From positions 1,550,001-1,614,000 of the forward strand of contig NZ_CP053941.1 of assembly GCF_013267195.1 (NCBI RefSeq): DNA of 64,000 bases, in the 5' to 3' direction. A program made the translations under genes and the position numbers. Positions within the stretch are counted from its first letter, which is position 1; the number at the start of each line of letters is the position of its first letter. The notes beneath the pieces are model-generated. The model did not search any database and was not told the DNA's origin. It worked only from the letters and a program-made list of their open reading frames with translations. Positions 1 through 64,000 of the stretch are shown here, piece after piece. This DNA comes from Halorubrum salinarum. Lineage in GTDB: Archaea > Halobacteriota > Halobacteria > Halobacteriales > Haloferacaceae.

Positions 1-1
1 C

Positions 2-784
2 CGCGAGACCGTTCGGTCCCGCGGCATGATCGCGCTAGTGGTGCTGTTCTCGCTGCTCGTCGCGGCGTTCGCGTACGCGGTGCGGCCCACCGGCGAGAGC
101 GAGCAGTTCGCCACGGAGCTACTGCTGAGCGCCTTCGTCGGTCGCTTCCTCGTCACGACGCTGATCCCGCTCGTCGGCGTCGTCGTCGGCTACAACGCCG
201 TGAGCGGCGAGCGCGAGTCCGGCTCGCTGAAGCTGCTCCTGTCGCTGCCGCACTCGCGGGCCGACGTGGTCTTGGGCAAGGTCGCCGGGCGCGGCGCGGC
301 GATCGCGCTCGCGGTGTTCGTCGGGTTCCTGCTGCCCGCGCTGGTGTTGATCGCGGCGCCGGTCGTGTTCAACGCCGGCGCGTTCCTCGGTTACACCGTG
401 TTCGCGGCCGCGCTCGGCGTCGTGTTCGTCGCCATCTCCGTCGGCTGCTCGGCCGCGTTCCCGACCCAGCGTCGGGCACTCATCGGCGGCGTCGGAATTT
501 ACATCCTGTTCGTCCTGCTGTGGGGCCCGCTCACCGGCCAGCTCGTCGGCGCCGTCGGGCCCGCCCTCGACGCCCTGCCCGTGTCCGCGACGCAGGTCGA
601 CGTGTTCCTCCGGGCCTCGAACCCGACGACCGCCGTCGAGGCGCTCGCGAACGCTTTCCTCGCGGAGCAGCTGTTCAGCGGCGAGACCGCGAACCAGCAG
701 CTGTCGGCGGCCGCGATGTTGGTGTTCTGGACGCTCGCGCCGCCGCTCGCCGGCCTTCTGAAGTTCGACGCGGCCGACCTGTAA
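2..784 (+). CDS. ABC-2 type transporter permease, 5' end outside window
   Basis: Integral membrane subunit of an ABC exporter. The reading frame is open to the first base, and eight residues (RETVRSRG) precede the first ATG at 26, so the gene very likely starts upstream. About five to six hydrophobic segments are visible, beginning with the one at the ATG. The cytoplasmic stretch GERESGSLKLLLSLPHSR after the second segment is typical of NosY/ABC-2 permeases. The protein ends with a last membrane segment and a short acidic tail. The matching ATPase gene is presumably upstream. The substrate cannot be read from the sequence. Confidence 0.8.
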   Translation, partial: RETVRSRGMIALVVLFSLLVAAFAYAVRPTGESEQFATELLLSAFVGRFLVTTLIPLVGVVVGYNAVSGERESGSLKLLLSLPHSRADVVLGKVAGRGAAIALAVFVGFLLPALVLIAAPVVFNAGAFLGYTVFAAALGVVFVAISVGCSAAFPTQRRALIGGVGIYILFVLLWGPLTGQLVGAVGPALDALPVSATQVDVFLRASNPTTAVEALANAFLAEQLFSGETANQQLSAAAMLVFWTLAPPLAGLLKFDAADL

Positions 785-817
785 CGGTCCGAATCGGCCG
801 CCATCCGCGACGCCGGT

Positions 818-1197
818 AGTGGGCTCGGGCGGGTTCGAACCTCACTCACTCCGCTCGCTTCGCTCGCTCCGTTCCCTGCTTCGAACCCGCCCTCAGACAC
901 GCACCTCGCTGTCGCTCGCGGTTTTGCTCGCGACAGCAACAGTGGGCTCGGGCGGGTTCGAACCTCAGTCGCTCCCGTTCGCTCGCTGCGCTCGCTCACC
1001 TCCTGCTCCCTGGTTCGAACCCGCCCTCAACCAGTCACAGCGGCGCCGCTCACGAATTGTTCGCGGCGCCGATAGTGGGCTCGGGCGGGTTCGAACCGAA
1101 GAAAGACGGTCGTCTCGCTTCGCTCGACGCTGCGTCTTTCAGGGTTCGACCGCCCTCGCATACATTTCTGTGACTCACTTCGTTCGTCCCAGAAATG
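818..1197. repeat. Tandem array of tRNA-Val 3'-end fragments with hairpins
   Basis: A 21-nt sequence identical to the last 21 nt of the neighbouring tRNA-Val before its discriminator base recurs at 821-841, 944-964 and 1077-1097, and in the tRNA itself at 1197-1217, spaced 120-133 bp. Each fragment is followed by an inverted copy of its own core: 827-839 with 880-892 (13 bp), 950-964 with 1012-1026 (15 bp), and an imperfect 1083-1097 with 1143-1155. A second hairpin precedes fragments 2 and 3 and the tRNA: 908-915/930-937, 1041-1049/1063-1071 and 1163-1170/1190-1197. Loops are rich in CTCGCT. No integrase or protein gene is visible here. The array explains the whole 411-nt gap after the permease. 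Confidence 0.85.
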
Positions 1198-1269
1198 GGC
1201 TCGGGCGGGTTCGAACCGCCGATCTCAGCCTTGTAAAGGCCGCGTCATAACCAGCTAGACCACGAGCCC
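1196..1269 (-). tRNA. tRNA-Val (anticodon UAC)
   Basis: A complete 74-nt cloverleaf folds on the minus strand. It has acceptor GGGCTCG/CGAGCCC with discriminator A, D arm GTCTAGCTGGTTATGAC, anticodon stem CGGCC/GGCTG around loop TTTACAA, variable loop AGATC and T arm GGCGG-TTCGAAC-CCGCC. The anticodon at positions 34-36 is UAC, which reads GUA and probably GUG valine codons. No intron is present and CCA is not encoded. The three fragments at 821-1097 lie downstream of its 3' end in the direction of transcription. Confidence 0.95.
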
Positions 1270-1330
1270 TCACCCGTCTGAACCCGCCGGGAGCGGAAAA
1301 CGGTTTCTTTCTCGGGCGCGAGGATCGACC

Positions 1331-1810
1331 GTGAACCGCCGCCTCGTCGGGGTCGCGGCCGCGCTCGCGCTGATCGCCCTCGCCGCCGTCGGCGCCGCCG
1401 CCGCGAACCCGGCCCTCCTGATCACCGGGTACGACACCGCCACGGTCGAGGCCGTCGACGGCGAGACGGGCGAGACGCTCGCGACCGTCGAGGTCCGCGT
1501 CGCCGACGGCTTCGTGAAACGCTACGTCGGGCTCTCCGCGACCGACGATCTCCCCGCCGGCGAGGGGATGCTGTTCGTCCACGGCGAGGCGGCCGAGCGC
1601 GCCTACGTGATGCGCGACATGGCGTTCGCGCTCGACATCGTCTTCGCCGACGCCGACGGGACCGTCACGACGGTCCACGAGGCGGCCCCGGAGTCGCCGC
1701 CGCTCACCCGCTACGAGGGGACGGGGCGGTACGTCCTCGAAGTGCCGCGCGGGTGGAGCGAGCGCCACGGCGTCGGCCCCGGCGACCGACTCGTGATCGA
1801 CCGGGAGTGA
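1331..1810 (+). CDS. DUF192 (UPF0127) family exported protein
   Basis: A 159-aa protein of unknown biochemical role. It begins with a GTG codon, MNRRL, and a hydrophobic segment (residues 5-25) that looks like a signal or membrane anchor. The rest matches the DUF192 pattern: a KRYVGL element near residue 63, GMLFVHGE near residue 79, YVMRDM near residue 93, and an LDIVFAD strand followed by a conserved acidic and Pro region. The length is usual for the family. DUF192 proteins are small beta-rich domains found in many archaea and bacteria. It lies just upstream of a separate small membrane protein gene in the same direction. Confidence 0.8.
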   Translation: MNRRLVGVAAALALIALAAVGAAAANPALLITGYDTATVEAVDGETGETLATVEVRVADGFVKRYVGLSATDDLPAGEGMLFVHGEAAERAYVMRDMAFALDIVFADADGTVTTVHEAAPESPPLTRYEGTGRYVLEVPRGWSERHGVGPGDRLVIDRE

Positions 1811-1874
1811 TCCCGCTGCGGCCGCCGGGTCGGTCGACGAAACCGCTTTGGGCCTCGCCGGCGTCGCCTCGACC

Positions 1875-2288
1875 ATGACCGGACTCCCCGGCCGGATCGC
1901 GTGGAACCTCCGCCACCGCTGGCGGCGGGTGTTCGCCCTCTGCGTCGTCGGCGCCGGCGTCGCCGCCCCGCTCCTCACCGGCGTCTGGTGGTGGCTCCCG
2001 CTCGTGTGGTTCTTCGGGCTCGTCATCGTCCTGCCCGTCTTCCACGTCCTCACGAAGCCGGTCCCCGAGGACGACGCCGACGACCGCGCGGACGCCACCG
2101 GCGACCCCGCGCTCGACGCCCTCCGCGAGCGCTACGCGCGCGGCGACATCGACGAACAGGAGTTCGAGCGCAAGCTGGACCGCCTCTTGGAGACCGAAGA
2201 CGCCGAGACCGTCACCGATCCGAGCGGCGATGTCGCCGACCGAGTGCGAGAGAGCGTCCGGCGAGAAGTGGACCGAATCCGGGAGTGA
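1875..2288 (+). CDS. SHOCT-domain small membrane protein
   Basis: A 137-aa protein. Two adjacent hydrophobic segments (about residues 17-60) are followed by an acidic linker and a SHOCT motif, DALRERYARGDIDEQEFERK, then a charged tail. SHOCT domains are short helical modules often attached to membrane proteins and thought to help oligomerisation. The open frame extends up to a TTG at 1848, but I chose the ATG at 1875 because a GCTTTGGG box lies about 27-30 nt upstream, as expected for a leaderless haloarchaeal gene. The function is unknown. Confidence 0.75.
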   Translation: MTGLPGRIAWNLRHRWRRVFALCVVGAGVAAPLLTGVWWWLPLVWFFGLVIVLPVFHVLTKPVPEDDADDRADATGDPALDALRERYARGDIDEQEFERKLDRLLETEDAETVTDPSGDVADRVRESVRREVDRIRE

Positions 2289-2336
2289 CGGCGCCGGGAC
2301 AGCCGTCGCCGCCGACGCGGAGGGAGACCTCCGGGA

Positions 2337-3455
2337 CTACTCGTCGATCTCGCGGTTGTGGACCGCGTCGCCGGTGGTCCCGTCGAAGAGGTGGATCGTT
2401 TCCTCGGGGATCTCCACGTGGACCTCGTCGCCGACCGAGATCTGCTGGAGGCCGCCGACGGTGGCGATGAACGTCTCGCCCTCCGGCGCGTCTTCGAACC
2501 GCAGGTAGACGGTGTTCTCGTCGCCCATCGGCTCGACGACCTCGACCACCGTCGAGAAGGTGTGCTCGCCGGCCGGGTCGTCCGCCAGCGAGATGTCCTC
2601 GGGCCGGACCCCGAGCGTGAGGTCGGTGATGTCGCCGATGTCGCCGAGGGTGGACTCGGAGAGCGGGTAGTCGAAGGCGTCGCCGAGGAGGGTGTCGGCG
2701 TCGCGCTCGACCTCGAAGAAGTTCATCGACGGCTCCCCGATGAACCCGGCGACGAACCGGTTGGCCGGCTCGTGGTAACACTCCAGCGGCGTCGCGACCT
2801 GCTGGAGTTCGCCGGCGTTGAGGATCGCGATCCGGTCGCCCATGGTCATCGCCTCGGTCTGGTCGTGCGTGACGTACATCGTCGTCACGTCCAGCTCGGC
2901 CTGGAGCCGCTGGAGCTCCGTCCGCATCTCCGAGCGGAGCTTGGCGTCGAGGTTGCTGAGCGGCTCGTCCATGAGGAACACCTCGGGGTCGCGGACGATC
3001 GCCCGCCCGAGCGCGACCCGCTGCTGCTGGCCGCCGGAGAGGTCGGACGGTTTCCGGTCCAGTAGCTCGCCGATCCCCATCGTCCCCGCGGCGTCGGTGA
3101 CGCGCGTCTCGATCTCGTCGTCGGAGAGGTCCGTCGACTCCTCCAGTCCGAACGCCATGTTCTCCTGCACCGTCATGTGCGGGTACAGCGCGTACGACTG
3201 GAACACCATCGCGATGTCGCGGTGCTGGGGTTTCACGTCGTTGATGACGCTCCCGGCGAGTCGGATCTCGCCGTCGGTGACCGTCTCCAGTCCCGCGACC
3301 ATCCGGAGGGTGGTCGACTTACCGCAGCCGGAGGGGCCGACCACGACGAGGAACTCGCCGTCGCGCATCTCGATGTCGACGTCGTCGACGGCGACGACCT
3401 CGCCGTCCCCGTCGGGGAACACCTTGCTCACGCCGTCGAGTTCGAGCGTCCCCAT
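2337..3455 (-). CDS. ugpC: Sugar ABC transporter ATP-binding protein (UgpC/MalK type)
   Basis: ATPase of a CUT1 sugar importer, 372 aa. It contains Walker A GPSGCGKST (about residues 40-48), the signature LSGGQQQRVALGRA, Walker B FLMDEPLSNLD and the switch histidine in YVTHD. The C-terminal third has the TOBE/MalK regulatory region (LGVRPEDI and following strands). It is the last gene of the binding-protein, permease, permease, ATPase operon. In related systems one such ATPase can serve several transporters. A 34-aa ORF fills the gap to the upstream permease and stops one base before this ATG. Confidence 0.93.
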   Translation of the reverse strand: MGTLELDGVSKVFPDGDGEVVAVDDVDIEMRDGEFLVVVGPSGCGKSTTLRMVAGLETVTDGEIRLAGSVINDVKPQHRDIAMVFQSYALYPHMTVQENMAFGLEESTDLSDDEIETRVTDAAGTMGIGELLDRKPSDLSGGQQQRVALGRAIVRDPEVFLMDEPLSNLDAKLRSEMRTELQRLQAELDVTTMYVTHDQTEAMTMGDRIAILNAGELQQVATPLECYHEPANRFVAGFIGEPSMNFFEVERDADTLLGDAFDYPLSESTLGDIGDITDLTLGVRPEDISLADDPAGEHTFSTVVEVVEPMGDENTVYLRFEDAPEGETFIATVGGLQQISVGDEVHVEIPEETIHLFDGTTGDAVHNREIDE

Positions 3456-3456
3456 G

Positions 3457-3561
3457 CTATCGCCCCCGCGGAACGGCGCGGCGGTTTGAGAGCGATACCT
3501 TCGGTCGGCTGCGTGGTTGCTGTCGAGTCATGGATTGCTGCCCGCGAACGGCGCCGTTCAT
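3457..3561 (-). CDS. 34-aa Arg-rich ORF bridging permease and ATPase genes
   Basis: This ORF encodes 34 residues beginning MNGAVRGQQSMTRQQ and ending VPRGR. Its ATG overlaps the stop codon of the upstream permease (ATGA), and its TAG ends one base before the ugpC ATG. It therefore fills the intergenic space exactly. It is very basic, unlike the acidic proteome, and has no recognisable domain. It may be a real small protein, a device that carries ribosomes across the gap, or chance in a GC-rich frame. A second in-frame ATG lies ten codons in. Confidence 0.35.
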   Translation of the reverse strand: MNGAVRGQQSMTRQQPRSRPKVSLSNRRAVPRGR

Positions 3562-4502
3562 GTCGCCACCCCCTCGGCGAACTCCTCGCCGAACGCGATG
3601 TAGACCGCGAGCGTCGGGAGGGCGGCGATGAACGCGCCCGCCATGCGGAGCGCGAAGTCTTGTCCTTCGAGCGACGTGCCCAGCCCGGCGAGGATCAACA
3701 CGATCGGCGCCGCCGCGCTGGATTCGGTCTGGACCAACACGAGGGTGAACAGGAGGTCGTTCCAGATCTGCGTGAACTGGTAGATCAGGACCACTGCGAA
3801 CATCGGTCCAGAGAGCGGGAGCACGATGCGGCGGTAGATCCGGCGGATGGACGCGCCGTCCAGCCGCGCGGCCTCGATCATCTCCTCGCTCATGTTCTTG
3901 TAGTACGACCTGAACAGGACCGTACAGATCGGGAGCCCGTAGGCCACGTGCGTGACGATCAGTTCGAAGATCCCGGTGTAGTCGTTGTTGATCCCGAGCG
4001 CCCACAGGAAGCCGAGGGCGTCCTGGAGCGGGATCATCGACCAGAACTGCGAGAGCGGCACCAGCACCGCCTGGTACGGGATGAAGATCCCCGCGACGAA
4101 CAGCGCGAGGACCGGCGCCTTGTACCGCTGTTTCCAGTCGGACTGCGTGAGGCCGTACGCCGCGAAGCTCCCGAGCAGCGCCGAGATGACGGTCGCCGGG
4201 ATCGCGTACAGCGCGCTGTTTATGAGGCCGCGTCCGAGCGCGTCGAACGCCGTGCGCCACTTCTCCAGCGTGAACGTGCTCCCCGTCGGCGGCGCGAACG
4301 GGAGCGACCCGGTGACGCCGGTCGACGTCTTAAACGAGGTGACGAGCCCGGACTCGATCGGGATCATGAAGAACGCCAGGATCCCGAGGAGCCCGAGGTA
4401 CAGGAGGACCCGGTACCCGTCGACCTCCGCGAGCGCCCCCGCGGACGCGCCGGAGTCCGTCGCCGATGCCGTGCCGCCGTCCGTTCGTGCGTCGTCGTTC
4501 AT
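3558..4502 (-). CDS. Sugar ABC transporter permease (MalG type)
   Basis: A 314-aa inner-membrane permease of the CUT1 family. A disordered acidic and Ser/Ala-rich N-terminus precedes six predicted membrane helices. The EAA loop that contacts the ATPase is visible as EAARLDGASIRRIYRRIVLP. The C-terminus ends EFAEGVAT. I set the start at the ATG (MNDDARTDGG) because it overlaps the upstream permease stop as ATGA; a much longer open frame upstream runs through that other permease in a different frame. It pairs with the MalF-like permease as the translocation heterodimer. Confidence 0.92.
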   Translation of the reverse strand: MNDDARTDGGTASATDSGASAGALAEVDGYRVLLYLGLLGILAFFMIPIESGLVTSFKTSTGVTGSLPFAPPTGSTFTLEKWRTAFDALGRGLINSALYAIPATVISALLGSFAAYGLTQSDWKQRYKAPVLALFVAGIFIPYQAVLVPLSQFWSMIPLQDALGFLWALGINNDYTGIFELIVTHVAYGLPICTVLFRSYYKNMSEEMIEAARLDGASIRRIYRRIVLPLSGPMFAVVLIYQFTQIWNDLLFTLVLVQTESSAAAPIVLILAGLGTSLEGQDFALRMAGAFIAALPTLAVYIAFGEEFAEGVAT

Positions 4503-5485
4503 AGGTTCCCCCGGTTGTACTGGTAGTAGAGGTACGGGCCGACGATCCCGAGCGTCATCACGAACAGGGTGATGGCGATCGCCGACGCGTACGCCCAGTT
4601 CAGGTTCGCGTACGCCTCGCGGACCATCTTCGTCGCGAGGATGTCGGACCCGTTGGGCGGTCGGTAGCCGCCGACGAGCGAGTAGAGGAAGTCGAACGCC
4701 TTCAGCGCGAACACCATCAGGACGACCGAGGCGCTGATGGTCGACCCCTTCAGCTGCGGGATGATCACGCGCCAGTACATCCGCGCCGTCGAGGCGCCGT
4801 CCACCTTCGCCGCCTCGTAGTGCTCGTTCGGGATGGCCCGCAGGCCCGCGAGGAACACGACCATCGCGTACCCCGCGAACTGCCACATCAGCGCGAACAT
4901 CACCGCCCAGAGGACGATGTCGGGGTTGCCGATCCAGTTGACTCGGCCGAAGCCGAGCGACGTGATGACGATGTTGATGACCCCGTTGTTGAAGTTGAAC
5001 ATCCACGCCCAGAACTGGGCGGTGACCACGAACGAGAGGCTCATCGGCAGCAGGTAGATCGTCCGGAACGTGTTCTCGAACCGAATGTTCCGGTCTATCA
5101 GGATCGCCAGGCCGAGCCCGATCGCGAGCGTCACCAGGGTGAACCCGACGAGCAGAACGAAGGTGTTGATCGCGGCGTCGACGAACCCGCTGTCGGCCAG
5201 CGCGCGGCTGTACATCTCGAGGTCCAAGTCGCCGTAGTCCGGGGTTCCGAAGCCGCTGAAGTCGGTCAGCGAGATCAGGAGGTTCCAGATGATCGCCCCG
5301 TAGACGAAGAGGCCGACCAGCAGGAACGGCGGCAGCCAGAACTGCGAGGACTCGACGAAGTCGCTGCCGAAGCGCTCGTTCAGCGCGTCGATCGGACTGA
5401 ACCCGGACCCGCCGCGCTCCTCGGCGACGCCGCCGTCCGTGACCGCGTCGCCACTGTCGTCGCCGGTGTCTGTGTTCCGTGTCAT
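4499..5485 (-). CDS. Sugar ABC transporter permease (MalF type)
   Basis: A 328-aa inner-membrane permease. After a roughly 50-residue acidic cytoplasmic N-terminus come six predicted transmembrane segments, with the EAA loop EAAKVDGASTARMYWRVIIP. It ends YQYNRGNL and its stop overlaps the start of the second permease by ATGA, so the two are probably translationally coupled. It follows the binding-protein gene by 53 nt, a gap that contains a 14-codon ORF ending in ATGA at this start codon. CUT1 transporters import mono- and oligosaccharides or glycerol phosphate. Confidence 0.92.
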   Translation of the reverse strand: MTRNTDTGDDSGDAVTDGGVAEERGGSGFSPIDALNERFGSDFVESSQFWLPPFLLVGLFVYGAIIWNLLISLTDFSGFGTPDYGDLDLEMYSRALADSGFVDAAINTFVLLVGFTLVTLAIGLGLAILIDRNIRFENTFRTIYLLPMSLSFVVTAQFWAWMFNFNNGVINIVITSLGFGRVNWIGNPDIVLWAVMFALMWQFAGYAMVVFLAGLRAIPNEHYEAAKVDGASTARMYWRVIIPQLKGSTISASVVLMVFALKAFDFLYSLVGGYRPPNGSDILATKMVREAYANLNWAYASAIAITLFVMTLGIVGPYLYYQYNRGNL

Positions 5486-5526
5486 GTGGGTCGTCGTGTG
5501 CCGAAACCGCTAAAATCCGGTCGCAT
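5482..5526 (-). CDS. 14-aa mini-ORF between binding-protein and permease genes
   Basis: The reading frame MRPDFSGFGTRRPT starts 12 nt after the binding-protein stop, and its TGA overlaps the permease ATG as ATGA. I report it because the same junction type recurs elsewhere in the window. It is short enough to arise by chance. If translated, it would bring terminating ribosomes onto the permease start. Confidence 0.2.
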   Translation of the reverse strand: MRPDFSGFGTRRPT

Positions 5527-5538
5527 CGAGGACCGGTG

Positions 5539-6837
5539 TCAGTTAGAGACCGCGTCGACGAAGCCCTGCGTGGCGGCGTCGACGTTGTACGGTCCGGAGA
5601 ACTCGCTGGAGATCACTTCGTTCAGCGCCGTCATCGTCTCCGAGGGGACGCCGAGCCCGTGCTGTAGGTTCGGCGGCCGCTGCTCGGCGCTGGCGAAGTC
5701 TTCCTGCGTCTCCTGGAGGTACGGCCCGAACTCGCTCATGTCGACGTCGGTCCGCGTCGGGATCGAACCCTTGTACTGGTTGAACGCGACCTGCGCCGCT
5801 TCGCTCCCGACGAACGAGAGGAACGTCTTGGTCGCCTCCGGACTCGGGTTGTCCGACGGGTAGAGGAACGAGTCGAAGTGGAGCATGTACATGTTCTCCG
5901 AGCCGGGGTACGTCTTGAAGCCCCAGTCCTCGTTGTAGTTGAAGTCCTCGGCGTTCCGGTAGGCCCCGGCGGCCCAGTTACCCTGGTGGATGAACGCCGC
6001 GTTCCCCTCGATGATGTTCTGGTTGGACTCCGTGAGTCCGATCGAGGAGGCGTCCTCGTTGATGTAGTTGCCGAGGATCTCGGCGAGCGACTCGAAGGTC
6101 GCGCGGACGGCCGCCTCGTCCGGGCTCCCGTCGATGAAGCTCATGTACGCGTCGTACCCTTCCTGCCCGAGCATCGTCGAGGCGAACAGCTGGGTCGTCG
6201 TCCAGGTACCGCTCGCGCCGTGCGTCATCGGGATCGCGTCGGTCTCGTTCTGGACCGTCTCCAGCGCGTCGATGAGCGCCGAGACGCTCGTCAGCGAGTC
6301 GGGGTCGACCCCCGCCTCCTCGACGACCGAAGTGTTGTAGAACAGGCAGTTCAGGCGGTGCGAGCCGAGGGGGACGCCGCGATAGGCGCCGTTGTACTGG
6401 TGGAGGTCGACCGCCTCGTCCACCATCACGTCCGCAAAGCCCTCCGACTCCCACACGTCGTCGACCTCGCCCAGCACGCCCTCGTACCGCTGGAGGTTCG
6501 GGCCGGGCCAGTTGGCGAACGAGCTCGGCGGGTCGCCGTTCTGGAGCCGGTTCGCGACGACCGCGTCGAGGTTCTGGTTCCCGCCGCCGCCGATCGGGTT
6601 GAACTCGTGTTCGACGTCCGGGTGCGCCTCGTCGAAGGCGGTGACGAGCGCCTCCGCCGCGCGGGCGCCGTCGCCGCCGGTCCACGCGTGAAGAACTTCG
6701 AGCGTGTTGCCGCTTCCGCCGTCGCCGCCGTCGCCGCCGTCGCCGCCGCCGGAACAGCCGGCGAGCCCCGCGAGCGTCGCCGCCCCCGTCGCTCCGACGA
6801 AATGTCGCCGCGATAACCGCTTGTCTTGGTCTGTCAT
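5539..6837 (-). CDS. Sugar-binding lipoprotein of CUT1 ABC transporter
   Basis: A 432-aa extracellular solute-binding protein. The N-terminus has a Tat-like motif (SRRHFVGA) and a lipobox, LAGLAGC, followed by a Gly/Asp-rich linker, so it is probably exported folded and lipid-anchored at Cys28. The mature part resembles MalE-like family 1 binding proteins, including an FLSFVGSEAAQVAFNQ segment near the C-terminus. The GGGGNQNLDAVVANRLQNGD stretch resembles glucose/mannose-type binders, so glucose is a weak inference. It is the first gene of the operon and has a clear AT-rich promoter. Confidence 0.9.
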   Translation of the reverse strand: MTDQDKRLSRRHFVGATGAATLAGLAGCSGGGDGGDGGDGGSGNTLEVLHAWTGGDGARAAEALVTAFDEAHPDVEHEFNPIGGGGNQNLDAVVANRLQNGDPPSSFANWPGPNLQRYEGVLGEVDDVWESEGFADVMVDEAVDLHQYNGAYRGVPLGSHRLNCLFYNTSVVEEAGVDPDSLTSVSALIDALETVQNETDAIPMTHGASGTWTTTQLFASTMLGQEGYDAYMSFIDGSPDEAAVRATFESLAEILGNYINEDASSIGLTESNQNIIEGNAAFIHQGNWAAGAYRNAEDFNYNEDWGFKTYPGSENMYMLHFDSFLYPSDNPSPEATKTFLSFVGSEAAQVAFNQYKGSIPTRTDVDMSEFGPYLQETQEDFASAEQRPPNLQHGLGVPSETMTALNEVISSEFSGPYNVDAATQGFVDAVSN

Positions 6838-6865
6838 GGTACTTCACGGTGTACAATGGATGATT

Positions 6866-6880
6866 GCCATATATACTTAC
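6866..6880 (-). promoter_or_regulatory. Promoter of the sugar ABC operon
   Basis: A minus-strand TATA-like sequence, AAGTATATATGG, is centred near 6873, about 36 nt before the binding-protein ATG. That would give a leader of about 10 nt. It sits in an unusually AT-rich stretch (6855-6915) between divergent genes, a likely place for regulator binding. I see no clear operator palindrome. Confidence 0.6.
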
Positions 6881-7008
6881 TCATTCTTTGAGAACTATTT
6901 TTGAAGTATCTATTCGCACGTCACCCCCGTCGTAATCGGAGTTCTTTACGCCCGGTCGGACGGCGACGGACCGACGGGCATACTACGGTCCGGCGGATGG
7001 GCGTACGC

Positions 7009-7665
7009 ATGCGCCCCTCGACCGCCGCCGTCACGTATCCCGTCGCCGGCGACGCCCGGGAGCGGCCCCTCCTCGCCGTCTGGCTGCTGTTCGCGCTGGC
7101 CGTCGTCGTGCCGGTCCTCCCGGCGCTGCCGGTCGTCGGCTACCTCGTCCGCGTGCTGACCGCCAGCGAGCGGGGCGACTCGATGCCGCCCTTCCTCGCC
7201 GACGGCCGGACGCTCCTCCGCCGGTCGCTCGGCGGGACGGCCGTCTGTCTGGTGTTCCTCGGGATCCCGTTCGCGGCCCTCCTGGTGACGCTCTACGGCG
7301 TCGTCACGCTCGACCCCGGCGCGAACGCGCCGGTCGGCCGCATCCTCGCCGGATCGACGGCCGTGCTCTTCGTCGGCGTCTTCGGCACGTACCTCGCGCC
7401 CGTCTCGCTGATCACCTACGGTCGGGAGGGGTCGCTCCGCCGGGCGTTCTCCCCGGGCGCCCTCCGGCCGGTCGCCGGCCACGCCGCCTACTTCTTCGGG
7501 TGGACCCTCGGCTTCACCGCGCTCGTCGTCGCCGTCGGCGTCGGCGGCGCGCTGTTCACCGTCTCGCGCGCGGGCCCGCTGTTCGGGACGTTCGTCCTCG
7601 CGTACGGCCTCCTCGTGGCCGCGTACCTCTGGGGGCGCGCCGTCGAGCGCGCCCGGCGACGGTAG
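7009..7665 (+). CDS. DUF4013-like membrane protein
   Basis: A protein of 218 aa from the ATG at 7009, with about five hydrophobic segments and a short basic C-terminus (ERARRR). The N-terminal pattern TYPVAGD, then a membrane segment, then GYLVRVL matches haloarchaeal DUF4013 proteins, which have no known function. The frame is open from 6901, but I prefer the ATG at 7009 because a TACTAC box lies about 26 nt upstream and homologues start near this point. It is divergent from the sugar operon; the shared intergenic region may be coincidental. Confidence 0.7.
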   Translation: MRPSTAAVTYPVAGDARERPLLAVWLLFALAVVVPVLPALPVVGYLVRVLTASERGDSMPPFLADGRTLLRRSLGGTAVCLVFLGIPFAALLVTLYGVVTLDPGANAPVGRILAGSTAVLFVGVFGTYLAPVSLITYGREGSLRRAFSPGALRPVAGHAAYFFGWTLGFTALVVAVGVGGALFTVSRAGPLFGTFVLAYGLLVAAYLWGRAVERARRR

Positions 7666-7725
7666 GGGGACGGCGCGGCGCCGCGACCGACCGATTCTTG
7701 ACCGCCCGGCCCGGACTCACACGGC

Positions 7726-8775
7726 ATGGACGGACCGCTGTGGACGGACACGCACGCGCCCGACCTCGACGAGATCCGGCAGGACGAGGCCCGCGACCGC
7801 CTGCGTCGGGCCGTCGACGAGCCGATGAACCTCGTCGTCCAGGGGCCGCCGGGGGTCGGGAAGACGGCGGCGGCGCGCGCGCTCGCCGAGGCGTCACACG
7901 CCGACCCGGACGCCGACCTGATCGAGATCAACGTCGCCGACTTCTTCGGGCGGACCAAAAAGGAGATCCGGACCGACCCGCGGTTCGAGGGGTTCCTCGC
8001 GGGGCGGAGCTCGATGGCGAAACGCGACATGATAAACCGCGTGCTGAAGGAGTCGGCGTCGTACGCGCCGATGTCCGGCGAGTACAAGACGGTCCTGCTG
8101 GACAACGCGGAGGCGATCCGAGAGGACTTCCAGCAGGCGCTGCGCCGCGTGATGGAGAAGCACCACCGCACCACCCAGTTCGTGATCGCGACGCGCCAGC
8201 CCTCGAAGCTCATCGCCCCGATCCGGTCGCGCTGCTTCCCGGTCCGGGTCCGCTCGCCGACCACCGACGAGACGATCGACGTCCTCGAAGCGATCTGCGA
8301 GCGCGAGGGCGTCGACTACGACGGCGACGGGCTGGAGTTCGTCGCCAGCGCGGCCGGCGGCGACCTCCGGGAGGCGATCCTCTCGGCGCAGGCGACCGCG
8401 GTCGAGGGCGGCGAGGTCACCATGTCGACCGCCTACGAGACGCTCGGCGACGTGGGCGACGACGACGCGATCCGCGGGGCGCTTGCCGACGCCCGCGCCG
8501 GCGACCTGAAGGACGCCCGCTCGGCACTCGACGACCTGCTCGAAGAGGGATACGACGGGCAGGAGCTGCTCCGCGAGACGCTCCGCGTCGCCCGCGCCGG
8601 CTCCGAGTACGGCGGCGACGACCTCGCGCGGCTCCACGCGCTCGCGGGCGAGGCCGACCTCGACCTGTCCGACGGGCTCCACGACACGACCCACCTCGTC
8701 CACCTGCTCGCGGCGTGGGCGGCGGGACGGACCGAGCTCTCCCCCGAACTCCGGGACGCGGAGGCGGCGTCGTGA
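7726..8775 (+). CDS. Replication factor C small-subunit paralogue
   Basis: A 349-aa AAA+ clamp-loader subunit. Walker A is intact (GPPGVGKTAAA, about residue 40), and the SRC arginine-finger motif is present in PIRSRCF. The Walker B region reads LLDNAEAI rather than the usual DEAD-type motif, so the catalytic glutamate appears to be replaced by Asn. Sensor 1 is IATRQPSK rather than the usual Asn-containing sequence. Haloarchaea carry more than one RFC small subunit, and this looks like the divergent one, perhaps a mainly structural or slow-ATPase member of the pentamer. It overlaps the downstream decarboxylase by GTGA. Confidence 0.85.
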   Translation: MDGPLWTDTHAPDLDEIRQDEARDRLRRAVDEPMNLVVQGPPGVGKTAAARALAEASHADPDADLIEINVADFFGRTKKEIRTDPRFEGFLAGRSSMAKRDMINRVLKESASYAPMSGEYKTVLLDNAEAIREDFQQALRRVMEKHHRTTQFVIATRQPSKLIAPIRSRCFPVRVRSPTTDETIDVLEAICEREGVDYDGDGLEFVASAAGGDLREAILSAQATAVEGGEVTMSTAYETLGDVGDDDAIRGALADARAGDLKDARSALDDLLEEGYDGQELLRETLRVARAGSEYGGDDLARLHALAGEADLDLSDGLHDTTHLVHLLAAWAAGRTELSPELRDAEAAS

Positions 8776-9416
8776 CCCGCCGCCCGCCGCTCTCGCGGCT
8801 GCTCCCCTTCCCGGTCGTCGACGCCGCGTGGGACCTGGCGCTCGTCCCGGCGCTCGCTGGCGCCGTCGCGCTGCCGTTCGTCCCGCCCGTCGGCGTCGCG
8901 CTCGTCGCGCTCGCCGTCGGGGTCCTCTGGTTCCACCGCGACCCCGAGCGCGACCCGCCGAAGGGCGACGAGACGGTCGTCTCCCCGGCCGACGGCACCG
9001 TTTCGGTGGTCCGCGAGGAGGGCTCGCGACTCCGCGTCGGCGTGTTCATGAACGTCACCGACGTGCACGTGAACCGCGCGCCGCTCGCGGGCGAGGTGCG
9101 CGAGGTCCGCCACCGGCCCGGCGCGAACCGCCCGGCGTTCGACAAGGAGTCGGACCGCAACGAGCAGGTCGCGATCGACTTCGGGGAGTACGAGCTGCTC
9201 GTCATCGCGGGCTGGTTCGCCCGGCGGATCCACCCGTCGGTCGAGCCGGGTGACCGCGTCGAGCGCGGCGACCGCGTCGGGCACGTCTCGTTCGGCTCCC
9301 GCGCCGACGTGGTCCTGCCCGCGGACGTGGGCCGCGAGGACCTGCTCGTCGCCGAGGGCGACGGCGTCCGCGCGGGCGAGACGATCATCGCGGAGCGCCC
9401 GAGCGACGACGGGTAG
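8772..9416 (+). CDS. Phosphatidylserine (archaetidylserine) decarboxylase
   Basis: A 214-aa pyruvoyl-dependent decarboxylase that makes the ethanolamine head group of archaeal phospholipids. Two hydrophobic segments (about residues 18-48) anchor it in the membrane. The family features SPADGTV, the FMNVTDVHVNR histidine region and the self-cleavage site FGSRADV are present; the Ser of GSR should become the pyruvoyl group. It belongs to the short class. The start is a GTG overlapping the RFC stop (GTGA), the only start giving a normal-length protein. The coupling to RFC is positional only. Confidence 0.88.
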   Translation: MTRRPPLSRLLPFPVVDAAWDLALVPALAGAVALPFVPPVGVALVALAVGVLWFHRDPERDPPKGDETVVSPADGTVSVVREEGSRLRVGVFMNVTDVHVNRAPLAGEVREVRHRPGANRPAFDKESDRNEQVAIDFGEYELLVIAGWFARRIHPSVEPGDRVERGDRVGHVSFGSRADVVLPADVGREDLLVAEGDGVRAGETIIAERPSDDG

Positions 9417-9501
9417 CGCCGCCGCGTCGCGACGCGGTCGCCGCGTCGGCCGTTCGAATCGGGCCATACGCTTTTGTTTCGTCCGCGAGACCGTGTCTTC
9501 G

Positions 9502-10152
9502 ATGACGGAAGAGACAATCCACGAGTCGAGCCGGTCGCGGACCCGACAGGGGCTGGCCACGTACCTCCGCCGGATCGCCCGCGCGCTCGGTCGCGGCGAG
9601 CCCGTGCCGGTCGACGAGGACGGGACGGTGACGGTCGACGCGGCCGGGACCGGCGACGTCGAGGTCGAACTCGAACGGGAGGACGGCACGGTCCACTTCG
9701 AGATAGAGGTGGAGTGGCCCGAGGAGGAGGTCGCCGTCGACGAGGACGCGAGCGCGAGCAAGGCGACGTTCGAGCTGTATACCGACAAGGCCGACAAGTT
9801 CCGCTGGCGGCTCCGCCACGACAACGGCAACATCATCGCCGACGGCGGCGAGGGATACGCCGACAAGCGCGACGCCAGCTCCGGCATCGAGAGCGTCCAG
9901 CGGAACGCGGCGGGCGCGCACGTCATCGACGTCTCGCGCGACGAGGAGGCCCCCGAGGAGGGCGGCAGCGACGCCGCGTTCGAGCTGTTCCGCGACAAGG
10001 CGGACGAGTACCGCTGGCGGCTCCGTCACGACAACGGCAACATCATCGCCGACAGCGGCCAGGGGTACGCCTCCAAGCAGAAGGCGAAACAGGGCCTCAA
10101 CAGCGTCAAGTCGAACGCGCCGGGCGCGGCCGTCGAGAAGCCGGCGGAGTAG
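9502..10152 (+). CDS. Amphi-Trp plus double DUF1508 (HVO_2922-type) protein
   Basis: A 216-aa protein in three parts. Residues 1-80 resemble the haloarchaeal amphi-Trp domain, ending in FEIEVEWPEEE. Two repeated DUF1508/YegP-like domains follow, each containing the near-identical core WRLRHDNGNIIAD (about residues 105 and 175). DUF1508 domains are small beta-alpha folds, often dimeric, with no settled function. The two repeats look like an internal duplication that makes the dimer in one chain. The start ATG follows an ACGCTTTTG box by about 30 nt. Confidence 0.8.
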   Translation: MTEETIHESSRSRTRQGLATYLRRIARALGRGEPVPVDEDGTVTVDAAGTGDVEVELEREDGTVHFEIEVEWPEEEVAVDEDASASKATFELYTDKADKFRWRLRHDNGNIIADGGEGYADKRDASSGIESVQRNAAGAHVIDVSRDEEAPEEGGSDAAFELFRDKADEYRWRLRHDNGNIIADSGQGYASKQKAKQGLNSVKSNAPGAAVEKPAE

Positions 10153-10257
10153 ATCTCGGTCCCGCGGCGAGGCGCCCGCGGTCCGACCGCCGCCCCGCCC
10201 GCGGCGCGACCGCGGACCGCACCGCTTATTCGCCGGCCTTCACTACCTCTGAGCGAC

Positions 10258-11418
10258 ATGGACGCGCTCGACGCCAAGTACCCGTTCTTCGCGAGCGCCC
10301 GCGAGGCGGTCGCGTCGGCCGCGGTGTCGCTGCCGGAGCTCGTCGCGACCGACGCCCCGGCGGTCGACCGCGCCCGCGAGCGCGTCGAACGCGCCCTCCT
10401 CGAGGGGACCGTCGCCTCCGAGAGCGGCGCGTTCCCCGGCGAGTCCGCGTACGACACCCAGGCGGAGCTGCTCTCGTACCCCATCGCGCGGATCCTCGTC
10501 TCGCTGCTCGACTCCGACCCCGCCATCGAGAAGTACGCCGCCGCGGAGGCGGCGACCGCTATGGAGCGGGTCCGCCGCGACTTAGAGACCGACGACGAAC
10601 TGCGCTCCGTGTCGGCCGCGACGGTCGCGCTCGACGACCTGCTCGCCGAGTTCGACCTCGTCGACGCCGTGCGACCGGACGCGACCGCGCCCGCCGGCGC
10701 CCGCGGCGCGGGGGCCGCGACGGGCGGCGGGGCCGGCCGCGACCCCGACAGCTACCGGATCGACGTCGGCCCGTACCTCCGGCTCACCTCCCCCGAGTGG
10801 GGCGACTCGTGGCGGCTTGTCAACCGGGCGCTCGCCGACGGCGCGGTGCGGGTCTCCCGAGAGGAGCTGCTCGCGGCGCTGGAGGCCGCCGTCGAGGCGC
10901 GGGTCGCCGAGGGGCTCCCTTTCGAACTGGGCGCCGACGAGGAGATCGCCGCGGCGCTGGAGTCGCGCGTCGCCGACCTCCGGCGGCTGCTCTCCGAGCG
11001 GACGTACGCCGAGCCGCCGGACGTCGTCGCCCCCGCGCTGTTCCCGCCGTGTATGACGAACCTGATCGAGAAGGCGGAGCGCGACGCCGCGCTCTCCGCG
11101 GCCGAGTCGTTCGCGCTGATGGCGTTCCTCGTCGGCATCGGCATGACGCCCGACGAGGTCGTCGCCTTCTGCGCCGACACGAGCCTCGACGCCGAGGGGA
11201 TCCGCTACCAGACGGAGTTCCTCACCGACGACCGCGGGACCCAGTACCCCCCGCCGACCTGCGAGACGCTCGCGAACTACGGGATCTGCCACAACGAGGA
11301 CGACCACATGCAGGTCGCGGCCGACCCGCTCTCGTACTACGAGACCCGGGTGGCCGCGGCCGACGAGGTGACCGACTGGCGGGCGGACCGCGAGACGGAC
11401 GAGACGGAAGCGGCGTGA
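10258..11418 (+). CDS. priL: DNA primase large subunit PriL
   Basis: A 386-aa regulatory subunit of archaeal-eukaryotic primase, which makes RNA primers with PriS. The N-terminal half is helical and acidic. The C-terminal domain carries four cysteines for the 4Fe-4S cluster in the expected order: FPPC, AFC, PPTC and GICH (all within about residues 260-345). An Ala/Gly-rich linker near residue 145 separates the halves. The ATG lies about 30 nt after a CGCTTATTCG box. The length is typical for haloarchaea. PriS is not in the window. Confidence 0.92.
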   Translation: MDALDAKYPFFASAREAVASAAVSLPELVATDAPAVDRARERVERALLEGTVASESGAFPGESAYDTQAELLSYPIARILVSLLDSDPAIEKYAAAEAATAMERVRRDLETDDELRSVSAATVALDDLLAEFDLVDAVRPDATAPAGARGAGAATGGGAGRDPDSYRIDVGPYLRLTSPEWGDSWRLVNRALADGAVRVSREELLAALEAAVEARVAEGLPFELGADEEIAAALESRVADLRRLLSERTYAEPPDVVAPALFPPCMTNLIEKAERDAALSAAESFALMAFLVGIGMTPDEVVAFCADTSLDAEGIRYQTEFLTDDRGTQYPPPTCETLANYGICHNEDDHMQVAADPLSYYETRVAAADEVTDWRADRETDETEAA

Positions 11419-11473
11419 GCGCGACGAACCGAACGCGACGGCAGAAGTAACGGACCGCGGCGGCTCAGGAGGT

Positions 11474-11689
11474 CTACGATCCGTCGTTCGCCCGCATCAG
11501 GAACGTCCCGACGCCGGCCATCAACAGGACGAACCCGGTCAGGAGCGCGACGAGCGCGATCGCCCCTGTCTCCGGGAGGACCGCCGACCCGCCGAAGGTG
11601 ACCCCGATGGCGACCAGCCCGACGATGAACACCGCGGCCGCCGCCAGCGAGACCGCGATCTGCCGACGGAACTCCGCATCGATTTCCAT
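11474..11689 (-). CDS. Small two-helix membrane protein
   Basis: A 71-aa protein with two hydrophobic helices, about residues 13-32 and 42-63, starting MEIDAEFRRQIAVSL and ending FLMRANDGS. I do not recognise a characterised family. An AAAAAAG stretch lies upstream of its start. It is convergent with priL, with a 55-nt gap, and near the zinc-ribbon gene on the same strand. Codon use and composition match the chromosome, so it is probably a genuine conserved haloarchaeal gene. Confidence 0.65.
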   Translation of the reverse strand: MEIDAEFRRQIAVSLAAAAVFIVGLVAIGVTFGGSAVLPETGAIALVALLTGFVLLMAGVGTFLMRANDGS

Positions 11690-11746
11690 GCTCGCGGCTT
11701 CCCGTCGCCGCTAAAAAAGGACTTCGATGGGCGCCCCGCCCGCCGC

Positions 11747-11938
11747 TCACGTCGCGAGGTGCGTGATGTCCCGCCGCAGCGTGTACCCCTGCGGAACGCC
11801 GACGGCCCCGAGACAGTCGTCGCACAACACCCGCTCGTAGTCGCGGTTGGTCTCCTTCTCCAGCAGGGAGACGTCAGCGAGCGGGAACACCGACTCGCAC
11901 CGGTCGCACTCCGCCTTGTCGCCGTCGACGATCTTCAT
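11747..11938 (-). CDS. Small zinc-ribbon protein
   Basis: A 63-aa protein with two CxxC pairs, CDRC (about residue 10) and CDDC (about residue 42), which should bind one zinc. The longer frame starts at 11989, but a strong TATA box at 11957-11968 lies inside that extension. The ATG at 11938 is about 25 nt downstream of it and is the likely leaderless start. It ends RDITHLAT. The role is unknown; similar tiny zinc proteins are common in haloarchaea. Confidence 0.7.
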   Translation of the reverse strand: MKIVDGDKAECDRCESVFPLADVSLLEKETNRDYERVLCDDCLGAVGVPQGYTLRRDITHLAT

Positions 11939-11954
11939 CGCCTCCCCGTTCCCG

Positions 11955-11970
11955 AGATCGATATATAAAA
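11955..11970 (-). promoter_or_regulatory. TATA box of the zinc-ribbon gene
   Basis: The minus strand reads ATTTTATATATCG, a strong archaeal TATA element. Its centre is about 25 nt before the ATG at 11938, which sets that start codon as leaderless. Confidence 0.7.
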
Positions 11971-12062
11971 TCGCGGCCGGCGTTATCACTCCGGATAGCG
12001 GCTCGTCGCGAAAAAATCGGTGCGTGTCGACGCGGTCGGCGTCGAGGGAGTCGCGCGCCGGC

Positions 12063-12407
12063 TCAGCCGAAGAGCTCGCCGAGCCCTTCGCCGCCGTCGC
12101 CCTCGTCCTCGTCGTCGTCGTCCGCCTCGTCGGCGGCCTCGGCCTCGTCGGCCTCGTCCTCGTCGTCGTCGGCCTCGTCGGCGGCCTCGGCGTCCGCGGA
12201 GCCGCCCGCGGCGGCGCCGGCGGCCGGGGCCGCGGCGGCCGTCTCGATGGCCTCCTCGATGTCGACGTCCTCCAGCGCGGCGACGAGCGCCTTGACGCGG
12301 GACTCCTCGACGTCGACGCCGGCGGCTTCCAGCACGCCGGTGACGTTGTCTTCGTTGATCTCTTCGCCAGTCTCGTTCAGGATGAGCGCAGCGTAAACGT
12401 ATTCCAT
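12063..12407 (-). CDS. rpl12: Ribosomal protein P1 (L12e)
   Basis: A 114-aa acidic stalk protein that recruits translation factors to the large ribosomal subunit. It has the helical dimerisation domain ([14 protein letters not shown] onward), an Ala-rich hinge near residue 60, a highly acidic Asp/Glu/Ala tract and the conserved factor-binding tail GLGELFG. It is the last gene of the L1-L10-P1 operon, 16 nt after L10. Its tail matches the GLGAMFG end of L10/P0, as expected because both bind the same factors. Confidence 0.96.
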
Positions 12408-12423
12408 TGGTGTGTACCTCGTG

Positions 12424-13467
12424 TTATCCGAACATCGCGCCGAGTCCTTCGCCGCCGTCGTCGCCGTCGTCGTCGTCGGCGTCGTCGTCGGCCTCCTCGG
12501 CGTCTTCCGTGTTGTCGTCCGCCTGTTCCTCTTCCTCGTCGGCGTCGTCCGTCGCCGGCTCCGCGGCCGGCGCGGCCTCGACGCCCTGGAGCTCCTCGGG
12601 GAGCGCCTCCTCGTCGTCGATCTGCGCCGCGAGCGCGCGGAGCTGGGCGTCGGCCTTCCCGATCAGGTCGGGCACGACGTCCGGGCTCTCGATCTCCGCG
12701 AACAGGCCGACGGACTTCGCCTCGCCGGACGCCTTCGCGATGAGGGCGCCCGCGGTGGCGGCCGTCGGGTACGCGGCGTTGATCGAGAGGTTGCGCGCGG
12801 CGGCCGCGGCGGACCGGATGTCCGCCTCGTACTCGTCGACGTCGAGTTCGAGCTCGTCGGGCTCGAACAGCACGCCCTCGGAGTAGACGGCCTTCAGGTC
12901 GAGGCCGACCTCCTTGGGCTCGATGCCGAGCTCGACGAGGACGTTCGCGAGGTCGTCGTCGACGACCTCGCCCTCCTCCAGCACGGTCGAGTCCTCGGTC
13001 ACCTTGATCGAGCCGTCCATGATGCGGGCGGCCGCGCCCACGGTCTGGAGCTCGCCGACGAACGGCCCCGGGTCGACGCCGGTGTCGCCCTCGGGGATCA
13101 CGATGTCGTTGGGGGCCACCTCGCCCGCGTTGATCGGGGCGGGGGTCTTCGAGGCTTCGAGCTGCTTGAAGAGGCCGAACGGGTTGTCGTTGGTGCCGAC
13201 GAGCGCCACCTGGCCGCTGACGTACTCCGTCAGCGCCTCGACGCCGTCGCCGACCTCCTCGAGCGCCCGGTTCGTGAGCGTGTTGCGGCTCATGCGGACG
13301 GCGGCCGAGCCGTGGAGCTCCCGGCGCATGGCCTGGAGCTGCCGGCTCGGGATGCCGGACACGCCGACGATCCCGACGGACTGGTAGGAGTCGATGAACT
13401 CGACGAGCTCGTCGACCTCCTCCCGCTTCCACTCGGGGATCGTCTCGGTCTTGCGGACCGAGCTCAT
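12424..13467 (-). CDS. rpl10: Ribosomal protein L10 (P0)
   Basis: A 347-aa stalk base protein. The N-terminal rRNA-binding domain ([14 protein letters not shown]) is followed by an archaeal insertion domain, C-terminal helices that hold P1 dimers, an acidic linker and the terminal GEGLGAMFG. It overlaps L1 by ATGA at 13464-13467 and lies directly before P1, so the three proteins are probably made in a coupled way. Length and order match other haloarchaea. Confidence 0.96.
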
Positions 13468-14102
13468 ACGGGCACCTCCTTCGCGGGACCCATCGTGGTC
13501 TTCACGTAGATCCCGTCGATGTTGAGCGGGCCCTTCTCGAGGTTCGCTTCGAGTCGCCGGATGATGACGTCGATGTTGTCCGAGATCGCGTCGGCGCCCA
13601 TGTCCTCGGCGCCGACGCGGGTGTGGAACGTGCGCCGGTCGCGCGACCGGAGCTGCACCGTGTTCTTCATCCGGTTGACGGTCTCGACGATGTCGTCGTC
13701 CGGCTGTAGTGGGGTAGGCATCTTCCCGCGCGGACCGAGGACGGTACCGAGGTACCGACCGATGTCCTGCATCAGGTTGGCCTCGGCGACGAAGAAGTCG
13801 GTGTCGTCGGCGAGGTCCTTTGCGCGGTCGTCGTCGTCTCCGAGGTCTTCGAGGTCGTCGCTGTCGAGCACTTCGTCAGCGACCTCCTCTGCGCGGACGG
13901 CGGTTTCGCCCTCCGCGAAGACGACGATCTGTGTCTCCTGCCCCGTTCCAGCCGGCAGCACGACGGACTCGTCGATACGGTTCGACGGATCGTTGAGGTC
14001 GAGGTCTCGCAGGTTGATCGCGATGTCCACGGTCTCGCGGAAGTTCCGCTCGGGCGCATCGTCGAGTGCGAGGGTTACGGCCTCTTGTATTGTGTCTGCC
14101 AT
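13464..14102 (-). CDS. rpl1: Ribosomal protein L1
   Basis: A 212-aa large-subunit protein that binds the L1 stalk of 23S rRNA and helps release of deacylated tRNA. Family features include [10 protein letters not shown] (about residue 120) and the C-terminal [14 protein letters not shown] chose the ATG at 14102 because an excellent Shine-Dalgarno sequence, GGAGGTG, lies just upstream; the open frame continues far beyond only because of high GC. In archaea L1 is a known translational repressor of its own operon, and the leader here has structure consistent with that. Confidence 0.96.
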
Positions 14103-14196
14103 TTTCACCTCCGTAGTACGCAGGTCGCTCCTACGGGTCAGTGAAACAGGCGAAGCCTGTCTCATCGGAGAGTGGTTCATCGGAGGTTTAAAAGCG
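14103..14196 (-). promoter_or_regulatory. L1 operon promoter and structured 5' leader
   Basis: The minus strand carries the TATA box GCTTTTAAACC (14187-14195). It predicts a leader of about 65 nt, unusual in this mostly leaderless genome. The leader contains a hairpin, GACAGGC-TTC-GCCTGTT, at about 14143-14163 and ends with GGAGGTG before the ATG. In Halobacterium and Methanococcus, L1 represses translation by binding a 23S-like site in its mRNA. This leader probably holds such a site, but I have not modelled the fold. Confidence 0.6.
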
Positions 14197-14396
14197 TCGA
14201 ACCGCCGGTCGCCGTGTGAACCGGCGACAGGGCCGCTCCGGGTCGTTCGCGCGCTCGCGTTCGGACCCGGCGCCCGTCGTCGGCCGCCGCGGCCCGAATT
14301 CGACGGGCGTCGAAGGCCGAAACGTCGGATAGGGGAACCCTTTTGACGGCGGTCGCCGACCCACGAGGTAATGACGCAGGGTGGTCCGCCGTGACG

Positions 14397-15941
14397 ATGG
14401 ACGACCGTATCGAGGACCTCCGGGAGCGCCGCGAGCGGGCGGCGAAGGGCGGGGGCGAAGAACGGATCCAGTCGCAACACGACAAGGGGAAGATGACCGC
14501 CCGCGAGCGGATCGACTACTTCCTCGACGACGGCACCTTCCACGAGTTCGACCGGTTCCGCACCCACCGCAACCACACGTTCGGGATGGAGGAACAGCAG
14601 ATCCCGGGCGACGGGGTGGTGACCGGCTACGGCGAGGTGAACGGCCGGAAGACGTTCGTGTTCGCGCACGACTTCACCGTCTTCGGCGGGTCGCTCGGCG
14701 AGGTGTTCGCCGAGAAGGTGTGTAAGGTGATGGACAAGGCGATGGACGTGGGCGCGCCGGTTGTCGGCCTCAACGACTCCGCGGGCGCCCGGATCCAGGA
14801 GGGGGTCGCCTCGCTCGGCGGCTTCGCGGAGATATTCCGGCGCAACACGGAGGCCTCGGGCGTGATCCCCCAGATCTCGGCGATCATGGGCCCGTGCGCG
14901 GGCGGCGCGGTGTACTCCCCCGCCATCACGGACTTCACCTTCATGGTGAAGGACACCTCCCACATGTTCATCACCGGGCCGGACGTCATCGAGACGGTCA
15001 CCGGCGAGGAGGTGAGCTTCGAGGAGCTCGGCGGCGCGGTCACCCACTCGTCGACCTCCGGCGTCGCGCACTTCGCCGAGGAGAGCGAGGAGGAGGCGCT
15101 CGACGACATCGCGCGGCTGCTGTCGTACCTCCCCGCGAACAACGTGGAGGACCCGCCGCGCGTCGAGCCGTGGGACGACCCCGAGCGCGCCGACGAGGAG
15201 CTCGCCGAGATCGTCCCCGACGCGCCCCGGAAGCCGTACGACATGAAGGACGTGATCGCGAGCGTCACCGACGAGGGCTCCTTCTTCGAGGTGCACGAGA
15301 ACTTCGCGAAGAACATCGTCGTCGGCTTCGCCCGCCTCGACGGCCACTCCGTCGGCGTCGTCGCGAACAACCCCCGCGTGAACGCCGGCACGCTCGACAT
15401 CGAGGCGAGTCAGAAGGGCGCGCGGTTCGTCCGCTTCTGCGACGCGTTCAACATCCCCATCCTCACCTTCGAGGACGTGCCCGGCTTCATGCCCGGCACC
15501 GACCAGGAGCACAACGGGATCATCCGCCACGGCGCGAAGCTGCTGTACGCCTTCTCGGAGGCGACCGTCCCCCTGCTCACCGTCATCACCCGGAAGGCGT
15601 ACGGCGGCGCCTACTGCGTGATGTCGTCGAAGCACATCGGCGGCGACGTCAACTACGCGTGGCCCACCTCGGAGATCGCCGTGATGGGGCCGAAGGGCGC
15701 GGTCAACGTCCTCTACCGCGAGGAGCTGGCCGAGGCCGACGACCCCGACGCGCGCAGGCAGGAGCTCATCGACGAGTACCGCGAGGAGTTCGCGAACCCC
15801 TACACCGCCGCCGACCGCGGCTTCGTCGACGACGTGATCGAACCGACCGAGACGCGCGCGCGCCTCGTCGAGGACCTCAAGATGCTGAAGGGGAAGAACG
15901 CGGACCAGCCCGCCAAGAAGCACGGCAACATCCCGATCTGA
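14397..15941 (+). CDS. pccB: Propionyl-CoA carboxylase carboxyltransferase subunit PccB
   Basis: A 514-aa acyl-CoA carboxyltransferase that transfers CO2 from carboxybiotin to propionyl-CoA to form methylmalonyl-CoA. The two crotonase-like halves show the oxyanion-hole segments [11 protein letters not shown] and [15 protein letters not shown]. In haloarchaea the enzyme serves propionate and odd-chain breakdown, and can feed propionyl-CoA pools used for PHBV. The ATG at 14397 (MDDRIEDL) gives the usual family N-terminus; an upstream TTG is possible but less likely. The stop overlaps the ATG of pccX by one base. Confidence 0.92.
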
Positions 15942-16261
15942 TGGCGGCCGACGACGACCCGGGCGAGGCGGGGGCGACCGACTCGGCGACCGCCGATCCG
16001 GCGGCCGCGCTCGCCGGGCTCTCCATCCCCGACGACGCCCGCGACGACGAGGCGGCCGCCATCGCCGCCGCGGTCGCCGCCCACCTCCGCGACGGCGAAC
16101 TCGCCGCCGCGGCCGCCGCCGAGGGGACGGAGGACGGCCGCGACGAGGACCGCTGGGCGTTCGCCGGCCGGATCGAGCGGCTCCACCGCCGCCGGGTGCG
16201 CGTCCCCGCCGACGCGCCCGCGGACCCGTGGACCGCGGCGGGTCGCAGCGACCGGTTCTGA
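15941..16261 (+). CDS. pccX: PccX, small subunit of haloarchaeal propionyl-CoA carboxylase
   Basis: A 106-aa acidic, Ala-rich protein starting in the TGATG overlap with pccB. The core [18 protein letters not shown] (about residue 33) and the C-terminal [10 protein letters not shown] resemble epsilon-type accessory subunits of acyl-CoA carboxylases. In Haloferax mediterranei a small third subunit, PccX, is required for activity, and this gene has the right size, position and pattern. It lies 593 nt before pccA, with an opposite-strand gene in between. Confidence 0.78.
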
Positions 16262-16415
16262 CGCGCCGACGCGCCGCTCCGCTTTTCCCGTTCGTCCGCC
16301 CGACCCGTCGCTGGTCGAGTCCGCGACACGTCGAACGGCGCCGCCGGACGCGGCGGCGTCCGACCGCGTACATTCCCCCGACAGCGCGGCGTCGGTCCGT
16401 CGCGCCGTCGACCCG

Positions 16416-16463
16416 GCCCTGACTCAGGGCGCGTTCGCAGATACGTGCGCTGACATATATACC
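16416..16463 (-). promoter_or_regulatory. Strong TATA box and hairpin without a clear gene
   Basis: A TATATA element sits at 16452-16463. On the minus strand, a transcript starting about 25 nt downstream would soon run through the perfect inverted repeat GCCCTGA-C-TCAGGGC (given as the plus strand, 16416-16430) toward the 3' end of pccX. No convincing ORF follows on either strand. It could drive a small antisense RNA. On the plus strand it could instead start a transcript that is antisense to the small membrane gene. This is the main content of the 293-nt gap between pccX and that gene. Confidence 0.35.
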
Positions 16464-16554
16464 TGTGGTAACGGCTCACGCGGCCAGCGCGACTGCTCGT
16501 CGACGGCGTCTTCACCTGCGCTCGCGTGACCCGCGTCGGTTGCGCCCGTCCCCG

Positions 16555-16767
16555 CTACTCCGGCGTCTCGTCGCCGTCGTCGTCGGCGGTCGGCCCGCCT
16601 CGGCCGCCGAGGAGTCGATTGAGGACCACCGGCACGACGGCCACGAAGACGAGGAGCGCGCCGATCCGGACCGGCAGCGAGGCGTCGGTGGCCACGGTGA
16701 GTCCGAGGTAGACGGCGGCGCCGACCAGCACCGACGGCAGCACGTACGGGTTTCCCGCGTCGAGCAT
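16555..16767 (-). CDS. Small two-helix membrane protein between pccX and pccA
   Basis: A 70-aa protein with two hydrophobic segments (about residues 9-27 and 32-50) and an acidic tail ending DDDGDETPE. It starts MLDAGNPYVLPSVLV. I do not recognise a characterised family. It is divergent from pccA with an 86-nt gap and interrupts an otherwise co-directional carboxylase cluster. There is no obvious link to carboxylase function. Confidence 0.6.
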   Translation of the reverse strand: MLDAGNPYVLPSVLVGAAVYLGLTVATDASLPVRIGALLVFVAVVPVVLNRLLGGRGGPTADDDGDETPE

Positions 16768-16853
16768 ACCTCACCGTGGCGCCCGCGGTCCCCTTAACCG
16801 TCTCGGCACGGACCGACAGAGTTTGGTAGCAGTTGGTGGAAGAACCGACAGGA

Positions 16854-18713
16854 ATGTTCGATAAGGTTCTCGTGGCGAACCGCGGCGAGATCGCGGTCCG
16901 GGTGATGCGCGCCTGTGCGGAGCTGGGCGTCGACACCGTCGCCGTCTACAGCGACGCCGACAAGCACGGCGGCCACGTCCGGTATGCGGACGAGGCGTAC
17001 AACGTCGGGCCCGCCCGCGCGGCCGACTCGTACCTCGACGGCGAGGCCGTCGTCGAGGCGGCGCGCTCGGCCGGCGCGGACGCGATCCACCCCGGGTACG
17101 GCTTCCTCGCGGAGAACGCCGACTTCGCGGCCCGCGTCGAGGCCGCCGACGGGATCACCTGGGTCGGGCCGTCGAGCGACGCGATGGAGCGGCTGGGCGA
17201 GAAGACGCACGCGCGGCGCGTGATGGACGACGCCGACGTGCCGATCGTCCCCGGGACGACCGAGCCCGTCACCGACGCCGAGGCCGTCACGGCGTTCGGC
17301 GACGAGCACGGCTACCCGGTCGCGATCAAGGCCGAGGGCGGCGGCGGCGGCCGCGGGATGAAGGTCGTCGAGAGCGCCGACGAGGCCGCGGAGGCGCTCG
17401 AGTCCGCCAAGCGCGAGGGCGAGGCGTACTTCTCGAACGACTCGGTGTACCTCGAACGCTACCTCCAGACCCCCCGCCACGTCGAGGTCCAGGTCGTCGC
17501 CGACGACCCGGACGGCTCGGTGAGCGAGAGCGACGTGGTCCACCTCGGCGAGCGCGACTGCTCGCTCCAGCGCCGCCACCAGAAGGTGATCGAGGAGGGC
17601 CCCTCCCCCGCGCTCTCCGACGAGCTGCGCGAGAAGATCGGCGAGGCCGCCCGCCGCGGCGTCGCCGCCGCCGACTACACCAACGCCGGAACGGTCGAGT
17701 TCCTCGTCGAGGAGGACCCCGACCGCGACCCGTCGGAGCCGCTCGGCCCCGACACGCCGTTCTACTTCCTCGAAGTCAACACCCGGATTCAGGTCGAACA
17801 CACCGTCACGGAGGAGCTGACGGGGATCGACATCGTGAAAGAACAGCTCCGGGTCGCCAGCGGCGAGGGCCTCTCCGTCTCGCAGGACGACGTGGAGCTC
17901 GAAGGCCACGCGATCGAGTTCCGGATCAACGCCGAGAACGCCGCCAACGACTTCCAGCCCGCCAACGAGGGGTCGCTGGAGACGTACGACCCGCCGGGCG
18001 GGATCGGCGTCCGCGTCGACGACGCGCTCCGCCAGGGCGACGAGCTGGTCACCGACTACGACTCGATGATCGCGAAGCTGATCGTGTGGGCCGGCGACCG
18101 CGAGGAGTGTCTCGCGCGCTCGAAGCGCGCGCTCGCGGAGTACGACCTGGAGGGCGTCGTCACCATCGTCCCCTTCCACCGCCTGATGCTCGACGACGAG
18201 CGGTTCGTCGACGGGACGCACACGACGAAGTACCTCGACGAGGAGCTCGACCGCGACCTGGTCGCCGACGCCCAGGAGAAGTGGGGCACCGAGTCGGCGT
18301 CCGCGGGCGACGACGAGGAGGTGACCGAGCGCGAGTTCACCGTCGAGGTGAACGGCAAGCGCTTCGAGGTGGAGCTAGAGGAGCGCGGCGCGCCCGCGAT
18401 CCCCGTGCCCGAGAGCGGGGGCAGCGGAGGCGGGGGGCAGCGCCCGCCGCAGGCCACCGACGACGACGGCGCCGACGACTCGGTCGACGTCGCCGAGGGC
18501 GGCGAGGCCATCGAGGCGGAGATGCAGGGGACGATCCTCTCGGTCGACGTCGACGAGGGCGACGAGGTCGCGGCCGGCGACGTGGTCTGCGTCCTCGAAG
18601 CGATGAAGATGGAGAACGACGTGGTCGCCGAGCGCGGCGGCACCGTCGCGAGCGTCCGCGTCGGTGAGGGCGACAGCGTCGACATGGGCGACGTGCTGAT
18701 CGTGCTGGAGTGA
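16854..18713 (+). CDS. pccA: Propionyl/acyl-CoA carboxylase biotin subunit PccA
   Basis: A 619-aa protein with biotin carboxylase (about residues 1-450) and biotin carboxyl carrier (about 540-619) parts. Visible features are [20 protein letters not shown] at the start, the ATP-grasp Gly-rich loop [10 protein letters not shown], and the biotin site EAMKMEND with the acceptor Lys near residue 585. A Gly/Ser/acidic linker joins the two. It carboxylates biotin with ATP and bicarbonate for PccB. I preferred the ATG at 16854 to a GTG at 16833 because the protein then starts at the conserved [13 protein letters not shown] motif. Confidence 0.93.
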
Positions 18714-18718
18714 GCGGG

Positions 18719-19561
18719 CTACCGACCCCGGAGCCCCAGTAGCTCTCGCGTCTCCTCGGGCGTCGCCACGGGGCGCCCGACCTCCTCGGCGATCCGCGCC
18801 GCGCGCGCCACCAACTGCTCGTTCGTCGCCAGTTCGCCCCGCTCGTAGTAGCGGTTGTCCTCTAACCCCACGCGGACGTGCCCGCCGAGCAGCAGCGACT
18901 GGGTCGTCATCGGGAGCTGGTGCGTGCCGAACCCGATCACGTTGAACTCGACGCCCTCCGGGAGCGCCTCGACCCGGTTGATCAGGTTCCGCGGGTGCGG
19001 CGGCGACGTGGTCCCGCCGCCGAACAGGAAGTTGAGGTACGGCGGGTCGTCGAGGTCGTCGAGGATCGCCAGCGACTCGTTGAGGTGGCCGTCGTTGAAC
19101 ACCTCCAGTTCGGGTTTGATTCCCCGTTCTCTCATCTCCGCGTGGAGCGACGCCACCAGCCCGCGGGTGTTCTCCGAGGTGAGCCGCTCGTAGCGGTTGA
19201 GCGGCCCCATGTCGAGCGACGCCATCTCGGGGGCCGGATCGGTCCGGAGCGGTTCGTGTCGGAGGGCGTCCGGCGCCGCCGTCCCGCCGGTGGAGTGCTG
19301 GAGGACGGCGTCGTCGGTGGCCTCGCGGACCGCGTCCGCGACTTCCTGAAACCGCTCCGTCGAGAAGGCGCGCTCCCCGTTGTCGCGGCGCGCGTGGAGG
19401 TGGAGGACGCTCGCGCCCGCCTCCTCGCAGGCCGCCGCGGCCGCCGCTATCTCCTCGGGGGTCTCCGGGAGGTCCGGGTGCGCCTCCTTCCCGTGGACGC
19501 CGCCGGTAAGCGCCGCGGTGATGACCGCCGGCTTCCCGTCGAGGTAGTCGTCGTAGGTCAT
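18719..19561 (-). CDS. BKACE (DUF849) beta-keto acid cleavage enzyme
   Basis: A 280-aa TIM-barrel enzyme of the 3-keto-5-aminohexanoate cleavage family. Characterised members use zinc and acetyl-CoA to cleave beta-keto acids. The zinc-binding HLHAR motif (about residue 53), the acidic LEVFNDGHL region and GHVRVGLEDN near the C-terminus are all present. Its start overlaps the stop of a small upstream Cys-rich gene (ATGA). It is convergent with pccA, with only 5 nt between stops. The substrate cannot be assigned. Confidence 0.85.
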   Translation of the reverse strand: MTYDDYLDGKPAVITAALTGGVHGKEAHPDLPETPEEIAAAAAACEEAGASVLHLHARRDNGERAFSTERFQEVADAVREATDDAVLQHSTGGTAAPDALRHEPLRTDPAPEMASLDMGPLNRYERLTSENTRGLVASLHAEMRERGIKPELEVFNDGHLNESLAILDDLDDPPYLNFLFGGGTTSPPHPRNLINRVEALPEGVEFNVIGFGTHQLPMTTQSLLLGGHVRVGLEDNRYYERGELATNEQLVARAARIAEEVGRPVATPEETRELLGLRGR

Positions 19562-19779
19562 CGGTCGCCGTCGGCGTCTGTGCCGTCGGTCGTCTCCGCG
19601 TCCGGGTCGAAGTAGAACTCGCAGTCCGTCGCGGGGTCGAGGTCGTACCGCGCGTTACAGACGTCCGCGCGCATCGGCTGGACGAACGACTCGGTCACGG
19701 CGCAGAACGCGCGGGCGGTCTCGAACGACTTCCCGTCGCCCTCCTCGCGATATGTCAGGTGCTGGCACGTCTCGTCCAT
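19558..19779 (-). CDS. Small Cys-containing acidic protein
   Basis: A 73-aa protein with four cysteines (CQHL, AFCAV, DVCNA, DCEF) spaced 21, 16 and 12 residues apart. They could bind a metal or Fe-S cluster. The C-terminus is an acidic tail, ETTDGTDADGDR. It begins MDETCQHLTYREEG and its TGA overlaps the ATG of the BKACE gene, so the two are translationally coupled. I do not recognise the family. Coupling suggests a link to the cleavage enzyme but does not prove it. Confidence 0.6.
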   Translation of the reverse strand: MDETCQHLTYREEGDGKSFETARAFCAVTESFVQPMRADVCNARYDLDPATDCEFYFDPDAETTDGTDADGDR

Positions 19780-19922
19780 GGCGTACGGAGGCGGGGAGGC
19801 GGCTTGAAACCCCGCGTCGGGGCGACCGCTCCGACTCGTTCCGATCCGGTCCGTTCCGATCCGATTCGATCCGGTCCGATCTGACCGACGCTGTTTAACC
19901 GACCGCCCGAGAACGGGTGGCC

Positions 19923-20270
19923 ATGGAGCCGGTCGACGACTGGCGGTCGGCGATCGACGAGGCCGGGGAGCTGACCGGCCCGATCGCGGCGGCGATCGTC
20001 GAGGCCCACGGCGACCGGGGACAGCGCGCCATCGAGGCGGTCGGCGAGGGGCGCGTGAAGCGCTACCGCGACTTCACCGTCGTCGTGGGCCACGAGGACG
20101 AGTACGTCGTCGAGGACGGGGAGTGCAACTGCGCGGACGCGACGTACAACCTCGACGCCGACGACCCCGACCAGCGCTGCTGGCACGCCATCGCGGTCGA
20201 CGTCGCGGACGCGCTCGACGCCGTCGACCACCACGACATGTGGTACTCCGAGGTCCGCGAGTTCCTGTGA
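19923..20270 (+). CDS. SWIM-type zinc-finger protein
   Basis: A 115-aa protein. The C-terminal half has the pattern CNC followed by CWH (about residues 68-95), matching the CxCx(n)CxH SWIM zinc finger that occurs in DNA- or protein-binding proteins. The N-terminal part is helical and acidic (GPIAAAIVEAHGDRGQRAIE). The ATG at 19923 is chosen because a GTTTAACC box lies about 27 nt upstream; a GTG two codons earlier is possible. It probably acts alone. Confidence 0.75.
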   Translation: MEPVDDWRSAIDEAGELTGPIAAAIVEAHGDRGQRAIEAVGEGRVKRYRDFTVVVGHEDEYVVEDGECNCADATYNLDADDPDQRCWHAIAVDVADALDAVDHHDMWYSEVREFL

Positions 20271-20416
20271 GGCCGCCGGGATCCGCGTCCCGCCGCGCTC
20301 CGCGCTCTCTCCCCGTCTCGAAGCAGCCGCCGCTCGCCCGCGTGAATCGGCCGTTTTCGCGAATTTCGGTCTGAGAGTCGAAAACGTTTACAACGGCGGC
20401 CGGTCTCCCCTACGGT

Positions 20417-20890
20417 ATGGCGGACTGTCCACTCGCCGACGACTGCCCCAGCTTCGACGAACGGATCCAGGGGATGGGGTGTCAACACTACGGCAACAAA
20501 GGCGGCGCGGAGTGGTGTAACCACTACGACATGCCGATCTACGAGCTGAAACAGCAGCCGGTCCAGCCCGGCGAGGCGGTCGTCGTCGAGGTCGACGACA
20601 TCCACGAGAGCGGCGCCGGCGTCGGCCGCACCGACGACGGGTTCATCGTCCTCGTCGACGGGCTGCTCCCCCCGGCGCGCGCCGAGGTCAAGATCCACCG
20701 CGTGAAGTCGAGCCACGCGACGGCCCAGGAAGTGATCGAGCGCCTCCCGGACGACCCGGACGAGGAGTCCGACGGCGAGGCCGCGGACGGCGACGAGGGG
20801 GACGACGAGGACGCGGACGACGAGCGCAGCCGCCGCGACCGCCCGGACCGCGAACGGCTCGGCAGCCGCGAGAACTTCTGGGGCAAGTGA
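20417..20890 (+). CDS. TRAM-domain protein with N-terminal Cys cluster
   Basis: A 157-aa protein in three parts. The N-terminus has Cys residues in ADCPLADDCPSF, MGCQHYG and EWCNHYD that could bind zinc. A TRAM beta-barrel follows (about residues 48-105, including DIHESGAGVGRTDDGF), then a long acidic and basic tail ending ENFWGK. TRAM domains bind RNA, and archaeal ones act as RNA chaperones or in tRNA modification enzymes. A CGTTTACAAC box lies about 30 nt before the ATG. Confidence 0.82.
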   Translation: MADCPLADDCPSFDERIQGMGCQHYGNKGGAEWCNHYDMPIYELKQQPVQPGEAVVVEVDDIHESGAGVGRTDDGFIVLVDGLLPPARAEVKIHRVKSSHATAQEVIERLPDDPDEESDGEAADGDEGDDEDADDERSRRDRPDRERLGSRENFWGK

Positions 20891-21016
20891 CGGCGTCCCG
20901 GGGGAGCCCCGCCCCACGGACAGTCCGGACGCCGTCGATTTTCCGCGCGACACCCGCCCGTCTCCGCCCGCCCGCGAATCCGCCGTTTTTTGACGGCCCG
21001 GCCCGTCGGTGACCAC

Positions 21017-21502
21017 ATGGTGGCAGACGAGGGTCGGCCGGACCCGGCCGACGTCGACGCCGACTCGATCCTGGAGCGAGCCGGCTTCGACGCCGACGAG
21101 AGCGTGCTCACGCGTCGGCAGGCGGAGGTGCTGGCGCTCCGCGAGCGCGGGCTCCGGCAGTCGGACATCGCGGACCGGCTCGGGACCTCGCGCGCGAACG
21201 TCTCCAGCGTCGAGGCGAGCGCCCGCGACAACGTCGAGCGCGCCCGCGAGACGGTCGCGTTCGCGGAGGCGCTGTCGGCGCCGGTCCGGGTCGAGATCGA
21301 CGCCGGGACCGACCTCTACGACGCGCCCAAGCGCGTGTACGACGCCTGCGACGAGGCGGGCGTGAAGGTGAACCAGACCGCGCCCGAACTGATGAAGGCG
21401 ATCGGCGACCGCGCGGGCGACGCGGTCCGCGGCCGCGAGGTCCGCCACCGGATCTTCGTGACCGTCGCCGCCGACGGACGAATCCGCGTTCGCCGGCCGT
21501 AG
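21017..21502 (+). CDS. Tfx family DNA-binding regulator
   Basis: A 161-aa transcription regulator. The N-terminal HTH is clear: LTRRQAEVLALRERGLRQSDIADRLGTSRANVSSVEASA, spanning about residues 34-72. The C-terminal alpha/beta domain is typical of the Tfx family, whose founding member in Methanothermobacter activates a molybdenum formylmethanofuran dehydrogenase operon. Haloarchaeal targets are unknown. Two molybdopterin enzymes are encoded in this window, but not adjacent. The ATG at 21017 follows a TTTTTTGAC box by about 27 nt. Confidence 0.85.
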   Translation: MVADEGRPDPADVDADSILERAGFDADESVLTRRQAEVLALRERGLRQSDIADRLGTSRANVSSVEASARDNVERARETVAFAEALSAPVRVEIDAGTDLYDAPKRVYDACDEAGVKVNQTAPELMKAIGDRAGDAVRGREVRHRIFVTVAADGRIRVRRP

Positions 21503-21529
21503 CCCCGCGGATTTCGCCCGCCGTCCCCG

Positions 21530-22555
21530 TTACTCCCCGTCGATCCGCTCCGCGACGCCGACCAGCGTCGCGCCCGCGGTGACGGTCGCCTCCCGCGCGA
21601 CCGAGTACGCGATCCCGTCGCGGTCGACGCGCGCGACCTGGAGCGTCTCGAACGTCGTCGGGTCGAACACCTCGCCGACGCGCTCGCCCGCCGCGACGCG
21701 GTCGCCGACGGCGAGGTCGGGATCGGGGACGAACAGTCCGGAGTCGCCGGCGATCACGCGGCCGAGGTGGTTGCGCGCCACGACGCCGTCCCACGGCTCC
21801 GGGTCGCCGTCGAGCAGCCCCTCGCGTCGGAGGGCGCCGAGCATCCCGCTCACGCCGGTCTCGACGGCCTCGGGAACGATCTCCTTGCTGTGGGCGAGCT
21901 CGGGCGTGATCGTCGGGATCCCCTCGCGCGTGGCCGCGACGCGGAGCTTCCCGGCGAAGCCGCGCTCGTCCCACTCGGTGTCCGCGTCGTCGCCCGCGGC
22001 CTCCGCGAGCAGGAGGTCGGTGCCGAACGCCTCCGCGAGCCCGCGGCAGTCGTCGTCGCCGCGCATGTACACCGCGTGCGTCGCCATCGACGGCGACCCG
22101 GTGTGGAGGTCGACGATCGCGTCCGCCTGGCTCGCGAACGCCCAGAGCCGGGCCGCCATGCGCTCGTGGAGCGACCCCTCGGGGTCGCCGGGCCAACAGC
22201 GGTTCATGTTCGGCTGCCGCGAGTCGAGCGTCTCCGGCGTCGTGTACGAGACGCGGTCGAAGGTGAGCGGGTCGGCGACGGGCACCGTCACGAGCGTCCC
22301 GTCGAGGTCGGCGGCGCTCGGTCCGTCGGTGGCTCCAACGAGCCGGTCGTGAAGGCGGCGGAGGACCGCCGTCCCGTTCACCTCGCGGCCGTGCTGGGCC
22401 GCCTGCGCGTACACGACCGGCGCGTCGTCGGGCGCGTCGAGGACGGGGCCGTCGTCGCCGTCCACGAGCCGCCCGTCGCCGTACGCGTGGACGGTCGTCC
22501 GGATCGGTACGCCAGAGGGGAGCCGCGCGAGGGTGAGGGTACGACTGGTGTGCAC
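21530..22555 (-). CDS. Succinylglutamate desuccinylase/aspartoacylase family protein
   Basis: A 341-aa zinc carboxypeptidase-like hydrolase. Motifs include AQHGREVNG (metal-binding H and E), the NMNRCWPGDPEGS segment, DLHTGS with the second metal His, and a C-terminal beta-barrel domain. Family members deacylate N-acyl amino acids or related amides. Substrate choice depends on residues I cannot interpret with confidence. The gene ends close to the convergent Tfx gene and is divergent from the MBL hydrolase. Confidence 0.85.
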   Translation of the reverse strand: MHTSRTLTLARLPSGVPIRTTVHAYGDGRLVDGDDGPVLDAPDDAPVVYAQAAQHGREVNGTAVLRRLHDRLVGATDGPSAADLDGTLVTVPVADPLTFDRVSYTTPETLDSRQPNMNRCWPGDPEGSLHERMAARLWAFASQADAIVDLHTGSPSMATHAVYMRGDDDCRGLAEAFGTDLLLAEAAGDDADTEWDERGFAGKLRVAATREGIPTITPELAHSKEIVPEAVETGVSGMLGALRREGLLDGDPEPWDGVVARNHLGRVIAGDSGLFVPDPDLAVGDRVAAGERVGEVFDPTTFETLQVARVDRDGIAYSVAREATVTAGATLVGVAERIDGE

Positions 22556-22678
22556 GGTCCGGATCGGGGCGGCGCGGAGTTATACATCCGGGGTGCGAGC
22601 GCGACGCGGTCGCCCCGGCCGCCGGTCGCGACGGTCTCGACCGCGGACGCTAAGGCCGTGGCCCGCGCATCCCGTCCC

Positions 22679-23506
22679 ATGCGGGTCACCCTCCTCGGGA
22701 CGGGCGACACGACGGGGACGCCGACCGTCGGCTGCGACTGCGACACCTGCGAGGCGGCCCGCGAGCGCGGGGTGTCGCGGTCGCGTTTCTCCGTCCACGT
22801 CGCCAACGAGCGCACCGGCGAGTCGCTGCTCGTCGACTTCAGTCCCGACTTCAGACAGCAGTTCCTCGCGGCCGACGTCCCCCTCCCGGACGCCGGGCTC
22901 GTGACGCACATCCACTTCGACCACCTCGACGGGCTGGGGAACGTCTACCGGCTCGTCGACGGGCTCCCGGTCCACGCCCCCGCGGAGACCGACCCCGCGA
23001 CCGACCGGAGCGTCGCCGAGACGATCCGCGACAAGTACGACTACCTCGAAGACCGGATCGGCGTCCACGCCCGCGACCCCTTCGAGCCGTTCGAGACCTG
23101 CGGCTTCGAGGTGCGGTTCGTCCCCGTCGACCACCCGCCGCTCGTCTGTTACGGGGTCGTGATCGAGGACCCCGAGACGGGCGCGACGCTCTCGCTCACC
23201 GGCGACACCAGCTACGACGTGCCCGAGCGCTCCCGCGACGCGCTCGCCGGCGCGGACCTCCTGCTCGCCGACGCCATCGTCCCCGCGTCGCTGTGCGAAC
23301 ACCACCCGATCGGCGGGCGCCACGAGGGGCCCGACGGCGTCCCGCGGACCTTCGGCACGAAGCACATGACCAGGGAGGGGGCGCTCGCGCTCGCCGACGA
23401 GCTCGACGCCGACCGCACCCGCCTGGTCCACCTCGCGCACTACTACCCGGCCGACGAGGCGTTCGCGGAGCCGCTGGCGGTCGACGGCGAAGTGTACGAC
23501 CTGTGA
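22679..23506 (+). CDS. MBL-fold metallohydrolase (PhnP-like)
   Basis: A 275-aa metallo-beta-lactamase-fold protein. It carries the HxHxDH motif as THIHFDHLDGLG (about residue 79), with a later Asp in SLTGDTSYD and a His in HLAHYYP. The N-terminal GTGDTTGTPTVGCDCDTC has the three-cysteine insertion seen in PhnP phosphodiesterases. The likely activity is hydrolysis of a cyclic or linear phosphodiester. The ATG at 22679 gives the typical MRVTLLGTG start. Confidence 0.85.
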   Translation: MRVTLLGTGDTTGTPTVGCDCDTCEAARERGVSRSRFSVHVANERTGESLLVDFSPDFRQQFLAADVPLPDAGLVTHIHFDHLDGLGNVYRLVDGLPVHAPAETDPATDRSVAETIRDKYDYLEDRIGVHARDPFEPFETCGFEVRFVPVDHPPLVCYGVVIEDPETGATLSLTGDTSYDVPERSRDALAGADLLLADAIVPASLCEHHPIGGRHEGPDGVPRTFGTKHMTREGALALADELDADRTRLVHLAHYYPADEAFAEPLAVDGEVYDL

Positions 23507-23562
23507 GTCACGGCGCGCGGCGGGCTGTACCCTTTTGTCTCGCTAGCGCCTATCGCGCGTAG

Positions 23563-24651
23563 ATGGCAGCGACGGACCGTCTCCGGACCGCGCTCGACCG
23601 CGCAGAGCCGCCGCCGCGCGCGGTCGACTGGTCGCTGTTCGCGTTCGTCGTCGCCGAGGCCCTCACCGGACTGGTCTCGTTCACCGTCGGCGTCCCCGAG
23701 GGGTGGCCGCTGTTCTGGCTCCACCGCGCGCTCGGCGCCGGCATCGTCGCGCTGCTCGCGTGGAAGCTCGCGCGCGTCCGCCGCCGGCTCACCGACCCGA
23801 CCCTCTGGCGGCGGTCGACCGCGCTGTCCGTCCTGACGCTCGTCGCCGCCGTCGGCGCCGTCGGGACCGGGGTCGCGTGGGTGTTCGGGCTCGACGTGCG
23901 GCTCTCGTACTGGACGCTCCTCTCGGTCCACGTCGGGTTCGGCCTCGCGCTGGTCCCGCTCGTGGCCGCCCATGCGGCCACCCGGTTCCGGCTCCCGCGC
24001 CGCGTCGACTTCGAGCGCCGGCGCACCGCCGTCACCTACTTCGCGCTGCTGGCCGCGGGCGGCGCGACCTACCGGATCCAGCAGGGGGTCAACGACGCGC
24101 TCGACACCGCCGGCGCCGACCGCCGGTTCACCGGCTCGCAGCCGCGCGAGGGCGCGGGCAACGGCGCCTTCCCGATCACCTCGTGGGTCGCCGACGACCC
24201 GGACCCGATCGACCGCGACGACTACCGGCTGACCGTCGCGGGCCTCGTCGGCGACCCCGTCGAGCTGACGGCCGACGAGCTGGCGGCGGGTCACGAGACG
24301 GAGGCGCTGCTCGACTGTACGAGCGGCTGGTACACGGTCCAGGAGTGGGGCGGGGTCCGCGTCGGCGACCTGCTGGAGGCGGCGGGAGAAATCGACGACG
24401 ACGCCGCGTACGTCCGGTTCACGTCCGTGACGGGCTACCGCTGGAGCCTCCCGATCGAGGAGGCCGCGGACGCCCTGCTCGCGACGCACGTCGGCGGCGA
24501 GCGCCTCTCGCACGGCCACGGCGCGCCGGCGCGGCTGGTCGCGCCCGACCGACGCGGGTTCCAGTGGGTGAAGTGGGTGACGCGCGTCGAGGTCCACGCG
24601 GAGTACGACCTCGGGCAGTGGGTCGTGACGCTGGTGAGCGGGTTCGACTGA
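23563..24651 (+). CDS. Membrane-anchored molybdopterin-dependent oxidoreductase
   Basis: A 362-aa protein. The N-terminal half has about four membrane helices, resembling a cytochrome b561-like module but without checked haem ligands. The C-terminal half is a sulfite-oxidase-type molybdopterin domain: FPITSWVADDPDP, then LLDCTSGWYT with the likely Mo-ligating Cys, and the RGFQWVKWVTRVEV end. This is similar to MsrP/YedY-like membrane systems in which electrons pass from a membrane cytochrome to the Mo site. The electron donor and substrate are unknown. A second, larger member is at 34994-36532. Confidence 0.82.
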   Translation: MAATDRLRTALDRAEPPPRAVDWSLFAFVVAEALTGLVSFTVGVPEGWPLFWLHRALGAGIVALLAWKLARVRRRLTDPTLWRRSTALSVLTLVAAVGAVGTGVAWVFGLDVRLSYWTLLSVHVGFGLALVPLVAAHAATRFRLPRRVDFERRRTAVTYFALLAAGGATYRIQQGVNDALDTAGADRRFTGSQPREGAGNGAFPITSWVADDPDPIDRDDYRLTVAGLVGDPVELTADELAAGHETEALLDCTSGWYTVQEWGGVRVGDLLEAAGEIDDDAAYVRFTSVTGYRWSLPIEEAADALLATHVGGERLSHGHGAPARLVAPDRRGFQWVKWVTRVEVHAEYDLGQWVVTLVSGFD

Positions 24652-24685
24652 CTGCCGGCTGCGTTCACGACCTCAGAGCGCCCGG

Positions 24686-27163
24686 TTACTCGTACTTGCT
24701 CCCGACGACCTCGCGGATGCGCTCCGCGGTCACCTGCCCGACGCCGTCGACCTCCAGGAGGTCTTCCTCGCGCGCGGTCATCACGGCTTCGACGGTGCCG
24801 AAGTGCTCCAGGAGCGACCGGGCGGTGACGGGGCCGATGTCGGCGATGGAGGAGACGACGTACTCCTGCTGTTCGGCGCGGGTCTTCGTCGTCTTCTCGC
24901 CGTGGACGCTCACCTCGCGGTCGCGCGTCTCCTGCTCGCGTCTGGCGATGGTGGCGAGCAGCTCGGTGGTGTCCGCCTCGTCTTCGGTGCGGAGCACGCT
25001 CACGTCGAAGTCGACCGCGAGCGACGCGAGCGCGCCGCGGATCGCGTTGGGGTCGATGTCGCGCTGCCCGTAGAGGTTCGTCCCCTCGACGACCATCACG
25101 GGCCGGGCGTACGCCCGCGAGAGCTCGCCCACCTGCTCGAACATCGAGCGGTCGGCGTCGAGCATGGAGTCGACGAAGTCGGCCGCGGACTTGCGCTCGA
25201 CGGCGACCCGGTCGGAGAGGACGTAGTCGCCGACCGCGAGCGTCTCCAATCGGGTGACGAGCCCGTCGCGCGTCGAGAGGTCCTTCGCGATGGAGGAGTC
25301 GAGCTCCCGCTGGTCGACGACGACCTCGACGCCGTCCTCTACCCCGGCGGTCGCGACGACGCCGTCGTCGTCCGCATCGTCGGCCGCGGCCGCGTCGTCC
25401 CCGCTCTCTTCGCTCTCCTCGCCCTCTCCGTCGTCTCCGCCCTCTCCGTCGTCTCCTTCCCCTCGCGCGTCGGCCGCGAAGTCGGTGAGGCCGGCGTCGC
25501 CGCCGTCGTCCGCGTCGGTCTCCTCGTTCGCGCCGCCGGCGTCCCCGGTCGCCTCCGCGTCCCCGCCGGACTCGTCGGCGAACGCGTCGAGGCCGGCCTG
25601 TCCGTCGTCGCCGACGGAGTCCTCGATGTCGTCGGTCGCCGCTTTCAGCTCCGCGAGCTGGCTCGCCATCTCCTTCTCGCGGCGGCGCGAGATCCAGAAG
25701 AACGCCTCGTCGCGGGTGTCCTCGGCCATCAAGACGACGACCTTCCCCTCGGCCTGCCGGCCGGTCCGCCCCTTCCGCTGGATCGACCGGATCGCGGTCG
25801 GGACGGGCTCGTAGAAGCAGACGAGGTCGACCTCGGGCACGTCGAGCCCCTCCTCCGCGACGCTCGTGGAGACGAGCACCTCGAACTCGCCGGCCTTGAA
25901 CTCGTCGAGCGTCTCCTGCTGCTCCGTCTGGGTCATCCCGTCGGAGCCGTCCTTGTCGCCCTGTCCGACGAACTTCCGCACGTCGAAGCTCGCGGAGAGG
26001 AACTCCACGAGCGCCTCCGCGGTGTCGCGCGACTCGGTGAACAGGATGGCGCGCTCGCCGCCGTCGATCCCGAGCGTCTCGGCGAGCAGGATCCGGGCCT
26101 TCGAGAACTTCGGGTGGAGCCCGTCGAACGACTCCGCCTTCCGCATCGCCTCGCGCACTTTCGGGTCCGCGACCATCCGCTGGCTCGCCTTCGAGGCGCC
26201 CGAGGAGCGCGCGGCCTCGCGCTGGCGCTCGAAGTAGCGCCGGACGGACTCGACCGACTGCGTCTCGACCAGCTCGGTCGCGCGCCGGAGCTTCATCACC
26301 TCGGCGTGGGTACTCATCCCCTTGTACCCGTCCGACCGGTCGTTGTCCATCATCTGCTTGAGCTGCCCCCGCATCTTGTTGAGGTCCTTCTGCGAGAGGT
26401 CGGGGTTCGTCGTGTTCGTCACGCCCAGTTGCTTCAGCTTCTCTAACCGGTCCGTGATCACCTCGTTGAGCGCGTCGCGGATCGCGAGCACCTCGTCCGG
26501 GAGGGTGACCTGCTCCCACTGGACGTCGGTGTCGTGGGTGTACTCGTCGACGTCGGCGTCCTCCTCGGTCATCACCTCGACGTTGACGAGCCCGAGGTTC
26601 TCACAGACCGTCTCGATCTCCTCGGTGTCGCCGCCCGGGGACGCGGACATGCCGGTGACGAGCGGGTCGGCCGCGTCGGCGTGGTACCGCTCCGCGATGT
26701 AGACGTACGCGTAGTCGCCGGTCGCGCGGTGGCACTCGTCGAAGGTGAGGTGCGTCACGTCCGCGAGCGAGATCCGGTTGCCGACGAGGTCGTTCTCGAC
26801 GACCTGCGGGGTCGCGATCACGATCCGCGCGTCGTCCCACAGCGCGGCGCGGTCGTCGGGCTTCACGTCGCCGGTGAACACGACGATCTCGTCGTCCGGT
26901 ACCCGTAGCGCCTCGCGGTAGAAGTCGGCGTGCTGCTGGACGAGCGGCTTGGTCGGGGCCAAGAAGAGCGCCTTCCCGCCCGCCTCGCTGAGCCGCTCGG
27001 CGGTGACGAGCAGGCTGACCGTCGTCTTGCCGAGGCCGGTCGGGAGACAGACCAGCGTGTGTTCGTCGGCGGCGGCGTCCGCCAGCTGGAGCTGGTAGCG
27101 GCGTCGCTGTAAGAACCCGTCGACGAGCAGATCCCTGTCGATCCCGGCGGCCTCGGTCGCCAT
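24686..27163 (-). CDS. hef: Hef: fork-DNA helicase and XPF-type nuclease
   Basis: An 825-aa repair protein acting on stalled replication forks. The N-terminal helicase has Walker A LPTGLGKTT (about residue 41), motif II FDECH in place of the usual DEAH, TGMSASPGG and motif VI QRKGRTGR. A very acidic linker (about 515-610) follows, then the XPF nuclease core with GDYVLSDRVAVERKSAADF, and two helix-hairpin-helix motifs at the C-terminus (SSIADIGPVTARSLL, LEVDGVGQVTAERI). All catalytic parts look intact. In Haloferax, hef can partly replace Holliday junction resolvase function. Confidence 0.95.
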   Translation of the reverse strand: MATEAAGIDRDLLVDGFLQRRRYQLQLADAAADEHTLVCLPTGLGKTTVSLLVTAERLSEAGGKALFLAPTKPLVQQHADFYREALRVPDDEIVVFTGDVKPDDRAALWDDARIVIATPQVVENDLVGNRISLADVTHLTFDECHRATGDYAYVYIAERYHADAADPLVTGMSASPGGDTEEIETVCENLGLVNVEVMTEEDADVDEYTHDTDVQWEQVTLPDEVLAIRDALNEVITDRLEKLKQLGVTNTTNPDLSQKDLNKMRGQLKQMMDNDRSDGYKGMSTHAEVMKLRRATELVETQSVESVRRYFERQREAARSSGASKASQRMVADPKVREAMRKAESFDGLHPKFSKARILLAETLGIDGGERAILFTESRDTAEALVEFLSASFDVRKFVGQGDKDGSDGMTQTEQQETLDEFKAGEFEVLVSTSVAEEGLDVPEVDLVCFYEPVPTAIRSIQRKGRTGRQAEGKVVVLMAEDTRDEAFFWISRRREKEMASQLAELKAATDDIEDSVGDDGQAGLDAFADESGGDAEATGDAGGANEETDADDGGDAGLTDFAADARGEGDDGEGGDDGEGEESEESGDDAAAADDADDDGVVATAGVEDGVEVVVDQRELDSSIAKDLSTRDGLVTRLETLAVGDYVLSDRVAVERKSAADFVDSMLDADRSMFEQVGELSRAYARPVMVVEGTNLYGQRDIDPNAIRGALASLAVDFDVSVLRTEDEADTTELLATIARREQETRDREVSVHGEKTTKTRAEQQEYVVSSIADIGPVTARSLLEHFGTVEAVMTAREEDLLEVDGVGQVTAERIREVVGSKYE

Positions 27164-27215
27164 CGGCGGTGCTTCGCCGCCGTCGGCCTAAAGCCTTCGC
27201 GAAGCGGGGTGAAAG

Positions 27216-27320
27216 TTATCCGTCGGCGGAGCGCTCCTCGCGGAGCTCTTCCGGCACGTCCTCGTCGACCAGCTGCGCCCACTCCGCGAGCCGGTCGCCG
27301 GATCGGGTTTGCGCACTCAT
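27216..27320 (-). CDS. 34-aa acidic small protein upstream of hef
   Basis: The frame reads MSAQTRSGDRLAEWAQLVDE and ends REERSADG, a helical acidic peptide with composition like real haloarchaeal proteins. A GTTAAGACG box (about 27340-27350) lies about 26 nt before the ATG, consistent with a leaderless gene. It ends 52 nt before the hef start on the same strand, so it may lead the hef transcript. I do not recognise its function. Confidence 0.5.
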   Translation of the reverse strand: MSAQTRSGDRLAEWAQLVDEDVPEELREERSADG

Positions 27321-27500
27321 CACGCGACGGATCTCCGTGATACGTCTTAACAGTTACCCCGATTTTGCATGATTTAGCACGGGCCCGGACGGGTCACGAC
27401 GGCTAGCCGGCCGCAACGCGCGCCGCCACCGGTCGGTGGAGCCCGCCCGCCGCTCGGACCGACTCGCACGCCTTTTACCGCTCACGCGCCTCCGACCGCC

Positions 27501-27941
27501 ATGAGCAACCTCGACGAGTTCCTCGCGGGCGAGCGGCTCGACGACGTGGTCTTCTACCTGAGCGACGAGTACCTCGACGACGACTCCCGGCTGCGCGAGG
27601 TCGGGACCGAGACGGCGGGCGGCGTCCGGCTGATCCTCGACGGCGAGACCGGCCGGTCCGCGTTCCAGGCCGGCACGGGCATGGGCGCGATGGAGTTCGC
27701 GAAGACGGCGATGGGCGCCGACGGCGAGATCGCGCGCTCGCTCGACGACGGGGCGTGCCCGTTCGCGGACGACGGTGACGCCGACGACCACGCGATCCGG
27801 TTCGTCTTCGCGTTCGCGGAGGCGCAAAACGAGGAGGTCGGCGGCCTCTACGCCGAGGGGGACGTGGTCCACGCGTACGCCCACTGTACGTGCGGCGAGA
27901 GCTACTCGCACAAGTGGGTGATCGGCGACCGCGACGACTGA
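27501..27941 (+). CDS. Conserved haloarchaeal protein, possibly DUF5807
   Basis: A 146-aa acidic protein, MSNLDEFLAGERLDDVVFYL at the start. It has a Gly/Ala/Met-rich middle (AGTGMGAMEFAKTAMG) and a Cys/His-containing end, AYAHCTCGESYSHKW, that could bind metal. It resembles a haloarchaea-only family that I think is annotated DUF5807, but this is from memory. A CTTTTACC box lies about 27 nt before the ATG. It is convergent with the acyl-CoA ligase gene. Confidence 0.65.
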   Translation: MSNLDEFLAGERLDDVVFYLSDEYLDDDSRLREVGTETAGGVRLILDGETGRSAFQAGTGMGAMEFAKTAMGADGEIARSLDDGACPFADDGDADDHAIRFVFAFAEAQNEEVGGLYAEGDVVHAYAHCTCGESYSHKWVIGDRDD

Positions 27942-27985
27942 AATCTGGACGAGCGCCCGGTGCGCTCGCTGCGCGCGGCGGCGCG

Positions 27986-29638
27986 TTACTCCCCGTCGGG
28001 GGCGTCGTCTTCCGGCACGGCGCCCTCGACGAGCGACTGGTCGCCGTACTGCTCGCGCAGGTCCTTCTTCGAGAACTTCCCGGTGGCGGTCTTCGGTACT
28101 TCGTCGATGAACTCCACCGCGTCGGGCACCCACCACTTGGGGTAGTCGTCGCGGAGGCCGGACTCGATCCGGTCGACGAGGGCCTCGCGGTCGACGCCCT
28201 CGGCCACGACGACGAACGCCACGGGCCGCTCCTGCCAGCGCTCGTGGGGCACGCCGACGACGGCCGCCTCGCTGACGCCGTCGTACGCCATGATCGCGTT
28301 CTCCAACTCGACGCTCGATATCCACTCGCCGCCGGACTTGATCACGTCCTTCGTCCGGTCGACGAGCTGCATGTAGCCGTCCTCGTCGACGGTGACCACG
28401 TCGCCGGTCTTCAGCCAGCCGTCGACGAACTCCTCCTCGTTGGCCTCCGGGCGCTTGAAGTACTCCTTCGTGACCCACGGGCCGCGGATGCGGAGCTCGC
28501 CGAACTCCTCGCCGTCCCACGCGATCTCCTCGCCGTTCTCGTCGATGACCTCGAACTCTAAGCCGGGCACGACGAGCCCCTGCTTCGCGCGCTTGTTCAC
28601 CTGCGTCTCGTAGTCGGCGTCGCGCAGGTCGTCGGTGAGGTGCGAGACGGTGCCGATGGGCGACAGCTCCGTCATGCCCCACGCGTGGAGCACCTCCACG
28701 CCGCGGTCGTCGTACCACTCGATGAGCGCCTGCGGCGCGGCCGCGCCGCCGACGATCACGGTGTCGAGCGTCGAGAGGTCCACCTCGTTACCCCCCTCGA
28801 TGTACTCGCGCAGGCCGAGCCACACGGTCGGCACGCCCGCGGAGATGGTGACGCCCTCCTCCTCGATCAGCGCCGCGAGGTCCGCCGGGTCCGGCGACGG
28901 CCCGGGGTAGACGTGCTTCGCGCCCGCGGCGGCCGCGGTAAACGGCATCCCCCACGCGTTGACGTGGAACATGGGGACGACCGGCATTACCACGTCCGAG
29001 TCCTCCATCGGGATCCCCTGCGGCGTCTGGGAGGCCATCGTGTGGCTCCACAGCATCGACTGGGTGTACTCGACGCCCTTCGGCTTCCCCGTCGTGCCCG
29101 AGGTGTAACAGAGCCCGGCGGGCTGGTCGCCGTCGAGGTCGGGCCAGTCGTACTCCGTCGAGTGGTCCGCGATGAACTCCTCGTAGGCGGGCGCGTCGAG
29201 CGCGTCGATCCCCTCGGAGCCCATGGCGACGAAGTCGACGCCCTCGAACTCCTCGGCGCCCTCCGCGGCGCCCGCGATCTTCTCGGCCAGCGACGGGTCG
29301 ACGAAGATGATCTCGTCGGCCGCGTCGTCGACGATGTACCGGATGTGTTCGTCCGGCAGCAGCGGGTTGATCGTGTGGAGCTGCGCGCCCGTGTTCGGCA
29401 CGCCGAAGTACGTCTCGAAGTGCCGGGTGTGGTTCCAGCAGAACGTCGCGACGCGGTCGCCGCGCTCGATCCCGTGGTCGTCCAAGGCGTTCGCCAGCTG
29501 TGCGGTCCGGTCGGCGTACTCGGCGTAGGTGTGCCGCGTCCGCCCCTCGTGGGTGCGCGAGACGATTTCCGTGTCGGGGTACAGTCGTTCCGCGCGCCAC
29601 ATGAACGGTCGCAGGGTCTGAGCGTGTCCGCCTGGCAT
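27986..29638 (-). CDS. AMP-forming acyl-CoA ligase
   Basis: A 550-aa fatty acid or other carboxylate CoA ligase of the ANL superfamily. The P-loop-like motif YTSGTTGKPKGV (about residue 187), the WGMTELSP motif (A5), WLKTGD (A7), and DRTKDVIKSGGEWIS (A8) are present, as is the C-terminal lysine in KTATGKFSKKDL. The acyl chain is probably medium to long, but the sequence does not fix it. The gene starts at MPGGHAQTL, just beside repeat element A. Its CoA products could feed beta-oxidation and, for odd chains, the Pcc enzyme. Confidence 0.9.
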   Translation of the reverse strand: MPGGHAQTLRPFMWRAERLYPDTEIVSRTHEGRTRHTYAEYADRTAQLANALDDHGIERGDRVATFCWNHTRHFETYFGVPNTGAQLHTINPLLPDEHIRYIVDDAADEIIFVDPSLAEKIAGAAEGAEEFEGVDFVAMGSEGIDALDAPAYEEFIADHSTEYDWPDLDGDQPAGLCYTSGTTGKPKGVEYTQSMLWSHTMASQTPQGIPMEDSDVVMPVVPMFHVNAWGMPFTAAAAGAKHVYPGPSPDPADLAALIEEEGVTISAGVPTVWLGLREYIEGGNEVDLSTLDTVIVGGAAAPQALIEWYDDRGVEVLHAWGMTELSPIGTVSHLTDDLRDADYETQVNKRAKQGLVVPGLEFEVIDENGEEIAWDGEEFGELRIRGPWVTKEYFKRPEANEEEFVDGWLKTGDVVTVDEDGYMQLVDRTKDVIKSGGEWISSVELENAIMAYDGVSEAAVVGVPHERWQERPVAFVVVAEGVDREALVDRIESGLRDDYPKWWVPDAVEFIDEVPKTATGKFSKKDLREQYGDQSLVEGAVPEDDAPDGE

Positions 29639-29727
29639 ACCTCACACACCACGCGGTCGGGAACTATGAACGTTATCATGATTGATCGTGATTGTGGGAC
29701 GTGGGCGACCCCGACGCCGATCGGTGC

Positions 29728-30045
29728 GACGTAGCTGCCGCCACGGAGAACACCGCCGAAGTTTCAGTTACACGACAATACGCAGCTGCCACCACGGAGG
29801 AACTCGCCGAAGCCCCAGTCGCGAGGCGGGCGCACGCTCGCCGCGCTCCTCGGTCGCTCACTCCGTTCGCTCCCTGCGGTGCTCGCGTCCCCTGCGCCCG
29901 CCTCGCGACTGCCCCTTCGAGTCCCGCCCCGCAGGCAACCGCGCCTCACGCCTCCCCAGCCTCGTCGCTCGCTTCGCTCGCGACTCCCTCGCGCGTGCGA
30001 CTCGCGCCCTGTCGGGCGCTCGTCGGCACGCGCCACCGCACACGT
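29728..30045. repeat. Structured dispersed repeat element, copy A
   Basis: This non-coding element shares several blocks, in order and in the same orientation, with copy B at 56411-56835. Two lead-in units (29730-29767 and 29781-29818) end in CCGAAG then a CAG. Next is a 19-bp perfect stem, CAGTCGCGAGGCGGGCGCA at 29816-29834 with its complement at 29893-29911, around a CTCGCT-rich loop. Then come GTCCCGCCCCGC (29921-29932), CTCACGCCTCCCCA (29945-29958), hairpin GCGCCC/GGGCGC (30004-30019) and GGCACGCGCCACCGCA (30025-30040). It fills the gap between the ligase start and the metX end. Confidence 0.7.
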
Positions 30046-30049
30046 TCCA

Positions 30050-30061
30050 CGAAAAAAGAGA
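30050..30061 (-). terminator. Poly-T terminator of metX
   Basis: On the minus strand a TCTTTTTTCG tract follows the metX stop codon within about five bases. Archaeal transcription commonly ends at such U-runs. It lies at the boundary with repeat element A. Confidence 0.6.
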
Positions 30062-31360
30062 CTATCCTCGGAACAGGCTCGCGTGGACTGGCGCGTGGTC
30101 GGAGTCGGGCCGCGGGTCGTCGCCGTCGTCGCCGCCGTCGTCGGAGACGGCGCGGCCGTCGACGCCGTCCGCGAGGAAGTCCCGGACCGGCGGACCGACG
30201 TGTTCGGGCTCGACGAGGAAGGCGTCGTGGCCGTGGTCGGAGTCGACGACGTGGTGCGCGACCGGCACGCCCGTCTCGCGGAAGGCGTCGGCGAGCGACC
30301 CGGACTGCTCGACGGTGAAGTGCCAGTCGGCGGTGAAGCTCATCAGCAGGGCCTCGCCCTCGAACGCGGCGAGCGCGTCGGCGTCGGCGCCGTGGCCGGC
30401 GGCGAGGTCGTACTCGTCCATCGCGCGCGTGAGGTAGAGGTAGCTGTTCGCGTCGAAGCGGTCGCCGAACCCCTCCGCCTGGTAGTCGAGGTACGACTCC
30501 ACCTCGCGGTACGGGAAGAAGCCGGCCGTCGGCTCCGCCGGCAGCCCGAGGTCGCCGTCCTCGCGCGTGAGCGAGTCGCGGCCGGCCGACCGGCGCCCGA
30601 ACTTCCGCTCCATCGACGCCTTCGAGAGGTACATAATGTGCCCGATCTGGCGGGCGATGGCGAGCCCCTCGGTCGGGTCCGGCCGGTCGTCGCCGTAGTA
30701 GTTCCCCCCGTTCCAGTCGTCGTCGGCGCGGATCGCCCGGCGCGCGACCGCGTCGAGCGCGAGGCACTGCGCGTCGAGCCGTCCCGCCGTCGCGATGGCG
30801 ACCACGCGGTCGACGTCGTCCGGGTACCGCTTCGCCCACTCCAGGGCGTTCATCCCGCCGACGCTGCCGCCGACGACCGCGCGCAGCCGCCCCACGCCGA
30901 GGTGGTCGAGGAGGCGGCGCTGCGCGCGCGCCCAGTCCTCGACCTGGACCGGCGGGAACGCGGTCCCCCACCGGTCGTGGTCGGGCTCCTCGCGGAGGTC
31001 GAGGTCCGCGGGCCGCTCGCTGGCGGGCCCCGTCGTCCCGTAACAGGAGCCGGGGACGTTCGCGCAGACGACGTAGTACTCGGTCGTGTCGATGGCCTTC
31101 CCCGGCCCGACCACGTCGTCCCACCACGCGCGGGCCTGCCCGGCCTGTCCGGCCCCGGCCGTCCCGGCGTCGCGCTCCGGCTCGGGCGACCGCGCGACGT
31201 TCTGACTCCCGGTGAGCGCGTGGCAGATCAGCACGACGTTGTCGCCGTCGAACTCGCCGTGGGTCTCGTAGGCGACCTCGAAGTCGGGGACCGACTGGCC
31301 GCACTCGAAGGTGAACTCGCCGAGCTCGGCGACCCCGTGGTCGGTCGGGACGGCGCTCAT
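30062..31360 (-). CDS. metX: Homoserine O-acetyltransferase MetX
   Basis: A 432-aa alpha/beta-hydrolase that acetylates homoserine using acetyl-CoA, the activating step of methionine synthesis. The nucleophile is Ser166 in [13 protein letters not shown], and the catalytic Asp/His lie in [23 protein letters not shown] and HALTGS are conserved family segments. An Ala/Gly-rich insertion near residues 57-78 is longer than usual. The start is one base after the metY stop, so the two genes form an operon in the order metY-metX. The C-terminus is extended and acidic. Confidence 0.93.
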
Positions 31361-31361
31361 C

Positions 31362-32693
31362 TCAGCTCCCCTCCTCGCGGACTGCGGCCCCGTCGTCTCC
31401 GGCTCCCCCGCTCGCGGCGCGCTCGCCCGCCGCGAGCCCCGCGTCGAGGTCGGCGATCACGTCCTCGGGGTCCTCGATACCGACCGAGAGCCGGAGCATC
31501 TCCGGGTAGACGCCGGCGAGCCGCTGTTGCGCTTCGTCCATCTGCGCGTGCGTCGTGGAGGCAGGGTGGATGACGAGCGTCTTCGCGTCGCCGATGTTCG
31601 CGAGGAAGCTCGTCAGCTCGACCGACTCGCAGAACGTCTTGGCGGCCTCGTAGCCGCCGTCGACGCCGAAGGTGACCATCCCGCCGAAGCCGTCGAGGTA
31701 CTCGGCGGCGTTCCCGTGGCTCTCGTGGTCCTCGAAGCCGGGGTAGCTCACCCAGTCGACCCGGTCGTCGTCGCGGAGGTACTCGGCGACCTCTCGCGCG
31801 TTCTCGCAGTGGCGCTCCATCCGCAGCGGGAGCGTGTTGAGCCCCTGGATCGTCTGCCACGCGTCGAAGGGGGACTGCTGGCCGCCGGTCGGGCGGACGC
31901 CGCGCTGGCGGGCGACGTTGGCGAAGGCGGCGTCGCCGAACTGCTCGACGAAGTCGATCGGGTACGCGGGCGACTGCCCGTCCAGTTCGTCGTAGTCGGC
32001 GTCGGGGTGGCCCCACGGGAACTGCCCGCCGTCGACGACGACGCCGCCGACGGTGGTGCCGTTGCCGGTGATCCACTTCGTCGTCGACTCCCAGACGATG
32101 TCCGCGCCGTGCTCGAACGGGCGGCAGCAGTACGGCGTCGCGAACGTGTTGTCGACGACGAGCGGCACCGCGTTCTCGTGGGCGATCTCTGCCAGCCGCT
32201 CGAAGTCGGGCGTGACGAGCGAGGGGTTCGCGATCGTCTCGACGTGGACGAACGCGGTGTCGTCGTCGACCGCGTCCGCGTACGCCTCGTAGTCGAGCGT
32301 GTCGACGAGCCGCGTCTCGATGCCGCGGCGGTCCGCGATGCTGGTGAGGTACGCCGCGGTCCCGCCGTACATCTCGGAGCTGGCCACGATGTTGTCGCCC
32401 GCGCTCGCGAGGACGGTCGTGATCGCGTCGAACGCGGCCATCCCCGAGCCCGTCGCGACCGCGTCCGACCCGCCGGAGAGGTCGGCGATCCGGTCTTCCA
32501 AGGCGTTCACCGTCGGGTTCGAGAGCCGGGAGTAGATGTGACCTTCCGCCCGGAGCGCGTACATCTCCGCCGCCGTGTCCGCGTCGTCGAAGACGTACGA
32601 CGTGGTCTGGTGGATCGGCGTGGCGCGGGCGCCGGTGGCCGGGTCGGGCTCGGCGCCGGCGTGGAGACTCCGGGTGGAAAACCCACGTGTCAT
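31362..32693 (-). CDS. metY: O-acetylhomoserine sulfhydrylase MetY
   Basis: A 443-aa PLP enzyme of the Cys/Met metabolism family. It combines O-acetylhomoserine with sulfide to give homocysteine. The PLP lysine is K206 in [20 protein letters not shown] and GSGMAAFDA, which contact PLP, are present, as is the start [14 protein letters not shown]. Pairing with metX favours acetylhomoserine over cystathionine chemistry. The C-terminal tail is Gly/Ala/acidic. It has its own promoter just upstream. Confidence 0.92.
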
Positions 32694-32718
32694 GTTTGTT
32701 GCTCATACGTCTACGTAC

Positions 32719-32730
32719 TTCTATAACCGT
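32719..32730 (-). promoter_or_regulatory. Promoter of metY-metX
   Basis: The minus strand reads ACGGTTATAGAAG, a TATA box centred about 31 nt before the metY ATG, so the transcript has little or no leader. The adjoining GTAACTGAC region could hold an operator, but I see no clear palindrome. Confidence 0.6.
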
Positions 32731-32870
32731 CAGTTACGGCAATTGATGCCCCTTCGCCGGTGACGCCGGGCGTCGCCGGGGCCGTGGCCACGTCGCGCCG
32801 GGCTCGCGCCGGCCATCGCTCGCCCCGCCGAAGCGTGCGTTTATGACCGGTCGGGCGCCAACCGGTGGTA

Positions 32871-34289
32871 ATGGCAGTCGCCGCCCCAGTCCCCGACCTC
32901 GCCGACCGCGCGACCGACTGCGCCGACCGACTGCGCGAGGCCGGCCGGGTGCTGCTCGCGTCGCACATCGACGCCGACGGGATCACGAGCGCCGCGGTCG
33001 CCTCGACCGCGCTCGCCCGGGCCGGGATCGACCACGAGGTCGTCTTCGAGAAGCAGCTGGACGCCGACGCGATCGCCGGCATCGCCGCCCGCGAGTTCGA
33101 CGTGGTGCTGTTCACCGACTTCGGATCCGGCCAGCTCGACGTGATCGCCGACCACGAGGCGCGCGGCGACTTCGTCCCCGTCATCGCCGACCACCACCAG
33201 CCGGCCGACCGCGACACGCGCTACCACCTCAACCCCCTGTTGGAGGGGATCGACGGCGCGAGCGAGCTCTCCGGCGCCGGCGCGAGCTACGTCCTCGCCC
33301 GCGCGCTGGAGGGCCCGGACGGTGACAACCGCGACCTCGCCGCGCTCGCGGTCGTCGGCGCGGTCGGCGACATGCAAGACTCCGACGGCGGACTCGTCGG
33401 CGCCAACGAGTCGATCGTCGCCGACGGCGTCGACGCCGGCGTCCTGGAGGCCCAGACCGACCTCGACCTGTACGGCAGACAGACCCGCCCGCTCCCCAAG
33501 TTCCTTGAGTACGCCTCGGACGTGAAGATCCCGGGGGTCTCGAACGACGAGGCGGGCGCGATATCCTTCCTCACCGACCTCGACGTCGACGTGAAACGCG
33601 ACGGCGAGTGGCGGCGCTGGGTCGACCTCGACGGCGGGGAGCGGCGGACCCTCGCGTCGGCGCTGATGCGCCGCGCGGTCGCCTCCGGCGTCCCGTCCGA
33701 CCGGATCGAGGCGCTCGTCGGCACCGCCTACACGCTGGTCGACGAGGAGCCCGGCACCGAGCTGCGCGACGTCAGCGAGTTCTCGACCCTGCTCAACGCC
33801 ACCGCGCGCTACGAGCGCGGCGACGTGGGCCTGGCGGTGTGTCTCGGCGACCGCGGCGACGCGCTCGCGGAGGCGCGCCGGCTGCTGCGCACGCACCGAC
33901 AGAACCTCTCCGAGGGGCTCCAGTGGGTCAAAAACGAGGGCGTCACCCACGAGGAGCACCTCCAGTGGTTCGACGCCGGCTCCCGCATCCGCGAGACCAT
34001 CGTCGGCATCGTCGCCGGGATGGCGGTCGGCTCCCCCGCGGTCGACCGCTCGAAGCCGGTGATCGCCTTCGCCGAGGAGAGCGCGACGGAGCTGAAGGTG
34101 TCCTCGCGCGGCTCGCACGCGCTCGTCCGACGGGGGCTCGACCTGTCCGCGGTGATGCGCGAGGCGAGTCAGGCGGTCGGCGGCGACGGCGGGGGCCACG
34201 ACGTGGCCGCGGGCGCGACGATCCCGACCGACGAGCGCGACGCGTTCCTCGCCGAGGCGGACCGGATCGTCGGCGAGCAGCTCTCCTGA
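32871..34289 (+). CDS. RecJ-like DHH-family phosphoesterase
   Basis: A 472-aa protein of the archaeal RecJ/GAN-like DHH family, which includes single-strand exonucleases associated with the replisome. Motif I is SHIDADGITSAAV (about residue 32), and the DHH motif is IADHHQPAD, with TDFGSG and LAALAVVGAVGDM between and after. The C-terminal DHHA1-like part ends with the Gly-rich GGDGGGHDVAAGA. The ATG at 32871 lies about 28 nt after a CGTTTATGACC box, consistent with a leaderless gene. Activity on DNA versus RNA cannot be read from the sequence. Confidence 0.87.
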   Translation: MAVAAPVPDLADRATDCADRLREAGRVLLASHIDADGITSAAVASTALARAGIDHEVVFEKQLDADAIAGIAAREFDVVLFTDFGSGQLDVIADHEARGDFVPVIADHHQPADRDTRYHLNPLLEGIDGASELSGAGASYVLARALEGPDGDNRDLAALAVVGAVGDMQDSDGGLVGANESIVADGVDAGVLEAQTDLDLYGRQTRPLPKFLEYASDVKIPGVSNDEAGAISFLTDLDVDVKRDGEWRRWVDLDGGERRTLASALMRRAVASGVPSDRIEALVGTAYTLVDEEPGTELRDVSEFSTLLNATARYERGDVGLAVCLGDRGDALAEARRLLRTHRQNLSEGLQWVKNEGVTHEEHLQWFDAGSRIRETIVGIVAGMAVGSPAVDRSKPVIAFAEESATELKVSSRGSHALVRRGLDLSAVMREASQAVGGDGGGHDVAAGATIPTDERDAFLAEADRIVGEQLS

Positions 34290-34332
34290 GTCTGTCCGGT
34301 CGCCGCGCCGCCCGCGGCGACCCGCTCGGCCG

Positions 34333-34632
34333 TCACTTCAGCGTGGCGTAGGTCAGGAGCGCGACGGCGAGCAGTTCGAGCACGCTCATCCCGAGCACGA
34401 CCCGCCCCACCAGCGGGTCCATCGCGTACAGCGTCCGCATGCTGCTGAAGAAGAACCCGATGGCGATCAGGTTCTCGGCGAGCAGGACGGCGCAAAAGCC
34501 CAACAGCCCGAGGAGGAGCGTCGACCCGAACTCCCGGTAGTTGCGGAGCCACACGGCGGCCAGCACCGCCAGCAGCGCGCTGTTGACGCCCGCGATCAGG
34601 ACGGCGAGCCCGGTCGGCGTCACCGGGTTCAT
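34333..34632 (-). CDS. Small three-helix membrane protein paired with wHTH
   Basis: A 99-aa protein with three hydrophobic segments (about residues 7-29, 37-60 and 73-96), starting MNPVTPTGLAVL. Its ATG overlaps the stop of the upstream winged-helix gene (ATGA). A related-looking small membrane protein is at 38957-39295, also beside a winged-helix gene. Haloarchaea have a family of such proteins (I believe DUF7521) with no known role. It may sense something at the membrane for the regulator, but that is inference. Confidence 0.7.
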   Translation of the reverse strand: MNPVTPTGLAVLIAGVNSALLAVLAAVWLRNYREFGSTLLLGLLGFCAVLLAENLIAIGFFFSSMRTLYAMDPLVGRVVLGMSVLELLAVALLTYATLK

Positions 34633-34910
34633 TCGGCGTCCACCTCCGCGGTGATCTCCTCGAACGCGTCCGCGTGACGCTCGAAGCGGTCGGTCAGGAA
34701 GTAGAGCTTGCCGTAGTCGTGGTCGCTCGGTTCGACGACGTCGTGGTCTCGGAGCATGTCGAGGTGGTGGGTGATGGTGTTGTAGTCGACGTCCAGTCGC
34801 TCCGCCAGCTCGTTCGCGTTCCGGGGGCGGTCGCGGAGTTCCCGGACGATCCGGACCCTGTTGGCGCCACCGCGGCTCGCGACGAACAGGTACCACAGGG
34901 CCTTCTCCAT
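34629..34910 (-). CDS. Winged-helix transcriptional regulator (ArsR-like)
   Basis: A 93-aa DNA-binding protein, MEKALWYLFVASRGGANRVR at the start. The recognition region is RNANELAERLDVDYNTITHH followed by a wing (VVEPSDHDYGKLYFLT). The frame is open upstream to 35018, but I prefer the ATG at 34910, which gives the usual N-terminus. It overlaps the small membrane protein gene by ATGA, making a two-gene unit. It probably regulates its own operon or a nearby membrane process. Confidence 0.8.
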   Translation of the reverse strand: MEKALWYLFVASRGGANRVRIVRELRDRPRNANELAERLDVDYNTITHHLDMLRDHDVVEPSDHDYGKLYFLTDRFERHADAFEEITAEVDAE

Positions 34911-34993
34911 TTGGCGTACTGGTGTGTCGAGTAGGTGCTGAAATTCGTTTCGGCCGGTGGCCGCGCCGCGATCGCCTCGGGACCGGGGGACCG

Positions 34994-36532
34994 TCAGCCG
35001 ACGGTCCGACGGACCCACCCCGAGGCGCCGCTCGGGACGGAGCCGGACTCCTCTCGCGTCTGGAGGGTCCCTTCGCCGTCGGTCGCGCGGACGACGACCT
35101 CATGCTCCCCGTCCGCCTCGAAGACGTGTCGCCACTGGCGCCACACGTCGGCGTCCGGCAGCGGCTCGGAGAGCTCGGCGTCGGTCCAGGTGTCGCCGCC
35201 GTCGGTCGAGACCTCGACGCGCTCGATCCCGGTCGTTCCGGCGTAGGCGTGGCCGGCGAGCTCGATCCGGCCGTCGCCGAGCTCCGTTATCCCCTCGTCC
35301 CAGAGCTTGGCGACCGTCTTCACCTCGCCGGTCCCCTCCCAGCCACGCTCCTCCCAGTAGCCGTCCTCCTCGACGTTCAGTAGTTCGATCTCCGAGAGCC
35401 ACTTCACGTTCGTCTCTCCCCAGTGGCCCGGGATCAGCACTCGCACCGGGTGCCCGTGGCTGGTCGGCAGCTCCTTGCCGTTCATCCCCCACGCGAGGAA
35501 CCCCTCCGCGAGGACGTCGACCGGGAACTGGACGTAGTACCCGTCCTCGCCGCGCAGCATGGCGCAGTTGCACTCGCCCTGCGGGTCGACCGACTCCAGC
35601 AGCGGTCGGATCGGGGTCCCCGTCCAGACGGCGTTGTCCAGCTTGCGCCCGTTCAGGTCCTCGCCGACGCACCGCAGCGTTATCGCGCGGTGCTCGACGG
35701 GGCGCTCGGTCAGCTCGTCGAAGTCGACCGTCCGCTCGCTCCCGGTCTCGCCGGTGAACGTCAGCGACCACTCGTCGGCGGTGACCTCGGGGTCGAACTC
35801 CGCGATGTCGACGTTGTAGAACTCGCCGATCCGACTCACCATCCCGCCGAGGGCGTCGCTCTCGACCGCCAGCGACGCCGATTCGACCTCCCGAAGCCGC
35901 GCGGCCGCGCCTTCCGACCGCGGGGCGTCGGGGAGCGGCCCGTCGCCCGGCGCGAGCGACCGCCGCCCCACCGCGCTCGCGGCGGCGAACCCGAGGGCCC
36001 CCGTGACGACTCCGAGCGTCCGGCGGCGGACCGCGTCGACGACCGCCGGCGCGTCCCGCGCGCCGGTGGCATCGCCGTCGGACGGCGTGGCGTCGCCCCC
36101 GGACGGCGCGGCCGACTCCGGCAGCCAGCCGACCCCGACGACCGCCGCCGCGGGGATCGCGGCGCCGAGCGCGCCGAGCGAGATGCCTGTCAGGGCGGCG
36201 GCGAGCAGCCAGGATCCGCCTCCCGCCACCGCGGCGCCGACCCCCCGGCTGTCGGTGCGCGCGGCGAGTTTGAGGCCGGCGAACGCGACCGCGCCGAACA
36301 GGCCGACGACGGCCGCGACGGCCATGGCGATGTGAATCAGGTGTCCCGCATCGCCGAAGGTCTCGATCGAGAAGGTCACGATCGGCCCCGGGGTCAGGTT
36401 GACGATGGTCTGGTCGACCGGCCTGACCACGAACGCCGGCGTCCACCCCGTGGCGAGGTACGAGCCCGCGACCGCGGCCGCGCCGGCCGCCGCCGCGAGC
36501 AGCGCGTCTCGCTGTTCGGTAACGTCGATCAT
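34994..36532 (-). CDS. Sulfite-oxidase-type molybdopterin oxidoreductase with membrane domain
   Basis: A 512-aa protein. Residues 1-165 hold about four to five membrane helices, with a Gly/Asp/Ala-rich spacer in the last loop. A periplasmic-type catalytic part follows, with the molybdopterin domain: SLTFTGETG, the likely Mo-ligating Cys in ITLRCVGEDLNG, and TSHGHPVRVLIPGHWG. A C-terminal Ig-like dimerisation domain ends TDGEGTLQTREES. The layout matches haloarchaeal membrane sulfite-oxidase-like enzymes. It may oxidise sulfite or reduce S- or N-oxides. A 39-aa ORF ends 4 nt upstream of its start. Confidence 0.85.
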   Translation of the reverse strand: MIDVTEQRDALLAAAAGAAAVAGSYLATGWTPAFVVRPVDQTIVNLTPGPIVTFSIETFGDAGHLIHIAMAVAAVVGLFGAVAFAGLKLAARTDSRGVGAAVAGGGSWLLAAALTGISLGALGAAIPAAAVVGVGWLPESAAPSGGDATPSDGDATGARDAPAVVDAVRRRTLGVVTGALGFAAASAVGRRSLAPGDGPLPDAPRSEGAAARLREVESASLAVESDALGGMVSRIGEFYNVDIAEFDPEVTADEWSLTFTGETGSERTVDFDELTERPVEHRAITLRCVGEDLNGRKLDNAVWTGTPIRPLLESVDPQGECNCAMLRGEDGYYVQFPVDVLAEGFLAWGMNGKELPTSHGHPVRVLIPGHWGETNVKWLSEIELLNVEEDGYWEERGWEGTGEVKTVAKLWDEGITELGDGRIELAGHAYAGTTGIERVEVSTDGGDTWTDAELSEPLPDADVWRQWRHVFEADGEHEVVVRATDGEGTLQTREESGSVPSGASGWVRRTVG

Positions 36533-36535
36533 ACG

Positions 36536-36655
36536 CTACCTCGGGGTCGCGGTCACTTGAACCACGCCCTCAACGGCCGGTGTGCCCGCGGATACTGCCG
36601 GTGCCGCGCCGCGACCGGACGCCGCGGCCGGATCTCGCGCGTCTCGTTGCGTCAT
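36536..36655 (-). CDS. 39-aa leaderless small ORF before the molybdopterin gene
   Basis: The ORF begins MTQRDARDPAAASGRG and ends VVQVTATPR, with a TAG three bases before the next ATG. A clear TATA box lies about 29 nt upstream of its ATG. If that promoter is used as a leaderless start, this ORF is the first gene of the transcript that also carries the oxidoreductase. It has no recognisable domain and may be only a leader peptide. Confidence 0.4.
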   Translation of the reverse strand: MTQRDARDPAAASGRGAAPAVSAGTPAVEGVVQVTATPR

Positions 36656-36945
36656 GTCCCCGACGAGGGCGACGGCGGGGATATAGATTTTTCAACGAGC
36701 GGACAACATCCGTTCGGAGTCCGGCTCGGATCCGTTCAAACTTCGTTTGGTATCCCGCCGCAGTCGGCGGGTTCGGGCAGACGCTCTCGGTCAGTGGGCG
36801 ATAGACGTGTTCTGTCGGAGCGCGGTAACGTTCGGCGCGCGCGAGCGACGAAGAAACGCTGTCGCGTTCGGCGGCGCGTCGGAAGAATCGAGCGAGCGGC
36901 GAATCGCGGGTCGGTCCCACCGCGAGAACGTCGGGCGGCGTCGCG
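36656..36945. other. Intergenic region with promoter, no gene seen
   Basis: Together with the 39-aa ORF this forms a gap of about 410 nt. It holds a minus-strand TATA box, AAATCTATATCC, at 36679-36690. Short open frames on both strands look like GC artefacts. I see no RNA fold, repeat or insertion sequence. The region upstream of the TATA box is somewhat AT-rich and may be regulatory. Confidence 0.5.
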
Positions 36946-37509
36946 TCAGGCCTCGCCGAGGTCGCGGAACATCGCGCGGTAGTCGTCTGTCGACAGCGAC
37001 TCGCCGAGGTCGTCGATGTCGGCGTCCAACTCCTCCAGCCGGTCGACGAGCTCGGCGTACGCCTCGTTCCCCTCGCGCTGCGCGGCCGGCTTCTGCGAGC
37101 TCAACACGGCGCGCTTGCTGGCGAGCGCGGCGGCCTCCTGGACGAGGTCGTCGTACTCGCTGCGGGTCAGGAGGGTGTCGATGGCCGCGAGCAGCTTCGT
37201 GCGGCTCACCGGCTTGGTGAGATAGAGGTCGAACCCCATGTCGATGATGTCGAAGTCGGGCTCGACCGCGGTCACCATCGCCACGCGGCAGTCGTACCCC
37301 TCCTTGCGGATGTGTTCCAGGACGTCGTCGCCGCTCCCGTCGGGGAGGCGGCGGTCGAGGAGCACCACGTCGACGGCGGCGTCGACGCGGTCGACCGCCT
37401 CGGCGGCGGTCTCGGCGACGTCGACGTCGTACCGCTCCTCTAAGAAGCCGGCGTACAGCGCCGCGATGTCTGGCTCGTCCTCCACGACGAGTATCGACGG
37501 ATCGCTCAC
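36946..37509 (-). CDS. HalX-domain response regulator
   Basis: A 187-aa two-component response regulator. The receiver domain (about residues 4-118) has the acidic pocket (VVEDEPD), phospho-acceptor Asp52 in VVLLDRRLPDG and Lys99 in LYLTKPVSR. The C-terminal region (about 125-187) is the helical HalX domain found only in haloarchaea, with ALASKRAVLSSQK and a coiled-coil-like VDRLEELDADIDDLGE. There is no DNA-binding domain, so it may act by protein contacts. The partner kinase is not nearby. Confidence 0.9.
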   Translation of the reverse strand: MSDPSILVVEDEPDIAALYAGFLEERYDVDVAETAAEAVDRVDAAVDVVLLDRRLPDGSGDDVLEHIRKEGYDCRVAMVTAVEPDFDIIDMGFDLYLTKPVSRTKLLAAIDTLLTRSEYDDLVQEAAALASKRAVLSSQKPAAQREGNEAYAELVDRLEELDADIDDLGESLSTDDYRAMFRDLGEA

Positions 37510-37618
37510 CGTCGATCACCGCCGGGAGCGACCGGACACGCTTCACCGGGCATACACGAACGGGCGGTGTGTCGAGAGATAAAACTGTCGCCGTCCGTTC
37601 GCCCGATGTGCTGAACCG

Positions 37619-37631
37619 TCTTTTATATAGT
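37619..37631 (+). promoter_or_regulatory. TATA box of the KaiC-like gene
   Basis: The sequence TCTTTTATATAGTC has its centre about 29 nt before the ATG at 37654, giving a near-leaderless transcript. It is one of the strongest TATA elements in the window. Confidence 0.65.
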
Positions 37632-37653
37632 CCGGCCGTGTAAGGGGAGATGA

Positions 37654-38385
37654 ATGTCAGAACTCGTCTCCACCGGGGTCGAGGGGCTCGACTCCATTCT
37701 CACCGGCGGCATCACCCAGCGGTCCACGGTCCTCGTCTCGGGGAACCCGGGCACCGGCAAGAGCATCTTCGGCATCCAGTACCTCCACCACGGCGTCTCC
37801 GAACACGGCGAGCGCGGCGTCTACGTCTCCTTCGAGGAGGACGAGGCGGACATCCGCGGCGCCGCCGAGTCCGTCGGCTTCGAGGGGTTCGACGAGATGG
37901 TCGACGACGGCGACATCGTCATCCTCGACAAACGCGAGATGCTCCGGGAGACCGACTTCTCGACCGCGGTCGACCGGCTGCTCGACACCGTCGAGGACGG
38001 CGACTTCGACCGCCTCGTGCTCGACTCGCTGTCGATGTTCCAGCTGTTCTTCGACGCCGAACAGGAGAAGCGCACGTACCTGCTGAAGTTCTCGGACATC
38101 CTCAAGGCGAACGGGCTCACCTCGCTGCTCATCAACGAGCAGGGCGCCGTCTTCCCCGACACGGAGGTCGGCCTCGAGAACTTCCTCACGGACGGGAACA
38201 TCTACTTCATCCAGACGCCGACCGACTCCGGCGTCAACCGCTACGTCTGGGTGGCGAAGATGCGGAAACAGGACATCGACACCGACATCTTCCCGATGGA
38301 GATCGGGCAGGGCGGCATCACCGTCCACGAGCGCGCGGGCGGCTTCTCGATGATGGGCGGCTCTGACGACCAGCCGTCGTTCTGA
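37654..38385 (+). CDS. Single-domain KaiC/ArlH-like RecA ATPase
   Basis: A 243-aa RecA-fold ATPase. Walker A is SGNPGTGKSIFG (about residues 29-40), with YVSFEEDEADI after it and Walker B as RLVLDSLSMFQLFF. One ATPase domain is present rather than the two of circadian KaiC. It starts STGVEGLDSILTGGI, as in KaiC and GvpD-like proteins. It resembles ArlH, the archaellum ATPase regulator encoded at 50154, but is a separate paralogue at the edge of the motility island. It may bind the neighbouring regulators or the motor; this is inference. Confidence 0.85.
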   Translation: MSELVSTGVEGLDSILTGGITQRSTVLVSGNPGTGKSIFGIQYLHHGVSEHGERGVYVSFEEDEADIRGAAESVGFEGFDEMVDDGDIVILDKREMLRETDFSTAVDRLLDTVEDGDFDRLVLDSLSMFQLFFDAEQEKRTYLLKFSDILKANGLTSLLINEQGAVFPDTEVGLENFLTDGNIYFIQTPTDSGVNRYVWVAKMRKQDIDTDIFPMEIGQGGITVHERAGGFSMMGGSDDQPSF

Positions 38386-38412
38386 CGGGTCAAGAGCCGC
38401 CGAGGGACGGTG

Positions 38413-38751
38413 TTACTCTCGCGACGAGAGGTCGCGCCAGACGTCGTCGAGGCGGTTCTTCACCGCCGACCGCTCCTCGACCTCGACGGTGAGCCCGTCG
38501 CGGAAGTCGACCTCGACCCCGTCGACCTTCCGGCGGTACACCTTCACGCGCCGGTGTTCGTCCGACAGCGGCCGGTCGTGTAACTCGAGGAGGTCCGCCT
38601 CCTCTAACTCGTTGATCCGTCGGTAACACGTCGCGATCGGGACGTCCAGCTGGTCGCTGAGGTCCTGCGCCGACTTCGCGTCGCCGGTCGCCGTCAGGAT
38701 GTCCGTGTTGTATTTGTTACCGAGTACGGTGATCAGATCGTCCCCCACCAT
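38413..38751 (-). CDS. Winged-helix regulator beside archaellin genes
   Basis: A 112-aa DNA-binding protein. The recognition region is AQDLSDQLDVPIATCYRRINEL (about residues 28-49), followed by a wing containing LHDRPLSDEHRRVKVYR. The C-terminus is charged and helical. It is convergent with the KaiC-like gene and divergent from a small membrane protein gene, 886 nt from the first archaellin. It is a plausible regulator of that region, but no target site is identified. Confidence 0.78.
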   Translation of the reverse strand: MVGDDLITVLGNKYNTDILTATGDAKSAQDLSDQLDVPIATCYRRINELEEADLLELHDRPLSDEHRRVKVYRRKVDGVEVDFRDGLTVEVEERSAVKNRLDDVWRDLSSRE

Positions 38752-38956
38752 TCACGTTATCGAGATTGATTTCCGGGTGGTAAAAGGGTACCGGTGGTCG
38801 TCAGACGCACGTCATATCTCTCGTCGTCCGTTTTTCCCGCGATATCGTCCGTTTCAGCCGGCTTCGAGCCTCTCGTCTCTCTCCCCTCGACAGAGATGTT
38901 ATCGCCGCTGATACCCGCTCCCGTGGGTTTATCACCGCCGTTCGAGCAGGAGGTGT

Positions 38957-39295
38957 ATGGAGCTCATCGAGGGGTTGTACCTGGTGACGACCACCGTGCT
39001 GGCCGGCGCGAGCGCGACGCTCGTCGCGTTCGCGGTCGCGGCGTACCGGTCGTCGGGCCGCACGGCGATGGCGTACCTGGCGGTCGGCTTCGGACTCGTC
39101 GTCGTCGCGGCGGTGGGGACGCCAGCGGCCGCCTTCCGGACGGAGTTCGGGAACGCCGAGGCGCTGCTGTTGATCAACACCGGACTGCTCGCGGCGTCGA
39201 TGGCGCTCGTCGCCGGGAGCCTCGCGGTCTACGAGCCGGGGACCCAGGAGTTCGTGATCCCCGAGTCGGAGCTGTCGCGCCTGCGCGATCGGTGA
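38957..39295 (+). CDS. Small three-helix membrane protein
   Basis: A 112-aa protein with three hydrophobic helices (about residues 5-29, 37-59 and 69-91) and a hydrophilic tail, YEPGTQEFVIPESELSRLRD. It resembles in layout the protein at 34333-34632, and both sit beside a winged-helix gene. An inverted arrangement, with the regulator on the other strand, distinguishes this pair. The function is unknown. The ATG follows a GGTTTATCACC box by about 30 nt. Confidence 0.7.
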   Translation: MELIEGLYLVTTTVLAGASATLVAFAVAAYRSSGRTAMAYLAVGFGLVVVAAVGTPAAAFRTEFGNAEALLLINTGLLAASMALVAGSLAVYEPGTQEFVIPESELSRLRDR

Positions 39296-39637
39296 AAAGC
39301 GAGTCCAACGCACAGCAAACGACCGCGTGTTCTGCGGCCGTCACCGTCGCTCTTCGGTTCGACTCCCTCTCGCCGCCGTCGGCCGTTCCGTATTTCAGCC
39401 CGACTGTTCCGTCGCTGAGCGTCGGCGACGCGCGCTGAACCGTCAGATCCAATCCTGAGAATCACTTCGAGACTTCGTTAATTAGTTCTGTAACTAAAAC
39501 GGCAAAACAAATACGAAAACCGCACGACGTAAGTCGTTTATCAAGACGAATAACCGGGGACGTGATCTTAAGTAGGAATTCCCCATCGCTATCGATAACG
39601 CCCGCCGGGCAGGCCGGGGGCCGACGCAACACAACCA
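39296..39637 (+). promoter_or_regulatory. Archaellin promoter region
   Basis: A 342-nt gap without a gene. It becomes AT-rich after about 39445. TATA-like boxes are at 39535-39545 (GTTTATCAAG) and 39565-39575 (TCTTAAGTAGG). The second predicts a leader of about 40 nt before the archaellin ATG, containing the small hairpin GCCCGCCGGGC. The AT-rich stretch at 39470-39540 is a good place for activator binding. I see no other feature. Confidence 0.55.
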
Positions 39638-40237
39638 ATGTTCGAAGCAATCACGGACGAGGAACAACGCGGTCAAGTGGGGATCGGGACCCTCATCGTG
39701 TTCATCGCGATGGTGCTGGTGGCGGCGATCGCCGCCGGCGTTCTGATCAACACGGCCGGATTCCTCCAGACGCAGGCGGAAGCAACGGGCGAAGAGAGTA
39801 CAAGTCAGGTCTCTGACCGGCTTCAGGTCGTGAGTACCTCTGGGAACGTGACCGAGGATCCCAATAATGCGGGTACCTACGTCGTTGACAATGTCACCTT
39901 CGTTGTCGCGAAGGCCCCCGGCGCGGGGCTCGTCGACCTGAAAGAGACAACCGTTCAGGTTATCGGTGAACAGGGTCAGAACAGCACTACACTCGACGAT
40001 TTGGACGCTAACATCGAAAGCGTTCTTGACGTTGACAACGGCGTTCTTACGGACAATAGTGACCGTGCTGCAATCCATCTGAACTTCTCCGCCCCCGGTG
40101 ACTTCAGCAATTACAACCAGCTCAGCTCTGGTGAACGGCTGACAGTCACCTTCACGACTGCCTCCGGTGCGTCGACGACCAAAGAGATCCGCGTCCCGAC
40201 GACGCTCACGCAGGATCAGGACTCGGTGAGGCTGTAA
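39638..40237 (+). CDS. arlA1: Archaellin, first copy
   Basis: A 199-aa filament subunit of the archaellum. The class III signal peptide [20 protein letters not shown] should be cut after RG by the prepilin peptidase, leaving a hydrophobic helix that forms the filament core. The rest is a beta-rich exposed domain with NxS/T sites (for example NVT, NST, NFS) for N-glycosylation. GC is lower than in neighbouring genes. It is followed 2 nt later by the second archaellin. Downstream arl genes assemble it. Confidence 0.95.
39683..39738 (+). repeat. 56-nt exact repeat shared by the two archaellin genes
   Basis: The segment coding for the hydrophobic helix is identical at 39683-39738 and 40285-40340, while the flanking code differs in wobble positions and the distal halves diverge. 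This could permit recombination or gene conversion between the two genes. Confidence 0.85.
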
Positions 40238-40239
40238 CA

Positions 40240-40887
40240 ATGTTCGAATTCATCACTAACAACGAAGATCGCGGTCAGGTGGGTATCGGGACCCTCATCG
40301 TGTTCATCGCGATGGTGCTGGTGGCGGCGATCGCCGCCGGTGTCCTGATCAACACGGCCGGTTTCCTTCAGTCACAAGCGGAAGCGACCGGTCAGGAAAG
40401 CACTGACCTCGTTTCCGAACGGATCGACGTGACGAGTAGCGTTGGGATCGTTGAAGACCCCGCTCCTGATGGAAACCCTGAGAACCTTTCGGCCATCCGT
40501 GTCGGTGTCTCCGGTGCCGCGGGTGCTGATCAAATCGATCTGAACAAGACCACGATCCAAGCGGTCGGACCCAACGGTCAGGCTACGCTCACGTTCGATC
40601 AGGATGGTAGCGGGATTACGGGTCCTTCCGGGATTGATCCCGGTTACTTTGCCGTACAGGATACCAGTGGAAACTTCGTCGATTCGTCAGAGGCGGTTCT
40701 CAACTCGACGAACTCGTTCACCATCGTGTTCAACCCCGTCAACGAGCCGTTCGGTGACGGAACCAACGCATTCGGCGAGAGTGATTCGTCGTCGCTCGAC
40801 ATCGTTTCGCCGTCCGGTGCGACGACTTCAGTCGAGCTGACAGCCCCGGACCTATTCAGCACTGAAGGCGAAGCAGTCCGGCTCTAA
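40240..40887 (+). CDS. arlA2: Archaellin, second copy
   Basis: A 215-aa archaellin. It starts [20 protein letters not shown] with the same class III signal peptide and hydrophobic helix as copy 1. The outer domain differs, with N-glycosylation sites at NLS, NKT and NST. It begins 2 nt after the arlA1 stop, so both are on one transcript. In other haloarchaea the second archaellin is a minor subunit or changes filament stability. Which is major here is unknown. Confidence 0.94.
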
Positions 40888-40969
40888 CGAGCTTCGAACC
40901 GACGTTCGACGACGTGCGGCGGCTCGGCCGCCCGCAACACCTATTTTTCGGCGCGCGCTACCACGACCC

Positions 40970-41725
40970 ATGAGTGACGACGACGCGGTACCGGCCGATC
41001 CGGACGAGCTCGACTTCACCGACGACGAGAACGTCGTCGAGATCGGGGAGGGCCGCTACGTCGTCGGGACGAACGGCCGTCCCAACGTCGGCCGCTCACG
41101 GGGGCAGCGCCGCGCGCCGCCGGAGGACGACTCCGGGTTCACCGCCGCCGACCCCGCGAGCCCGGACGAGCGGCGGCCCGCCGGCGACGACCCGCGGGCG
41201 AGCGCGGCCGGCCCGGGCGTCGGCGAACGCGGGCAATCCACCGGCGGACAGGCTGGCGGTGGACACCCCGGCGGCGGACAGCAATCGGGCGGGCAACCGG
41301 CCGGCGGCGGCCAACCGCCGCCGAACGCGCAGGGGCAGCGCCGGAATCAGGCCGCGGGCGGGGCCGGCGCGGTCGACCGCCAGTCGGTGAGTCGGTGGTT
41401 GGCGAACTCCTTCGACGGCGACGGGTTCGACTACGGGATCGACGCGACGCTCCACGCGAAGGGCGACACCACCCGGCAGCGGATGGTGTCAAACGACGTG
41501 ACGGCGACGTTCGACACGCTCATCTCATGGTTCGCGTCGAACGCCGGCCCGAGCTCGCCGACGCCGGAGGCGATCGGGCTACTGCTCGCGGCCTCCGAGA
41601 CCACCGTCGACCTACCGCCGGTGCTGATAAAGCGGTTCGCGGCGAGTCAGGGCCTCTCGGCGAGCGACAGCATCGGCGACCTGGTGCGCGCCGCCGAGGA
41701 CGCGGGCGGATTCAGGATCGAGTAA
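40970..41725 (+). CDS. Archaellum-island protein of unknown function
   Basis: A 251-aa protein. Residues 1-50 are acidic and include VVEIGEGRYVVG. Residues 55-140 form a low-complexity Gly/Gln/Pro-rich stretch with GGGQ repeats, likely disordered. Residues 143-251 form a folded C-terminal domain (VSRWLANSFDGDGFDYGIDA onward) that looks conserved, with DTLISWFASNAG and IGDLVRAAEDAGGFRIE. It follows the archaellins by 82 nt and has a CCTATTTTTC box before the ATG. I do not recognise the family. Confidence 0.65.
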   Translation: MSDDDAVPADPDELDFTDDENVVEIGEGRYVVGTNGRPNVGRSRGQRRAPPEDDSGFTAADPASPDERRPAGDDPRASAAGPGVGERGQSTGGQAGGGHPGGGQQSGGQPAGGGQPPPNAQGQRRNQAAGGAGAVDRQSVSRWLANSFDGDGFDYGIDATLHAKGDTTRQRMVSNDVTATFDTLISWFASNAGPSSPTPEAIGLLLAASETTVDLPPVLIKRFAASQGLSASDSIGDLVRAAEDAGGFRIE

Positions 41726-41779
41726 TTCGGATCGAGAGGTGACCCCGCTTCGCGGGGACCGCCCCGTCTTCCGCGTACC

Positions 41780-42232
41780 TCATAACAGCACGAACAGCGC
41801 GATCCCGATCAGCGCGAAGACCGCGTATATCCCCGCCATCACCTCGCGTTTGAGCGGGCTGCCGAGCGGTTCCGCGGTGAGCCGCCGGATCGGCGGCAGG
41901 ATCGCGATCCCGGCGAGGATCAGCGGCCACGACTCCGCGGCCGGGACCCGCGTGAGCGCGACGACGATCGTCCCGTACCCGAGGACGTACGACCCCCGCC
42001 GCCACAGTTGCTCGCGGTCCGAGAGCTCTTCCATGGACGGGAACGCGTCGCTTCCGCCCGACCCGCCGCCCTCCGACCCCCCGCCGCCGCTGCCGCCCGC
42101 GACCTGCTCCGCCTGCCGCTGGACGTACTCGTCGAGCTCCTCCGCCGCGTCCTCCGTCTGCGGGGCGCCGCACTGGGCGCAGTACCGCGCGTCGTCGTCG
42201 ACCGGGGCGTCACAGCGGGGACACGATGGCAT
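41780..42232 (-). CDS. Zinc-ribbon membrane protein
   Basis: A 150-aa protein. The N-terminus has a zinc ribbon, CPRCDAPVDDDARYCAQCG, then a Gly/Ser-rich linker (about residues 45-62), and two to three membrane helices in the C-terminal half, ending LFVLL. This layout is common in archaeal membrane proteins of unknown function. It interrupts the plus-strand motility genes. It has no obvious link to motility. Confidence 0.72.
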   Translation of the reverse strand: MPSCPRCDAPVDDDARYCAQCGAPQTEDAAEELDEYVQRQAEQVAGGSGGGGSEGGGSGGSDAFPSMEELSDREQLWRRGSYVLGYGTIVVALTRVPAAESWPLILAGIAILPPIRRLTAEPLGSPLKREVMAGIYAVFALIGIALFVLL

Positions 42233-42440
42233 CTTGGCGTGGATCGGGCGCCGCCCCGGCTTAATTCTTCGGACCGAGGACTCCGCCCACGTCGGGCGAT
42301 TTCCGCGTCCTCCACTCGATTCGCCCGATCTCGTTACACGCCCTGATAATCGGGTGGGTACGCTTTAGTCGGTGACCCGCGGAGTCGTCGGCAACCAGGC
42401 GCGGGCCGTCGGCCGGCCCGCACTCGTTGGCCACGCCCTC

Positions 42441-44801
42441 ATGACACTGGAACGAGACGACGCGACCGACACGCGCTCGACGGACCCGACCGCGACCGAC
42501 GGCGATCGGACGGGCGGCCCCGGAGCGCGACGGCGACTCCGTTCGCTCGGTACCGACCTGTCGGGGCTCCAGGCGAGCGCGATCGGTCTCGCCGTCCTCG
42601 TCGCGCTCGCCGGGCTCCTCGCGACCGCCCCGGTCGCGGCCGGCCTCGCGGTCGGCTCGTCCGCGTCGTCCGTCGCCGCCGGACCGACGGCGCCCGTCGC
42701 GGTCGAGGCCCCGGGTCCGGTCGGCCCGGCCGACCGGGCGGAGATCAGCGGCGGGTTCTCCCGGCCGACCTACACCGGCGTCGCAGGGGATCCGATCGAG
42801 ATCAGCCACACCTTCGACAACCCCGACGGTCCGGCGTACCTGCTGATCGGGGGTAACCGGCTCAGCGACACCGGGGAACCCGTGGGATTCGTCGACGTGA
42901 TTAAGCTCACCGGGCAGACGACGACGATCAACACGCGGACGATCGGCACCGACGCGACCAGCGCGAACAGCTGCGCGAACGCGACCTGCGACCTGGAGTT
43001 CCGCGACGAGAACGGGGACGTGGTCGCGGAGAGCCTCGACGACCTGAGCGCGTTCTCGGGCGCGACCGGCGCCGGCGGGCTCGCCCGGCCGCTCGTCCCG
43101 CAGCGCTACCGACTCGCGATCACCAACGGGACGTTCGTCGTCAGTGACGACGGCGTGGTGACGCCGACCGCGGCCGCCGATCAGGCGGACCTCGTGTTGG
43201 AGAAGCCGCGGTTCAGCGAGGACGTCGAGGTGTTCACCACCGCCGACCGGGACGCGCTCGGCGAGGACGCCGACGCGGAGTCGCTCGGCGTGCTCCGCGA
43301 GAACGGGGCCGAGCGGTCCGCGGTGACCAAGGGGAACCGGATCGTCCTCGGCTTCGAGTCGACCGGCATCTGGGGCGCGCTGTCGCACTTCGCCGCGGAG
43401 CGCGGTGCGGGCCCGATCGAGGCCGGCGAGGCGGTCGACCACCGCGTCCTGGCCGACCTGTTGGAGAAGGAGTCGGGCGTGTCGCTCATGGTCAGACAGA
43501 CGAATCCGGGCATGAACGAACGGCCCGCGAGGCTCGACCTCTCGCGCGCCGACCCGGAGGACGTCTCGCTCATCGTCGCGGACGTGACCGAACTGGAGTC
43601 GCCCGACGCCCCGGGTCGCTTCTACCTCGTGATCGACACGAGCGACGGCGACCACTTCACCGATGACCCCGAGCCGGGCGACGAGTTCTCCGTCGCGTTC
43701 GCGCTGGAGGGGACCGAGGGCGAGCGGTACGCGTTCGCCGACGGGCAGGAGCCGCCGGCCGCGTTCGCGTCCGCGTCGGGGCCCGACGACGCCCCCCAGT
43801 TCCCCTACTGGGAGACGGCCGACAGCACGGTCCGCGCCGAGGCGTCGTTCACTGTCCGGGAGCGGTACCTCCGGTACGACCACGTCACCGAGGACGGCGA
43901 CCTCCTCGTCGAGGCGGACGAAGGGCAGCTCACGGGGACCACGTCGCTGCTGCCGCGGCGGGAGATGACCGCGACGCTCGTGAACGACGCCGGCGACGCG
44001 CCGTTCCGGGACGAATCGCCGCTGGAGATCGCGGACGGCAACTTCACCGTCGACGTCGACCTCGACGGGGTCTCCCCCGGGACGCGGCTGAACTACGAGC
44101 TGTACGAGGGGTCCACGCTCCGCGACAGCCGGACGCTCATCGTCGTCGGCGACGCCGACAACCCGGACGAGCTGGTGATCGACGACGCCCCCGACAACGT
44201 CACGGTCACCGAGGGCGGGAACCTCTCCGCGCTCCGGGTCGTTACGCGCAACGCGGGCGGGCTCACCGGAGAGGGCGAACTCGCGCTCACCGTCGACAAC
44301 GGCAGCCTCGGCGGCTCGTGGGGCGTCCGGCTCGCGCCGGGCGAGTCCCGGACCTACGACTTCGCCTCCGTGCCCGCCGACCTCGATCCCGGCAGGTACC
44401 CGTTCACGCTTCGACTCGACGGCGACACCCACGGCGGGACGCTAATCATCGAGCAGGACCCGGCGACGACGACGATCGACGACGAGGGCGACGGGAGCGC
44501 GGCCAACGGCACCGACGCCGACGACGGCGGCGCAGCTAACGGGACCGACGACGGGACTGAAGCGAGCGGCGACGACGGCGACTCGGAACAGAGTTCGACC
44601 GCCCCGAACGGGTCGGACTCGGACGGCGGCTCGAACGGCACCGAGACCGACGGCGGCTCCGGCGAGACGAGCGACGGGGACACGCCGGCAGGGGACGCGC
44701 CCGACTCCGTCGGCATGCTCCCGCTGCCGTTCGGCACCCGCGAGGCGCTCGGCGGCACGGTCCTCGTCGGCGCGGTCCACATCCTCGGCCACTGGGTCTG
44801 A
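42441..44801 (+). CDS. Large secreted or surface protein in the motility island
   Basis: A 786-aa protein from the ATG at 42441; the frame opens earlier at GTG 42372. A basic N-terminus precedes one hydrophobic segment (IGLAVLVALAGLLATAPVAAG), which may be a signal or anchor. The exterior is acidic with several NxS/T sites and two close Cys in NSCANATC. Repeated beta-type segments are seen (DVSLIVADV, FYLVIDTSD, NVTVTEGGN). A long Gly/Asp/Ser/Thr linker at about 680-760 leads to a short hydrophobic tail, VLVGAVHILGHWV. It resembles haloarchaeal surface glycoproteins, perhaps the BGTF type. Confidence 0.7.
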   Translation: MTLERDDATDTRSTDPTATDGDRTGGPGARRRLRSLGTDLSGLQASAIGLAVLVALAGLLATAPVAAGLAVGSSASSVAAGPTAPVAVEAPGPVGPADRAEISGGFSRPTYTGVAGDPIEISHTFDNPDGPAYLLIGGNRLSDTGEPVGFVDVIKLTGQTTTINTRTIGTDATSANSCANATCDLEFRDENGDVVAESLDDLSAFSGATGAGGLARPLVPQRYRLAITNGTFVVSDDGVVTPTAAADQADLVLEKPRFSEDVEVFTTADRDALGEDADAESLGVLRENGAERSAVTKGNRIVLGFESTGIWGALSHFAAERGAGPIEAGEAVDHRVLADLLEKESGVSLMVRQTNPGMNERPARLDLSRADPEDVSLIVADVTELESPDAPGRFYLVIDTSDGDHFTDDPEPGDEFSVAFALEGTEGERYAFADGQEPPAAFASASGPDDAPQFPYWETADSTVRAEASFTVRERYLRYDHVTEDGDLLVEADEGQLTGTTSLLPRREMTATLVNDAGDAPFRDESPLEIADGNFTVDVDLDGVSPGTRLNYELYEGSTLRDSRTLIVVGDADNPDELVIDDAPDNVTVTEGGNLSALRVVTRNAGGLTGEGELALTVDNGSLGGSWGVRLAPGESRTYDFASVPADLDPGRYPFTLRLDGDTHGGTLIIEQDPATTTIDDEGDGSAANGTDADDGGAANGTDDGTEASGDDGDSEQSSTAPNGSDSDGGSNGTETDGGSGETSDGDTPAGDAPDSVGMLPLPFGTREALGGTVLVGAVHILGHWV

Positions 44802-44908
44802 GACGCTCTGCGGGGCCGCCGGCCCGCGGCGGCCTCCGTCTACTGGCCCGAACGAGCCCGCCGCCGGGACCGTTCCACGTCCGTTCTCATCGCTGAGAAC
44901 CGCGGGGG

Positions 44909-44921
44909 AGCGATTAAGTGT
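44909..44921 (+). promoter_or_regulatory. Promoter of cheY
   Basis: The box GCGATTAAGTG is centred about 32 nt before the cheY ATG, giving a short leader that ends CAGACAACA. It probably drives cheY-cheC-cheD. Confidence 0.5.
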
Positions 44922-44946
44922 TCGCTTTCCCCCCCTTCAGACAACA

Positions 44947-45303
44947 ATGGCTACGCGGGTACTCATCGCCGACGACTCGGAGTTCATGCGGAATCTCCTC
45001 CGGGAGATCCTCGAAGGCGAGTTCGAGATCGTCGGGGAGGCGGAGAACGGCGTGGAGGCGGTGAACATGTACGAGGAGCACGGGCCGGACCTCGTGATGA
45101 TGGACATCGTGATGCCGATCCGCGACGGGATCGAGGCGACGACGGAGATCCTCGAAGAGAACCCCGACGCGACGGTGATCATGTGTACCAGCGTCGGCCA
45201 GGAGGAGAAGATGAAGGCGGCCATCAAGGCGGGCGCGGAGGGGTACATCACGAAGCCGTTCCAGAAGCCGAACGTGCTCGACGCAATCGGCTCGGCGGTA
45301 TAA
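44947..45303 (+). CDS. cheY: Chemotaxis response regulator CheY
   Basis: A 118-aa single receiver domain. Asp9 and Asp10 of IADDSE form the acidic pocket, Asp53 in VMMDIVMP accepts phosphate, Thr81 and Lys103 (YITKPFQ) are switch residues. In archaea phospho-CheY acts on the archaellum through the adaptor CheF, not FliM. It is followed at once by cheC, whose ATG overlaps its stop (TAATG). CheA and CheF are not in this window. Confidence 0.94.
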   Translation: MATRVLIADDSEFMRNLLREILEGEFEIVGEAENGVEAVNMYEEHGPDLVMMDIVMPIRDGIEATTEILEENPDATVIMCTSVGQEEKMKAAIKAGAEGYITKPFQKPNVLDAIGSAV

Positions 45304-46493
45304 TGCGCGTCGACGTCCGCGCGCTCGGCGCCTGTAACCGCCTCGCGGAGCAGGGCGCGAAACAGGCCGCCGGCGCGCTCTCGGACCTGACCGGGACCGA
45401 CCTCGCGGTGGAGGTGACGGGCGCGAGCGTCGCCAGCGGCGAGGACCTCGCGGAGTCGTTCGCGGGCCGGGAGTCCATCGGCGTGAGCGTCGGACTCCGC
45501 GGCGGGCTGGACGGCGAGGCGGTCCTCGCGTTCGACGCCGTCAACGCCGACGCCCTGCTCTCGCTGCTCCCCGGCGGCGCGTCGATGGAGCGGAGCGCGG
45601 TGACGGAGGTCGGCAACATCGCCCTCGGCGGCTTCCTCGACGGGTGGGCGAACTACCTCGGGAAGGCGATCGACATGACGCCCCCGCGGTACTTCGAGGC
45701 CGACGGCGCGGCGGTGCTGCCGGACGGCGCGCTGGCGGGCGACGGCGTCTTCCTCTTCGAGAGCCGGCTGGACGCGACGACGACGGACCTCGACTTCTCG
45801 ATCTACATGCTGCCCGACTCGGGGCCGTTCCGCGACCTCATCGTCGGGAAGACGGCGCCCGCGGCGACCGCCGGCGGCGAGGCGAACGGCGGGACGGAGA
45901 GTACGGCCGTCCCGTACGAGTCGCTGTCGACATTCTCCTCGCTGGCGAAGAAGGGGTCGGCGAACGCCGCCGACAACATCGCGATGATGACCGGGTTAGA
46001 AACGAGCGTCGACGTGAGCCGGCTCCGGTTCGTCCCGCTCGCCGACGTGCCCGCGGAGGTCGGTACCGAGCCGCACGCGGGCACGGTGTTCGAGCTTCAA
46101 GGCGAGCCGAGCGGCTACCTCGCCATCCTCTTCGAGGAGTCGTCGGCGGCGGCGGTCGCGGACGCGATGCTGCCGATGGAGCCCGACGAGCCCCTCGGCG
46201 ACATGGCCGAGAACGCCCTGTGCGAGCTCGGAAACGTGATGACGAGCGGGTTCATCGACGGCTGGGCGAACGTGCTCGGCACGTCGATCACCCACTCGCC
46301 GCCGGAGTTCGTCCACGACATCGGCGCGTCGACGATCAGCCCGCTCGTCGCCAAGCTGAGCGAGCGGCAGGACTACGGGTTCGTGATCGACACCGCGATC
46401 CAGACCGAGGGGATCCAGGCGCGCTGCGACGTGTACGCGCTCCCCGACGAGCGCGAACTGGCCCGGGCGCTCGACCGGCTCTCGGACCCGTGA
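45303..46493 (+). CDS. cheC: CheC-type CheY phosphatase with two CheC domains
   Basis: A 396-aa protein with two homologous halves. Each carries an active-site pattern of CheC/CheX phosphatases with conserved Glu and Asn: VTEVGNIALGGFLDGWANYL (about residues 98-117) and LCELGNVMTSGFIDGWANVL (about 303-322). They should remove phosphate from CheY and may bind CheD. It starts with the ATG overlapping the cheY stop and ends in a GTGA overlap with cheD. A two-domain chain is longer than the usual CheC of about 200 residues. Confidence 0.88.
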   Translation: MRVDVRALGACNRLAEQGAKQAAGALSDLTGTDLAVEVTGASVASGEDLAESFAGRESIGVSVGLRGGLDGEAVLAFDAVNADALLSLLPGGASMERSAVTEVGNIALGGFLDGWANYLGKAIDMTPPRYFEADGAAVLPDGALAGDGVFLFESRLDATTTDLDFSIYMLPDSGPFRDLIVGKTAPAATAGGEANGGTESTAVPYESLSTFSSLAKKGSANAADNIAMMTGLETSVDVSRLRFVPLADVPAEVGTEPHAGTVFELQGEPSGYLAILFEESSAAAVADAMLPMEPDEPLGDMAENALCELGNVMTSGFIDGWANVLGTSITHSPPEFVHDIGASTISPLVAKLSERQDYGFVIDTAIQTEGIQARCDVYALPDERELARALDRLSDP

Positions 46494-47077
46494 CCCGCTC
46501 GCTCTCCGACGATCGGCCGGACGCCCCGGCGGAGCGAACGGAGAGCGACGGGACCGCGGTCGCCGACGCGGAGCCCGCCGCCGTCACGGGCGGCGCGGCG
46601 AGCGACGACACGGGCCGGATCAAGGTCGGCGTGGGCGAACTTGCGGTCACGGACGGCGACGCCGTCCTGACGACCAGCGGCCTCGGCTCCTGCGTCGCGG
46701 TCGCGCTCGTCGACGAGCGGGCCGGCGTCCGCGGGCTCCTCCACGCCATGCTGCCCGCGGGCGAGGGGCAGTCCACCGCGGCCTCGCGGCCGGCGAAGTA
46801 CGTCGACACCGGGATCGACTCGCTGATCGGGGCGCTCGACGACGCCGGCGCCGACCCGCGCCGCCTGAAGGCGCGCGTCGCCGGCGGCGCCGAGATGCTC
46901 GACCTCACCGACGCGGTCGGTCCCCGGAACGTCGAGCGGGTCGGCGAGGTGCTCGACGCCGCGAACGTCCCGGTCGTCGCCAGCGATGTCGGCGACGCGG
47001 TGGGGCGGACGGTCCGGTTCGGTCCGGACGGGCGGCTCGTCATCCGGGCCGCCGACGGCTTCGAGCGAGCCATCTGA
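46490..47077 (+). CDS. cheD: Receptor deamidase CheD
   Basis: A 195-aa chemotaxis protein that deamidates or otherwise tunes transducer receptors and interacts with CheC. The catalytic Cys is in TSGLGSCVAVALVD and the His in RGLLHAMLP. GGAEMLDL and the C-terminal GRTVRFGPDGRL are also family features. The first 40 residues are an acidic extension not usual in bacterial CheD. The GTG start overlaps the cheC stop (GTGA), so CheC and CheD are probably made in ratio. Confidence 0.9.
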   Translation: MTRSLSDDRPDAPAERTESDGTAVADAEPAAVTGGAASDDTGRIKVGVGELAVTDGDAVLTTSGLGSCVAVALVDERAGVRGLLHAMLPAGEGQSTAASRPAKYVDTGIDSLIGALDDAGADPRRLKARVAGGAEMLDLTDAVGPRNVERVGEVLDAANVPVVASDVGDAVGRTVRFGPDGRLVIRAADGFERAI

Positions 47078-47249
47078 CCGCTCCTCCGGGGCCTCTCGCT
47101 CCCCGTCACCGGACCGGCTCGCCTCCGACCGGTCGCGATTTCTCAGCGCTTACCCCGATCAGCGGTCGACGGCCGCCGTGCGACGTGTCTTCTCACTGTT
47201 GATATTTTGAGGGGTGAATTGAAGTGGGTTCTGCGGGTCGTACACGGTA

Positions 47250-49196
47250 ATGGGCCTCGAACTACCGGTGTGGGGAGCTCCAACGGCCGCCTGGGCAGTC
47301 GCCACGCTGGGGCTCGTCGGTGCGAGCGTCCTCGACAGGTTCCTCGACGACGACGGGTCCGACGACGACGGTTCCGGTGGTATGGACGGCGACGACGACC
47401 CCTTCGGCGGCGACATGGGTGGCGGCATGGGCGGCGGAGGGATGGGCGGCGGCATGGGCGACGGCGGTGGCGGCGGCGACGGCTTCGACGACTTCGACGG
47501 GATGGACGAGTGGGACGACGAGTTCGATGACGGCGGCGGCGGTGGCGGTGGCGGCGGCGGCGCGGCCACCGACGAGCTGGAGAACCGGCTCGACGAGCTC
47601 GAAAACGAGGTCGCGTCGCTCTCCTCGACCGTCTCGACGGTCCGCTCGGAGAACGAGGAGATCTCGAACGCCGTCGACGACATCGAGGAGGACGTCCGCA
47701 ACCTGCTCGACATCTACGAGATGGTCACCCGCGGCATCAACCCGTTCGTTGACGACTCCGGCGGCTTCGACAGCGTCGCCGGCGGCGGCGAGGGCTCGTT
47801 CGGCATCTTCGACGACGAGGACGCCGGCGAGGAGGAGGACCTCGACGAGGACGTCGCGAACGCCGACGCGGACGGGTTCTTCGACGACGACCTCCTCGAC
47901 GAGGAGGAGGAGGCCGACGGGTTCGACGAGGAGCTCGACGACGACGGCGACGACGAGGAGTTCGACGACCTCGACGGCGACGACGGCTTCGACGACTTCG
48001 ACGAGGAGTTCGACGAACTGGACGACGACAGCACGGACGACGCCGCGTCCGAGACCGAAACGGCGGACGACGGAGACGACATGAACGAAGACGGAAAGAG
48101 TTTCAGCGAACTGAAAGAAGAGTACGACTCCGGGGAGGCCGACTGGGCCGAAGAGGGCGACGACGGCGCGGACGACGACCCGTTCGACGACGGGGACGAC
48201 TCGTTCGCCGACCCCGGCGACGAAACCGACTCGTTCGACGACGCCGACGACGGGTTCGACGACGACCTCGGCGGCGCCGTCGAGGACGACGGCGTCGACT
48301 TCGACGAGCCGGCCGACCCCGACCCCGAACCGGCGGGCGCGGCCGATCCGGAGCCCGCGCCTGACCCGGAGCCCGCGCCCGACCGCCAGCCCGGCGGCGA
48401 TCCGGCCGAGGCGACCGGCGGCTTCGAGTACGTCGGCGAGGACGACCTCTCGGGGAGCGGCGGCCGCGGCAAGCCGTACCTCACGGAGCTCCCCGGCGAC
48501 TACGTCGGCGACCTCCTCGTGATGGAGTGGCTGGAGTTCCTCGTCTCCGAGAGCGACGTCACCGACGCGGTGCGCGCCATCAACTACTACGAGCGGATCG
48601 AGTGGATCGGCCCGGACGCCGCGGCGCGGCTCCGCGACTTCCTCTCCGGGTTCGGCACCATCGACCGCAACCTCGTCGACCGGCCGGGCACGGACCGGCT
48701 CGTCCGCGAGCACCACACCCGCAGCCTCCGGTACGTGACCCAGCTCAACGGCACGAGCAGCCACACGGTCCTCCTGGACCGCTGGGACGACCTCGCCGGC
48801 GGCTCGATGGTCGGCGGCGGCCCCGTCAACGCGCCCCGCGGCGGCCGTCGCGGCGGACGGGCGCGTTCGGGTCGCGGCGGACGCGACGGCCGCGACGCGC
48901 GAAGCGACCGACCCGCGCCCGAGCGGAACGGCCACGACGGCGGTCGCCGGGACGCGCCCGACGACCGCGAGCGGCGGACGAACGGTGCGGACCGCGACGA
49001 CGCGGCGCGAGAAGCGGACGCCGACCGGCACGACGGCCACCGCGACGACCGGCACGACGGCCGCCGCGACGACCGGCACGACGGCCGCCGCGACGACCGG
49101 CGCGAGCGGAACGGTTCCACCCGCCCGATGAACGATCCGAATCCCCGTTCCGACCGCGCCGATCCGGCCGACGGAGGGTGGGGAGATGGGCGTTAG
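47250..49196 (+). CDS. arlCE: ArlCE, fused archaellum cytoplasmic ring protein
   Basis: A 648-aa protein that joins the ArlC and ArlE parts of the archaellum motor-switch complex. A short hydrophobic N-terminus leads to a Gly/Asp-rich stretch, a coiled coil (DELENRLDELENEVASLSS), a very acidic tract, and the conserved ArlE domain near residue 405 (GKPYLTELPGDYVGDLLVME). The ring links the motor to CheF/CheY. The C-terminal 100 residues are Arg-rich with three 8-residue RHDG(H/R)RDD repeats, coded by 24-bp repeats at 49026-49097. It overlaps arlF by 11 nt. Confidence 0.9.
   Translation: MGLELPVWGAPTAAWAVATLGLVGASVLDRFLDDDGSDDDGSGGMDGDDDPFGGDMGGGMGGGGMGGGMGDGGGGGDGFDDFDGMDEWDDEFDDGGGGGGGGGGAATDELENRLDELENEVASLSSTVSTVRSENEEISNAVDDIEEDVRNLLDIYEMVTRGINPFVDDSGGFDSVAGGGEGSFGIFDDEDAGEEEDLDEDVANADADGFFDDDLLDEEEEADGFDEELDDDGDDEEFDDLDGDDGFDDFDEEFDELDDDSTDDAASETETADDGDDMNEDGKSFSELKEEYDSGEADWAEEGDDGADDDPFDDGDDSFADPGDETDSFDDADDGFDDDLGGAVEDDGVDFDEPADPDPEPAGAADPEPAPDPEPAPDRQPGGDPAEATGGFEYVGEDDLSGSGGRGKPYLTELPGDYVGDLLVMEWLEFLVSESDVTDAVRAINYYERIEWIGPDAAARLRDFLSGFGTIDRNLVDRPGTDRLVREHHTRSLRYVTQLNGTSSHTVLLDRWDDLAGGSMVGGGPVNAPRGGRRGGRARSGRGGRDGRDARSDRPAPERNGHDGGRRDAPDDRERRTNGADRDDAAREADADRHDGHRDDRHDGRRDDRHDGRRDDRRERNGSTRPMNDPNPRSDRADPADGGWGDGR
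49026..49097 (+). repeat. Three 24-bp tandem repeats in arlCE
   Basis: Three in-frame units at 49026-49049, 49050-49073 and 49074-49097 encode RHDGHRDD, RHDGRRDD and RHDGRRDD. Repeats two and three differ very little, so slippage could change copy number without shifting the frame. Confidence 0.85.
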
Positions 49197-49659
49197 CGTC
49201 TCCGCGTCCACGGCCATCATCGTCGCGGGGCTGTTCTTCGCGTTCACGACGTTCTACCCCGTGGCGGCCAACGGGCTCGACCGCGTCTCCGACGCCCAGC
49301 ACGGCGTCAACGAGCGCGCGCTCGAACGGCAGAACACCGAGTTCGCGGTGACGAACGCGACGTTCAACACGACGACCGACACCCTCACCGTCAACGCCAC
49401 CAACGAGGGGGCGGTCGGCCTCGTCGCCGGCGACGCGACGCTCGTGGTCGGCAACGAGTACGTCGACGTGGGCGGGCCGAACGCCACCACGACGGTCGAC
49501 GGCGACGGCGACACCGCGCTCTGGCTCGGCGACGAGACGCTCACCGTGCGGGTTTCGCAGGGCGACACGACCACGACGATCGGGGAGGGCACGCGCGTCG
49601 TCCTCGTCGTCGAGTCCGGCGTCCGCGACGCCGCGACCGTGACGGAGGTGAGCGCGTAG
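49186..49659 (+). CDS. arlF: Archaellum stator protein ArlF
   Basis: A 157-aa protein with one N-terminal membrane helix (STAIIVAGLFFAFTTFYPVA) and an extracellular beta-sandwich domain. ArlF binds the S-layer and, with ArlG, anchors the motor. Several NxT/S sites (NAT, NTT) may be glycosylated. Its ATG lies inside the end of arlCE (11-nt overlap), and arlG follows its stop directly. Length and order are typical. Confidence 0.93.
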   Translation: MGVSVSASTAIIVAGLFFAFTTFYPVAANGLDRVSDAQHGVNERALERQNTEFAVTNATFNTTTDTLTVNATNEGAVGLVAGDATLVVGNEYVDVGGPNATTTVDGDGDTALWLGDETLTVRVSQGDTTTTIGEGTRVVLVVESGVRDAATVTEVSA

Positions 49660-50154
49660 ATGGCCAGCGTCCCCGTCTCGCACCTCATCCTGTTCATCGC
49701 CAGCCTGGTGATCGCCGCCGGCGTCGTCGGCACGATCACCACCGGCGTCGACCGGGTGAGCGCGGCCGTCGACGACGCCGGCCTCGACGCGACCGAGCAG
49801 CTCCGGACCGACGTGACGATCATCTCGGACCCCAGCGCGGGGGTGTACAACGCGAGCGGCGACCAGAACGTCACGCTGTTGATAAAGAACACCGGTACGT
49901 ATCGGTTGGCGCCCGACGGCTCCGACCTCGACGTCGTCTTCGACGGCGCGTACGTCCGGCCGGATGCCATCTCCGGGGAGCTCGTCTCCGCGGACGGCGC
50001 GAACGCGTGGAGCCGTGGCGACGTGCTCCGGCTCACGATCGACACCAACCAGATCGACGGCTCCGACGGGCTCGCCGACGGCGACCACCGGGTGTTCCTC
50101 TCGGTGAACGGCGACGAGGAGCTGTTCCAGTTCCGCGTGGAGGGGGGTAACTGA
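49660..50154 (+). CDS. arlG: Archaellum stator protein ArlG
   Basis: A 164-aa protein, partner of ArlF. It has an N-terminal helix (SHLILFIASLVIAAGVVGTI), a short coiled stretch and a beta domain resembling archaellin without the cleavage site. It has NAS and NVT sites. In Sulfolobus ArlG forms filaments capped by ArlF. The gene is directly after arlF, and its stop overlaps the arlH start (TGATG). Confidence 0.93.
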   Translation: MASVPVSHLILFIASLVIAAGVVGTITTGVDRVSAAVDDAGLDATEQLRTDVTIISDPSAGVYNASGDQNVTLLIKNTGTYRLAPDGSDLDVVFDGAYVRPDAISGELVSADGANAWSRGDVLRLTIDTNQIDGSDGLADGDHRVFLSVNGDEELFQFRVEGGN

Positions 50155-50903
50155 TGCCCCACGACAACCTGCTCTCCCTGGGGCTCGGCGACCGCGACCG
50201 GCTCAACAAGGAGCTCGGCGGCGGCATCCCCCGCGGGAGCATCGTCCTCATGGAGGGCGACTACGGGGCCGGGAAAAGCGCCATCTCCCAGCGGTTCGCC
50301 TACGGCCTCGTCCAGGAGGGCGCGTCCGTCACGATGATGTCGACGGAGCTCACCGTCCGCGGGTTCATCGACCAGATGCACTCGCTGGAGTACGACATGG
50401 TGAAGCCGCTCCTCCAGGAGGAGCTGCTCTTCCTCCACGCCGACTTCGACTCGGGCGGCGCGTTCTCCGACGGCGACGGCGAGCGCAAGGAGCTGCTCAA
50501 GCGCCTGATGAACGCCGAGGCGATGTGGAACTCCGACGTCGTCTTCCTCGACACGTTCGACGCCATCTTCCGGAACGACCCCACCTTCGAGGCGCTGGTC
50601 CGGAAGAACGAGGAGCGGCAGGCCGCCCTGGAGATCATCTCCTTCTTCCGCGAGATCATCTCGCAGGGGAAGGTCGTCGTGCTCACCGTCGACCCCTCGG
50701 CGGTCGACGACGACGCGATCGGGCCGTTCCGGTCCATCGCCGACGTGTTCCTCGAACTGGAGATGATCGAGGTCGGCAACGACATCCGCCGCCAGATCAA
50801 CGTCAAGCGGTTCGCGGGCATGGGCGAACAGGTCGGCGACACGATCGGGTTCTCGGTGCGTTCCGGAACCGGAATCGTCATTGAGAGCCGCAGCGTCGCC
50901 TAA
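50154..50903 (+). CDS. arlH: Archaellum ATPase regulator ArlH
   Basis: A 249-aa RecA/KaiC-fold protein that binds the motor ATPase ArlI. Walker A is MEGDYGAGKSAISQ (about residues 34-47), and Walker B is DVVFLDTFDAIF. The N-terminus is LLSLGLGDRDRLNKELGGGI. ArlH binds ATP and changes oligomer state to control assembly. The ATG overlaps the arlG stop. The separate KaiC-like ATPase at 37654 is not the same gene. Confidence 0.94.
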   Translation: MPHDNLLSLGLGDRDRLNKELGGGIPRGSIVLMEGDYGAGKSAISQRFAYGLVQEGASVTMMSTELTVRGFIDQMHSLEYDMVKPLLQEELLFLHADFDSGGAFSDGDGERKELLKRLMNAEAMWNSDVVFLDTFDAIFRNDPTFEALVRKNEERQAALEIISFFREIISQGKVVVLTVDPSAVDDDAIGPFRSIADVFLELEMIEVGNDIRRQINVKRFAGMGEQVGDTIGFSVRSGTGIVIESRSVA

Positions 50904-50907
50904 CACC

Positions 50908-50976
50908 ATGACCCGTCGACGCACAGTCGGTCCGCGCGCGCGGACCGCGACCACCGCGACCCGGCACAGGACATGA
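50908..50976 (+). CDS. 22-aa Arg/Thr-rich ORF between arlH and arlI
   Basis: The frame MTRRRTVGPRARTATTATRH starts four bases after the arlH stop and ends in a TGA overlapping the arlI ATG (ATGA). It spans the 69-nt gap and would couple translation of arlI to arlH. It resembles in composition the 34-aa ORF in the sugar operon. It may be chance. Confidence 0.25.
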   Translation: MTRRRTVGPRARTATTATRHRT

Positions 50977-52646
50977 CCGAACACGGCACCGCGCAACCGT
51001 CCGAAGAGCTCCGAAAGGCGGCCATGCGCCGCCCTCACCTCCGGGAGCACCTCCGCGAGTTCAAACAGATCACCGGGGAGTTCCCGCAGTTCATCGAGGA
51101 GCCGAAAGACGAGTACGAGTCCCCCCGGCCGAACGTCATCTACCCGGTCGGCGGCCCCATCTACAGCCACATCTACGGCGACCTCGGGCAGGACACGAAG
51201 TACTACGCCATCGAGCCCGAGGTGTCGGGCCCGCAGGCGGAGATCCTCAACGAGGTGAAAAACCGGCTGCTGACCGTGAGCGGCCAGCACAGCGCGCCGG
51301 AGAACGAGGCCGAGTACGACGACCTCATCGAGGAGCTGTTAGAGGAGGTCACCCACGTCGACGACTCCGCGTCGGGGTGGCGCAAGGGCCTCTCGAAGCT
51401 GAAGAACTTCGGGAAGCTGTCGGTCACCGAGGAGACCTACGAGAACATCCGGTACCGGCTCAACCGCGACATCGTCGGGCTCGGGCCGCTGGAACCGGTG
51501 ATGCGCGACCCGGCCAACGAGGACATTCACGTCATCGGCCCCAAGGAGTGCCACGTCGACCACGGCACCTTCGGCATGCTGGAGACGACCGTCGACTTCG
51601 GGACGCCCCAGGAGTTCGACAACTGGCTGCGCAACATGGGCGAGCGGATCGGCGACCCGCTCTCCGACTCCGACCCCATCGTCGACTCCACGCTGCCGGA
51701 CGGGTCGCGTATCAACATCATCTACTCCGACGACGTGTCGCTGAAGGGCTCCTCGCTCACCATCCGCCAGGGCGAGGAGGTGCCGCTGTCGATCAACCAG
51801 ATCACCAACTGGGGGACGCTCTCGCCGGAGCTGGCGGCGTACCTCTGGCTCTGCTTAGAGAACGAGCAGACCGTCTTCGTGGTCGGGGAGACGGCGTCCG
51901 GGAAGACGACGACGCTGAACGCCATCCTCTCGTACATCCCCGACGACTCGAAGATCTACACCGCGGAGGACACCGCGGAGGTTATCCCGCCGCACAACAC
52001 CTGGCAGCAGCTGCTGACCCGCGAGGGCGGCGGCGAGGGCTCCTCCGACGTGGACATGTTCGACCTGGTCGCCGCCGCGCTGCGGTCGCGCCCCGACTAC
52101 ATCATCGTGGGCGAGGTCCGTGGCGCCGAGGGGCGCATGGCGTTCCAGGCGGCCCAGACCGGCCACCCGGTCATGCTGACGTTCCACGCGTCCGACATCG
52201 TCTCGATGATCCAGCGGTTCACCTCCGAGCCGATCAACGTCCCGGAGACGTTCATGGACAACGCCGACGTGGCGCTGTTCCAGAACCGCGTGAAGCAGGG
52301 CGACCAGGTCCTGCGCCGCGTGACGAGCGTCCAGGAGATCGAGGGGTACTCCAAGGAGATGGAGGGGGTCGTCACCCGCGAGGTGTTCAGCTGGGACCCC
52401 GTCGAAGACGAGATCGTCTTCCAGGGGATGAACAACTCCTACGTGCTCGAAGAGCAGATCGCGACGCTCCTGGGCTACGCCGACACCCGCGACATCTACG
52501 ACGACCTCGACTTCCGCGCGGAGCTCATCGAGCGGATGATCCAGGAGGGGATCTTAGGCTACCACGAGGTCAACGACGCGATCAACTCGTTCCAGCGCGA
52601 CGGCGTCGAGGGGCTCCCCTTCGACATGCACCGGAACACGAGGTAG
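50973..52646 (+). CDS. arlI: Archaellum motor ATPase ArlI
   Basis: A 557-aa hexameric ATPase of the type II/IV secretion family that drives both assembly and rotation of the archaellum. Walker A is GETASGKTTTLNA (about residue 304), the Asp-box region is TAEDTAEV, and Walker B is IIVGEVRGAEGRMAFQ. A long N-terminal domain includes NPDS-like segments (REHLREFKQITGEFPQFIEE). The C-terminus is DMHRNTR. A 22-aa ORF precedes it. It is followed by arlJ 23 nt later. Confidence 0.96.
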   Translation: MTEHGTAQPSEELRKAAMRRPHLREHLREFKQITGEFPQFIEEPKDEYESPRPNVIYPVGGPIYSHIYGDLGQDTKYYAIEPEVSGPQAEILNEVKNRLLTVSGQHSAPENEAEYDDLIEELLEEVTHVDDSASGWRKGLSKLKNFGKLSVTEETYENIRYRLNRDIVGLGPLEPVMRDPANEDIHVIGPKECHVDHGTFGMLETTVDFGTPQEFDNWLRNMGERIGDPLSDSDPIVDSTLPDGSRINIIYSDDVSLKGSSLTIRQGEEVPLSINQITNWGTLSPELAAYLWLCLENEQTVFVVGETASGKTTTLNAILSYIPDDSKIYTAEDTAEVIPPHNTWQQLLTREGGGEGSSDVDMFDLVAAALRSRPDYIIVGEVRGAEGRMAFQAAQTGHPVMLTFHASDIVSMIQRFTSEPINVPETFMDNADVALFQNRVKQGDQVLRRVTSVQEIEGYSKEMEGVVTREVFSWDPVEDEIVFQGMNNSYVLEEQIATLLGYADTRDIYDDLDFRAELIERMIQEGILGYHEVNDAINSFQRDGVEGLPFDMHRNTR

Positions 52647-52669
52647 CGACGATGGAGGCGATCTAACCG

Positions 52670-54406
52670 ATGGCGGTGAAACAGTTCGGCGACGGGCTCG
52701 CGACGGCCGCGCAGCTCACCTCCGAGGTGATGGAGTCGTACGAGCAGCTCGACATCTCCAAGGGGAAGTACGTCGGCCTCGTGTTGCTGCCGGCCCTGTT
52801 CGTGTTCCTCGGCAGCGTCGTCGGCCTGGTCGCGCTCCCGCTCCCCTTCGCCGCCCGCGTCCCGATCCCGATGTTCGGCGGGCTCGTCCTGTTCGCGGCC
52901 GTCATCTACCCGAAGATCTACCTCTCCAGCCTGGAGACGAAGATCGACAACCAGCTGCACCTCGTGATGACGCACATGACCGTGCTGTCGACGACGAACA
53001 TCGACCGGATGGAGGTGTTCCGGACGCTGGCACAGGAGGAGGAGTACGGCGTCGCCGCCGAGGAGATCGGCCGCGTCGTCCACCTCGTCGACACGTGGAA
53101 CCAGAGCCTCGACGACGCCTGTCGCCGCCGCGCGCAGGAGGTCCCCTCCGACGCGATGGCCGACTTCTTCGACCGCCTCGGCTACACGATGGGCGCGGGC
53201 CAGTCGCTAGAGGAGTTCCTCGTCTCCGAGCAGGACGTCATGCTCGCGCAGTACGAGACGCGCTACGAGTCCGCGCTCTCGAACCTGGAGGTGATGAAGG
53301 ACCTGTACATGTCGATGATCCTCTCGATGACGTTCGCGCTGGTGTTCGCCGTCGTCCTCCCGATCCTCACCGGCAACAACCCGACCGCGACGGTGGCGGC
53401 CGTCATCGTCCTCTTCGTCTTCGTCCAGCTCGGCTTCTACGCGATGATCCGCGCGACCTCGCCGTACGACCCGATCTGGTACCACCCGGACGAGCGGGCG
53501 CCCGGCGACCTCAAGCTGTGGGGCTCGCTGATCGGCGGCGGGGCGCTCTCGCTGCTGCTCATCGGGATCACGGCCGCCGGGATGTTCGGGTTCGGCCCCG
53601 GGCTCCCCGGCCTGCTCTTCTTCCTCGACGACGTCCGGCTCCCGCTGTACCTCGCGGTCCCCATCTCGCCGCTGATCATCACCGGGGTCGTCCTCCGGCA
53701 GGAGGAACAGGCGATCACCGCCCGCGACGGCGAGTTCCCCTCGTTCGTGCGCGCGCTGGGCGCGACCGAGAGCGCGAAGCAGTCCACGACCACCGACGTG
53801 CTGACGACGCTGCGCGACAAGAACTTCGGCGAGCTCTCCGAGGCCATCGAGCGGCTCTACCGCCGGCTCAACATGCGGATCAGCACCGAGGGCGCCTGGC
53901 GGGCGTTCACGCGAGACACGCGCTCGTACCTCATCCAGAAGTTCTCCGAGATGTACCTCGTCGGCCGGCGGATGGGCGGGGACCCGAAGCTGCTCGGCGA
54001 GCTGATCTCGAAGAACATGAACGCCGTCAACCAGCTGCGCGAGCAGCGCCGGCAGGCGGCGATGACGTTCATCGGGCTGCTGTACGGGATCACCGCGGCC
54101 GCGACGTTCGCCTTCTTCATCGGGCTGGAGATCGTCGCCATCCTGGCCGACCTCACCGCCGACTTCGGGCTCGACCAGATGGACATCGGCCAGATCGTCT
54201 ACCCCGGCGCCTACGACATCCCGCTCATCGAGTACCTCCTGCTCACGGTCGTGCTGTTCAACGCCGCGCTCTCCTCGCAGATGATCCGCCGGATCGACGG
54301 CGGCAACCCCGCGAACGGCTACATCCACTTCGTGCTCCTCACGTGGCTCGGCGCTGGCACCGCCATCGCGACGCGGACGCTCGTCAACGCGATCCTGTCG
54401 ATCTGA
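52670..54406 (+). CDS. arlJ: Archaellum membrane platform ArlJ
   Basis: A 578-aa polytopic protein forming the membrane platform of the motor, homologous to TadC/GspF proteins. It has two GspF-like cytoplasmic domains (LVMTHMTVLSTTNIDRMEVF and LVGRRMGGDPKLLGEL lie in them) and about seven to nine membrane helices in clusters at about 40-80, 205-265, 290-345 and 465-575. A GGAGG Shine-Dalgarno motif lies about 11 nt upstream of its ATG. It is the last gene of the arl operon here. Confidence 0.95.
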   Translation: MAVKQFGDGLATAAQLTSEVMESYEQLDISKGKYVGLVLLPALFVFLGSVVGLVALPLPFAARVPIPMFGGLVLFAAVIYPKIYLSSLETKIDNQLHLVMTHMTVLSTTNIDRMEVFRTLAQEEEYGVAAEEIGRVVHLVDTWNQSLDDACRRRAQEVPSDAMADFFDRLGYTMGAGQSLEEFLVSEQDVMLAQYETRYESALSNLEVMKDLYMSMILSMTFALVFAVVLPILTGNNPTATVAAVIVLFVFVQLGFYAMIRATSPYDPIWYHPDERAPGDLKLWGSLIGGGALSLLLIGITAAGMFGFGPGLPGLLFFLDDVRLPLYLAVPISPLIITGVVLRQEEQAITARDGEFPSFVRALGATESAKQSTTTDVLTTLRDKNFGELSEAIERLYRRLNMRISTEGAWRAFTRDTRSYLIQKFSEMYLVGRRMGGDPKLLGELISKNMNAVNQLREQRRQAAMTFIGLLYGITAAATFAFFIGLEIVAILADLTADFGLDQMDIGQIVYPGAYDIPLIEYLLLTVVLFNAALSSQMIRRIDGGNPANGYIHFVLLTWLGAGTAIATRTLVNAILSI

Positions 54407-54433
54407 CCGCGGACGGGCTCTCCCTCGGTCCGA

Positions 54434-55372
54434 TCACTCCTCGAACAGCGTCGGCTCGGCGACCGCCGCGTCGGCGGCGTCGCGCCACGAGCGCGACGGC
54501 GCCCACCCGAACAGCCGCGCTGCCTTCCCGATCGCGTAGACGCCGCGGTCGTCGCCCTCGTCGAGCGCATCTGCGTCGACCGCGCAGTCGTCCGGCACCT
54601 CGCCGTAGGACTCGCGCAACAGGTCGAGGAGGGGGCGGCCGAGCGCGTTGTCGGCCGCCACGCAGTTGACCGCCTCGTGGGTCCCGGGGTCGACCGCTGG
54701 GTCGGATCCAAGGAGGTCCGCGAGCGCGGCCGCGACGAGGTCGGCGACGTCGCGGACGTCGACGTACGACCAGAAGTTGCCGGCGCCCGCGTCGAGGTCG
54801 CTCACGTACTCGTCCGCGCGGCAGGCGTAGTCGCCCGGGTACTGGATCCACGACGGACGGACGGAGACGGCGGAAATGTCGTGACGGCGCGCGGCCGCGC
54901 CCGCCGCCGCCTCCGCGGTCACCTTCGAGAGCCCGTAGGGGTCCTCCGGGCGGAGCGGGTGGGCCTCGGTGACCGGCAGCTCGTCCGGGAACGGCGTGGG
55001 GTCGGCGAAGAAGAAGCCGTAGGCGCCGTCGCTGGAGGCCTGGACGACCGGCGCGTCGGCGCGGCCCGCGGCGTCGCAGACGTGTTTCGCGGCGAGCGCG
55101 TTCGTCTCGAACACCCGCCCCTCCGGGTGGGTGCCCGCGACGGGGATCGCCGCCCAGTGGACGACGGCGTCGGGGTCGACCGCGGCGACCACGTCGAGCG
55201 CCTGGTCGCGCTCGGCGAGGTCGGCCGCGCGGAACGAGACGTCCGGGGCCGGGTCGACGCCGAGCCCGGGGTGGTCGTAGTCGACGACGACGACCTCGTA
55301 GTCGCCCGCGAGCCGGTCGGCGACCCAGCGCCCGGAGGCGCCGCGGCCGCCGGTGACGAGGACTGTGTCCAT
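54434..55372 (-). CDS. NAD-dependent epimerase/dehydratase family protein
   Basis: A 312-aa short-chain dehydrogenase-type enzyme. The nucleotide-binding motif is VTGGRGASGRWV (about residues 6-17) and the catalytic YxxxK is in EDPYGLSKVTAEA. Extended SDRs of this type often act on nucleotide sugars, so it could supply sugars for glycosylation of archaellins or the S-layer, but its position beside arlJ is the only hint. I preferred the ATG at 55372 (MDTVLVTGG) to an upstream start that adds a basic, unlike extension. Confidence 0.85.
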   Translation of the reverse strand: MDTVLVTGGRGASGRWVADRLAGDYEVVVVDYDHPGLGVDPAPDVSFRAADLAERDQALDVVAAVDPDAVVHWAAIPVAGTHPEGRVFETNALAAKHVCDAAGRADAPVVQASSDGAYGFFFADPTPFPDELPVTEAHPLRPEDPYGLSKVTAEAAAGAAARRHDISAVSVRPSWIQYPGDYACRADEYVSDLDAGAGNFWSYVDVRDVADLVAAALADLLGSDPAVDPGTHEAVNCVAADNALGRPLLDLLRESYGEVPDDCAVDADALDEGDDRGVYAIGKAARLFGWAPSRSWRDAADAAVAEPTLFEE

Positions 55373-55511
55373 GCGAACGCCTCGCGCAGCGAGGGCAAAA
55401 GCGCGTTGCTCGACGATTTCCCGGCGACGGCGTCCCGGTCTGGAGCGCCGGTCGGCACCCACGGCTTCCCGCTCCGGCAACCTTTAACGCGCAGAACGGT
55501 AACTTACGCGC

Positions 55512-56381
55512 ATGGATTGGAAGACAGACTGGGGGTTGCGTGGACGGATGGCGTTCACGATGTTCCTCCTGTTCGCCCTCTACGTCGTGTTCGTCGGAGC
55601 CCTGACGGTGTACTTCGGCGACTTCCTGTTCCCGCTGATCATGCTCGGCGGGTTCTCGCTCGCGCAGTACTTCTTCAGCGACAAGCTCGCGCTGCGGAGC
55701 ATGGGCGCCCGCGAGGTCGACCCCGACGAGTACCCCGACCTCCACCGGCGGATCGAGCGGCTGAGCCAGCAGGCCGACCTCCCGAAGCCCAAGGTCGCGG
55801 TCGCGAACACCCGCGTCCCGAACGCCTTCGCGACCGGCCGGAACAAGAAGAACGCGACCGTCGCGGTGACGACCGGGCTCCTGGAGAGCCTCGACGAGGA
55901 CGAGCTCGACGGCGTGCTCGCCCACGAGCTCGCCCACGTCAAGAACCGCGACGTGATGGTGATGACCATCGCGTCGTTCCTCTCCACCATCGCCTTCTTC
56001 ATCGTGCGGTGGGGGTGGCTGTTCAGCGGCGACAACCGGCAGGGCGCGCCCGTCATCGTCGCGATCCTCGTGTCGCTTCTGGTGTGGGTGGTCTCGTTCC
56101 TGCTCATCCGCGCGCTCTCGCGCTACCGCGAGTACTCCGCCGACCGCGGCGCGGCGCTCATCACCGGGAAGCCCGGCGCGCTCGCCTCGGCGCTGATGAC
56201 CATCGACGGCCGGATGGACAAGGTGCCCAAGGAGGACCTCCGCGAGGAGGCGGAGATGAACGCGTTCTTCATCATCCCGATCAAGGCCGGCTTCGTCGGG
56301 AAGATCGCCTCCACGCACCCCTCGACGGAGAACCGCATCGAGAAGCTCCGCGAGCTGGAAAAGGAGATGGAGACGGCCTGA
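55512..56381 (+). CDS. htpX: Zinc metalloprotease HtpX
   Basis: A 289-aa membrane protease that degrades damaged membrane proteins. The HExxH zinc site is HELAH at residues 138-142, with the third ligand Glu in YREYSADRGAAL. Four hydrophobic segments are seen (about 14-33, 38-54, 150-166 and 181-202), and MDWKTDWGLRGRM is at the N-terminus. A CCTTTAACG box lies about 30 nt before the ATG. It is upstream of repeat element B and convergent with the RNase P RNA gene. Confidence 0.93.
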   Translation: MDWKTDWGLRGRMAFTMFLLFALYVVFVGALTVYFGDFLFPLIMLGGFSLAQYFFSDKLALRSMGAREVDPDEYPDLHRRIERLSQQADLPKPKVAVANTRVPNAFATGRNKKNATVAVTTGLLESLDEDELDGVLAHELAHVKNRDVMVMTIASFLSTIAFFIVRWGWLFSGDNRQGAPVIVAILVSLLVWVVSFLLIRALSRYREYSADRGAALITGKPGALASALMTIDGRMDKVPKEDLREEAEMNAFFIIPIKAGFVGKIASTHPSTENRIEKLRELEKEMETA

Positions 56382-56410
56382 TACTGGTCTGAATCGGAAT
56401 TTTCGATTGG

Positions 56411-56835
56411 TTATTTATAAGCTGTTGAGAGTGGGTAGGTGACTAACACCGCCGAAGTCTTAGCCGCTTATTTATAAGACGTTGCGGGCAGGTCGGCGAC
56501 GAACACCGCCAAAGCCCCAGACGCTCGCTTATAAATAGTCGACCGTAAACCGACGGCGGACACCGCCAAAGCCCCAGCCGCGAGGACTTGCGCGCCTCGT
56601 TGCGCGCTTCAGTCGCTCGCGATGCTCGCTCCTTCCAGTGCTTACGTCAGCGGGCTTCGTCCTCGCGGCTGCCCCTTTGAGTCCCGCCCCGCACAGCACC
56701 GCACCTCACGCCTCCCCACCCTCGCGGTTCGCTCGGGGCTCCCTCCGGTCGCCCGTCGCTCACCGCGTCCCTCGCGCGTGCTCCTCGCGGCCGCCCCCGG
56801 CGGCCGCTCGCAGGCACGCGCCGCCGCAGTTCATT
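56411..56835. repeat. Structured dispersed repeat element, copy B
   Basis: This is the second copy of the family at 29728-30045. It opens with three units at about 56411, 56468 and 56529, each with a TTATTTATAA or TTATAAATAG box and, about 30 nt later, ACACCGCC(A/G)AAG (56446, 56503 and 56560). A 13-bp stem follows, CAGCCGCGAGGAC at 56575-56587 with its complement at 56659-56671. Then come GTCCCGCCCCGC (56681-56692), CTCACGCCTCCCCA (56705-56718), hairpin GCGGCCGCC/GGCGGCCGC (56787-56807) and GGCACGCGCCGCCGCA (56813-56828). It occupies the gap between htpX and RNase P RNA. Confidence 0.7.
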
Positions 56836-56869
56836 TATAACCAATCGCGCGACAGTCGCGCCGCTGGTC

Positions 56870-57250
56870 GGTGCGAGCGGACTGAGGGGAGTAAGCCCCC
56901 TTCGGTTCGTCCCGACATTCGGCTGAGCGTCCGCGCCGCGGCCGGACTACCTTGTGGCGCGGACTTGCACCGGCGAGGATTCGCCGTTCCATCCGTTCCC
57001 GCCCGTCGGCCCTCGTCGGGTTAACTCCCTTCCCTTGCGGGTCGGTTCGCGCGTTCGCGGGGTCACCCGCGAACGCCGTCGGTCGCAGAGGCGACCGCAC
57101 GCGACTCATCGGTCGGGGCGGGGGGTGTCGTTGCTGTTCCAGAGCCAGCCGTCTCCGACTCCGGGCGTGTGCCCGGTCGCCTGTCCGGCCGGTGGGGGGA
57201 CTTTCCTCATGCCAGGGGCACGGGAGTCGGGCTCCCTCTGTCCGGTTCGC
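56870..57250 (-). ncRNA. rnpB: RNase P RNA
   Basis: Catalytic RNA that trims tRNA 5' ends. On the minus strand the 5' part has ATGAGGAAAGTCCCCCC, the conserved P4/CR-I region. The 3' part has GACGAACCGAAGGGGGCTTA, the matching CR-V region. The ends pair as P1: GGACAGAGGGAG near 57232-57243 with CTCCCCTCAGTCC near 56878-56890. A total of about 375 nt is usual for haloarchaea. A TATA-like CGCTTATTCGCC lies at 57263-57275, about 25 nt upstream of the predicted 5' end. The exact ends are uncertain by a few bases. Confidence 0.93.
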
Positions 57251-57262
57251 CGTTTCTCCCGG

Positions 57263-57275
57263 CGGCGAATAAGCG
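57263..57275 (-). promoter_or_regulatory. Promoter of RNase P RNA
   Basis: The minus-strand box CCGCTTATTCGCC predicts transcription from about 57245, which agrees with the P1 end of the RNA. Confidence 0.6.
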
Positions 57276-57371
57276 GTTCGGTCGGGCGCCTCTCGGGCGA
57301 GACGCCGCGAGCGCCGCGAGAGCGGTGCCACAAGGGAAGCGTTCAAGTCGTCAGCACTGTAATGGACTCTC

Positions 57372-57974
57372 ATGTCCGAGGCTCAGACCGTTCAGCTGTC
57401 GTACGACGACGGTGCACGAGCGGTCGAACTCGCGCGGGAGGCGGTCGAGTCGTTCGTCCGACACGGGCAACGCGAACAGCCCGGCAGCATGCGAGAGGCG
57501 TTCTACGCCCGCACGGGCGCTTTTGTTCGGCTCCAGTCGACGCGGGGCCGCGGCCGCCTCCGCGGCTGCGCCGGCGCGTGGGACACCTCAGACCAGCTCG
57601 GTCACGCGATCGTCGAGGCCGCCATCAAGGCGGCGTCCGACGACTCCTGCGGCTCCGAGGTGGAGCCGAAGGAGCTCGACAACATCACCGTCTCGGTGTT
57701 CGTCGTCTCGAACACCGTCCTCACGAACGACCCCGCCGAGGACCTCGAGATCGGCACGCACGGCGTCGCCGTCGACAGCGGCAACGCCCACGGCTGGCTC
57801 TACCCGACGGTCCCCGTCGAGAACGGCTGGTCGGCCGCGGAGTTCCTCTCGCGCACCTGCCGGAAGGCGAAGCTCTCGCCGACCGCGTGGCAGGAGGAGG
57901 ACACCATGGTGACGCTCATCGAGGGCCAGGTCTTCCGAGAGCGCGCCGACGGCGGCGCCGTCGAGGAGCTGTAG
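57372..57974 (+). CDS. AMMECR1/TIGR00296 family protein
   Basis: A 200-aa protein of a conserved archaeal-eukaryotic family with unknown biochemical role. The signature is RLRGCAGAWD (about residues 62-71), with SVFVVSNTVL and a TAWQEEDTMVTLIEGQVF end. Human AMMECR1 is linked to a contiguous gene disorder, but no enzyme activity is agreed. The ATG follows a GTTCAAGTCG box by about 28 nt. It is divergent from the RNase P RNA gene. Confidence 0.9.
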   Translation: MSEAQTVQLSYDDGARAVELAREAVESFVRHGQREQPGSMREAFYARTGAFVRLQSTRGRGRLRGCAGAWDTSDQLGHAIVEAAIKAASDDSCGSEVEPKELDNITVSVFVVSNTVLTNDPAEDLEIGTHGVAVDSGNAHGWLYPTVPVENGWSAAEFLSRTCRKAKLSPTAWQEEDTMVTLIEGQVFRERADGGAVEEL

Positions 57975-58014
57975 CCCGCCACCCGCCCGCGTTTTCTCCG
58001 TCTCGCCGCCCGCG

Positions 58015-59172
58015 TCAGTCCGCCCCGTAGCCGACGGCCTCCGCGTCCGCGAGCGCCCGCTCCGCCGCCGCCGAGAGGTCGAACGCGTCGCCCGCGACCA
58101 CCTCGCCGTCGCGGATCACGGGCTCCATGAGCGCCTCGGCGTCCGCCGGTCCCGAGCGGTCCGCCAGCCCGACGGCGTGGCCGCCGTCGTCGGTGCGGTA
58201 GACGGCCTTCGCGCCCGAGAGCTTCCCGCGCTTGGCCGCCGGCTCGCCGTCGACGGCGACGAGGTCGAGCGCGAAGTCGACGGGGTCCGCGTTGGAGACG
58301 TAGCCGCCGACGCCGAACCCGTCGACGACGTCCCGTAGCTCGCGGAGGTCCGCCGGCCCGAGGCCGCCGGAGACGTACACGTCCACGTCGCCGTGGCCGC
58401 GCGCGTCGAGTTCCCACTGTACCTCGCGGACGATGTGTCGGAAGTCGCCGCGGCGCGAGCCCGTCGTGTCGAGGCGGACGCCGTCGAGGTCGTCGCCGAG
58501 CGTTTCCACGGCGCGGAGGACCTCGTCGACCTCGTCGGAGTAGGTGTCACACAGCGCGATCCGGGGCGCGTCCGCCGGGACGCCCTCGTCGTAGGCGCGC
58601 CAGGCGGCCTCCTGCTCGCCGCGCCCGAAGCAGATGGCGAGCGCGTGCGGCATCGTCCCCGAGGCCTCCCGGCCGAGCAGGTCGCCGGCGGCGACGTGCG
58701 AGAAGCCGTCGAACCCGGCCGCCAGCGCGGAGCGCTCGACCGCCGCGGTCATCGCGGGGTGGACGTGGCGCGCGCCGAACGAGAGGATCTGCGAGTCGGG
58801 CGCGGCGACCCGGCAGTCCAGCGCCGCCGTCGCCATCCCGGAGACGTGCGAGAGGAAGCCCAGGAGCGACGTCTCCAGCCGCGCGAACGCCAGGTACGGC
58901 CCCTCGATCCGCATCACCGGGCCGCCGTCGAACAGCCGCCCCTCGGGGATCGCGTCCACGTCCACGTCGCGCCCGGCGAGCAGCTCGACGGCGTCGCCGA
59001 GGCCCGCGAACAGCTCGAACTCCCCGTCCGGGAACTGGTCCGCGGTCACCTCGGCGACCACGCGGGGGTTCCGGCCGGCCGCCTCCAGCGCCGCCTCGGT
59101 CCGCTCGAAGTACGCGTCGGTCGCGCGCCCCTCGCGGATCGTGGCCGCGTCGACGATGTCGAACTCGCTCAT
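58015..59172 (-). CDS. pncB: Nicotinate phosphoribosyltransferase PncB
   Basis: A 385-aa enzyme that joins nicotinate and PRPP to make nicotinate mononucleotide in NAD salvage. It is of the archaeal type, with the phosphate-binding segments RLDTTGSRRGDF (about residue 234) and VYVSGGLGPADL, and HVSGMATAALDCRVAAPDSQ earlier. ASDAAE-like C-terminal residues are not special. It lies near pncA, which makes its substrate, with a secreted protein gene between them. The start MSEFDIVDAATI is standard. Confidence 0.92.
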   Translation of the reverse strand: MSEFDIVDAATIREGRATDAYFERTEAALEAAGRNPRVVAEVTADQFPDGEFELFAGLGDAVELLAGRDVDVDAIPEGRLFDGGPVMRIEGPYLAFARLETSLLGFLSHVSGMATAALDCRVAAPDSQILSFGARHVHPAMTAAVERSALAAGFDGFSHVAAGDLLGREASGTMPHALAICFGRGEQEAAWRAYDEGVPADAPRIALCDTYSDEVDEVLRAVETLGDDLDGVRLDTTGSRRGDFRHIVREVQWELDARGHGDVDVYVSGGLGPADLRELRDVVDGFGVGGYVSNADPVDFALDLVAVDGEPAAKRGKLSGAKAVYRTDDGGHAVGLADRSGPADAEALMEPVIRDGEVVAGDAFDLSAAAERALADAEAVGYGAD

Positions 59173-59289
59173 ACGCCTCGGTTCGGCCGCCGGGACGAAA
59201 AGCCACCCGTGTCGCGGCGGCCGCGCGGACCGCGCCGTCGTCGGGACCGTCGCCGGGGCCGCACTCGTCGGCGCGCTGCGCGCGCCGGG

Positions 59290-61041
59290 CTACGTCGACC
59301 GTCGCGCGGCCAGCCCGAGCGCGCCCGCGAGGGCGACGAGCGCCGCCGCGACGCCGAAGCCGGGGGTGCTGTCGCTCGTGTCGCCGCCCCCTCCGTCCGC
59401 GCCGTCGCTGCCGTCCGCGTCGCCGCTCCCGTCGCCGCCGTCGCTGCTGTTGCCGTCGTCGCCGTCGGTGCCGTCTGAGCCGTCGCCGTCGCTCCCGTCC
59501 GCGCCGTCGGTGCCGTCGGCGTCCGGGAGCGTCAGGTCGGCGTCCGGCCGGAGTTCGAGGACGCCCTCCGGCGAGGGCGCGTGGGTTATCGTCACGCTCG
59601 TCCCGTCGCGCTCGACGCCGTAGGCGCCGGGGAAGTCGCTCTCCGGGCCGATCTCGTAGACGGTCCCGTCGGCGTACTCGGCTTCCCCGTGCGCGGTCAG
59701 CATCCGCACGTAGGCGTCGCGGAACGCCTCGGCGTCGTCGGCGGTCTGCCACTCGGTCGCCCAGACGTAGCCGTCGCGGTCGCCGTTCCGGTAGGGGTAC
59801 AGCTCGTCGTCGGCCCAGCCGTCCGTCACGGGGTGGGCGTAGTTGTACACCGCCCGCGACTCGAGCTGGGCCTCCGTGTCGAGGTGGATCTGGACGTTCT
59901 GTTGAACGGTCGCGTCGGGCGCTAACACGGCGTGCCGGTACTCCAAGCTCTGGTACCAGAACATGACGAACATCGACGCCTCGCCCGCGGTCTCCGCGCC
60001 GTCGACGCCCTGGTCCGGGTAGGTCTCCCACCCGCCGGTCGCGGCGTCCTCGAACGTGACGTTCCCCTCCTCGTAGCCGGGGTTGCGGTGGATGACCTCC
60101 GCCGTCGACGCCGGCGGGTCGTTCATCGTCTCGTTGACGGCCGCCCACCCGCCATCGTCGCGGAGTTCGCGGACGTACAGCGCGCCGTCCCCGTACGGCT
60201 GGAGGACGGTCTGGAGGATGCCGAAGTTGAAGTCGGCGCCGCCGCCCCCGCCGCCGTCGCTCTCGGGCGGCTCGGCGCAGGTCCAGTTGTCGGCGCAGCG
60301 GGCGGCGTACCGCTCCTCGACGTGGACCGCCTCCCCCTCGACGATCCCGTCGACCGCGAGGTCGCCGTCCTGGGTCGCGCCGACGTAGCGCGGGTCGGTG
60401 AGGTCGTGGTACTGGTCTTGCATCGCGTGGAGCAGCTCGTGCGCGAGCGTCGAGGGGTCGATGTCGGGCGACTCGCCGTCGGGGACGACGATGACGATCC
60501 GGTCCTGCGAGGGCGAGTAGAAGCCGGAGACCGCGCCGCCGAACACCGAGTCGATCTCGCTGTTGGCGTTCGTGTCGTCGCCGACGACGAACAGCGCCTC
60601 CCACACCTGGTCGTTCCAGCGGCGGAACGCCGCGGACCCGTTGCCGCTCGCGGTGTCGTTGACGTACTCGCTCCGAGTGACCGTCTCGACCGGCACGTCC
60701 TCCTTGAACGGGCGCTGCCGGACGTGCTCGACCCGGGCCATCGTGAGGTCGGTCAGCGCCGACAGCTGGGACTCGTTGAGCCCGTCCGTCTCCGCGAAGT
60801 CGACCGACTCCTCGTAGTGGGTCCCGTTCCAGCAGCCCACCAGGTCGGGGCCGTCGCCGGGGCCGCACTCGTCGGCGGACGCGGAGGGCGCTGCGCCCGG
60901 CGCCGTCGGCCCGGTGCCGGACGCGGCGGGGACCGCGCCGGCGTCGGGAGCGGCGGCGACGCCGGCGGTGAACGCGACACAGAGGACGGCGACCGCGGCG
61001 ACGGCGGCGGCCGCGGTCGAGAGGGTGAGAACCCGTCGCAT
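59290..61041 (-). CDS. Secreted HExxH surface protein (Hvo_1808-like), PGF-CTERM
   Basis: A 583-aa protein with an N-terminal signal (MRRVLTLSTAAAAVAAVAVL) and a C-terminal PGF-CTERM-type sorting tail, STPGFGVAAALVALAGALGL, followed by Arg residues. The mature domain has an HExxH motif, LAHELLHAMQDQYHDL, as in zinc metallopeptidases, and a later GEASMFVMFWYQSLEYRHAV. A Gly/Ser/Asp-rich linker precedes the tail, so archaeosortase would anchor it to lipid. It resembles the Hvo_1808 surface family. I chose the ATG at 61041 because it starts the signal peptide; the frame continues upstream by chance. Confidence 0.85.
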   Translation of the reverse strand: MRRVLTLSTAAAAVAAVAVLCVAFTAGVAAAPDAGAVPAASGTGPTAPGAAPSASADECGPGDGPDLVGCWNGTHYEESVDFAETDGLNESQLSALTDLTMARVEHVRQRPFKEDVPVETVTRSEYVNDTASGNGSAAFRRWNDQVWEALFVVGDDTNANSEIDSVFGGAVSGFYSPSQDRIVIVVPDGESPDIDPSTLAHELLHAMQDQYHDLTDPRYVGATQDGDLAVDGIVEGEAVHVEERYAARCADNWTCAEPPESDGGGGGGADFNFGILQTVLQPYGDGALYVRELRDDGGWAAVNETMNDPPASTAEVIHRNPGYEEGNVTFEDAATGGWETYPDQGVDGAETAGEASMFVMFWYQSLEYRHAVLAPDATVQQNVQIHLDTEAQLESRAVYNYAHPVTDGWADDELYPYRNGDRDGYVWATEWQTADDAEAFRDAYVRMLTAHGEAEYADGTVYEIGPESDFPGAYGVERDGTSVTITHAPSPEGVLELRPDADLTLPDADGTDGADGSDGDGSDGTDGDDGNSSDGGDGSGDADGSDGADGGGGDTSDSTPGFGVAAALVALAGALGLAARRST

Positions 61042-61224
61042 ACGAATCGTATCGGCCGCCCCGGTAAGTAGTTTGTCGGTTCCTTCGGCGCCGCGGCCGG
61101 CGGATTTTTCCGTCCGATCTGGCGGTCCGCGGACGCCCCGGCGCGGCGTTCCCGTCGTCGTCCGGGCAACCCGGGGGCCGCGAGCGGGACGACGGTTTTT
61201 GTCCGCCGCGCGGTAACCGGCGGT

Positions 61225-61803
61225 ATGGCGTTCGATCCGACAGCAACCGCGGTGGTCGTCGTGGACATGCAAAACGGGTTCTGTCACCCCGACGGGAGCC
61301 TCTACGCCGAGCCGAGCGAGGCCGCGATCGAGCCGGTGACGGCGCTCGTGGACCGCGCCCGCGAGGCCGGCGCGTCCGTCGTCTACACCCGCGACGTCCA
61401 CCCGCCCGAACAGTTCGACGAGACCCACTACTACGACGAGTTCGACCGGTGGGGCGAACACGTCGTCGAGGGGTCGTGGGACGCCGAACTCGTCGACGAC
61501 CTCGACGTGCGCGACGGGGACCACGTCGTCGAGAAGCACACCTACGACGCCTTCTACCGGACCGACCTGGAGGGGTACCTCGACGCGCACGGCGTCGACG
61601 ACCTACTGATCTGCGGCACGCTCGCGAACGTCTGCGTCCTCCACACCGCCGGCAGCGCCGGGCTCCGGGACTACCGCCCGGTCGTGGTCGAGGACGCGCT
61701 CGGGTACATCACCGAGGAGCACCGCGAGTACGCCGTCGACCACGCTGACTGGCTGTTCGGCGAGACGACGACCCGCGACGCGGTCGCGTTCGCGTCGGGG
61801 TAG
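61225..61803 (+). CDS. pncA: Nicotinamidase/isochorismatase family hydrolase
   Basis: A 192-aa cysteine hydrolase. The catalytic triad is Asp14 (VVVDMQNGF), Lys104 (VVEKHTYDAF) and Cys137 (LANVCVLHTA), with metal-site residues in RDVHP. It most likely converts nicotinamide to nicotinate, feeding PncB at 58015, but other isochorismatase-family amidases look similar. The ATG lies about 30 nt after a GTTTTTGTCC box. It is divergent from the secreted HExxH protein. Confidence 0.85.
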   Translation: MAFDPTATAVVVVDMQNGFCHPDGSLYAEPSEAAIEPVTALVDRAREAGASVVYTRDVHPPEQFDETHYYDEFDRWGEHVVEGSWDAELVDDLDVRDGDHVVEKHTYDAFYRTDLEGYLDAHGVDDLLICGTLANVCVLHTAGSAGLRDYRPVVVEDALGYITEEHREYAVDHADWLFGETTTRDAVAFASG

Positions 61804-61910
61804 CCGCGCGTCCCCGACCTCTACCGACGGCGAACGTTCCGGATTTCCGTAATTATCGCGCGCGGAAATCGGCGTGTAACGCTTTTCACCGCCGGCCGGA
61901 ACCGGGAGGT

Positions 61911-62471
61911 ATGGACATCTCTCGACGGGGCGTGCTCGGGGGCCTCGGCGCGGTCTGCGCGGTCGGCGCCGTCGGCTTCGCGGGCGCGGCGACGGTGACC
62001 GACGGCGCGGCGGTCGACGGCCTCGGCGGTATCGGCGGCGACGGCCCGGCGGCGACGGGCGACGGGACGGACGAGGAGACGGCGCCGCAGTCGGCCGCCG
62101 TCGACCCCGAGGCGCCGTTCGAGGCGCGGCTGACCGGCGACGACGGCACCGACGCGCTGCTGTTCGACGCGAGCGACCTCGACGTGGTCAAGGGCGTCTT
62201 CGCGAGGGACGGCGAGTTCCTCGTCCAGGTCGTGCTCTCCGGAGCGGGCGTCGACTCGTTCCGGAGCCGCCTCGACGGGGCCGGCGCGACCGACGACCCG
62301 GCCGCGTTCGTGGTGTCGATGACGCTCGACGGGACCGAGGTGCGCCGCGTCGAACTCGACCGGGAGACGGTCGACGCGCTCACGGGCTCCGAGTGGGGGG
62401 GCGTGCTGACGCTCCCGTTCGGGCAGGAGTCGGTCGCCCGGTCGGTGTACGACCGACTGGCCGACGACTGA
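61911..62471 (+). CDS. Tat-exported acidic protein
   Basis: A 186-aa protein with a Tat signal, MDISRRGVLGGLGAVCAV, then a low-complexity acidic stretch and a compact alpha/beta region (DALLFDASDLDVVKGVFA, FLVQVVLSGAGVDSF, SMTLDGTEVRR). The Cys in the signal is not in a full lipobox. The compact part faintly resembles the SecD-type P1 fold, which I treat as speculation. The function is unknown. An 8-bp inverted repeat (GATTTCCG/CGGAAATC) lies upstream at about 61843-61871. Confidence 0.65.
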   Translation: MDISRRGVLGGLGAVCAVGAVGFAGAATVTDGAAVDGLGGIGGDGPAATGDGTDEETAPQSAAVDPEAPFEARLTGDDGTDALLFDASDLDVVKGVFARDGEFLVQVVLSGAGVDSFRSRLDGAGATDDPAAFVVSMTLDGTEVRRVELDRETVDALTGSEWGGVLTLPFGQESVARSVYDRLADD

Positions 62472-62569
62472 CCAGTCAGGTTCGGCGCGGTCGCGACCGC
62501 GCCGCGATCCGCCGCTCGCCGACGGTTCCGGTGGGGTAGCGTTTTGTCGCTCGCCCCCGTGTTCCCGCC

Positions 62570-62701
62570 GTGAGCGACGACCCGGCGAACGACGGCGGCC
62601 GCCCGTGTCCGGTCTGCGAGACGCCGATGTACCACCGACACTGTAAGTACGTCTGTCCGGCTCACGGCGTCGTCTACGACTGTAGTGACACCTTCTACTG
62701 A
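62570..62701 (+). CDS. 43-aa zinc-finger protein (HVO_2523-like)
   Basis: A 43-aa protein starting with GTG. It has four cysteines and three histidines as RPCPVCETPMYHRHCKYVCP, then AHGVVYDCSDTFY. CPVC with CKYVC probably form one zinc site. It is very like the haloarchaeal HVO_2523 zinc-finger family, and sits, as there, just before the phytoene synthase gene. A GTTTTGTCGC box precedes the GTG by about 28 nt. Confidence 0.75.
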   Translation: MSDDPANDGGRPCPVCETPMYHRHCKYVCPAHGVVYDCSDTFY

Positions 62702-62860
62702 CCCGACGTGCGATTCGCTCGCCGCCTCGGTCGGCGGACGCGACGGGGACGCTCGGGATCCAAACTGTGTCGTGCGAACTGTTATGTTCTTGGAGGCCGA
62801 CTTTTCTGCTATGATGGGCGACCCGTACGCGACCCTCCTTGCCGACCGCTCGGGGTCAGC

Positions 62861-63826
62861 ATGGTAGAGCAAACACAGGTTGCCCGGAGCAAGCGGATCC
62901 AGCGCCGCACCGGGAAGACGTTCCACGTCGCCACCCGGCTGCTGCCCCAGCGGATCCGCCACCCGACGTACGTGCTGTACGGGTTCTTCCGCATCGCCGA
63001 CGAGGTCGTCGACGCCGAGGACACCGGACCGCCAGCCGAACAGCGGGCCGAACTCGACCGCCTCCGAGCGGCCGCGCTCGGCGAGGAGCCGACCGACGAC
63101 CCCGTGTTGGAGGCGTTCGCCGAGGTGGTCGAGCGCAACGACATCCCCGACGAGGACGTCCACTCGTTCGTGGACGCGATGGAGAGCGACATCGACACCG
63201 ACCGCTACGAGACGTACGCCGACCTGGAGGCGTACATGGACGGCTCCGCCGCCGCCGTCGGCCGGATGATGACGGCGATCATGGACCTCGACCCGGAGGA
63301 GGAGGCCGAGGCGCTCCCGCACGCGACGAAGCTCGGGGAGGCGTTCCAGATGACGAACTTCCTCCGCGACGTCCGCGAGGACGTGGTCGAGCGCGACCGC
63401 ATCTACCTCCCCTTAGAGACCCTCCGCCGCCACGGCGTGAGCGAGGACCAGATCCTCGACCTGGAGTTCGACGAGGACGTCGCGGCCGCGATCCGTGAGG
63501 AGATGGCCCGCACCGAGCGGCTCTACGAGGAGGGCGTCGCGGGGATCAAGTACCTCCCCGAGGACTGCCAGCTGGCGGTGCTGCTCGCGGCGGTGCTGTA
63601 CGTCGACCACCACCGGCTCATCCGGAACCGCGGCTACGACACCGTCTCGGCCACTCCGGAGCTGTCGCTCACCCGGAAGCTGTCGCTGCTCGTCCGCACG
63701 CGCTGGAAGTGGCAGTGGAACCGCGACCCGGAGGCGGTGTTCTACGACATGTGTACCGACTTCGACCCCGCCCGCGAGTCCCACGGACACGGTCCCCACG
63801 GGACGGGCGTCCCGCAGACGGACTGA
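62861..63826 (+). CDS. crtB: Phytoene synthase CrtB
   Basis: A 321-aa enzyme that joins two geranylgeranyl diphosphates to form phytoene, the first step toward bacterioruberin. The two Asp-rich motifs are IADEVVDAED (about residue 46) and NFLRDVREDVVERDRIYLP (about residue 170). MVEQTQVARSKRIQRR is the N-terminus from the ATG at 62861. The leader is long for this genome: a GTTATG box near 62780 predicts about 55 nt before the ATG. crtI and other carotenoid genes are not in view. Confidence 0.92.
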   Translation: MVEQTQVARSKRIQRRTGKTFHVATRLLPQRIRHPTYVLYGFFRIADEVVDAEDTGPPAEQRAELDRLRAAALGEEPTDDPVLEAFAEVVERNDIPDEDVHSFVDAMESDIDTDRYETYADLEAYMDGSAAAVGRMMTAIMDLDPEEEAEALPHATKLGEAFQMTNFLRDVREDVVERDRIYLPLETLRRHGVSEDQILDLEFDEDVAAAIREEMARTERLYEEGVAGIKYLPEDCQLAVLLAAVLYVDHHRLIRNRGYDTVSATPELSLTRKLSLLVRTRWKWQWNRDPEAVFYDMCTDFDPARESHGHGPHGTGVPQTD

Positions 63827-63835
63827 GCGGCCCGC

Positions 63836-64000
63836 ATGGACCGCTCCCGGTTCGTCTCGCTCGCGTTCGCCGCGTTCGGCCTCGTGTTCGTCTCCTTCCT
63901 CCTCCGCGGGACGACGCGGCTGGTCGCGCCCTACGAGGTCGCGGTCGCGGTGTCGGCCTCGGTCCTCTTCGCGGCGGCCGCGCTCCTGGCCGTCCTCCTC
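63836..64000 (+). CDS. Membrane protein, 3' end outside window
   Basis: The first 55 codons of a gene starting MDRSRFVSLAFAAFGLVF, 9 nt after the crtB stop. Two hydrophobic segments are visible (about residues 6-22 and 34-55). It continues past the window edge. It is likely co-transcribed with crtB. The family cannot be told from this part. Confidence 0.65.
   Translation, partial: MDRSRFVSLAFAAFGLVFVSFLLRGTTRLVAPYEVAVAVSASVLFAAAALLAVLL

Follow-up and report, generated by a model that had tools for sequence, protein, structure and literature searches.

A modular hairpin repeat between htpX and rnpB of Halorubrum salinarum and the AT-rich boxes in its lead-in units

When a 64-kb window of the Halorubrum salinarum genome (the whole stretch of DNA analyzed, 64,000 nucleotides, to which all positions refer) was first inspected, a repeat called element B was seen to begin with tandem TATA-like boxes that a related repeat, copy A, lacks. 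The preliminary description proposed that element B could be a transcribed unit with redundant promoters, while copy A may be silent or rely on different promoters. We asked what element B is, and whether its boxes are promoters.

Lead-in units and AT boxes of element B

Element B lies between two genes that converge on it. The upstream gene on the plus strand (positions 55512 to 56381) is an open reading frame whose product we take, from its sequence, to be an HtpX-like protease; it ends 30 bp ahead of the first AT box and has orthologues in 39 Halorubrum genomes as well as in named species, the named relatives being Halorubrum and the nearest one 100% identical. On the other side, adjoining element B and convergent to htpX, is the RNase P RNA gene, rnpB (56880 to 57242, minus strand; Rfam RF00373, 159.6 bits). 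Just past the 3' end of the RNase P RNA, the minus strand carries at 56861 to 56847 a GCGCGACTGTCGCGC stem-loop followed by GATTGGTTAT, which looks like an rnpB terminator.

Three AT boxes about 30 nt ahead of CACCGCC(A/G)AAG words were located where the preliminary description had put its repeated units. Lead-in unit 1 (56411 to 56467) opens with the box TTATTTATAA at 56411 to 56420, and unit 2 (56468 to 56524) opens with the same box at 56468 to 56477; the two form a 57-nt direct repeat with 75% identity. Unit 3 (56525 to 56560) is an upstream half only, which carries the box TTATAAATAG at 56529 to 56538 and continues directly into the body of the repeat; all three units are on the plus strand. 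The CACCGCC(A/G)AAG words start at 56447, 56504, and 56561, giving start-to-start distances from the boxes of 36, 36, and 32 nt, or about 30 nt from the center of the TATA core. The box described at the far end was likewise recovered: TTTATAA at 56834 to 56840, within TTATAAAT on the minus strand (56833 to 56840), faces into element B. By eye, an 11-bp inverted CGATTGGTTAT can be recognized at the outer ends of the element. Copy A (29751 to 30039, plus strand) consists of two lead-in units at 51-bp spacing followed by a body, and its CGCCGAAG cores at 29754 and 29805 have no TATA word between them, in agreement with the earlier reading.

The TTTATA hexamer occurs only six times on both strands of the window, four of them inside element B, and a strict TATA-like word is found in 0.12% of 15-nt windows across this GC-rich stretch. 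The AT boxes of element B are a real, non-random feature. Because the lead-in units arose from one another by tandem duplication, however, their boxes do not count as independent observations, and since TTTATAA is nearly palindromic, they say little about direction.

Copies, hairpins, and inheritance of the repeat family

Used as a query, element B matched 41 places in the genome, which is a lower bound; 40 first-look candidates were scored. A conserved core word, CCTCCCCAGCCTCG, has 61 exact copies, all on the main chromosome (C1, 2.94 Mb), against one match for the control, and an exact-word search found it absent from C2 and C3 (0.40 Mb together); the random probability of such a restriction is about 4 in 10,000. 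The repeat is non-coding and unannotated, was seen only on the main chromosome in this genome, and numbers at least 60 copies, of which element B is one. Contrasting a silent copy A with an active copy B was thus the wrong frame, A and B being two of these copies. C2 and C3 (of G000), without the core word, yet hold 7 of the 13 TnpB genes.

A consensus query gave matches in all 34 same-genus genomes searched and in several other haloarchaeal families, and distant hairpins resembling the first hairpin of the body (H1) were found on plasmids of Natrialbaceae, Halorussus, and Halobaculum. On Natrialbaceae plasmids (L267, L268, L269, L270, and L271), the H1-like hairpin stands ahead of a "DNA-binding protein" gene, located about 440 to 570 nt downstream of the match, whose product weakly matches an RPA-like OB fold (Pfam Ssb-like_OB, NCBIfam replication factor A). 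No description of the repeat was found in the open-access literature that our search covered. It appears to be an undescribed repeat family, with at least 60 intergenic sites in a Halorubrum chromosome and a presence throughout the genus. The genes next to the copies are convergent in 12 cases, tandem in 23, and divergent in 5, contexts that are approximate only, as they come from a crude gene caller; these counts led us to reject both a terminator for convergent genes and a fixed gene context.

The body of element B, delimited by genomic matches, the core word, and alignment, spans 56561 to 56827 on the plus strand; bodies are about 265 bp long and usually have three hairpins (H1, H2, and H3). 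H1 (56567 to 56679) reads AAAGCCC-CAGCCGCGAGG ... CCTCGCGGCTG-CCCCTTT, with basal arms at 56575 to 56587 and 56659 to 56671 plus outer AAAG/CTTT pairs, and shows compensatory changes at 8 of its 18 basal pairs. H2 (56723 to 56767), recognized by alignment and direct reading, varies between copies in sequence and size. H3 (56774 to 56822; GCGCGTGC ... GCACGCGC) was delimited by alignment and covariation. Covariation scoring, which covered H1 and H3, gave a score of 0.307 in 37 copies, compared with 0.110 after shuffling and 0.02 to 0.05 for slid structures; 97.7% of cells pair, and 153 cells show double changes, compared with 50.8 after shuffling. The predicted hairpins are thus supported by strong compensatory change. 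In L324 and L338, the H1 loop is inverted between intact stem arms, as recombination between the arms would give; in L331 it is replaced, and H1 is missing in three copies. Small palindromic modules of about 50 to 100 bp sit at hairpin tips or in spacers (L016, L017, L030, L035, L044, L068, L069, and L081), and the same ones recur in different copies.

In the gap between htpX and rnpB, the number of lead-in units ranges from one to seven across 13 species, and neighboring units are nearly identical within a species and differ between species. At other loci in the genomes G026 (a related species) and G016, units at one locus are copies of each other and of the opening bases of the body they precede. 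Judged by this near-identity within loci, the differences between loci, and the one to seven units at the same locus across species, the units arose by local tandem duplication of a segment that takes in about 36 nt upstream of the body together with its first 21 nt and ends in the left arm of H1.

Element B is present, with position and orientation kept, in all 13 genomes in which htpX adjoins rnpB, and the repeat was not found after htpX in genomes where rnpB has moved. In several genomes with rnpB away from htpX (L099, L107, L108, L110, L111, L116, and L121), the repeat lies close to rnpB but points the other way, hinting at rearrangements at these repeats. Most Halorubrum genomes whose flanks are readable keep the element at the locus of copy A, equally oriented, and five loci (L275, L278, L292, L293, and L295) have no recognizable body. 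One pair of H1 is A-T in 31 of 41 copies here and in 29 of 32 in G026 but G-C in 28 of 29 in G016, and it differs at 8 of 10 orthologous loci between our genome and G016; bodies at orthologous loci resemble each other scarcely more than randomly paired ones do. This pattern suggests homogenization between loci, although the orthologous pairs are few (5 to 10 in each comparison) and independent turnover could give a similar picture.

Promoters, folded strands, and terminators

That element B is transcribed rightwards by redundant TATA promoters, with RNAs starting near 56446, 56503, and 56560, is in our judgment unlikely. All three boxes have promoter-like spacing, which is consistent with transcription beginning at the first base of a unit or of the body when TATA is taken to be centered about 27 nt before the start, as in haloarchaea. 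In the corresponding slot of the last unit, a strict TATA-like word is present in 10 of 42 copies here and in 24 of 32 in G026, compared with 0.2 to 0.5% in the flanks of the copies (about 0.2% in this genome), an enrichment of about 100-fold; the sets from G026 and G016 hold the 30 copies that best matched a query built from this genome. The slot carries 1.21 bits per position in G026, compared with 0.39 to 0.89 for neighboring blocks of the unit; in that species the AT box ranks with the better conserved stretches of the last unit. Past the end of the body, a TATA-like word occurs in 13 of 42 own copies, 23 of 32 in G026, and 9 of 28 in G016. Among genes called with the crude caller, 3 of 87 have a strict word 18 to 42 nt upstream.

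Further support comes from the halovirus HF2: its class I intergenic repeats, 56 to 58 bp long, have been proven to act as promoters in haloarchaea, and their AT box precedes the start site by about 26 nt (Russ et al. 2021, PMC8707807). The haloarchaeal core promoter has a CGAAA-like BRE motif directly ahead of the TATA box (PMC4983044), which is absent ahead of the TATA boxes of our repeat, where most copies have CCGCTCG-like bases; HF2 repeat promoters, however, tolerate BRE changes (PMC8707807). Proven promoters of similar size with BRE-independent activity make a promoter function plausible here. What speaks against redundant promoters, besides the missing BRE, is that strict boxes occupy the slot in only 10 of 42 copies here and in none of 30 in G016 (a few boxes there are placed about 8 nt nearer), that a terminator scan found no T-tract terminator on the plus strand of the body, and that the folds lack a plus-strand wobble signature, with the dissent of a fold-based mismatch count in H1 (GT 41 versus AC 23). 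The promoter reading first proposed is partly supported, as the spacing and the enrichment in the slot would suit an archaeal core promoter. The box is lineage-specific and, where present, non-random. A promoter function is possible, but it would not define the family.

The strand that folds bears on the same question. Covariation is strong, but G-U pairs make up 0.7% of cells on the plus strand, compared with 7.3% in rnpB of the same genus; RNAalifold accepts 6% G-U on the bottom strand. Copies A and B had no match to Rfam covariance models up to an E value of 1, and a known RNA family was rejected on this ground. The few plus-strand G-U pairs, the loops inverted between intact arms, and mismatches favoring the bottom strand argue against a plus-strand RNA gene, which appears to be the less supported reading.

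We regard it as unlikely, slightly more so than redundant promoters, that the molecule which folds and is selected is a bottom-strand RNA or single-stranded DNA, with H1 to H3 read from right to left, possibly starting at the right-end box or continuing out of rnpB by read-through. Imperfect basal pairs of H1 are A-C on the plus strand (G-U on the bottom strand) rather than the opposite in 32 versus 7 cases among 74 distinct stem haplotypes, with the same trend in three genomes, and 37 versus 6 when counted over copies; two pairs, however, give most of this asymmetry, and the fold-based mismatches in H1 point the other way. The bottom strand folds more stably in 105 of 105 copies, but this comparison is confounded by strand composition, and we set it aside: shuffle-corrected z-scores are similar on average for the two strands (-5.0 and -5.5), and those of element B favor the plus strand (-4.8 versus -2.8). 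The right-end box is present in all three genomes, but a start 27 nt inside it would remove one arm of H3. A broader proposal, that at least 60 chromosomal DNA hairpins, kept in place and perfectly paired across the species of the genus, are a functional system acting via the bottom strand, as RNA or as single-stranded DNA, in roles such as chromosome organization or replication restart, with the TATA lead-in arrays opening or transcribing the site, seems to us distinctly unlikely. That the AT boxes are T-rich terminator tails for htpX and rnpB instead of promoters is very unlikely: a scan found two minus-strand stem-loops followed by AT boxes (56861 to 56847, beside rnpB, and 56554 to 56538), and the first box is close behind the htpX stop, but two sites compare with 0.5 expected by shuffling, T runs in the boxes do not exceed three, and copies are found in all gene orientations.

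Preferred reading and relation to known repeats

Taken together, element B is probably a REP/PATE-like hairpin repeat, inherited vertically and partly homogenized, with lead-in units that may work as promoters. It would belong to a non-coding, chromosome-restricted, modular hairpin family of Halorubrum intergenic regions, the members of which are inherited in place and apparently partly homogenized between loci. Replication slippage at the strong H1 hairpin, we infer, could duplicate the units; the AT boxes are part of the duplicated unit and are placed such that a TATA box there would set transcription off from the first base of the body. Where a species has retained the box, it may serve as a weak or redundant promoter into the repeat, on which the family would not depend. 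The perfect palindromes look maintained at the level of DNA or of a single strand, not as plus-strand RNA. As the family shows strong compensatory evolution, is conserved at its loci, and bears signs of homogenization, it could be used to test palindrome maintenance in archaea, and the tandem TATA units offer a ready test of repeats seeding promoters in GC-rich archaeal genomes.

Several origins were considered and rejected. The repeat body had no match in 50,697 phage records, and a phage origin was rejected. A PATE with IS605-type ends was rejected, as the TnpB and Y1 loci are essentially unrelated to the repeat: 12 of the 13 TnpB loci in this genome have no similarity to it and one has a partial copy about 0.9 kb away, while Y1 transposase loci have at most a weak match of 28 to 32 nt. 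No associated transposase was found for the repeat. Nor was a consistent target duplication seen; the sequences beyond the boxes differ within loci, for which reason we rejected the idea that the two AT boxes mark a target duplication.

Bacterial REP/BIME sequences are intergenic palindromic hairpin repeats present in dozens of copies. The Halorubrum repeat is like them and like Correia elements in forming dozens of intergenic hairpins, but it has a much larger modular body and tandem TATA lead-ins, and it is archaeal. Correia elements carry promoters affecting neighboring genes (reviewed in PMC10969869). The likeness to the HF2 class I repeats lies in a length of about 58 bp, an intergenic position, and an AT box, in a virus of Halorubrum; unlike element B, those repeats are viral and dispersed instead of tandem, and no hairpin body is described for them. 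The PATE, MITE, and SMR elements of Haloquadratum walsbyi are short, multi-copy, transposase-free, and palindrome-rich (PMC3119063). The small hairpin modules in hairpin tips recall the SMRs found in PATE palindromes, but the repeat described here, unlike these elements, occupies mostly shared, stable positions across species and is restricted to the chromosome.
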